Shown here: one piece after another, positions 1 through 46,553 of the stretch | Numbering within the stretch: the stretch's first letter is position 1 | Layout: the number at the start of each line of letters is the position of its first letter | Origin: Paramacrobiotus metropolitanus | Taxonomy: Eukaryota > Tardigrada > Eutardigrada > Parachela > Macrobiotidae | Reading direction: 5' to 3' | NCBI RefSeq assembly: GCF_019649055.1 | Contig: NW_026570552.1 | Coordinates: 1 to 46,553, forward strand | Length of the DNA: 46,553 nucleotides | Position numbers and translations under genes: made by a program | Notes under the pieces: generated by a model | Databases searched by the model: none | What the model was told of the DNA's origin: nothing | The model's input: the letters and a program-made list of their open reading frames with translations, nothing else

Positions 1-514
1 TTAACATTTTCCAAAAAGAAAACAGGACTATGCTGACAGATGATAAATTTGTAACGAAGAACAGCGCGTAATGCGCAGCCCAGACTGTCCAGTTAGCCCG
101 GTGTGTCCATGATCAGCAACAACGAGCAAAACTCATCAAAACGTTTTGTTTTGGTTTGGCTTGGGTCAACGACCACTCTGGTTCGCTTGGCAAACGCAGT
201 TTATGGGAAATCTATCACACTGTGTGAATAAATGCGTTCCCTCTTCCCAGTGACTTCCGCAACTTATTAACAATACTCAAGCAAACTGTTAAATTAAAAG
301 TAAAGGTACGTAGGTTATGATTCGTTATATCGTAAGACCTTGTTTATAATAATTATTTTTATTTATGTATACAATAAGCATAAAGGGAAAAGTCATCCCA
401 TAATTAGAAAACGTTCAGATAGAACATAAATTAGGGTAATTAACCACGTAATTCATAATGTTTTTAACATACAAAATAGGTAATCGTATTGCAATAACAA
501 TATCGGTCAGCGAC
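1..514. other. 3' flank of the secreted MNNL-like gene, no gene seen
   Basis: AT-rich sequence with no coding signal that I recognise. A TTTATT at 358-363 reads AATAAA on the minus strand and is the best poly(A) signal candidate for the minus-strand gene ending at 515, about 150 nt past its stop. Confidence 0.4.
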
Positions 515-1978
515 TCAGCGTTTGGTCTTTGGCGTCAGTGCGATCCTCCAGCGGAATTTAATACTGAAAATACGGTCAACCATTACAGCTACAAAACGGC
601 ATCTTATGTCACAACAAATACTCTCATGCACATAACTGCAGCATGTACTTACTTACGATTAATGAAAATAATAAGAATAGTTTATTACTACTCATATCGA
701 AAAACATTAGCCATCAAGTGGGCGTGATATTATTGATACGCTTAAAGGAAGCGATATTCACCTGATTTTATCGGGCTGATTAATTCCCTGACACGTTACA
801 ACATCCGACCACTGATCGGAAACCGAGGATGCAGAGAAACTGATCTTGCATTCGAAATTATCGATGGGATCAAAATGATTGGTGTGGTCGTAATCCTGGA
901 CCTTTACCCGCACCGTCGCCGTCTCCAAAATAAATATTCTATATATTATATGAATTCCAGGGGGTCAACAGTAATTGTGGTAATGTACAAAAAAACCACG
1001 TAATACCATTGGCAAAGATGCTCTAACTTCCTAGTTACCGAATTATTTTCAGATCAATGCCAATAAGTATCTGTATCTTCTGACGCCCTTTTAACTTTTA
1101 AGTTTTACGCATCAATATCAGAATAACCTGACTGAAACATTATTTAATTAACGAGTAATAATAACGTAATACTAACAAAAACAGCAACACAACATTATTA
1201 TTATGTAATAATAACATAGGAAAATATAAGTCGTAAAACTAAACGCCCATATGGCGAACCGCTCCGGTAAACCATCGCAATGTGCTAAATTCAGAGAAAT
1301 TTAAGCGAAGCGGCCTAAATACATAAGTGGTACTAACAGTAAATAGACAGTAAATTGTATAAGTTTATTTTAACGTACAACATACGAAGGGATAATTATC
1401 ATGCTATTATTATCTCACGATTCTCACTTGTCAGTAAGAATATGCTTAAATTTCAAACAAAACAATTAATATCAATTTTGACGAACCTGCGTGCCGTTTG
1501 CCGGGACGGAAATATCCCTACGAACTGTTTCATCTAAGTCAACGATATTCGTGTCCCACACACTCCGGATCTTTTGAAAGTTGTGTGAATCCTGTTCAAA
1601 ATCAAGTCGGCGAGCGTCGGGATTTTCTCTGCAATCATCACATGTTAAATTGTTTATTAATATTCATAATCGGTGACATAATATCTGTATTGAAACTTAA
1701 TGCAAAAAACGATTGAAAAATTAGCGGGAAATCATCCGGAAATTCGTATCATGCTTTATACAAAAGCAGGCATACAGATCTACGTAAGCGAAGATAGTGG
1801 GGTCGCATGGTGTCATGAAATCGCAGCGTTTCCGGTTGTACAGAATACCGTCCGGATTGCTGAACTGCACCAGCTTCACTTCGATACGCAGTTTCGTCGC
1901 GGCGTCGTCAGACTCCGCACACACCTGCAATAAATAATACCAATATACGAGTATTATTGCTTGAAGAAATGATTTCAA
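515..1978 (-). CDS. Small secreted protein with a Notch-ligand N-terminal (MNNL)-like domain
   Basis: Four exons join in frame to 184 aa: 1978-1776, 1628-1487, 922-762 and 563-515, with GT-AG introns. The first ~23 residues form a signal peptide (MKSFLQ, hydrophobic run, VCAES). Exon 1 then reads LRIEVKLVQFSNPDG followed by a Cys-rich stretch (KRCDF, TPCDP), the pattern of the MNNL domain of Delta/Jagged ligands (sheet, FxNPxG, paired cysteines). Exon 3 has VRVKVQDYDH and FDPIDNFEC. Exon 4 ends FRWRIALTPKTKR-stop. There is no DSL domain, EGF repeat or transmembrane segment, so this is a short secreted protein, not a full Notch ligand. Exons 1 and 2 meet as YVDL-ENPDA across a split Leu codon. 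The splice model is by eye. A role in Notch signalling is inference; it could belong to an invertebrate secreted family that only shares the fold. Confidence 0.55.
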
Positions 1979-2833
1979 ACTGTTGAACCTTACTGGCTGC
2001 TACACTTCGAATAGCGCAGCGTATATTTATATGCCGCAGTTTGTAATCATTCAAATCCATGACAATATGCTATAGGCTGATAGTGTACAAGAGTGTAAAA
2101 GTACCGATATATTACCCGTAATGATAAGGAACACGTCAAAATGACCTCCAGAATCCATATGAACGTCCACATTCTCGCTCTATCCATAAGAAACCCTTTG
2201 TCAATGATAATCACGAATATTCCCCAAGGTTCCGCATTAAAACGTCGGTTCACTGGTGCCCATCAGGAACCTGCTCTGCACAAGTACACAGAAACATCAT
2301 CGCAATATGTTGCTTAAAACCGCGCGTATTGTACATATGCAGCTACAAAAAGGTGATGGGGCAATAATATTAATATGAGCAATTTCGCCGAAAAATAGAA
2401 GCATGCGTTTTCCTGCTTAATGTTTTTAAACTAAAATTATTAATGTCAGAATACTCATGGTTGTGTACTTGTGGTTGATTACAGTATGCAATACCAATAC
2501 AACACAGGCACCTGGGCGCTGTATATCCCTGGTGAAAATCTGTTTCTTATCGATGATGATCTAAACAGATTGACTTATCTTTTCAGTTAAAAATACAACT
2601 GGTATTGTCTCCAGCAATGAAATTTTATTTACCGGCTGTGCACATGAATATTCAGCAAAATTCATTAAAACAAGTGCCGCATTGTAGATTGTCTGTAATT
2701 GCACAATACCCATTAATCGTTCCACCGCGCAGATTCATGCAATTCAATAAATAAGACTAAAACAAATAACAATTCATTCCATCAACAAGATTAATCATAC
2801 CACTAACTTGCATCAGTTCAACCGATCACACAT
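1979..2833. other. Intergenic, tail-to-head gap between two minus-strand genes
   Basis: AT-rich; short ORFs on both strands lack recognisable motifs. It should hold the promoter of the secreted-protein gene (near 1979-2200) and the 3'UTR of ARMT1. A minus-strand AATAAA (plus-strand TTTATT at 2624-2629) is about 200 nt past the ARMT1 stop. Confidence 0.4.
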
Positions 2834-5572
2834 TCACGCCGGTTTCTGCCGGAAAAACTGCACCACCGCAAAATTCCCCGTCGTCATCCAGTTGTCATCC
2901 TGTGCCTGCATCTCCTCGGCGCGACCTTTGGGCAGTCCCACCACCGTGTCGCCCTTCAACGCCCGCAGTACACACCACGCCGCCGGCGCGAAACCCCGGA
3001 CACCGCGCTGCATGGGCGTCGCCGGTGGCCACTGGAGATCGCCGTCCAGCTTGCGATAATTCAGATCCCCTTTGAAGATAATCAACGACGCTGTAGCCAG
3101 ATCACGGTACAATTCCGGCGCACGCTGTGCCATATGGTCGAAATCCCACGGCAACGACCAGAAGCCGTCACTTTTCACGATAAACTGCCCGTTGTGCAGA
3201 TATTCCTCCCATTTGGCACTGATTTGGGGATTGTGCTGCTTGGCTAACTGGATGGCGTGGTAGAAATCGGATACTGTTGCGTCGGAGACGTAGCACGGTA
3301 ACTGCATGACGTGGTAATGGATTACGCTGGCTAATTTGGTCTCCAGTAAAAATGTCCCGAAGACCAGGTCGGTGATGAGCTCTAGGCCGGCGTTATCACA
3401 GACGATGTCGATCCGCATTGGCTGGGAAGACGCTCGGAGTTTAGATAGGTAATTCCAGATTTCATCGGTTTGGTCCATTACCAGTATTCGCTCTTTGGAT
3501 CTGACATCAGATTTCTTTTCTTTTGAGTTTTTGGCGTCTGTGTGGTGAGATGAATCGGAATCGCAGCATTTCTTGCCCACTGGATGGGATAGATCCCCTT
3601 CGTTGCCCCACAGCGATAGCTGAAAACACAATAAATATTCAATACTAGTTACTGCAGACACCTACTGAGTACTAGAAAAGTGATTTAAGCATGTTTCATA
3701 ACGACTCAAACAATTTTTAGCAAAAAACCATAATTTCCGTTTTCAAATGTCTGCGAAAGAAACCGCAGGAGCTGATTGAGTTCTTGTATCCTGCAACAAA
3801 CAATTACTGGAAAGGTGTTTGTTATCATTAAATTTACCTAGATAACTACATAAATATACCAAAAACATACGTTTCAAATGCGCAGACAAATTTCAGCAGC
3901 ATATTAGGCGAGCACATAAGAAATCTGACACCAGTGGATTGTTTAAACTTGATACACTGCACTACAATATTCATTTAAATTTTGAATCATTTTAAATAGT
4001 TTTACCTGCGCAATCTCATTGTTACCTGAATTGGCCATTGCCGAATAAATGCATATTCATTAACAAACTGCATATAAATTTCGTAGGACTGATAAACAGA
4101 TGAGAAAGCGCACAACGGAGAGATTTACAGATTTCGTTCTTCACCTTGAGAATTTCCTTAAATCTTCCTGCAACTGCGTCCGAGGAAGCGTCTCTGCCAA
4201 TGACATCCTTTAGCAAACAATCCAAAAACTTGAGAATTTTCCCAATATTTTCCTGATTATCCTCTATCGACTGAGCCTTCTCCCACTGAAAGGGATCCAT
4301 ATCGTGCAAATAGGTCCTACAAAGGCAAATACCAATTTTTATTCAGCCTTTTACAAACGTCATAAAAGTCATCACTCCGCATACGTTTGTTGAACGGAGT
4401 ACATAACGCGCCGATACAGATAGGCTTCCACAAACATCCACGGCGATTCGAACCATTTCGGCTGTTCGTCGGCATACAGCAGATTCTGAGCAGCAGGCGC
4501 GTGCAGGGCTTTATTCCATTCCGGAAGATCGGCGAAATAATTACGGTGGTCACCGGTTTCCGGTGGGATGGGGAAAGGCGTGATGAGTTTATTTGTCTGC
4601 ACTTCATTGCGCAGTTTGGATAAGGCTCCGACAATTTGCTTCAGCTCTTCTTCCCTTTCCTGAAATAAGAAACTAATTTAGGATAACCGACTTAACGCTA
4701 CCACAGCAGTGATAACTACTGACTATTGTACACAGAAAACACACTATTAAAATTAATAACATTTTTACAAAATTCTTTATGCTGCTAAATAAAATGGAAA
4801 AATATTTTCCAACAAAATGTATCCAAAAAACCCATAAAAAATCTGCAAAACCTAGCAAATGCTCACTGCTCAAGTGCTCAGCAGAAGTATGGTATCAAAA
4901 AATATTTTGCAGGTAAAAAATCACAGCGGTCAGAAAAAAGGATTGCTTGGAGGAAACCAACTGCTGCAAATTCTGTAATTACCTATTGCCAAACACAAAT
5001 GAAGCAGAAAATTAACAGTTGCTGAATTTCAATTTCAATGATAAAATCTTTGAAGCTACACGGAAAAAACGATCTAACAAAGCCTGAAAATTTAATTATT
5101 CATTATTCATCATTTTACAAATTTTATTGCTCAAAGGCAAAATCAAAAACAGTTAAAAACGCAAGAAATGCAATAATGCACACACATTTGCTGCGCATAC
5201 TGCAAGTCTGCAACGCTGCATTCGTACGTTTTGATGTGATGATTGCTCCTCTGACGACATCCTGCTAGTCCGTGGATCATGCAGATACGTCCTATAATTC
5301 CCGGAAGAAATCTCATCCTTATAGCGGCTGAGATGGTCGACAATCTTGGTCAGCGTAACGGGCAATCTGGTCTGTACTGATTTGTAGGCGTAGGAACTGC
5401 AAAATAATACAAAGTAGAATCCCAAAAAGTGCAACAACATTTTGAACGAGGTGTACAGATCCAAATCCTCCGCTAAACCGTATTCACAGGCGCACCTTTG
5501 GAAAGCTGCGGAGCGAGGCGGAGCGAGCGATTGGTCCTTTGGATTGGCGATCTGGGATTCTGCATCGGCCAT
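2834..5572 (-). CDS. ARMT1: Damage-control phosphatase ARMT1 (DUF89 family)
   Basis: A metal-dependent DUF89 phosphatase thought to remove damaged phosphometabolites such as fructose-1-phosphate; also described as a protein-glutamate O-methyltransferase. Five exons: 5572-5457, 5396 to about 5289 or 5228, 4659 (or 4654)-4385, 4316-4145 and 3619-2834. The last exon carries the DUF89 core: CDNAGLELITDL (DNxGxE), then FKGDLNYRKL and the C-terminal WMTTGNF. Middle exons give the helical N-terminal part (LPVTLTKIVDHLSRYKDE, LSKLRNEVQT, SPWMFVEAYLYRRV). The match to vertebrate ARMT1 is collinear throughout. The join of exons 2 and 3 is unsure: one model gives ~505 aa, another, closer to the vertebrate length, ~483 aa. 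A Met at 5662 is in frame upstream; I chose 5572 (MADAESQ) because the added stretch looks like UTR. The last exon has a Ser/Lys-rich insert after GNEGDLSHPVG not expected from vertebrate proteins. Confidence 0.9.
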
Positions 5573-6719
5573 TGCGCGCTCTCTCGAAGCAATAAAGAAT
5601 ACGAAGCTCACTGAAACTGGAATATGTTTTACTGCAGTTGCTGCTAGGCAGGAAACTTCCACTCAGACTCAGAATGTGCGTCTGTAAATAAAACTGATTC
5701 CTGATTTCCTGCAATGGAGCAAAACAGTGCAACATGAACTAACAAAGCACAACTTCTGGGCCTCTGGCATCCACAATCCCTTGTATGCACGTAACGACGA
5801 CATAGGGCGGTCGTGCGCTGCGCACTCGAGCAGGTAACGTCACTGTGCAGTGTGCACAAAGGTTTCACTTCCTTTTTTGGTTTTAAAACTCAACCGGCAA
5901 CAGGTTTTTTACAGGAAACAGCCGAGAAACGGACGACGGAGTATCTGCGCCAGCGGATCAGCATCGAAGGCTAACGCGGAAACGCTGCTTCTGTCATGGG
6001 AACAGCTCCAGCATCGGCTGATTTAGATTTTAGACGAATATTCTGCGTTCTGCCGCATATGTACTGTATCTGTATTCCCGTTGTCGACTGAGGCAGTGTA
6101 ATCGGTGAAAATCTACTTTCATAGATAACTTGTGAAGGTTTTTGTACCGCCATGACTTGTATATAAAAGCATTTCTATATGCTACAGATTCTTTATCCGC
6201 TTTTCCCGTTATTGTACTTGTACTTGCTCTTTAACGATAAATACAAAATCACCGTCTTTACGTAATTCCCTCAATTGTTGTGTACTGCGACATGTGGAGC
6301 TTTAGTAGCGTTCTGAAGTTTAACCAGCATCAGATGTACGATCGTACTAGTACAAATTAAAGGGATATGCAATACCCTGCATTATTTAGAGATACAGTAA
6401 TTTATTATTCCTTTTTAACTACATACAGATAGAACTATGAGGCCGGCGCCGGCATGAGCAGCACATTTGTGGCAATTTTTTGGATGTAAAATGCAGCAAA
6501 CAAAGACCAACTCCCATTTCTCGTTTAAAATACGTCAACAAACAAGATAATTGTTACAAAAACGCTAGAATATAGATATACAGTTCTGCATGAATTGCAT
6601 CCGTAAATAAAACGCCCAGAATGTGACCTTTGAGGCTTTGACATCGTCGTTCATGTCCGGTGATCCTGCTGCTGCAATGTAACTTGTTAATACGTTTTCG
6701 TATGAAAGGTTAATCTTTA
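5573..6719. other. Intergenic, upstream of ARMT1
   Basis: No gene recognised. The part next to 5573 should hold the ARMT1 5'UTR and promoter. A 60-codon minus ORF at 5971-6153 has no motif I know. A GC palindrome (GCCGGCGCCGGC) lies near 6443-6454. The stretch ends at the 9-bp target duplication of the TIR element that starts at 6720. Confidence 0.35.
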
Positions 6720-7544
6720 GGAAACCGTTATAGGCACCCCCTAAAACCCCCGTTTATTATGGGCACCCCGTTTTCGCACCCTGTTTATTATAGGCACCCA
6801 TTTTGAATTAAATAAATGTGAACGGAATATTATTCACATACTCCAAAAACTATTTTTATTGTTTCGAACAGTTCCTGTGACCGTACAAACTTCAAACTTA
6901 CTATGGACAAAAGGTCAACGTAATTGGGTTGTACATACCTTTACATATTACATATACATCACTGCATCAGTGATTCTGGTTCTCAATATTGGCAAATATT
7001 CCCAGGCTTTAAGAGATTTGGCCCGGTGCATGGTACCAGATTCGTGTACAAACATGCACAAAAACTTCCGCTTTCGCGCACTCCGAAACATTTCTTTGCT
7101 TTGTTTTATGACATTCTGTAGCCAAATGGTTTGTATACACTGGCGTAAAAACCATTTGTGCGCGCAACTTCCGATTCGGGAGTTATGGCTGCTCGAAAAT
7201 TCCAAAAAGTTTAAATACATTCAGATGTACCAAAACTCTCGTTAATAGTCGTTATTAATCAATCTCATTCGAATTTCGCAAGGAAACGCACAGAAGCATG
7301 AAGAGCAGTTTTAGACCGAACGTCCGCAACAGAGCGGAAAAAGTGGATCGTGGACCCGTGGTGGCCGCCAGAAAAAGTTATTGTACTACGTATTATCAGA
7401 ATAAAACTGCACTACTGTACAGTCTGAGAATACTGCATCTGTTATATATCGTATTAATTTAAAAAGGGTGCCTATAATAAACGGGGTGTGAAAAGGGGTG
7501 CCTATAATATACGGGGGTTTTAGGGGGTGCCTATAAGGGTACCC
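6720..7544. mobile_element. Non-autonomous TIR element with motif-array termini and a 9-bp target duplication
   Basis: An 825-bp element flanked by TAATCTTTA on both sides (6711-6719 and 7545-7553). Its ends are inverted repeats of about 85 nt (6720-6805 and 7463-7544), sharing TTATAGGCACCCCC near the tips. Each arm repeats a short unit, (T)TATAGGCACCC or GGGCACCCC, two to four times separated by ...CCCCCGTTTATTAT-type spacers, so the terminal repeat is itself a small tandem array. A 9-bp duplication fits the Mutator-like (MULE) superfamily. No transposase is inside; the interior instead holds a TTAA-bounded repeat of another family at 7009-7245. Confidence 0.75.
7009..7245 (+). repeat. Single-arm copy of the TTAA repeat family, nested
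   Basis: Starts TTAAGAGATTTGGCCCGGTG and ends at a second TTAA (7242-7245). It aligns along most of its length with one arm of the fold-back element at 9814-10500: GGCCCGG, CATGGTACCA, TTTCGCGCACTCC, TTATGACATTCTGTAGCCA, TTTGTGCGCGCAA, GTTTAAATACATTCAG. Short ORFs here are repeat shadows. Confidence 0.7.
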
Positions 7545-7600
7545 TAATCTTTATGGCGCTACTTTTCTACGTACTACGCTACTTTTTCTTTTTTATCTGC

Positions 7601-10600
7601 TTAGCCGTGGCCCGAGGTCCGTGTTTCCTCAACAGAGGCCAGCTCTCCCGATCCAGCCGGATTATACATGAAAGCGTGATTAGGTGACGTATTAGACGGT
7701 CTCGCCTGAAACCGCTTATAACGCTGCCCCAAACAAGCCCCCAAGCTGGAGCGACAAGCCTGCCGAAACCGTGCGGATAGGATTGAGTATAAAAAGGGAT
7801 TCACCTATAAAGGACAAAGTGAAGATAGATGCATGCAGTTTTCATTATGTACAGTAGTAATACATACGACCGCCCTGAAAGATGACGGAATGCGTGCCTG
7901 TACAGGAATATGGATGTATCAATAACTAACTAACAATCATTGATATGTAAAAATAATTTTATACGTTTACATTTATACACATACGTACTCTCCTCAAACA
8001 TTTTAGAGCAGTTTCGGAAACATATGCATATTTCGACGTTAATGTGTATTCGACTTTATGGAAACGAGAAAAACATCGATTGTCAAAGGCTTTTGGCAAA
8101 CGTAGCCCATGCTGCACCTACCGTAGCTGCACCGTAGTAAAACACACCTGTATAACGAAGAAAAATAATTTTTATGAGTTGTCAAAATAATATTTTGTAA
8201 ATCGATCATTAAAATTGACTTGCTATAGTAACTTGACTGACGCCGGCGTAAATCGTTATACCGCATAACTGACAGTAAATGTTGCGGTGTAACTCGCTTG
8301 TGTGTTATCATTAATGTAGAATTTCTCACGATTATGTAAAATGTGTTAAAAATTTTGTTGCTCATTACGCGAATAAAAAGTCATCGAGACAGTAAATGCG
8401 TAAGCTATGTATCTGTACAACAGAACATTAGCAGCATGCATGCACTAACAATGCTAATTACTTTATATGCACTAATTAATCGTAACAAGTACTCGTATGC
8501 TCATTTACCGGATATATAAAGCAACACGCGATTAACCGCTAAGCCGACGGAATTCCAATCTTTTTCGTAAACGGAATGAAGGCGCTGCATATTAAATAAG
8601 CGGAAAAAATTACGTTAGCTACAAATATTTTATAAGCTTTGTCAAATGTAATCAGCTTCGGAATCTCTAACTTACTTGTACATGGAATGGGGCATAACAA
8701 AGAAAAAAAGCAACCCCGATTGCCACTAAAAATAGATGAACAAAATAAAGGTCACCTGTCTTCTCGCTAGGGTCTACCAGTTTATAATTAATGCTCAACG
8801 TGCTGTAACAGAAGTATTAGTCCGAGTATAATGGCAGTCACAATACCTGGTCATTGTCGAAAGGATACATAATGCTATATTTGGTTCGAGCATGATTTTT
8901 TGTACGGTATGGTGGTTTACTTACATCTGCACGCAAACTTATTACACACTACACATGTCGTCATGCATACTTCTATGATATCTGTGTATGCCGTGACCTA
9001 CCCAACATCCTGAGTATAGCCTTATGTGCCTGTGTTTTTTCCGTATCCCCCGCCGCGTCGTCAGCGGGGCTTTGTTTTTTTGGTATAAGATTATGTGATA
9101 ATCGCCGTAAATGAACGGTGATAAGAATGTGTAGAACAATGATGATCAGCATCGGTGCGAAGAAGAAGAGAAAAGTGCTAATTTGCAATACTATTTCGGT
9201 TTGACCAGCCCGTGCGGTACAGATGGCTGATTCCGGTATCAGTGTTCCCGGCTGGAGGTGACTGGTCCAGTCAGCGTTTGTGGGATATGGGAACTCGTAA
9301 ACATAATGTGCGAGAGCCAACACCGCAGCAGCGCAAAACGCCACAATCCATATCATGATGACCGCCAGTGCGGCTCGCCAGGTTTTAGCTTGGAAGTGGA
9401 TACTTTCAAACGGGTGACAAATGGCAATGTATCTGTGCATAGAAAATCTGCTACACTAATCATTTCCAGTTTTATACAGCAGTAATTTTGCTTAGATGTG
9501 AATTTTCTTAGATCGCTCCTCGTATTATTTTACGAATATCAGACGGCGTTAGTTCATTAAATTTCACTCTGTGATCGAAAGGTCAGTTGGGGAGTGCACA
9601 TTCACAGTACGCACTGTCGCAGTTATAATCCCATGCATGGTTGTGACAAATATGGCATGCAGTGTGCGGTTCTCCGTCTCCCAGCCGACCTTTTATTCTG
9701 CCTTATACAACGTACTTAAAGGTGACTTGAATTTTTACTCGTTATGCACCGCTGTGGTTAAAACTTTATGGAACAGCATAATTTTTATAAAGGCATGACA
9801 GAGGGCAGCTTAAGGGAAGTGGCCCGGTACATGGTACCAAGTTCGTGCACATGCACGGAAACTTTCACTTTCGCACACTCCCAAACACATTTTTGTTTCG
9901 GTTTATGACATTCTGTAGCCAGATGATTTGTACACACTGGTGTGAAAACCGTTTGTGCGCGCAAAATCCGGTTCGGGAGATATGGCTGTAAGAAAACTCC
10001 CAGAAGTTTAAATGCATTCAGGTGTACCAAAAGTCTCATTCTGGACCGATCTCCTTCAAATTTTGCACGTAAATGCACATGACCATAAAGATCGTTTTTA
10101 CACTGATCCAGACTTCCACGATTTTTTTCAAATTTTAAAATGAATTTTAACATTTTTGAAATTCATTTTAAAATTTGAAAAACATGCTAGAACTGTGGAT
10201 CGGTGTAAAAACGTTCTTCGTGGTTATGTGCATTTACGTGCAAAATCTGAAAGAGATCGGTCCGAAATGAGACTTTTGGTACACCTGAATGCACCTTTTT
10301 GGTACACCTTTTTGGAATTTTCTAATACCCATAACTCGCGAACCGGATGTTGCGCGCGCAAACGGTTTTCAGGTCAGTGTATACAAATAATTTGGCTACA
10401 GAATGTCATAAAACAAGAGAAAAAAGGGTTTGAGAGTGCGCGAAAGTGAAGGATTCCGTGCATGTACACGAATTTGGTACCATGTACCGGGCCACTTCCC
10501 TTAATTATTACTGTATAATTACGAGATGTTAGCAAATGTCAACATGAGCAAAACTGATTACCTTTCAACCGCAAAAGCAAGAATCGTCAGGCAGCTCGAT

Positions 10601-11167
10601 ATTGTGGAGGCTTCGGTCAGCCAGGCCCGTGCTTGACAAACTTGCTCCGTAAAAGGATAAGGATATACTTCGAAAAGGTTCTACGTTAATACAATAACAA
10701 TTTTCGACCGCGTTAGCAACTCAGTACTCGCTAGCCTAATATCGGTAATCAATTAATGTAACAACTGAACGGTTTGTCAAAAATTCAAAGCCTTTACGCA
10801 CGTATATCTCAAACGGAAGTCCCAGGATCAGCAGCACCAAATCGGACACCGCCAAGTTGATTAAATAAATATTCACACCGACAGTGTACATGCGCGGATT
10901 GCGGTTAATAACCCAGATAGTCACGCTGTTGCCCACGATCCCGGTGAGTAAAATCAGGGTATCCACCGTACATAAGAATATTAGCAGCCAGTCGGGACTG
11001 ACACGTTGCGGTCCTAACAACTCCTGCTCGACATATTCCATGGTGTGCCGGTGGAATTCCTCCGCATTGTAACGGGCCAGTGAGGAATCATTATGACCAA
11101 CTATAGACAGGTTATGCTGTGCGTCTATACGTCCATATAAATCAAGCAAACTCGCGCTACTGTCCAT
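7601..11167 (-). CDS. Neuromedin-U/pyrokinin-type neuropeptide GPCR
   Basis: Seven exons give a complete 423-aa rhodopsin-class receptor: 11167-10802, 10680-10562, 9432-9002, 8725-8676, 8584-8509, 8147-8122 (26 nt) and 7804-7601; all junctions are GT-AG and keep frame. Exon 1: extracellular N-terminus with N-glycosylation sites (NLS, NDS), TM1 (GNSVTIWVI) and TM2 (NLAVSDLVLLILGLPFEIY). Exon 2: TM3 with disulfide Cys137, ending at E161-R162-Y163 (VERYIAICHPF). Exon 3: TM4, ECL2 Cys (SAICTA), TM5. Exon 4: TM6, reading FLCYAPFH. Exon 5: ECL3 and start of TM7. Exons 6-7: VFYYGAAT plus NPFLY and a 60-residue tail. LPFEIY, the HPF after ERY, and APFH are hallmarks of the NMU/pyrokinin/CAPA receptor group; the ligand cannot be deduced. 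Oddity: the TM6 CWxP tryptophan is Tyr316. The start at 11167 (MDSSAS) is preferred over in-frame 11305 because the extra 46 residues look like UTR. Confidence 0.88.
9814..10500. mobile_element. Fold-back TTAA-flanked element in a GPCR intron
   Basis: Two arms of about 330 nt in inverted orientation meet at an AT-rich centre near 10145-10165. The tips are mirror images (GGGAAGTGGCCCGGTACATG at the left; its complement ends at 10500) and each is bordered by TTAA (9810-9813 and 10501-10504). A TTAA target duplication is the signature of piggyBac-like transposition, so this is probably a piggyBac-type MITE; no transposase is present. It lies within the intron between GPCR exons 2 and 3 (9433-10561), so it would be transcribed as a very long hairpin. 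Confidence 0.8.
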
Positions 11168-11749
11168 TTTTTTCGCAGCTGTTTTGTTAATCGTGTTGGT
11201 ACGTTGTGGTACATATTGATGGTACCGAATACTAGATCTACGATGAGTAGACAGCAATTTAAAGTAAATGGAAATCCAGCCGCGCGAGGTTTTGATTATA
11301 ATCAAGCATATGCTCGCTGATTATCCTGAACACGCCTTATGTCGATCGTGGTTAACGATGTTGTTATGATAATGATGGTGTTAGATAACGTCTGAGAAGT
11401 ACCGTGACTACCGTCTTCAGCCGGAAGCGCTAGCATGGTTGTGTGCATGCTGTCTGAGTTTTGAATTTTGATACACAGTTGAAGGCGTGCTTATACGTCA
11501 ATCCAGACTGCTGATGCAATTATTGTATACGGGAAATCGGAATAATTGCAGTGAATGGGATTTTGGGAATCATCGGGAATAGGGAAAGCCCCAAGAAAAC
11601 AAAATCCCAGATCGCTTACTTACGCAGATCAGGCTCGTTAGATTAATTATGCCAAACACTGCAGACAATAGAATTGCAAGCTTAAGTGAAGGTGCGGCGA
11701 GATTTCCGACCGCGACACATTTGATTGCATCATTGCACTGTGAACAATC
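11168..11749. other. Intergenic, GPCR upstream region
   Basis: No gene seen. It should contain the GPCR 5'UTR and promoter (minus strand). Toward the right end it runs into the LINE fragment; small ORFs on both strands here are shadows. Confidence 0.35.
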
Positions 11750-12120
11750 ACTATCTAGTGCCATCCCACGGTTGCGCCATCCACGTCAGGTCTACGGCAG
11801 CAAACGCAGGTGCAGCGGCATTGGAAACGGAAGAGAAGAAATCCCGGATTTATTTGTATCTAAGTGGCAGATACATCTTCGCACCGATAGCTTTCGAAAC
11901 CATGGGCCCTTGGGGACCATCCGCTATCGCCATTATCAAAGCACTGGGTAAGCGACTCGAGCAACACACAGGCGAAGCCCGTTCCCATGAATTTTTACGC
12001 CAAAGATTGTCACTGGAGATACAGCGCGGCAACGCGGCATCGGTTATGGGAACGATGGAAGGAGCAGAACAGTTTAATGAAATTTTGATGTTACAAGGAA
12101 ATGTCGATGTTTTCAATTAA
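11750..12120 (+). pseudogene. C-terminal fragment of a non-LTR retrotransposon ORF2
   Basis: The frame ending at 12118-12120 encodes AGAAALETEEKKSRIY, FAPIAFETMGPWG, then IKALGKRLEQHTGEARS, FLRQRLSLEIQRGNAASVMG. This is the region that follows the reverse transcriptase in many invertebrate LINEs (AAAxAExxKxxKY, FVPxAxETxGxWG, TGxxRxxxFLxQRLSxAIQRGNAAS). No endonuclease or reverse transcriptase lies upstream, so it is a 5'-truncated relic, the usual fate of LINE copies. The fragment itself has no stop or frameshift. An AATAAA follows at about 12151. Expression as a captured exon is possible but unsupported. Confidence 0.7.
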
Positions 12121-13480
12121 GTATTCTAAAATTACGTTGTACCACAGGTGAAATAAAGCGCATCTAGTGCTACCGGTACGAACTACCTAATGTGTGTGTT
12201 CAATCATCGTGAGCATCTTTACCGCGACCAGTCTCATGACTAGGCACGGTAAAGGTCACTGCAGTTACAGTTACCATTCATCTGTACTTGCTTACTACCT
12301 GAAACACCTGAAAAATTTGGAACTACGTTATGTTTTAAGCTGCACTTATGCTGATAGTTTTCTGTGAAACTTTAAGCGAAAATGGTTGTTTAATCTAAGA
12401 ACGGTTTGCCCTACGTAATATACTTGCAACTGTTAGTAGAGCTAGGGAAAACAGTTTAAGAGCTAGGGAAAACTAGAAAAGTTAGTAGAGCTACTGACAG
12501 GTCTAAGCAAGCATTTCTTAATGCGTACAACATCGTAATTTGCATAGTTTACTTCCGTGAATACAGACTAACTGGTAAATCGTACATCAGGATCCGCCGA
12601 GAGTTTGAGTAGGACAATGTACAGAGTATACGTATAATAGGTTGTATGTATGTGCCCTGCAAATCGTTTTCCTTGACAGTCCGGAAATACAGCATGATGT
12701 ATTGTTTAGATTATAACACGACATAGTAATTCCTAAACAAAAGTGGAGTTTTGTTTAATTTGCTTGACTCATGTGGTCGCAAATGGTGCAGATGTTTGTC
12801 GAAATTTTGCACAAGTAAAGACATAGGTACATGTATTTACATATGTACTGAGTTTGCAAATGGCTTAAGCCGTAGCTATTTGTGTTCTTGTAAGGTCACT
12901 TATCTTGTAAATTGAAACTCACAATTATGTACAGTAGTCAATAGTCATTAGTCACAATCGTAAATATCGCAGCAGATAACAGTACCACAATAAAGTTTAT
13001 TAAGCACTTTCTCCGCCAAAAATTTTGCCAAAAAAATCTCTTTACAAGAGCAGACAGTTGTAGTTTTGTATAAACTTTGCTATCATCCCGTGGAGACGAG
13101 ACACGATAAAACAGCCAAGATAAACGATAATTTTTGCAGTATCACATAGCGAACTGACAAGATAGCTGATATGTGATAACGATGATAAGGTTAAAATCGC
13201 AGTCGTGCAGCAATCTTTTCTACATGCCGGATCGTTCCAGTTTCTGACCTATTACAGTGCAGGATGGGGCTTGCAAAACGTGAAATGATTAACTGCTATC
13301 TAATCTTTGTATAAATGTTTGCTGAAACTGATACGAGAAATATGCGACATCAGCGTTTTATACAAAAAGCCGGCAAGCGTGGCGCATGTACCATATGTAA
13401 CCATAATAATTATCATTAGAGTTTGCTAATTTGGTAGACTGGTAGTAAATGTCTGTCTGATCATTTGGAAATAGACAAAA
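12121..13480. other. Intergenic, P450 upstream region
   Basis: AT-rich with no gene recognised. GAGCTAGGGAAAAC occurs twice near 12437-12472, flanked by copies of GTTAGTAGAGCTA, a small direct repeat. A TATAAA at about 13310-13315 lies ~170 nt before the P450 start codon and could be its core promoter; this is weak evidence. Confidence 0.35.
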
Positions 13481-15679
13481 ATGGTTGACATCGTTGTCGT
13501 AACGGTTGCCTTTGTCGTTATCGCTGTCGCCGTGTATTTTTGGCAGCAAAGATCCACGGTGAAATTCCCTCCCGGTCCAATGGGATGGCCCATTCTGGGG
13601 AATCTGGATTTTTTCCTCTCACCCGGTCCGCGACGGCATTTCAAGTTCCTGGAGACGGGACGGAAATATGGCGGAATGTTTCGCATAAAAATCGGCCTAC
13701 TGTAAGTCCAGAATAAAAAGCCGCTGAAATCCGAATAAACAAATGGAAATGATGTGTTACCGGTATTTTAGGAACAGCGCGTGTATTACATCCTATCGGC
13801 TGTTTCGGGAAGCCACAATCGAAAAGGCTTGGTCATTCGCGGATCGTCCACATGACTTGCGGTTCCCAGAATTAGATACCGGTCAGTACAATTTTTTAAC
13901 AACATACTAGTTAAACATATATATAATGTAAACATACATATTTATGTATATAAACTAAAACATGCACAAAAATAAACACTATGTAAACATATGTATTTAC
14001 ATCAACATAACTGTATAAACATATACAGTATATATGTATCCTTCTATAAAGAAGTACAAAGTTACAAACACAAGCACTTAATATAAACGTGTAGAAACAT
14101 ACGCACATTTTAACCTATGTAGTTCATTTTCTTATTAATTTTTAGAAATAATATTTGTTGTATCAATGTTGTGGTTAGGAATTTTAACAAGCGGCGTGGA
14201 CGATGTCTCCAAAGAAATCCGCCGTTTCACCTTGGTCAGTCTGCGCAGTTTCGGATTCGGTAAGACCGACATGCAGAACATCATCCTCAACGAAGCCGAT
14301 CTCCTGGTTGAGGAATTCCGGCGAACCAACGGATCACCGTTCAACCCGCGCAACGCACTGACCACGGCGACGGCCAATATCATTTCTGCGCTGCTGATTG
14401 GTAAACGCTTCCACCATGAGGAGGCGGGGTTTAGTTTCATTGGCGAGAAAATGAGTGAGGCGCTCAAGTTGGTCAATTCGGCAATGCTGGTTAGCGCATT
14501 TCCTTGGCTGCGGTTGTGGCCGCACAAAGACTACCGCGTGTATCTTGGGAATTTTCGCGATACCAAGACGTTTATTCGCGGACTGATCAAAGAGCATGAA
14601 TCGACACGAGTACCGGGGAATCCGCGGGATTTCGTGGATGCTTGGTTGGATCACGGGGAATCGGATAAGAATACCAAGAATATGTTCACACGTGACCGGC
14701 TGCTGTCGGTGTTGATTGACCTTTTTGGCGGAGGGTTCGATACGAGCGCAACCACGTTGCAATGGTAATTACTGCTACTCTGTACTCGTATAATGAATGC
14801 TAATCTTACCAGGCGACTACTATAAATTATTTTGTTATTTTGAAAACGGTAGAAATATACTTTTTTGATTAATTATTTCCCGAGATAAAATTAGCCCGTC
14901 CTTGGAATGGATAACAACTTTTTAGTGGTTAAGAGTAACAGGCATTTTAATATAACTGCAAACTATGTTACTGCTTAAACTACTCAATTTTGTCAGTGTT
15001 TGGGATTTGTCCACGAAATGAGCTTTACCAAACCTGCCGTCAATACAGTATGCACTAACATTTCGGAGTAAATACTTCGAATTGCTGCTTTTGTACTTTA
15101 GCGTAACTTAAAGGTCACGGATCACTTTACAGGGCTCTTTTACTGCTGCTCCACCATCCCGATGCACAGGACCGCATCCACCGGGAAATGGACGAAGCCG
15201 TGGAGAAAACTCAACAAATCACCTGGGATGACCGCGATAAACTGCCCTACACGGAGGCCTTCATGTGGGAGACGCTGCGACAGTATCCGGTATTCCCCTT
15301 CACCGCACCGCATCAGTCCACGGAAACAGCGAAAATCGGCGACTATGAATTCCCGCCCGGCTCTCGCATCATGTTCCACCTGTTCTCCATACATCGTGAT
15401 CCGGAGTTGTGGGAGGCACCGGACGATTTCCGGCCCGAACGCTTCCTGGAGAACGGTAAACTGAAATTGCCCGATTTCCATGTGGTGTTTTCGGCGGGAC
15501 GGCGCTCGTGTATCGGAGAGCAGCTGGCGCGGAAAGAAGTGTTCCTACTGTTTGCCAATTTATTGCATAATTTCAAAGTGATACTACCGGCGGGGATCAA
15601 GCAACCCGGTCCGCTAACCATGAACCGGGGGGTCACGCTGCAACCGTCACCCTACGGCACGGCGGTTCTTCCTCGGTGA
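13481..15679 (+). CDS. Cytochrome P450, CYP2 clan
   Basis: Four exons (13481-13701, 13772-13881, 14179-14764, 15133-15679) give 487 aa, normal for a microsomal P450. An N-terminal membrane anchor (residues 5-20) is followed by the proline hinge FPPGPMGWPILGN. The I-helix oxygen-binding motif is GGFDT (295-299). The K-helix ExxR is E352-T-L-R355, followed by FRPERF (405-410). The heme loop is FSAGRRSCIG with Cys432 as thiolate ligand. The hinge and heme loop place it in the CYP2 clan; the substrate (hormone, fatty acid or xenobiotic) cannot be told. Oddity: in the C-helix WxxxR motif the Trp is Ser121 (SKEIR, 121-125). The exon 3 acceptor is GTGGTTAG before 14179, which removes the apparent start at 14166. 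All introns are GT-AG. Confidence 0.93.
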
Positions 15680-16631
15680 TAACATTATGTTTATTGCTGA
15701 ATCCTGGACCCTGAAATCTGGCCGCCCAATGTTTTTGTTAGGGAATGGATGTACTGAATCCTGTTTCTGTCGCTGATGCGCATTCCTGAACTGTATGTTA
15801 TTTTGTTGACAGTATTTGCCCAATGTGTACTTTTTCTGCGAGTGAATGCTTGCTGTGCTTTACTCTGTACTTGCATTATTGTGGAGGGACTACTTTTCCG
15901 CTGAAGTTTTTAACTGACCGTGTCTGCAAATCTCGATAAGGAGTGATTCCTTGTATTTGCAGACGTTAAGCATTAAAACCAAAACCAAAACCGAATCATA
16001 CGTACGAGTTAAAAACATACTCAGCCAGAACATTCGTTACATAATATTATCCTATGTAATTTTACTGTTTTTGTGCTTCTGCATTCGTTACTGTTAAAGG
16101 AAGAAAAAATCTGCATAGTGCATATATGTGTCACGTTATACTGTATTTCAATAAAAAAATAATTATACTGTATTTCATTTTCAGATAAGAAAATAATAGA
16201 ATTATATGTTTTTAGAATATTGATTGTATTTTACTTTGCATCTCTAATTACTTATTGGATACGAGTACATTGCTGATTGCAGCTTTTCGATCATGGTTGC
16301 TGTGGGTTGATGGTGTACCGGTGACAACTTATCCAATGGCACTTCAATTTCAAAATATGCAATAAATTACTACGTTTTCGTTATCGTTGGTCGGTCTAAA
16401 TACTAACGCACACACGAAATACGCGTTTGAAAAAATTTAAAAAAAAGGAAGAAGGCTTAATCATGACCAGAAAGTCTAACGTGGAATAGAAAATAATCAA
16501 AAAAGCCAGTCAATAAATAATCTGCCAGCAGAGAAAAAATGAAAGCCATATTTCAACTGTATAATAAAAAGGGAAGAAGAAAATCTATAATCAACAGAAA
16601 AGGACAACCAAATTAATCATTGCGCATATCA
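15680..16631. other. Convergent 3' region between P450 and the aminopeptidase
   Basis: No gene seen. The two flanking genes converge here. AATAAA at 16150-16155 (plus) is a possible P450 poly(A) signal, though about 470 nt past the stop. AT-rich with A- and T-runs. Confidence 0.35.
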
Positions 16632-19600
16632 TCACTTTTCCGCTGGATTTTGGCGGCTGAAACGGATCCCAGCTTCCTGCGTCAACGGCGGACTGAAGTC
16701 ATTCGTCACGGCATTCCGCTGCAACTGCTCCACAATATCGGCCATCTTCGGCAGACTGCGCAAAAGCGGACTGCGGGACCAGTGTCCAAAAAGGGCCAGT
16801 AACAGTGCGACACCGTATCCAGTGGCCCGTTCGCCCTAAATCCAATTACGGCGAAGTGTACATTCGAACGCTTCGACAAACTTTCCACCAGTAAAGTTAA
16901 AACACACATACAGATTTCGCAGCGAACGGCAGGCTGTTGTATTTTACATTTCAAAGTGTATAAAAATTTCATAATATTCCATACAATTACTAGATTTAAA
17001 CGTCTATATGAAATAAAAAGAAAACAATTTTACTTTACAAAACAATTCAAGAGTTTCGAGCAGAGATTTCCACAAAGGCATTGGAAGCTTTTACAACGTG
17101 TTTCAAATGAGACTGGAAAGAAGCTGGAAAGACAATCTCAACCAGGTTTTCAACAAAAGCATAAGTTATTTAGGCGAAAAAAAACTTGCGTTCTTATACA
17201 GTACTCTGCTACAACATTTTCTGATTGTACTTAGTACTTACGCTATGCACCGGCGCAGCCATGTCGATGTGCATCCACACACCCGGCCAGTCGAAGCCCA
17301 AATGGCTCAGGATAAAGAGACCGGCACAGGACGCCGTGGCATTCTCCCGGCAGGCCACCGAATTCTTCATATCGGCCACGGCACTCTTGAACTCACTGAA
17401 GTGCATCTCCGGTGCGTACACCATAGGGAAGACCAAATCACCCTGCACAAAACACTCGTACAGATCGTGAAACGTGAAAATAACACAAATTCCCGGCAGC
17501 ACGAAAAACTAACCGAACAGCAAATCTGTACAATTGTTGCACAATAATAATGGTTTATCTTAGGTAGTTCAATTTTATTTTTACACAGAAAGGAAGAAAT
17601 TATTTGACGGCAATGGCATTTGCAAAAAGACCTCTGACACTGTACGTCAATTACCGAAACTTTTCCAATACGGGACGCATGATCTTCCCAGTTAGCGTTG
17701 TTGGTTACAATCCCCGCGTGATGTTTGCCCGTAGCGATTCCCTGCGCTCCGGTCAAGGTGGCAATATCCACAATAATGTCACATTTTAGATCTCGCTGAG
17801 CGTACGTAACCTGTTACGAGCAAAGCAAAGCGTTATCTGCAACGTTTTCAAAACGGCACACCACGGCGTACGCGATAACTATAATACATCGTAGTTCATT
17901 GGTTATACTAATAAGCGCAAAACCCAACGAGAGACGTGCAAAATTACAATTTCGACCGTAACAAATTGACATACCTAAACTAAAAGAAAACTTTTATTTT
18001 GCGTATGCGTATTAATGCGGACTTATTTTATAACAAATTTTTATACTAGTTTATGAAGCTACCAATTCACATAACACACAGAAAATACGAATACTAATTA
18101 TTTAACAAAGGACTGGGTGTTAATATGAAGTTGTAAACTATCCAGTCCCACGTGGAGTTTCTTTGGGTCAATACCGATTTGGTGCCATCCCGGGCCCCCA
18201 TACGTATTTTGAAAACAGATATATTTGAAAGATTAAGCATCAGTCTTAAGTTTCTCATAAAAATGTGCTTCCGGAACTTACGCCATCGGCAAGTACAAGT
18301 CGTCCTTCCGCGTCAGTATTGTTGATTTCAATGCTTTTTCCAGAGTAGCTGTAGACCACATCATCGGGACGGCTGGCGTCGCGACTAATGGCATTCTCCG
18401 CCAAACACAAGATTGCATACAGTTCGTTTTCGAATCCCTAAAGTAAAGTATTCGCATGAAACAGCTGAGTTATTCGCCTCATTACGAGTATTTACAATAA
18501 ACGCAGCAGCACCGATAATGCCTCGGACTTCGCCGTATTCAAAGCATGAAAACATTACACGAAAATGTTTCAAAATAAAAACGTTGTTCAAAGGGTTTTA
18601 TCCACTTGCTTATCGATAACGCAGTCCGAACAAAACACAAAAAGACCGACAAAGAGTTTTAGTGAATGAAGAGCTAATAATTCGTAAAGAAGACGACAAA
18701 ATTTTTGAAATGCCCGTGCAAACCCTGTGAATTTTCTCATACCGCTTGTACAGCCGATTGGAAAGCGCCCAGCACCGCCGCCGCGCCCCCGCAATCCCGC
18801 TTCATCCCGCACATCACGGTTTTCGGCGTCTTGATGCACAGTCCACCGGTGTCGAACACGATGCCTTTGCCCACCCAGGCAATCTTCTTCAAACCGACAT
18901 TGTCGTTCCCTTTCGGCTTGTGGCTCAAAATTACCAGGTACGGCGGATTAGATGCCGCTTGGCCGACACCGTACAACGCGTGCATGCCCCGTTCCCGCAA
19001 CTCCTCGCCGGCGATCACTTTGATCTCCGCACCGATAGACTTCGCTACCTGCTGGGCTTCCTGTCCAAGAAAGTATACGGTGGGAAAAATATCTTTTCAA
19101 AAACCCAGTACAAAAACTGACAATTAAGAGATGCAAAGAATTCACTACGAAATACAGTTCAAGCTCGACGCAGGTCGATTTCCTTGATTGTGCAAAGTTG
19201 CCGCAACACTACGGATCACCCAATAAAAACTCAAAGAGCCGCTTCAATACAAGAATGCGGTACATCGTCACGACAAGTACTGCTTTGATTTTTATTTATT
19301 CCAAAACGGAAATCTTTACCGCCAATAAATACAAACAAAGACCAGCTCGAAGAAAAGTGATCAAATTCAAAGAGCTACAGTATCAGCGTAGGTACATCAG
19401 ATAGTAGTTCAGAAACAGCCTGTAAAATGCCACCCTTTATGATTTTGACCAGTTAAGCGGCCCCAGTGAATCATTGGAGTGTACCGTAAACTCTGCATCT
19501 TCGCCGTATTTCGATCCCTGTTCATCTTGCACTGCCTGATTAATCAGACACCATTGTTATTGTTTATTTTCAACCTTCGCAGGCAACTACAATAATTACA

Positions 19601-21984
19601 ATAGTATTTAGTTATTTAATGATGTTTATAGTGCTGTAGTGGTGTACTTGTATCTGTAGTAATAAGTTTACAGTAGGCCCTCTCGGTGCGCACTTAACGT
19701 GCTCTGTAACTTAAAAATTGCGTTTTCAGCTTTTAGTTTGTTGCTGCGTGCAAAGTTACGAATATTCTGTATCTTAAAGGAACACAGACAGTTCCGTTAA
19801 CTTAAGAAATACTCTAAAATTTGAATCGGTTGGCTGGTTGGTTTAAACAGAAATCGCACGCTGCTATTACCGTGAAGAGTAGTAAATAAGCCTACTGAAT
19901 TCAGTGGATTTTGAGCGATTCTGTGAAAACTTTCGTAATGATTGTCATTTGTCGAAAATTATTGTCGCATCTGCTTCATTTGTAACACGAAAACTTATAA
20001 ATGATAGGGATTAGGAACACAGCTGCTGTGATAATAATACTAATCAAAACCTGCCTCAACATCGATATAAACGAAATGAACCTTCGGTGGCTATTAACTC
20101 TAAAATTAATAAAGCAATTTATTGAATTGGGATGAAGAACGGCAAGCGCTGCATATTAGGTGTGACGCATAGATTAGAAGCCGCCTGGTTTAGGCACAGC
20201 CTTATAGCAGTTTAATTTTCAAAGGCAAGGCCGAATCAGTATTGCATACATTTGCGCCGGTGCAGCCCGGTTGATGCTTATACCGTTCGTGATAGGGCTG
20301 TGCCTCTGTACGATGAGTGCAATACTTAAGAAAATCAGTGTGGAAAGATCGGGAGTTTGGTACCAGTTTAAAAAGCCATGGCTGTATATAGGGAATCTGA
20401 ACACGAAAACTGATTTCGGTAATGCAAACACCTCCACTACAAACTTACACGAATACGTTTCCTGAGACTACCATTGCGCTTCAAACTTTAGCCTCTGTGC
20501 GAATACATACAGAGCTGTACATAACTTCCTACACCACATTGAAACAGTAAGAAATGATCGGTGACCATAGTCTTTCTTACCTTGACAAACGCCGTTGTAT
20601 GCATTTCGTTGCACGGCATATCGACAATTTTCGCCGCCAAACGGATACTCTGTCCGATCTGGCCCAACAGTTCCATCGATGTGCGACTAGTGACGGGTTC
20701 CGGTGCAAACTCCATGGGCGCGTCCGGATTGGGGATGACAATAAACTCCACAATGACTCGGTTTTCTTTCTCTTCATTCTTCAAATCCTTGGTAGGTGTG
20801 GCGGGCAAGCTACCCTCGGCATCCGGCACATTCTTCGTGGCGAAGACGGAACCGGTTTTGGCCGAATACAGCGGAAAGGCACGGGAGATGGCACAGCCCA
20901 GGCTGAAGACGTCTTGCGGAAAACATGCAACCTGGACGGTTATACACAATCATTTCCACTCGGAAAGATCCGCTGTACGCCTATACCAGTACTTACTTGT
21001 AACAAAACCATAGAAAAATTTCTCTATTAACGATTCATATGTGGTTCCCGTATGTCACAACGTAATAACAGCGCGGGAATTGGGACATAACAGCGAAATG
21101 CAACAACTTGTAATTTTAAGTAAAAAAACCCCGACGGGCTTGCTTCTTAGATAAACTGCTACTTAGTGCTTACGTAGCGAAGTGGCTATCAATCGTTGGA
21201 ATTATTATCAGTAGATTTTGACTATTCACACTCTAACTGTATTGAACAAACTGAGTGGATTGGTCCTTGGACGTAGAGCGAACACTTTTTATATAAAGTA
21301 TAACGTGATATGCATTTTCACTGAGCGACACTTGATCATACACATTTTAAAAATAAAAAAAATTACTAAAATTACAGGTAAATAATAAGTATGTGGTTAT
21401 ATTTCAAGATGTTCAAAACTGTAAAAAAACCAAAAATGACTGAAACATTTTTTATCAATACTAAGAATACTGAAAATGTATTAATCATAAAGAGAATCTA
21501 AAATAATAGTGTATGTAATGAGAAAGACTCATTAGAAAAATGTACACAGTAATACCATAGAAAAGGAAAATACTGTGTATTTTCCTTTTCTGTGGTAATA
21601 GTACGTAAACAAAATAATGCTTACCACAATATGCTTATCCTGCACACCGTTGACCACGCTGGTCGGAGGCTCCCAGATTTTGAGGATATTATACAGCGCA
21701 TGCGGCTGGGACGGAGCGTTATGCCGGGAGCATTTGGTGGGCAGTGCGGCCAGGGCCGCGCAGTTCAGCGCCAACGGAATATAGTCCGCCACGGAGCTCG
21801 GCTGCAGACGCTTGACAGCCTCCGCGTACGTCTCCGCACTGACGACATTCCCCAGCTTGTGCTTGATGGAATCATAGGGCAGGGAAATGCGCAGTAGATT
21901 CAAATGTCCCACGATCATGCATGGTGTTTCGGTGGGATTGATCGGTTTGGATTCCACAGAGTAAATAATGGTACGGACCACCAT
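16632..21984 (-). CDS. NPEPL1: Probable aminopeptidase NPEPL1 (peptidase family M17)
   Basis: Seven exons (21984-21625, 20931-20581, 19060-18743, 18437-18282, 17810-17655, 17442-17242, 16835-16632) join, all at phase 0, into 581 aa. The match to vertebrate NPEPL1 is collinear and close. The active-site set of M17 di-zinc leucine aminopeptidases is complete: Lys302 and Asp307 ([11 protein letters not shown]), Lys314, Asp326 ([15 protein letters not shown]), and Asp385/Glu387 in NNTDAEGR. Other landmarks are [14 protein letters not shown] (exon 2), [19 protein letters not shown] (exon 5), [16 protein letters not shown] and [18 protein letters not shown] (exon 6), and [17 protein letters not shown] (exon 7). 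It presumably removes N-terminal residues from peptides in the cytosol; physiological substrates are poorly known. It is ~60 residues longer than the human protein, mainly an acidic/Lys-rich insert in exon 2 ([11 protein letters not shown]) and the C-terminal tail. The promoter region is shared head-to-head with GTF3C3. Confidence 0.95.
21553..21597. repeat. Short perfect-loop hairpin in aminopeptidase intron 1
   Basis: Inverted arms 21553-21572 and 21578-21597 (20 nt, one mismatch) enclose a 5-nt loop (CTGTG). It lies 28 nt inside intron 1 from the exon 1 donor. Confidence 0.7.
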
Positions 21985-22606
21985 TTTTGCCAGCGGACCA
22001 CACTGACGTGAGAGTCAGTCCAAAAGCAAGCTTACAATGGAAAAAGCTTACTGCGCACTGGGATCGAACAAACGCCTACTACTGCGCACAAGAAATTATA
22101 GAACTGATAACTTTCAAAGGCAGTCGTTCGTGGCGTTATCAAGAAAATATCTGATTAGATATGCAAACTTCAGAAGCCTCTAAACTGTAAGGTTCGAAGT
22201 TTGTGATAAAACTAAACAGTAAACAAACCCATCGATTTTGTAATGGCGTGAATATACAGTAGTCCAGTGACACTTTGAAGGCGGGGCTAACCTAGCTTCC
22301 GCACCGGCGCACCCCTAATCAGCATACCATTGGTGGTATGGGGCAAAACCCGGTAAATGCATATATGAACCGCCTTCGCAACGCTACCCCGCATCACACT
22401 TGCACTTGCCGCACGTGCCACTGTGCTACGCTGAGCAGGATTGTTTAGCGCAGTGGCTGCGTTCCACTGCGTAACGTGCACTGTTTATCAACACGATTAC
22501 GCATGTCAAAGGTTCTTGCAGCATTTTCCAATTTTTTCCTTCCTCTTTCAAGAGAACCAATGTAACCTCTCTTACACTGCATTATTTCCGTCATCCACCG
22601 ATAGAA
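21985..22606. promoter_or_regulatory. Divergent promoter region of NPEPL1 and GTF3C3
   Basis: 622 nt separate two start codons that point away from each other, so both promoters and 5'UTRs must lie here. The part at 22290-22480 is markedly GC-richer than the flanks. I see no clear TATA box near either start. ORFs in this interval have no recognisable motifs. Confidence 0.5.
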
Positions 22607-25600
22607 ATGGATCAAGAAAAAGCGGGAACGTCTTCTGTTCCCCCGACCGTCAGTCGTGCCTCGGTGCGCTCCCGTAAGCGCACGCAGACATTTCGCGCCG
22701 TCATCGCGAGGGCCAAGAGTGTCCTGCATCCAGAAGACTACGAGGGCCTGAGAAACAGCCCCGATCCGGAATTATCGCGCTCCAATAAGAAGATGAAACT
22801 TCTCCCGCACATGGAGCATGAATTGCGGCAAGTGACGGATCTATGTCTGGCGGAACAGTGGCATGAGGCACTGGCCAAGTTTGAGCGTCTCCCGGTGGAG
22901 CTGTGTACGGCGGCCGTCTTGGCGCAGTGTATCACCTGTTATATGCGGGTGGGCCAGAACGGAAAGGCGTTCGAATTGGCGGAGCGTTTAGTGGAGATGG
23001 AGAAGCATTCGCGGGCCGCGTGGGAAACGTATGAACAGCTGGCCGGAGAGCTGGAGAAACAAGGGCAGCAGCTGAAAGCCTGGAAGGCCTTAGTGGACTT
23101 GAAAGACCTGTCGGATGAGGATAGACTGAAATATCTTCGGGAAATCGATAATGCGATCGAGGTAATACATGATTTAAATTTTGTAAAACTGTTATCAATA
23201 TTAATATTTTTATTTTAATTTTTGATTTCTTCTGACGATATCTTGCTTGCACATTAGCGTACTGTACAGCACTTCGATTAAAGTGCTGTCTGTTCATGCT
23301 CGCACTATTTGTACATACGAGTTGTTCGTATTCTGTGCTGAGGCTATTAATTTAACAATCGGAAAGTATTTAATCGAAAATTTGTTCACAGCTAAAATGT
23401 GTATCGGCCTTCTAAAATAAGAATCTCTCCAATAGCTTCTTTATTACGCCTTTAAAACATTTGTTATTGTAGCTTTTGATTTTGTTCTGGGTCTAATTTT
23501 TTTTCCATAATTTAAAATTGAGCCATCATTTAAGGCTTCGGCAGCGAGAATTAGTGCATTTGAATGATTTGATGGATCGTAATTGAGTACGTACTGATAC
23601 AAGCGATACGCATGAAATAAGAATTTAAAGAACTCCGTAATGTAATTAGTAATAATTTTTGCGGTTCGTTTTAGTTTTTTTCTGGTTTTACTAGTTCTAG
23701 ATGTTTTTTTTCAGTAAAATTTTTCATTAAGCAGTAAAACAATGAGGGGACGAATGCTTGTTTAACTGCGAGGAAATGACAGTTGAGGAGTGTTTTAATT
23801 TTTTAGGACAACAATTTGGAGGGCAAACTGAAATACTCCCTACAGCTGTTGCCGTTGGAAGTGCGACACTGCTCGGAAGAAGACTCCATTCCACTGCACG
23901 TCAACATTGCCAAATACTATCTGGCCTTGAAGCAGCCGGAGGAAGCGGTGAAATTCCTGACCGAATTTGTCCAGCTGATGTTATCCCGTGTCCAGGATCT
24001 GGGCCGCGATACCGCCACGCAGGAAATGAATATCCGTCCCGCGGTGATGCTCCTCCTGACGGCCTACCTGGACTGCACGCGCCCGGACGATGCCGCGTCG
24101 CTGATTATCCATGATGCGGAGATTGTGGAGATCTTCCACACGGATCGCAAGAGTGGCGAACGGCGCCGCACGTTCTCGTGGCAGAGTGCGGAGGAGGTCA
24201 GGATTAAGGAAGAATATGCTGGGGATGTGGGATTGGTGGCGGCTATCTGTACGGCGTTGTTCCAGACAGATCAGACCAAATTTCCTCTGGTTAAGAAACT
24301 CATTGGCAGCCATATTAACCCCGCGAATACGCCCGTTAAGACGACTACAGTGTAAGCGGTTTTGTTTTAAGTTTTATACGCCGACTTTATGCAAGTGTGT
24401 ATATTGATTGCTGTATTTGATTTTTAAAAAAATATCTTTCATACAATATTTAGGCTAATTTGTTGTGTTATTAGGTAGTTTTATTTTGCTTATGTGTACT
24501 GTAAACTCATTTTCAAAATTTCCGGCATAGAATATTTTTTTTCCGAGAAAGCTATATTTGCACTTTCTTCATATGATTATACTGTATACATGATATAAGG
24601 TTTCTGAAGTATGACTTTCCTGTTTTGAACTGTTTTGAATTACTGTAAATCGAACGCCGTTGAGCTTTATTGGTAAAACAGTTTAATTAAGTTAATGTTT
24701 CGTACCACCGAAACTATTCATAATTGACTGCCAAGACCTCAGAATTAAGATGTGTTTTGCAATCTGTTGTAGAATGAATGTCGATGTACGATTGTGACTG
24801 ACTCCGCAAAGAATTTGTTGGTTTATTTCTATTGATTTTAGTGAAATCCAGACGGACCAGCGTGATCAGCTGCTGCGTCTCGCCCGCGCCTTACTCAACC
24901 ACGGCCAACCGCAAACCGCCCGTGAAGTGATGAAGTACATCACCACGGTCATCTTCGCCACCTGCACCGAGGAGACGCACTTCTTCGCCGGCACCGTCCA
25001 CGAAAGCTGCCAGGATGTCACGGCGGCACTGCACTCCTACGACATCTGTCTGACTAAAAAGCCCGACTTCCGGCCTGCGCAGTTGCGTATGACCGCCCTG
25101 GAGATGGAGTTTCCCAACACGGTGGCCGTGTCGACGTTGAGCGATAATGTTCGCCAGAAGCTCGTCGCCGAACAGCTGATGGCGTATTCCGACTACGTGA
25201 ACTGCCGCTTGTTGGAGCGCGCCGATGGATTGGTGGTGGCGAATGTGTTGAAGATGGTGGAGAAGAGTTTTGAAGGGGCGGTGACCATTGAACCGGGGAA
25301 ATTCCTGTGGGCGCTGCATACTCCGTATGCGTTGGAGAAGGGACTGAAGAGGTATTTACTGTCGGCGCCGGTGTTGGCGGAAAAGAAAGTGAAGTTGGGA
25401 GAGTTTTGGCGAGCGATCATGGACGGTTGCTGTACGGCGTTCAAAATGCATAGGTAGGTGAAGTGAAATTTAACGATTCAGTAGCGCGATTGAATTTGTA
25501 GAACTAGAAATTATGGTTATAATTTTTTAGTGGTTAACCTATATTTTAATTTTGAAAATAATGTCATAAAACAGAAATGTTTTTGGGTTGTTTTTGGGGT

Positions 25601-27155
25601 GTCTCGTATTATGAACGACTGTTTTTTTTGTTGAGTAATTTATTCTGTGGTTGACTAATGTCAACGTGATTTTGGCATCTGCCCATGAACTACGTTGTTC
25701 ACGGAGTGTGAAAGTGTGAATGTACGTGCGATTTGTACGATTAATCGGACGTATCTCGCTAGTGCTGGGCATGATGGATCTATTTTCATTAATTTTAAAA
25801 TGGCATTTAAAATTCTTAATAACATTGTTTTTAGGGTTTTTGTGTATAGCTGATGCGTTTTCCGAAAGGAGAAGCGTCGTGCACCGGTGTTTGTTTGGCT
25901 TGTTTGTGTTTTCGATTTGCTTGCATACGTATGCGTGCATCCGGTGCATCTTATGCAAATTTGTGTTTTCTTTGGTGAAACATGCTGCTGTTTTTGCAGA
26001 TATGCTGATATGATTAGTATTGCATTCAGCAGCATTCGTACAACGGAAATTGCCGTCATCCCGAAGAAGTTGGATCAACTAAAGGAAGCTCTTGTGGTGG
26101 CCGCGTTTTATCTTCCACCCAGTGATGAGCCCGACCCGTTGACCGGTACCGTGGTCAACACTAGGAAATTCAGTTTTGATTATCTCCGCGAGCAGCTGAA
26201 TCGGCTGCGGCAGGAGTGCGATTTCTCCGTTCACAAGTGGAGTTTCTACTACCATCTGGCCACCAATCCGGAACTGGTGGAACCCGGTCAAGTGGTCAAA
26301 TGGGCCACGCACTGGGTGGGGAAAAACGGGTACAAGAGGGAGATCTCCATGATACTGGCCAATGATTCTATGCGCCGCGGCAGCTATCCACACGCACACA
26401 AATTGGTACGGAAATTTGTTACAGAGAATGGCTCAATTTGGGATCTGAAATTTAGATGATTCAGTTGCTTAGATAACTCTTGTCATAATTTTTTTGCCGG
26501 ACACCCCACATTGCTGTAGTACAGTACATATTTGTGTTGTCAAATCATGCTCGATTATTTTCATCGGTCTGCTGATTTTGATACAAATTAGGTTTTGTTG
26601 GATTGGAATTATTGCAGTTTTTAAGTTACTGGTTATGTCGTAGTTTTCTGTAAACCTTAGTCTTCGGAAGTTTTGACGTCGGTAAGAAATGTTTTTTTCT
26701 TGCAGTATTCTGAAATCGTTCAGCGCGACGGTGAGACTAACGTTCCCTGGATTGTGTTCCTGCACCTGGGTACTTTATGCGCTAATCTGGCTTGTCGTTT
26801 CCGGGTGTCGGATGCCGAGAAACAGCGCTTGTACGCTGAATGTATGCGTCATCTGGACAAGTACCGCGACAACCGTGGATATTGTCCGGAAGTTCTGTAT
26901 AACCGCGCGCGCGCCTACCACCTGTTTGGTGATGCGGAGAACGCGGTGGAGTACTACCATAAGTGTCTGCAGCTGATCCAGAACACGACGGACGAGGACG
27001 ACGGTGCGGCGGACGACAACGCTTCTCTGGCCTTTGAAGCGGCCTACAATCTCCGCTGTTTGTACGCACATAAGCAGCAGAAGGCGTTAGCGGCGGGGGT
27101 GCTCAGCTGGCAGACGGTGAAGAGTTTTGCGCGAGGGATCACGTTTCGCAGCTAA
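22607..27155 (+). CDS. GTF3C3: General transcription factor 3C subunit 3 (TFIIIC102, TPR protein)
   Basis: Five exons (22607-23161, 23807-24351, 24842-25453, 26000-26405, 26706-27155) join in frame to 855 aa, near the ~886 aa of human GTF3C3. This is the tetratricopeptide scaffold of the TFIIIC subcomplex that bridges A-box recognition to TFIIIB recruitment at tRNA and 5S genes. TPR-like helices run through the protein. Diagnostic collinear stretches are HVNIAKYYLALKQPEEAVKF (exon 2), RKFSFDYLREQL (exon 4), GSYPHAHKL joined to YSEIVQRDGE (exon 4/5) and, at the end, LDKYRDNRGYCPEVLYNRAR then AVEYYHKCLQL and AFEAAYNLRCLY, matching the C-terminal TPR of GTF3C3. The N-terminus has a basic stretch (SRASVRSRKRTQT) where vertebrates have an acidic region. 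Exon 4 ends at AAATTG before GTACGG; reading on would insert a stop. AATAAA at 27205-27210 is a likely poly(A) signal. Identity is by alignment from memory and is moderately strong. Confidence 0.82.
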
Positions 27156-28044
27156 TGTGGCGTTGCCGATGGAGTTTTTGGCTTCTTTTACTAACGATTG
27201 TGATAATAAATGCGAATCTTTTGTTAGTTTATTTTTAGATTTGATTACTTTCTTAACATTTGTTTGTAAGCACAGGAATTGTTTTGTCGCACACCAGACT
27301 GTTTTTTTATTGGGACCTCGTGCCCTTTCCTATGGAATTAAAAGTACGTATAAAATGCCTTGGATCAGTTTGTTGTACAACGGCAGCGCTAGGAAATAAC
27401 ATCACTTAAAAAATACACTATGCTGACTTTATGAGAATGCTTGTACTGGTATAAATATTTTGGAATCCGGATTAGGTATAAGTTACGGTACAATTTACGT
27501 GGGAATGGCCTATAAGCTTTTGCGAATATGATAAAATTTTTAGAGCAATTCATTAAGATTTGTGGTTGCCGGTTACTCGTCCTGCAGTTTGCATGTCCCA
27601 GCATGTGAACGTTGTTGAGAAAGAAATTTAAGTAAAGGGAGGTACTTACCGTCCAAATCTTACTTACCGTGAAAGCAGTGAAATACAACGACAGGTACCA
27701 ATCTGATTATCCAGATTAATTACGTATTTTACCCTCACAAAATCAATGATACAGTATCGTATTTCTTATCATTTCGCTTGCTTTACTGTGCTTTAAAGAC
27801 TGCCCCTGGCAGGGAGGCTCGGCTCCGCACCTGCCATCGCAGTTTACAGTTTTTTCAGTTTTCACTTTTCGGTTTCCCGTCTCGTGTCGTACATTACAGT
27901 ATCTGTGTATGATTTTGATAGCGGGATTTTTTCATGTTTTGAAAATTATACCGTTGGGTTTTTACGAATTTCAGCTAGAATTTGATCTCCGAAGAATCTT
28001 TAATACATCACTCGCTACCAGCATTCCCTCTACGTATTGACACC
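27156..28044. other. Intergenic, GTF3C3 3' region and SEM1 promoter
   Basis: No gene recognised. The first ~100 nt hold the GTF3C3 3'UTR. A short GC-rich patch at 27800-27840 (GGCAGGGAGGCTCGGCTCCG) is likely part of the SEM1 promoter. TTTCAG at about 27969-27974 could be a 5'UTR splice acceptor for SEM1. Confidence 0.35.
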
Positions 28045-28359
28045 ATGGCTGATAAGACGAAAGAATCGAAGAAAGACGACACCACCAAGGACGCCAACGC
28101 CACAGGCGACACCGAGCCCAAACGGTCCCGCGTCGCCGATCTGCTCTTCCTGGATGATGATGATGATTTTGAGGAGTTCCCCCAGGAGGACTGGGGGAAG
28201 GCCGACGAGAACAAGGACGACGAGAAGGCCACGGCCTGGTCGGAGAAGTGGGACGATGATGAGCTGGAGGATGAGTTCAGCAAGAAACTGCAGGCCGAAC
28301 TGGAGAAAATGAAGACCACCCCCAAGGCCCCCGCGGGGACGGTGCCCATGTCCCATTGA
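28045..28359 (+). CDS. SEM1: 26S proteasome subunit SEM1/DSS1
   Basis: A single coding exon of 104 aa with a good start context (CACCATGG). SEM1/DSS1 is a small, acidic, disordered protein of the proteasome lid that also serves BRCA2 and the TREX-2 mRNA export complex. The two acidic, aromatic signature blocks are present: LLFLDDDDDFEEFPQEDWG (residues 33-51) and AWSEKWDDDELEDEFSKKLQ (64-83), the latter leading into the C-terminal amphipathic helix (LQAELEKMK). It is longer than the ~70 aa of vertebrate proteins: about 30 hydrophilic, Lys/Asp-rich residues precede the first block and a Pro-rich tail (TPKAPAGTVPMSH) follows the helix. An in-frame upstream Met at 27982 is less likely because of the weaker context. 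AATAAA at 28517-28522 is a likely poly(A) signal. Confidence 0.93.
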   Translation: MADKTKESKKDDTTKDANATGDTEPKRSRVADLLFLDDDDDFEEFPQEDWGKADENKDDEKATAWSEKWDDDELEDEFSKKLQAELEKMKTTPKAPAGTVPMSH

Positions 28360-30013
28360 TCAGCTGGATCTGGTGGTTTTGGGTAGTTTCTAATAGTTGG
28401 AGGAGCGATGGGTCGTCTCTGCTTGACGATCTCGCGCAGGTTCTCGAAGTTAGTTGATGGCCTAGTGGTTTTGAGCAACAGTGGAATTCAGTGATGTATG
28501 TCGTTTATATTATACCAATAAATGCCAGAACGCAGTGTCAGCTTATCGTTTTCCGATTTCTTCGCGTACGATTGCGATGGAAGAGAAATCTATCTCTGCA
28601 CGCTGCAGAATATTTCTTTGGTAAACGTACGACACGGTTTTGTATTTCATTGTTTTCTTATGGTTTTACAAATCGGTGGATGTATAATCTGCGATGATGT
28701 TATAACATAATTACAACTATTAATTGTAAACGTGCTGTAACATTGTAACAAGTAAATTAAAATAAGCAATAAACCTAAAAAGAATAGTTAAATGATGCTT
28801 TGTATCAAAAAGAAATAATTATTAGAATTCATGGTGAAATACTGGCATAAGCACAACACTACGGGGTTAGAACAAAACGAAACATTTATTAATAGCTGCA
28901 TGAGTCAGCACAATCGCACAAGTGGAATCAAATCGCAAAGTCATAAACATAATCGTAAATTGCATTCACGGCCAAAAATTAGATAAGAATAGTACGAGTA
29001 CATTCGTACAGATAGATTATTAACATTTCTGTTAATATAGAATATCTATATTATTATAGATAAGAGTATACCCGCACCAGACCGGAAATACTTACAGTAC
29101 GAGTACTTCATAATAGTTATTATCGTTAATATTTCGTTTCAGGTGATACTTACTTCGTTATTAATAATTATTACTGCTTTTAGATTTAGTATAAGACAGG
29201 CACTCTGCTTATGGTTATGGAACATTATTCTTTTACAAGAAAATCCGATTTAAATTCGTCATCAGTACTTCAACACGAAAATCAATGATTATTAATAGTG
29301 AATACTTTTATTTACCGGTAGTTGAATAATTGCTGTACAGATATTAGAAGGACATCCATCAGCTCTGCCATTGTATTTATATCTATATAAATATAGTATA
29401 CAGTACGTATGTATTGTACAAATACGATATTGCCCATTAATTTTGGCATATTGATATAGGTATTACGTATGTATATAGCATCATCATAATAGTCCTAACG
29501 TCCTACGTATACAAGTTACGCCATGAATGGGCAGATAATATTAATAATTGTGCATATTTGTACAGATAATTGTACATAAAATTAATCTGTTCGCTGTCGC
29601 TAGCGCTGAAATTTGAAATGTACTAGCACTCCCGAGATCATGGTGACTGATTACTTAATTTGAGATAAGAACCTATCAAACACTGACATCCGTGGCCAAA
29701 TGAACTTCAGTGTTGACGGTTCATTCTGGAGTGTCAATACAACTGAGACACCAGCGAGACTGGATTATCAACATTTTAATTAAAGGGAAGTGTTCTGCGA
29801 TCTCCAGGTGAGTAAATTTGCCAGCTGATTGTAAGTACGTTGGGAGTACCATAACTATAATTTTCATATCATTCTGTGATCTACCCTAGAAGGCGCCCCT
29901 ATAATTTATGTGGATGACATACTGGTTTTAGAAGGTGTAATTAAACACATAATTTATTTTCCAAATTTTCTGCAGATCGAAGATTTGGTTCGAGGGAGAG
30001 AAACTTATCCAGG
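28360..30013. other. AT-rich intergenic region and ACP7 5'UTR intron
   Basis: No gene from about 28700 to 29700; very AT-rich. Near the right end a strong donor (CTCCAG before GTGAGT, exon end 29807) and acceptor (TTTTCTGCAG, ending 29975) define a probable 168-nt intron in the 5'UTR of ACP7, so transcription likely starts before 29800. Confidence 0.45.
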
Positions 30014-33000
30014 ATGAAGTTAGCAGCCCCTACATTGTGCTGGATAGCACTGGGGATTGTAAGCTCCTGTTGGGGTGCACTGATTCCCAGCAATGTCAAT
30101 CTGCCTGAACAAATCCATCTATCGTGGACAGGTACTTAACCAACATAAACAACTCTGTCAATTGCTCATACAAGGCAAATTAACTGCAAATGACTGCGTT
30201 AACTGAGCAATTAACTGCAAATGACAGCATACAGGCAATGTCAGGCATAGAAGTATACATTGTAAATGTTATTAATTTTTTCCATATCAGGCCTGCATTT
30301 TGTTGCAGGTTTGTTCAGTATAAAAAGACGTCGAGTGAGACTAGGTATAAGAAATTAATCTGGTACTGTTTATAACTTCTATGAAGAACAATCATACAAT
30401 AAATTCTGTTCTTATGCAGTGATTGGCACAAGTTTTATGTGTGGTATTAAAGCGGCTATCTGCACAAATGCTGTAATACGGGCATACTGCATATTTAGTA
30501 AACTTTACTTCAAAGCAAATGGATTTTAATGATTCGTTATTAAAATTTACATAGTATTCCATGTGGTTTGTATCCAGTTCCCGTTATTTTCGCGTTCTTT
30601 CTGGTCATCGCTCCAGGCCTAACCCAGAACTATTTCCGTAGGATATTTAAATCACTGCGATTGAGCGCCTGTTTTTTTCATATAGTACCGTATTGCATTT
30701 TGTTTCCTTTGGTTTGTTCAGTTCTACGTGAAAAAAGATCGTCGAGTGCGGGCATAGGTATAAGCAAATTAATCTGGTACTGTTTATAACTTTATGAAGA
30801 ACAATCATACAATAAATTCTGTTCTTATGCAGTGCATGTCATGCCTGTTTTATGTAATTAAATATTAAAGCGGCTATCTGCACAAATGCTGTATTATACG
30901 AGAGTGCAGCTTGGCTACAGATATTTAGTAAACTTTACTTCAAAGCAAATGGATTTTAATGATTCGTTATTAAAATTTACATAGTTAAAAGATTTCACAG
31001 TTGGGTAATGTTTAGATAGCTAAAATGCAACCTGTTATTTTCGCGTTCTTTCTGGTCATCTGCTCATTTTGCATTCTCGTACGCTCGCGTTTGGGCATAA
31101 CCAGTGATCTCAATTCGCGCCTCGCTCTTTTAAATCTGCAGGTAAATCGGCCAGCATGTTTGTCACCCTTCCACTCCACTGCCACCATCACCCGCGTTCG
31201 CTACAGTCAGAACAACCAAAGCCTGTCCGTCGTGGACGGCAGCAGCACGGTGTTCACCGACGGCGCCAAAGCCCACAAACAACGCTTCATCCACCGGGTG
31301 ACCTTTACTAGCCTGAAACCGGCAACACGCTACTGTATGTACCATGTTGCGATTCTTCATAGGTAGTATTAAGCATCGTTCAATTAAATAACGATTGGCA
31401 GCAGTCCTAGGAAACTATGTATAGTAAATAATTACATGCATAGAATAAAAAGAACAAAAGGCCACCGGTTTTATCGTACGTATAGATTACCAGTGCGGCA
31501 GTGATGACGGTTGGAGTCAGATTTACAGTTTCCGCAGTATCCCCGCCGGAAGGGACTGGAGTCCACGACTGCTCGTGTACGGAGATATGGGCGAGGTCAA
31601 TGCTCGTTCGTTGGCGCAGATGACACTGGAAGTACAGCAAGACCGCTACGATATGGTCCTGCATGTTGGTACGCAGCTTTCGTGTCACCGGTGCAAATGG
31701 AAATTGTTTATTTACTTATGATTTGGAATTGGTCACGTAATTATTTATCGCCCTCTTGTTTTTTACAGGTGATTTTGCTTACGATATGAACGATGTAAGT
31801 ATTTATTTGAAATTTTCTTTGTATACGTATTTGCAAATTATTAATTCACATCGTCATAGTCTGCTGCATGCTTTGTTGCACAATATTTATATTCCTCCAG
31901 TTATCGTTTACTAGGAAAATGGCGATGTTGGAGATGCTTTTCTGAGGAGTTTGCAACCGCTCTCAGCGATTATTCCTTACATGGTTGTCGTGGGCAATCA
32001 CGAGGAAAAATAGTGCGTATAATTATGTAAACTATCGAAACAGCATATGAACTCAAACGAAGGTCACACTAGCTAGACGTACAGATTCTGCATGTTTGTT
32101 CAGCAATTTCTCGCACTACCGACAACGATTCACAACGCCCGGAAGCGAGGAAGGAATGTTATACAGGTACTGTACACTTTATTTTTATTGTGTAATTAAT
32201 TTCTATGCATGTGCTTATCACTTGTGCAATCAAAACAGCCTTTTGTTAATACAGTTTCAATATCGGTCCACTGCACGTCTCCGTGATTGCCACCGAATTT
32301 TATTTCTTCCCGCAATACGGCATTGCTCAGATTTTTCGCCAGTTCGATTGGTTGGCAAGCGATTTAGATGTATGTACCATTGGAAAAGTGTCCGAAATAA
32401 GCAAATCACGAGCAATATTTGCAACAGAAAGCATCGAAAGATCCGGATAATGCGTGGCTTTTTGTTGCCGGTCATCGTCCCATGTACTGCAGTAATCCAG
32501 ACATTGTCGACTGCAATCCACAAGGCAATGTGGTAAGCCTGCGTTAGCATTTGACAAAAAATCAAAGAGATTGAGTGTTCGAAAAATAACATTTAAAAGA
32601 AGTTTTGTGTGGAACTGCCTAATAATTTGACTGTGAAGTAACAGTTTGGTAGCCGTTATTCTTGTCTGATAGATTTTTTTGCGGACAGGAATAAACTGAC
32701 TTCAGTAGCTTTATAATGTTGAACGTAGTACAGTGGCAGGATACAGTGGCAGAAAACTGGTTAGTACCACTCGAACTTAGTGCTGATTGTGAAATGCTTT
32801 ACAAGAATTCGAGAATCTGTAATCATCCTATTTATAAAATCTGTAGTCATCCTGTTTATAAATCGCTCTTCCCTACCCCTTTTTATCTTCGTACTCTTTC
32901 TTCTTTTGGATCATGTTTTTTACAGGCACCTTTTTTACTTCTAATTAAAATTAGATATAAATATCCTTTAATTAGATTAATCGAATATACACACCATTTT

Positions 33001-33943
33001 GCTGGTTCTCATAGGCACCAAATTTAGTTCCCTATTTTTATGAATGATTGATAATTTACATATTTTACATATTGTGTACGCAGGCGTACACAGCATGTAT
33101 AAGAGCGTATGTAGGTATATAATGTGTGGTCTAATTCGTCGTGTGCAACAATATCCATATGCTTGAAGTTCCGCCGCGGAATTCCTTATCTGCACATTCC
33201 CGGTTTGGAGGATCTGATGCACGATGCCGGCGTGGATGTCGGCATCTGGGCACACGAGCATTCGTACGAACGAACATGGCCCGTGTATAATGTCCAGGTG
33301 ATGAATGGATCCAAGACGAATCCATACACCGATCCAAAGGGCATCGTCCATATTATTACCGGCTCCGCAGTATGTTAACTTTATAAACTAATGCATGAGT
33401 TTTTCATCTCCCTTTCTTTAGTCTCTGAATGCAAAAATTTCTAAAAACGCCTGTTGACTTCGATTGCTAGGGCTGCAAGGAAAATCACACTCGCTTTAAC
33501 CCCAATCCACCGAATTACAGCGCGTTCCGTACGACGGACTATGGATACACCCGGATGACCGTCGTTAATAAAACCCACATGTATTTCGAGCAAGTCTCCG
33601 ATGATCAGGTGAGAGAATTTTTTATCATTTTTCTCGAATTCTTATTTTTTTATTTTAAATTTTAAATATTCGTACTTTTCCTATTGTTGAATTGTTCTAA
33701 TAAATTTTTTGCAGATGTCGTTAGCGCGCATAAATTTTGCTTATGTTGGCACAGGGCTATATAGTGATCGATTCGGTATGGATCCGAAAATCTCGCCCAG
33801 GCCGACCAGTTTGGTTGCAAAAGGACAACCCGAAGCGCAGTCGGGCCGGTGTGCGACCGTACGGACAATGGCAGCCCATCGTCAACGGTCTCCAGACAGC
33901 GCACGTCGTTGATCAACATGTCGGCGTCAACGAGCTCAAATAA
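30014..33943 (+). CDS. ACP7: Acid phosphatase type 7 (purple acid phosphatase), secreted
   Basis: Eleven exons: 30014-30131, 31155-31334, 31486-31668, 31770-31795 (26 nt), 31915-32012, 32104-32166, 32255-32369, 32428-32532, 33169-33369, 33471-33608, 33755-33943; 471 aa. The first ~22 residues are a signal peptide ([18 protein letters not shown]). The binuclear metal site is complete: D133 (YGDMG), D162/Y165 (VGDFAYD), N197 and H198 (GNHEE), H277 (AGHRPMY), H325 and H327 (WAHEHSYER). The match to vertebrate ACP7 is collinear, including [23 protein letters not shown] and [13 protein letters not shown]. It should hydrolyse phosphomonoesters at acid pH in a lysosomal or extracellular setting. The exon 2 start is uncertain: the acceptor at 31155 keeps frame, while the stronger one (TCTGCAG, 31141) adds a peptide closer to the family but shifts frame. 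The last exon uses TTGGCACAG before 33755, giving [10 protein letters not shown], not the earlier TTTTTTGCAG. AATAAA (33939-33944) overlaps the stop codon. Confidence 0.88.
30300..31060 (+). repeat. Tandem duplication in ACP7 intron 1
   Basis: Two copies of a ~300-nt block, offset by about 415-450 nt. Shared pieces include AATCTGGTACTGTTTATAAC (30358, 30773), ATTAAAGCGGCTATCTGCAC (30448, 30866), GATTCGTTATTAAAATTTAC (about 30531, 30962) and TTATTTTCGCGTTCTTTCTG (about 30582, 31033). Copies differ by small indels, so the event is not brand new. ORFs here are repeat shadows; the second copy ends ~95 nt before exon 2. Confidence 0.8.
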
Positions 33944-33950
33944 AGCTGCA

Positions 33951-34838
33951 CCGTAGTCAAGCTGAACAGACAGAGCGATAGAGCGCAGAGAGAGTTATCA
34001 AGGTCCGGCCGCGCTATGATCTGCCTATGCGCAAGCATTCGCCGATGCGATGACTGTGCAAACAAACCATTCTATTGTCTTCGGGACCCGGTGGCCATAA
34101 AATACCGGGTCCGGTGACATAGGCAATTCATATTAGTCTCTGCCTGACCAATAGCTATCGTAAAAGTGAGCATGCCTGACCAATGGCTATCGTGAATCGA
34201 GTTCCAGCATCACACTGGAATTACCAAAACCAACTACTAATACAAGTCAATGGTTATAAAACAATCTTCCTGTGAAACTGCTAAGGCATCCATTCCCGAT
34301 AACATTATTAAATCGGTTATCATTATTAACTGATCAAGATAAACTTACATGTCCTACAAATGTTATGACATCGCACTTATTATAACAACACTGGATCCGA
34401 AGAATACTTTGTCATTCCTGACTACATTAAATGTAGTCAGGAAATTATTATTAGTAATTAATGAAATTTTCATTAATTACACATAACATATCAATTTATA
34501 CACATACAAATAGCATATTATTATGTCACATTAATTTCATGGTTATTGTGCTTATATCTAAATCCACATAGAATTTAAATTTTGTACACTTTAATAAGCA
34601 ATAGCCACCAGATAACAACAGGGATATTTTGAATTCACGAGCGCTATGTGTAGCTGCAGTCTAGTTGTAAATGGAATGAGTAAACTGGAATACGTGGCAT
34701 TTGGAAGGCTAGAAGCCCTCCCTCTGCCTGGTTCTGAGGTGGGGCTTGTGCTCTTACATCGCATCGGCAAAAAGTTTCTACGCTCTGTCCGGACCTCTTA
34801 TAAAAGTACTTAGCTCTGTCTGTTCAGCTTGACTACGG
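33951..34838. mobile_element. Fold-back TIR element abutting the ACP7 stop codon
   Basis: A perfect 26-bp terminal inverted repeat begins CCGTAGTCAAGCTGAACAGA at 33951 and returns as its complement ending at 34838. Weaker inverted similarity continues inward ~120 nt (AGGTCCGG, GCCGATGCGATG). CTGCA directly flanks both ends (33946-33950 and 34839-34843), a possible 5-bp target duplication. The interior has a 20-nt direct repeat (GCCTGACCAAT-GCTATCG, near 34143 and 34172) and two palindromes near the centre (34417-34490). No coding capacity. Confidence 0.7.
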
Positions 34839-34852
34839 CTGCACCGCAGCGA

Positions 34853-35789
34853 TCGAAAGATGGATATTTCTCGCAGTTATCCACATTTTCTGGTATTTTA
34901 TGGGATGATTTCCTACGCCACATTGTAGATATTTGTAATCAAATATTTTTATGTTGGATTCACATTCAACAATTTTCGAAATAAATATTTCAGAAACCAA
35001 TCGCACTACTGAACACTGACAGTTACCGCACAAGTTCATTACGTGTTCCATCCCCTTTTCATAAATGCGCAGGTCAACCGAAAACCGATAACGTTGTACA
35101 AACATCAGTACCACTTTCCGTTAAAAACAGATAACCATAATGTTTTAGTTTCCCTGATCACCAACGTGCCCAGTACATGCTGCTACGGAGTCGGTTGTAG
35201 TCGGGTCAAGCTTCGATAGGTCCTACAAAATAAAACCCTCACTAATACGAGAAGATCAAATTAATCTTCCCAAAATGAAACATGCGGTCGTTTAAGGGGA
35301 TCCCTATGAGATGAAAGTGGGTCTGGGAAAACATGAATAGGTTAAAAACAACCGAAAGATCATTTTTGCCAATTGCCATTGTTCTGACTGCATGCGCAAA
35401 GGGTTTGGCTACACAATTCAAGAAACAAAGGAAAAACTTTTAATTCAAAAGTCGAATGAGAAAGTTTTCTCAAATTAGATGTGATACACATCACTGGATG
35501 TGTTTTAGCCTAGAAAGCTTATATTCTCCAACATAAAAAATGAAAAATGTTGTAAGTATACAAAAAAACTGAGAAAAACACTTTTTGGAAAGTGTTTTGA
35601 GTTTATTTTATTATTATGTTTTTTGAGTTTATGAAAACATGCTGGCCTATAACAGTGTTTCGGTATATAAGCTTTCTAGAAAATAACACCGTCTGATACC
35701 GACTGCGAAAATATAGCAGGTTTCACAATGAAGTTATCGATTTTTAGAGCCATTTAACAAGTTTTTGGAAAACGGCAGCTGACTGAAAG
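34853..35789. other. AT-rich region between transposable elements
   Basis: No gene seen. Several short A/T-rich repeats, including AGTGTTTTGAGTTTATT-like pieces near 35590-35635. The right end meets the MULE-type element. Confidence 0.3.
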
Positions 35790-38190
35790 CGCGTCCGATC
35801 ACTTCGGCCGCACGTGATGACTGCGGCCGACGTTCAGTTCGGCCGAGGCTGAGTTCGGCCGGCAGGCCCGGCACTCATTTCGGCCAGCGCTAATTTCGGC
35901 CACAGGACATTTCGGCCACAGGACGAATATGGCCGATATACTCCGTGGCTGAGGCAACAATAGAAAATGGCGTCTTGTGAGGATTTAACCAATCAATTGC
36001 TATGGACAGAGCTCTGATAACTGCGTTTTCCCATGGCAGAAAATTTTCCTTATATGAATGTTTAATTTCTTTCGTTTCGTTTTGCTGTTAATTGTTTCAA
36101 CCGTTCCCTGTTAATCAAAGGTCATTTCTAATGCTTTTGTTGAGTTTGAGCTGACAGCGTAATTATATCGGAGGTAAACGTTTTCTTATACGAATCGTAG
36201 AGGAAAAGTATTAGTCTTTCATGGTTACGAATATATCGAGGCGCGAAAAAGAGGAGAGACAAAGACCTAAGTGTGCGAGCTGTGGCGATGCCACGAGAAA
36301 GACCACTGCAAAGCTCGGCTTCATTATAACGGAGGCACACCAAAAGAGCTTGGACAGCACTCGCATGCACCGGATATTGCCAAAGCGACGGGAAATGCTG
36401 TTAGAGAACAGCTAAAAGCCCGCGCAAAGGCTACAGTGGAGAGGCCCCGACAGCTCATTGAAGAAGTGAGGAACGCAGCTTCACTCACCACGACTGCGCA
36501 GATGCCGAGTTACGGAGCCCTTGCCCGGGCTGTTCGACGTGAGTGCAGAGAAGCGGGCATCCCAGCGACACGTGTGCGGGACCTTGCAGAAATTGACGTG
36601 GAATTTTTTAAAAACGAAACTCCTCGCGATGAAAACGTGTTTCTGGAGGATACCGGCGCACACGATCAGAATCGGATCATAGTGTTTGCAACAGAAGCGA
36701 ACATCAGGCACCTGATGCGGTCATCTGTGTGGTTGAGTGATGGTATGTTCAGCGTTAGTCCACCTGTGTTCCGGCAATTATACACTATACACGCCGACGT
36801 GTATGGAGCAACGGCGCCGTTAGTATACGCTCTCCTCCCAGGAAAATGCGAGTTGCTTTATACGCGATTATTCCATATTGTGCACGACGCTCTTGTTCGG
36901 TTGGTCAGACAGGGCAACGTCGGGCCGAAGCACATGATTATGGATTTTTAACAGAGCGCCATAAAGGCGTTCAGCACAATATTCCCGGAATCCAAAGCTA
37001 GAGGCAAGTAAAATCAGAATGGACATTTTGCAGTTAGTTTACGTTCTCATTTATTCGTACATTGTTCTGTTGTATTGAAACTACTGTATATCTTGCTAGA
37101 CTTTATGGACCTTCCATGCAGTGCAATAACAAACTCTTTTTTATACAGGCTGCAACTTCCACTTGGGGCAAAGAATACATCAGAAGCTGGTTGATCTTGG
37201 CTACAAACTGGCTTATGCGAACGATGCCGACTTCAGCCACCACTGTCGCATGGTATTAGCGCTTGCTTTCGTGCCGACAAGCGCTGTCAGACGGGTATTC
37301 AATGAGGTGCTTTGCAAGCTGGGTTTTCCTTTTTGCCCCACTGACGATTTTTTCCAATATATTCGAACGTCGTATATTGGCCGAACCGTCGTTACCGTAA
37401 CCTGGTGCGTAGATAAAGAGCCACTCTACGCAATTGAGATGTGGAATTGTTACGAAAGACTCCTACAAGACGTTCATCGAACGACAAACCGACTCGAAGC
37501 TTGGCACAAGACCTTTGCGGAAACCGTCGACAAGGATCATCCCGAAATCTATCAATTTTTCCACCTGTTCTGCCGGGAAATATCGCACCAGGAAACAGAA
37601 ATTCCAAGCCGTATGACAGAAGAGGCTGTGCCTAAACCGCGGCGATAATAAGTACAGGTAACCAAACGGTTGAAGAATGTCGCAGGAAATTATGGACAGA
37701 TGACCAGTATGGAGTATTTGGAGTCGGTTGCGAAAAAGCTTAAAATTTTGTTGAAGAAACGCGCAGATATAAAGAAGCAGAAGCGCGTGCTAGCCACCGA
37801 GTAGCTGATGTTGGGTACTTGTTTTACATGTAATGCAACTTCTTTCTTTCACGCAATGCAGAGTTTCTGTTTCTCATCAGAGTCAATGTTATTGGTTTCA
37901 TGCATTTCTGTATCATACCTGATAAACTTTGTATCATCGACTATCACGAGATATTTTTTTGCCATTTCCGTTTGAAGTGACCTTGTACAATATCTTCTCT
38001 TGGTTCTTGAACATTTGACTGTTAGCCAGGACTAATCGGTTCGTCTTGCTGTTAGCAAGGTGGCAATTAAAGTGAATATCATTGATACGTAGACCGTCGG
38101 CAGAATTATGCGGCCGAAGTGAGTGGCGGCCGAAAACTTTGGCCGAAATGAGCGCGGCCGAAATGAAAACGGCCGAAGTGATCGGTAGCC
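35790..38190 (+). mobile_element. Decayed Mutator-like (MULE) transposon with TTCGGCC-array ends
   Basis: Termini are inverted: the left begins CGCGTCCGATCACTTCGGCC and the right ends as the complement of GGCTACCGATCACTTCGGCC. Inside each tip, TTCGGCC recurs every ~12-20 nt: 7 or 8 times at 35797-35940 in one sense, and as GGCCGAA about five times at 38110-38180 in the other. The body holds a FLYWCH/MULE transposase relic. I find no target duplication (GACTGAAAG left, CACCACGGA right), so one end may be rearranged. Confidence 0.7.
36208..37804 (+). pseudogene. MULE transposase with FLYWCH zinc finger, interrupted
   Basis: The frame starts in a FLYWCH-type zinc finger: VLVFHGYEYIEARKRG, then a TAA (36268-36270), then LWRCHEKDHCKARLH and the HSH pair. 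A linker follows, then the transposase core with VWLSDGMFSVSPPVFRQLYT and YGATAPLVYALLPGK, the MULE DDE region. A second TAA (36949-36951) stands in MDF-QSAIKAF, where the family has an acidic residue (DFExA). An intron at about 37004-37148 with a GC donor (GCAAGT) and TATACAG acceptor restores GCNFHLGQRIHQ. The C-terminal half reads LALAFVP, YIGR, EMWNCYERLL, RTTNRLEAWHKTFAETV. Two more stops (TAATAA, 37646-37651) precede a last in-frame stretch ending at 37802-37804. Four in-frame stops mean no full-length product. No ATG opens the frame upstream of the FLYWCH. Confidence 0.8.
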
Positions 38191-38369
38191 CACCACGGAG
38201 ACGGGTACGGGAGATGGAGGATCACAAATTCACAGTGCTACTCAGTAACGACTTGGATGGGAAGGATTGTGATGCCCGCCGCACTAATCGTGCCAAATGA
38301 AGGAGACAGAGAGGTCACTCGACGCAGAGGATTGGCGACCTTAGAGAGGTGTTTGATGTCTACCTGTTT
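38191..38369. other. Spacer between the two MULE-type elements
   Basis: About 180 nt with a higher GC content than its surroundings and no motif I can name. It was contiguous with the sequence beginning at 39339 before the second element inserted, as shown by the target duplication. Confidence 0.4.
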
Positions 38370-38479
38370 GGAATTCTCCGCGCCTGATCACTTCGGCCGC
38401 GTTACATTTCGGCCGTGGCTCACTTCGGCCAAGGCTCGATTCGGCCGACGCTTATTTCGGCAACCAGACGTTTCGGCCT

Positions 38480-38656
38480 CTTAGGTTTTCTTGGGTTTCC
38501 AACGTTTTCTAAATTTTCTTAGGTTTTCATATGTTTCTTATGTTTTCGTAGGTTATTTACGTTTGTTATGGTTTCTAAAGTTTCTTAGGTTTCTTGGGTT
38601 TCTTAGTTTACTTAGGTTACTTAGGTTTTTTAGGTTTCTTAGGTTTCTTAGGTTTC
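38480..38656 (+). repeat. TTTCTTAGG-type simple repeat
   Basis: Degenerate tandem units of about 9-10 nt (TTTCTTAGG with TTTTCTTAGG variants), resumed at 38869-38920. A 100-codon ORF over it (38491-38793) translates to RFLRFLRFL and is a repeat artefact. Confidence 0.8.
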
Positions 38657-38855
38657 TTAAGGGAAATGGCCCGGTACATAGCGTCAAGAATGGGATACAT
38701 ACACCAAAACTTTCGCTTTCGCGCACTCCGGATTATTTTTTTGTATTACTTTGTGTCATTTTAAAGCTAAATAATTTGTATACATTGTTGTGAAATTAAA
38801 ACCGTTTGCGCGCGCAACATCTGGTTGCCGAGGATATGACGTACGTACTAAGAAT
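38657..38855 (+). repeat. Truncated copy of the TTAA repeat family
   Basis: Begins TTAAGGGAAATGGCCCGGTA and follows the arm of the 9814-10500 element: CTTTCGCGCACTCC, TTGTATACA, GTTTGCGCGCGCAAC. Similarity fades after about 38850. It sits inside the TTCGGCC element. Confidence 0.7.
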
Positions 38856-39338
38856 GGGTTTCGAGGTTTCTTAAGTTTTTTAGGTTTTCTTATGTTTTCA
38901 TAGGTATTTTCATTATGTTTTCCCATGTATCGTACTGTTAAGTTTTCAGTACTCTCCCGTGACGACGATCCGTGAGATTCTGACATTCTGTCATCCGCCT
39001 TATAATGGTCGACTAGTTGTTAATCAGAGCAATCGAGAAAGGAGGACATGATGGTGATGTTGACTTTTCAAAAATTGCTCATCTTCAAACAAATTGTTCG
39101 TACAAAACCAGATAGAAAGTTAGAAACCGATCAAAATTTTGCGTATAACGAGAACTTGCAAGGTACTCGTACAGATTGAAAGTTTTGGTAAACCGTATTT
39201 CCGCCGAAATGTACCATGGCCGAAATGAATGACAGCCGAACTGAATGGCGGCGTAAGTGAGCGGCGGCCGAAAAACTTTGGCCGAAATGAGCGCGGCCCA
39301 AATGAAAACGGCCGAAGTGATCGGTAGCCGGAATTCTC

Positions 39339-42300
39339 TTAGTCTAGTTCTGTTAAACTTCTTGCTCTGTCCGAACCGGTTAGCGCCATTGCGCGTTAAA
39401 ATAAAGCTTGCGCTCGCGTTTGCGAGCTGCTGCATACGATCTGTCTGTTGCAGTATATCAGCCTTTATTGTCCTGTGGTTGGTACAATTCAAGATCGTCG
39501 GTACATGTTGTTCACAATTTCACGAAAACAATCAAAGTGTTAAGTAACTGACAACAAGGCAACTTTTTGGCGCCGCAAAAAAGGGCAAGCCGACCTGCAC
39601 ATCACAATATATATAGCCTCCATTGTATCGTCTGTCACCTCAGTCCTGATTAGCGCATTGCTGAGCATGTAAACCAAACTGTTTTCGAAACAACTAGCCG
39701 AATAAAGCAATCGCACAGTATAGTACCAAAAAGGCAGTCATCAGTACACATTATATTCAGTATTTCTACGGACAATTTTATCATGGACGAAAGAACGGAT
39801 TTTTGTGCCCCGAGTAAGGTTAGTTTTTGGCTTGGCTTTAGAATTCCTTAGCAGTTAGTTCGAGAAAAACTTTCACCTGTGTGCAGTTCGAAACCAACAA
39901 TCATTTTACTACTTTTGCTTTTGTACTATAGTATTTTTACGCATATAATTTGTAAATAATAGGTAAAACCTGTTTGTGCGCGGATAATCCAGTTGCTGAG
40001 ACATTGCGAATTAGGAAAACTGATAAAATGTTTAAATGCGAATTTGAAAGAGTGGTTTTGAAAAAGCTGTGTTAAAAAATACAACAGTTGGCTACTTTCG
40101 CGCGGAGTGCGAAGTCAACTAGCGATTTTGATGGAAAAAATCGCTACTTTCTTTGAAGTGTGATTGAAATAGAATAGTTCTGTTTTGTTTGCAGCGAAAT
40201 CTAAACTCATGTGTTAAGCTCGGTCATGCATAGAGCCTACAGAAAAGGTAAACTTTCGCCCGAAGTGCCAAGCTGACGCACGTTTTTACGGGGAGAGTTA
40301 CAGTTACTAGCAACTTTAAGAAACGATCAAAATATTTTTAAAGCACTGGGAGCATCGCTTAATAATAAATGAGTAAATGTACTTAAAAACACGTTTGTGT
40401 ATCGTAGAAGATGATGAATTCTATGCCTACTTCGCGCGGTGATTTAAAATAATTCATTTATGGAAAGTAGTCAAAGTACTGTGAAAAGTTCAGGGCAGGG
40501 CACGTTTTTCTTATTGCTTGGCTTTGATTATTTTCTGAAGTTTTCTTATTTTCTTTAATGTTTTTATTTTCTTAGTTTTTGTTACTTCCTCAGGTTTTCT
40601 TACATGCCGTTAGCTTTTGTTGTTAATCAATCTACTTACAGGAATGTTTTAAAACTAGTAGACCCCGCGCAAACTGCGCGGAACAAATCAGCTGTAAATA
40701 ATTTACGTCATTTACAGGCTGCTAAGACTCAAATTATGATTGAGATTCTGATAAGAAGAATACGGATCACAATTACAAATTCTGTATTTTATTTTCGATT
40801 ACCTGTTGCAACTTGCAGTTGTCCTGATAAAATTATCTATACTTCTAGGGTAGTACAGTATGGCTGACACCGCGTAAAGTGCGCAGAGGAAATCGGCTGT
40901 TGCCTGATGATAAATGCAATTAAAATAAAAATTACCGCATTTGCTAATAGAGTTAACTTCGTTGACAAAACTAAGTTATTACCGAATTGAGTTATTTTTT
41001 CCAGCGGTAAGTGGCAATCCCACACCAACTAACTACTTAATACTTAACTATCTTTAAAAGGCTCAATTATTTCAGTCTTGCAGAGCTGGCTGATAAACTG
41101 TAAAAAAAACTGCCAAACGATGTCTCATTCGATTGCTGCTCCTCCTGCTTAGCGAGCTCCGCTCGCGCAGCAGCTCCGCTTCGCCTTCTGTAAATATCCG
41201 TTTTTTATTAATAATTTTGAAAATACCGTTTTTCATCGGTATAATACGAAACTAATGAAACAGTGACTTCGGAGAAAGGGTTACTTAACTTGAAACTACC
41301 GCAAAACATACGTATCAAGCAACCACCGTTATCCCGCAGCTACTTGATAATTGGTACTGCCAGGCTGCCAGCAAGATTCGCGACGCATGCAGCTGTCACT
41401 TGGGACACTTCCGTAAGTTCCCTGGGTCGTTTGTGAGTTCGGTTGTCAAAATGACTTAAACCTTTCTTGAGTCTAAATTTTTATGATCCTTAAACCCACC
41501 GCTATTAAAAAAGGTTTCTTAAAACCTTTGCAGACCGAAATATCAAAATAAACAAAATTTTTCAAAATTTGTTTCACGATATAACCCGCGCGCGCAAGCT
41601 CTGCACTTTAAGGCAGTTAGTACTTTAAGTCTTCGCGGATTGGTTGTGTTGGGGTTTCATAGACGTCGTATGATAAGGTTTTTTACAGTTTCCTCTCAAA
41701 CGATGTTTGTTTTTTGAAATCCGAAAGCTGCGGGCTCATCTACGAAATCAGCGCTATCGAATGATCCGTAAATGTTGAATATTGATCCATCCTCCGATTG
41801 TGGGGGATTTGACAGACTCGCTGGTCACGCGGTCACGCCCCCTCTTAATCTATAATAAAATATAATATAAAGGATTTATTTTTTAATATAAAAGATTTAT
41901 TATAAAGGATATATAGGATGGAGTAAAATTAGGGCAAGCGTTATAACCTACCGGGCCGCTCAACTCGTGAACGGAGTGCCGGCAGGTTCCGGCCAAATCC
42001 TTAAATATAAAATTACATAATACAATCCAGGTGTTTTAATCTTTATTAAGCTACGAGTAAAATGCTTAAATCAATTTTCCATACTCGTATACCCGGTAAC
42101 TGATCTGAAGCGATTCTGCCAACAGCGCAACAAGATGCGACGATCTTAATCCCGGGTAAAATAAGCTTTTAATTTTGTGAAAAACGCAAGCAACCACTCT
42201 TTCTCGAACGCCCCTTGCAAGGCTTTATACAGATACATTCTACTCTGTTTCTGCCCAGTTAGACAGACTTTTTCTCTGCCAAACACTGATTCTCGAAACT

Positions 42301-42984
42301 TCCCGTTTTTCGACAATTTTCTAGAGTTAAAAGTTTTTCTGTTGTCCTACAATCAGTACAATCTATACACATTTTTCCTAAATGTCGTGGTGTAACTCGT
42401 CACGCATCGTTACTCGACCAGAACACAACAAACCACACACATCGCTGTTAGGCCCGACCGCTGCCTTCAACTTGCCGGGCAATTCCGCACTCTACGACCG
42501 CCAGAAATATTCTTTGTTTACACACGGATTCGTACACCAAAAACAGAAACTACAGTTTCTTATATGCTACGACGGATATCCGTCGTATCCCGCATATGCA
42601 TATCCTAATTCAGATCTATACATGTATAGCCACGAATGGGATTCACCAGAGCCGGCAAACCAGAAAAGACTGACCCAAACCAATATTATATTCCGAAAGC
42701 CCGTAGTCGAAAACCCGGCCAGATACTGCCAGATAGTATTCATTTCTTTCAAAACCTCTCCCGCTTGGAATAACAAAGCGGAAGAGTTTTGACTAACTTC
42801 ACCAAATGCAACTAAATTATTGTAATATAAATAAGTATTATCGGGGCATGTTTAACCAGGCAATGTTGCCAGCCAATGTTGTAAACCAACTAAAATATAG
42901 CTAAAAAATGAAAGTCATTTCTACTATTTAAACTATCAGAATTAATTTAATTAGGAGACCGTTATTACCAGAACAATTTCTGCA
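39339..42984. other. Gene-poor, repeat-rich AT-rich stretch
   Basis: No gene recognised. A degraded piece of the TTAA family (TTTGTGCGCGGATAATCCAG, GTTTAAATGCG) lies at 39960-40060. AATAAA near 39400 followed by TTTTTGGCGCCGC near 39565 recalls an LTR end with a primer-binding site, without the partner LTR. Related pieces GTAGACCCCGCGCAAACTGC (~40660) and GACACCGCGTAAAGTGCGCA (~40867) are diverged duplicates. A 136-codon plus ORF at 42382-42792 has no known motif and contains a 20-bp palindrome; I do not call it a gene. Confidence 0.35.
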
Positions 42985-43560
42985 CGAGTGCCGGTCAACC
43001 AAACTACCGGCAGCGTCCAGTGTACGGGGCCCGTTAGGGGAACGAAACCGAGCAACCGGCACTGTCCAGGGTACGGGGCCCGTTTGGTGAGCGGGTGATC
43101 GAGCTACCGGTACAGTCCAGGGAACGGGGCCTGTTAGGTGAGCGGGTGACCAAGCTACCGGTACTGTCCAGTGTACCGGACCTGTTTGGTAAGCGGGTGA
43201 CCGAGCTACCGGTACTGTTCAGTCCACAGAGCCCGTTAGGGGAACGAAACCGAGCAACCGGTACAGTCCAGGAACGGGACCCGTTAGGTGGGCGGGTGAC
43301 CAAGCAGCCGGTACTGTCCAGCGCAAATGTCCCGTTAGGTTAACGAGCTAGCCGGTGACCGAGCTAGCGGGTGCACAATGCCCGTTAGGCGAATGAATGA
43401 CCGAAATACCGGCACTGTCCAGTGCACAGATCCCGTCAGGTGAAGGAGTGACCGAACTGCCGGTACTGTTCAGTTTACGGAGACCGTTAGGTGAACGGGG
43501 GACCAAGCAGGCAGTTCTGTCCATTGCACAGATTCGTCACATGAACCAGTGACCAAGCTT
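42985..43560 (+). repeat. Minisatellite with a ~51-bp unit
   Basis: The phrase CCCGTTAGG (variants CCTGTTTGG, CCCGTCAGG) recurs at about 43028, 43079, 43129, 43181, 43232, 43281, 43331, 43381, 43432 and 43483. The consensus contains GTGACCGAGCTACCGGTACT and GTCCAGTGTACGGGG. About 11 diverged units, fading at both edges. ORFs on either strand here (for example minus 43034-43303) reflect a unit length divisible by three. Confidence 0.9.
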
Positions 43561-44570
43561 CCACTACCCAGATTGATCAGGCTAAGGTTCACAGAATCAT
43601 GAATTCAGTTGTGAGAATTTATCCCCATCAATAATAAACATATGAGTCATAGTAATATCGGTACATTCATTTAGACGTTGTAACAGGCAAGCGCGAGGAG
43701 ATCACGAGTGATGCTTTATTGTACAAATAAAGGGACAATACTGCGTAATAGCAGGGAATGCAAGAACAAAGCACTGATGGCTAAGCAAGCAAGTGTATGC
43801 TAGAAGAGCTCTTGAGCGTTCGTCAAGGCGTGAAAGAAGCAACTGGCGGCAAGCACGTGCTGTGTGCCATCAGCTGTGTGATGATGCGCAGACTGGACTC
43901 AATCCAACGCGAGCGTATGAACGCTGAGTCATACTGCGAAAGAGGGACGAGAGAGCAAGTATGCTCAGTGTGCGCCGCATATCCGCTTCAGCGGATGTGA
44001 GTGCAGTGCAGCAGCACGTACGTACAGCGAGAGAGAGGCGATATGGCAAGCATGAGTGCAAGAATACGTCCATGGTGGGCCGTATGCACCAGGCGCAGTC
44101 ATGTGCCTCTGACATGCCTCTGGGCGGGAATCCGAGCTCCTGCGAAGGATGCTCCGACTCGGTACCGCACCAGTACCGCACAACTCTCAGCCGGACCCAA
44201 TGTGGGGTCGCTGGTACGCGTCCTCTAGCAGTGGGAGTCCGGTGTCTGGTTGACCGTCCCTTCTTCACTTCCAGACCCATGAGTGGAAGCCACTCACGGC
44301 CGAAAAATCCGGAAGCCGCTCGGGCGTTTCGTTGGACCGGTGGTGCTTCTGTTGGCTGGCTTCTTGCTTCTGTTGGCGACGGAGAACAATGTGAAAGAAA
44401 AGTGTGATGAAAGTTGTATACAGCGCGAAAGAAAGTATGAAATAAAGTTTAATCACAATTCCAGTGAGCAAAAGGGGTTACAAAACAGATCTGTCAAAGA
44501 GATCGAACTAGAAAAATACAATTCCGTTTGTTAGGAAAAATGCTAAAAAAAAATTGCAAAAATCTGTCCG
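43561..44570. other. GC-moderate stretch, no recognised gene
   Basis: Several overlapping ORFs of 60-150 codons on both strands, none with a family motif. A plus ORF at 44283-44534 has one hydrophobic segment (VVLLLAGFLLLLAT) but overlaps others and has no known relative. An AATAAA near 44441 could belong to an unknown transcript or an LTR-like remnant. Confidence 0.25.
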
Positions 44571-46553
44571 GGGGTCCTATTCCGACTAGGATGACGTCCA
44601 CGGGGCAGTTGAGTCTCCACGGGGTCTCCTGTCCGCCTTCATCCGGTAAGTTGGGTCCGGGGCATCGGTTCCCGGGTTACCCGTTGTAACCGGTTACATT
44701 CACCGAGGTCGGATAAGCACGGTTAAACACTTACGTCCGACCCGTATCCGTCCGTCAGGGATAGAGAGGCACTGTTGCAATTGCAAATGCCGAGGCATCC
44801 TCTCTGAATGGGGAATAGGACCGAGGTCGGTTTGACCAAGAGTCGGCCTACCGGTAAGTCGACCGGCGGCTGGGAAATTCGGCTATGTTCCGAATTCCTA
44901 AAGTCCAGGTCGGAAAAGGCTGTAAGTCATGCGGCCTGTGTGGTCGTCATGTACAGCAGTTCCGTTCAAAAGTGGTCGGTTACAACCGTTCAATCTGCTA
45001 CCACGAGCCTGATTTGGGGCTATCCGAGTCGAACTGGCTCGAAGGTCCGGTCGGAATTTATGAGTTTCAGCGATGGAAGTGTCCAGTCGACTTCCATCCG
45101 ATCTGTTCCGTTGTTATCCGACCTTTTGTCGAGGTCGGTTATCCTATCCGTCAGTGGTCGACTAGGGTTAACCTGCAATAACATGTCCATGTGGGGCTAA
45201 ACAAGTTCCTTCAAGTCGAATTCGTCCACCGCGGATATCTGTCGTTCTTCTTCCGTCATGTTGACTAAGTTGCCGACTTCCGACATGTGGTCGGTTATGG
45301 TCGACTTCGGAAGGTCGGATGAACTATGTTTCCATCCGTCCGAAGGTCGGATTTTTCCGTTAGGAGGTCGGTTCTCGACTTCTGAATGTCTTTGCCGACT
45401 TGTTGTCGTACCCTACCGACTTGTGTACGGTCACTTCCGACCCTCGGCTTGAGGTCGGATATCCATATCCAAGTTCGGAGGTCGGCTATTTCCGACTTCC
45501 CAGGTCGGATAAACTTTTGTGTCTATCGCCGGGAATGTAAGTTCTTCCACTGAGAGTCGATTTCGTACTGGTTGGTTTTCCGAGCTGTTGTCGCTTACTT
45601 CCGACCTCCATCTGGTGGTTGTCAACTTCATTTTAGGAGTTCTGTGCGTTCGGCTACAGTTGGCCGGGTCCTGGTGTCAGGACATCCCACGGTCAGTTCA
45701 GACTGGCAGAAGGATGTTCAGCCTTTGCTCATTCCTTCTGTTATTTCTGAAGCGTGAACTCCAGGTCGGATCCGAGCTACTGTTGAGGTCGGTCAATCCG
45801 AATTGCTTGCTTCTGGGTCGCCAAGTCCTGTGAGTAGGAGTTTCTTGCATCTATTTGGCCGGTTGGCTGGCGTCTCAACATACTGCGCTCGCTCACATAA
45901 GGGTCTTTGTGGCCCCGGTTGACGAGACAGCTCTTGGTTTAAAGTTCATGCACATGCAAGTCCCTGGGGTCGTCAGATCCGATTCTTCCATTTTGTTTTG
46001 TCGCGAACCTGTGACGCCTAGCTTCCTTCTGTTGGGGGTAGACGACTCACGTCCGGGAAATTTTCTTTTGCCGGTGACGCTGTCCAATTGGCCGGTACTG
46101 TTGCGGGCAAGTGGGCATCGCCATCGGGGATTCGTTAAAGGGTGCAGGTCAGTATTCTAACTCAGTCTGCCTGAGATGTTCCATTGACAAGGCATAGGTC
46201 GCGGCGGAGTCGTTGGTACACCAGTATCCAAATCACCGTCGCTGTTCCTCTTTAGGGAATGGCAGCACGTTCAGAGACGCGCGTAGTCGTGGTCACGGTG
46301 AATCTGGCTGGTTTGCTCGATATCGGCCGGGGAAGACTGCGGTTGATCTCCAGGTACAGAGTCTGGATTCAAACGGAGAATCGGTTGAGTTACCACGTTG
46401 CTACCGCCAGCTCGTCCATGGTCGACTTCTTGTTGGTCGGCTACAAATACTCCGTCGATCTGTGATCGTCTAAAGGTAGCGAGTCGTGGTTCTAACGATC
46501 TGCGTCGTTACAGGTCGAACAGTTTTTCAAAACCGATCTTTGTGATCGGCACG
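44571..46553. repeat. Non-coding tract dense in GGTCGG motifs (both orientations)
   Basis: At least 16 GGTCGG hexamers, usually GAGGTCGGAT or AGGTCGGTT, occur here (for example near 44706, 44825, 44909, 44974, 45134, 45289, 45312, 45343, 45366, 45452, 45480, 45503, 45764, 45786). They are interspersed with the opposite-strand forms CCGACC and CCGACTTCC. Spacing is irregular (20-150 nt), so it is not a simple tandem array. No ORF shows a family motif. The tract runs off the window end. Confidence 0.6.

Follow-up and report, generated by a model that had tools for sequence, protein, structure and literature searches.

Of the 12 Aedes aegypti MULE families with long terminal inverted repeats (TIRs), 10 are described as carrying short subterminal tandem repeats, and a FLYWCH finger is reported for 13 of the 14 MULE families (PMC5225508). 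The TIR of one of these mosquito elements, Muta1, includes nine copies of a 12-bp repeat with 3–4-bp spacers and thus has a pitch of 15–16 (PMC5225508). Similarly, Tm1 of Meloidogyne is described with mostly 9-bp target duplications, asymmetric 7-bp end motifs and 1–9 units of mostly 14 bp, together with a Phantom-type transposase comprising FLYWCH and MULE domains, non-autonomous copies, and a copy, Cg-1, that is without duplications (PMC3169594). The reason why animal MULEs end in repeat arrays can be sought by experiment. Transposase binding to Foldback and Phantom repeats was untested according to a paper from 2013 (PMC3688188), and among the matches listed in the open-licence literature we recognized, by title or start of the abstract, no binding test on such repeats.

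Here, we analyzed a stretch of 46,553 bases (hereafter the window), in which two adjacent elements are bounded by arrays of the motif TTCGGCC. We consider them very probably two members of one Foldback-type MULE cut-and-paste family with a Phantom-type transposase layout; one of the pair bears a transposase but is dead, and the other is non-autonomous. The elements and their arms are:

35790..38190, plus strand: element 1, MULE copy of 2401 bp with a transposase, recognized by common tips and arrays and by FLYWCH and MULE domains
38379..39329, no strand assigned: element 2, non-autonomous copy, 951 bp, transposase not found
35790..35917, plus strand: L1, left arm of element 1, with tip CGCGTCC, GATCAC and 7 units (6 exact)
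38099..38190, minus strand: R1, right arm of element 1, with tip GGCTACC (outside-in) and 6 units (5 exact)
38379..38478, plus strand: L2, left arm of element 2, with tip CGCGCCT and 6 units (5 exact) at 16-bp spacing
39202..39329, minus strand: R2, right arm of element 2, with tip GGCTACC and 8 units (4 exact)

TTCGGCC occurred 26 times in the window, compared to a mean of 4.32 in shuffled sequence (largest value 10; none of 100 shuffles reached 26). The four arms held 20 of these copies, while the other six were scattered singles, two of which fell within the coding region of element 1. Counted over 160 nt per arm, there were 6 exact copies in L1, 5 in R1, 5 in L2 and 4 in R2, or 7, 6, 6 and 7, respectively, when up to one mismatch was allowed; for each arm, none of 1000 dinucleotide shuffles equaled its count by either measure. 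Read outside-in, GATCACTTCGGCCG was identical in all four arms and was followed by further TTCGGCC units, and in L1 the tip block was present again once, in decayed form, at a 19-nt period. We placed 27 units in total, 6–8 per arm (7 in L1, 6 in R1, 6 in L2 and 8 in R2), with 20 of them exact, six carrying one mismatch and one carrying two. This set retains one in-register R2 site with two mismatches; the two further two-mismatch sites, TATGGCC at arm position 138 of L1 and an R2 site overlapping a better unit, were omitted. The units were spaced by 13–16 bp in all arms except for one spacing of 19 and one of 25 bp, both in L1; in L2, each of the five spacings was exactly 16 bp. The arms are therefore TIRs made of short tandem subrepeats, as in Foldback-type elements. 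With counts beyond those of all shuffles and GATCACTTCGGCCG common to the four arms, these data confirmed what an earlier note on this DNA had claimed, namely that the TTCGGCC arrays form the inverted ends of two adjacent elements.

Arrays of this kind could also be a satellite or minisatellite that lies here by chance. Indeed, they resemble a tandem repeat with a period of 16 bp, and Foldback terminal repeats can seed satellites, as described for Tetris (PMC4079207). Nevertheless, their inverted arrangement, the common 14-nt starts and a 9-bp duplication at equal offsets make this explanation extremely unlikely. The earlier note had itself named arrays that lack transposon ends or target duplications genome-wide as the mark of a satellite, which was not borne out in the window: its 46.5 kb contain no other TTCGGCC array, and element 2 has duplicated 9 bp. 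This duplication was identified by comparing the flanks of the arms:

38370..38378, no strand assigned: left 9-bp target site duplication of element 2, GGAATTCTC
39330..39338, no strand assigned: right 9-bp target site duplication of element 2, GGAATTCTC

The two copies of GGAATTCTC are perfect over 9 bp, within the 8–10 bp of target duplications in the Mutator superfamily, and are located at equal offsets, 7 nt outside the GATCAC (left) and the GTGATC (right) of element 2, which fixes the limits of this element at 38379–39329. In a control with random position pairs, 1 of 200,000 matched at 9 of 9 bases; with offsets left free over 25 × 25 bases, 27 of 19,957 random pairs had a common stretch of at least 9. 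Given that the placement of GGAATTCTC sets the ends of element 2, the 7 nt at its two extremes differ from each other (read outside-in, CGCGCCT at the left end and GGCTACC at the right), and the same 7-nt rule puts element 1 at 35790–38190, with the tips CGCGTCC and GGCTACC. The outer limits proposed earlier, 35790 and 39329, are thus element boundaries according to the duplication of element 2 and the common tips. The tip described in the earlier note is refined here in that the outermost 7 nt lie outside the inverted repeat.

A target duplication of element 1 was not found, with 2 of 9 bases agreeing at the predicted place, which falls short of the 8–10 bp expected in the superfamily. Since target duplications of transposons can be lost, the assignment of element 1 rests on its transposase and the common arms. 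We also considered a start of element 1 at 35809, as suggested by the doubled L1 tip and an imperfect duplication of 6 of 9 bases. This candidate was rejected, as 1228 of 100,000 random pairs equaled it; it was further disfavored by the array not being continued beyond R1, as judged by eye.

The common tip block in all four arms would likewise fit a single composite element spanning 35790–39329, with the middle arms as internal repeats. We regard such a composite as very unlikely. No 5-mer was common to the flanks of L1/R1, L1/R2 or L2/R1 within 25 bp; the outermost pair, L1/R2, therefore lacks a common repeat of at least 5 bases, whereas L2/R2 has a perfect one of 9 bp. In addition, the tips of both inner arms are complete, and the intervening 188 bp had no other match in the window at E 1e-3.

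The transposase remains of element 1 comprise two predicted exons:

36178..37003, plus strand: predicted exon 1, encoding the FLYWCH finger and the beginning of the catalytic domain
37004..37148, plus strand: predicted intron of 145 nt (donor GCAAGT, acceptor ATACAG), based on sequence; joining the frames raises the MULE score
37149..37648, plus strand: predicted exon 2, encoding H, W and E of the catalytic core

Predicted exon 1 contains in-frame TAA codons at 36268–36270 and 36949–36951, and the FLYWCH finger is broken by a stop codon. When the pieces were cut at the stops, MULE was not matched in Pfam up to E 1, and FLYWCH was matched only weakly (E 0.049). Exon 1 alone, with the stops read through, scored 27.2 bits for FLYWCH, above the cut-off, and 24.3 bits for MULE, below it. 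The read-through spliced protein matched MULE (PF10551) at E 1.9e-8 and 35.1 bits (Pfam cut-off 27.6) and FLYWCH at E 9.6e-6 and 26.1 bits (Pfam cut-off 23.6), so that the MULE cut-off was passed only with the stops read through and the predicted intron removed. In this predicted protein, D188, D256, H280, W374 and E392, placed by motif, provide the DDE triad with the additional H and W. Their spacing (D-D 68, D-H 24, D-E 136, W-E 18) is within one residue of that of the active mosquito MULE Muta1, for which we computed 69, 24, 136 and 18 from the residue numbers given in PMC5225508. Because of its domains, residue spacing and in-frame stops, we conclude that the gene of element 1 is a broken MULE transposase. 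The term autonomous-type, used for this element in the earlier note, is therefore apt for its ancestry, to which the transposase remains testify, but not for its present state with two in-frame TAA codons. An N-terminal FLYWCH finger in a MULE transposase, a feature of the Phantom subclass, was found (26.1 bits against 23.6), and the Phantom label, which we apply as a prediction, is based on this layout of N-terminal FLYWCH and MULE/DDE domains. Together, the domains and arms support the description of MULE-type elements with motif-array terminal repeats, one with and one without transposase remains.

Since Galileo ends are similarly rich in repeats (PMC3688188), a Galileo-like Foldback element of the P superfamily was considered as well. 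The probability of this assignment is negligible, as the protein of element 1 matches MULE and FLYWCH, and Pfam, searched up to E 1, returned no THAP domain for it. The satellite, the composite element and the P-type element were all rejected on the duplication, the flanks and the domains. Other searches were negative: IMG/VR yielded no relative in protein searches with exon 1 up to the second stop (36271–36948) or with exon 2, a PDB sequence search gave two matches at chance level (E 0.26 and 0.41), and NCBIfam gave no match.

In element 2 a transposase was not found. Its between-stop pieces, searched separately against the window by tblastn, matched only themselves, apart from one match at E 0.039 to 22940–23083, which is outside both elements. 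DNA likeness between elements 1 and 2 was confined to the arms. Adjoining the left arm is a minisatellite:

38479..38659, plus strand: 9-bp minisatellite TCTTAGGTT in element 2

This minisatellite is followed by a passenger sequence (38660–38832), copies of which, 73–77% alike, are also present at 7009–7319, 9810–10106 and 10200–10504. The latter two form the inverted pair of a fold-back at 9810–10504, and the copy at 7009–7319 lies within the element at 6720–7544 described below. A weaker copy (72%) is located at 39942–40039, outside element 2. Two ORFs over the passenger sequence had no Pfam match above the cut-off.

When all 64 inverted-repeat pairs of the window were scanned for 9-bp direct repeats at equal offset, two had one, namely element 2 and a pair at 6720–7544. 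The latter is a further transposon that is built in the same way but from another motif. Its flanks (6711–6719 and 7545–7553) carry the 9-bp duplication TAATCTTTA, its 8-nt tips are asymmetric (GGAAACCG and GGGTACCC), and its terminal repeats comprise about three ~30-bp units whose core is TATAGGCACCC-like. The right tip of this transposon, GGGTACC, is similar to the GGCTACC of elements 1 and 2. Another small transposon is perhaps present at 33945–34846, where 26-nt perfect inverted repeats enclose 836 nt and a 9-bp direct repeat, GCTGCACCG, occurs close by at unequal offsets. At 42998–43495, about ten 51-bp units are arranged in tandem in G+C-richer DNA. Host-type coding pieces, presumably exons, are found between 2834 and 28359 and include ARMT1-like, two rhodopsin-type receptor, two cytochrome P450, M17 aminopeptidase and DSS1/SEM1 pieces. 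Among 10 ORF pieces picked for scanning from the 59 ORFs of the window, seven passed the Pfam cut-off, and their identities point to an animal host.

What might the TTCGGCC core be for? Over the 27 units, which were selected by their core, pairwise identity was 92% in the core and 33% in the six bases after it. As these units had been picked by motif, we repeated the test on L2, using the 16-nt register of this arm. There, the conserved columns clustered on the core, to an extent reached by 52 of 20,000 shuffles of the column order. The G.TCA preceding the core was moderately conserved over the units, and the recognized site may therefore exceed 7 bp. Between R1 and R2, three of five substitutions fell in cores, which make up 35 of 82 columns (hand count on the alignment), meaning that the newest changes show no core protection. 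This pattern fits the decay of dead copies, with no sign of current selection, and we read the core as an old functional site that is now decaying in dead copies. With cores kept and spacers varying, transposase binding at the core is plausible from the sequence, and by analogy with Galileo we judge it the likeliest role of the repeats; TTCGGCC is, in our estimation, fairly probably a transposase-binding site.

The arrays might, on the other hand, have arisen as a side effect of slippage, or they could function in transcription or in the binding of a host factor rather than of the transposase. In keeping with this, MULE terminal repeats are described as also carrying promoters (PMC6446971), recent substitutions do not spare the cores, and both the number and the spacing of units vary. 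Yet the cores were kept while the spacers diverged, and arrays are present at both ends of element 2, where no transposase was found; moreover, the long repeats of Galileo hold tested transposase-binding sites (PMC3688188). We therefore consider slippage, transcription or host-factor binding possible, though rather unlikely.

If the core is a transposase-binding site, transposition could proceed as follows. Each end is composed of an asymmetric 7-nt tip, GATCAC and an array of ~16-bp units with a TTCGGCC core, with the opposite end inverted. An intact copy elsewhere would supply the transposase in trans, the FLYWCH finger of which would recognize the units, and the array would raise the specificity and occupancy of the end. 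The transposase would then cut at the tips, insert the element and leave a 9-bp duplication. Element 1 is now dead, its duplication having been lost or never kept, perhaps by recombination between elements. The earlier proposal that binding is both by FLYWCH and cooperative is, as a joint claim, doubtful. More specifically, we tentatively hypothesize, at less than an even chance, that the FLYWCH finger of Phantom/Foldback-type MULE transposases reads TTCGGCC and that several transposases, bound to alternating faces of the helix along an array with a pitch of ~16 bp, recognize the end cooperatively. If true, this would directly explain what the repeat arrays of animal MULEs do. The 7-bp core with varying spacers gives this family a ready site prediction.

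We also looked for relatives by the arm sequence itself. The pattern of GATCACTTCGGCCG plus TTCGGCC, searched in IMG/VR and prokaryote genomes, hit one viral and 19 bacterial stretches but no relative; these 20 loci had 51–74% G+C and at most three same-strand copies per 100 bp, and were therefore taken as chance. Among the matches listed for TTCGGCC with ‘transposon’ in the literature, none seemed by its title to concern MULE ends.

The architecture of these elements is not new: the papers on Tm1 of Meloidogyne describe it, as do, for most of its points, those on the Aedes MULEs. Element 2 shares with Tm1 the asymmetric 7-bp ends within 9-bp duplications, followed by subrepeats, a likeness of architecture only (PMC3169594). 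The FLYWCH finger here ends in H-x-H, as judged by eye, while that of Tm1 is reported without the final histidine (PMC3169594). The Tm1 motifs A1/A2, C and D, as given in that paper, were not recovered in the four arms. Motif C in its 15-nt form matched at best at 10 of 15 positions, which 91 of 500 random 160-nt pieces also reached, and motif D at best at 7 of 12 in each of the four arms, which all but 45 of 500 random pieces reached. The best scores of the remaining motifs are plain match counts: 10 of 14 for the 14-nt form of motif C (in R2), 6 of 7 for motif A1 (in R2, away from the end) and 5 of 7 in every arm for motif A2, which in R1 lies at the tip with a shift of one base. Judged by motif sequence, the elements described here would belong to another family than Tm1 but of the same kind, with a remote kinship possible. 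Like Galileo, they have long, internally repetitive TIRs, those of Galileo containing several experimentally shown transposase-binding sites; unlike them, the Galileo transposase has a THAP domain and belongs to the P superfamily (PMC3688188). Tetris/DAIBAM of Drosophila virilis similarly has Foldback-type tandem-repeat ends, 8–10-bp duplications and a suggested Mutator membership, but its repeats are ~220 bp long and its transposase is not known according to the description (PMC4079207). The Aedes MULEs, including Muta1, are likewise animal MULEs with 8–9-bp duplications, a terminal motif, subterminal tandem repeats and many non-autonomous derivatives, a likeness drawn from the described layout and the catalytic spacing (PMC5225508). 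Muta1 differs in that its copies are intact and active and its terminal motif is a 10-bp imperfect palindrome (PMC5225508). Measured against these descriptions, the element pair is an ordinary but tidy example of a design known from mosquitoes and root-knot nematodes.
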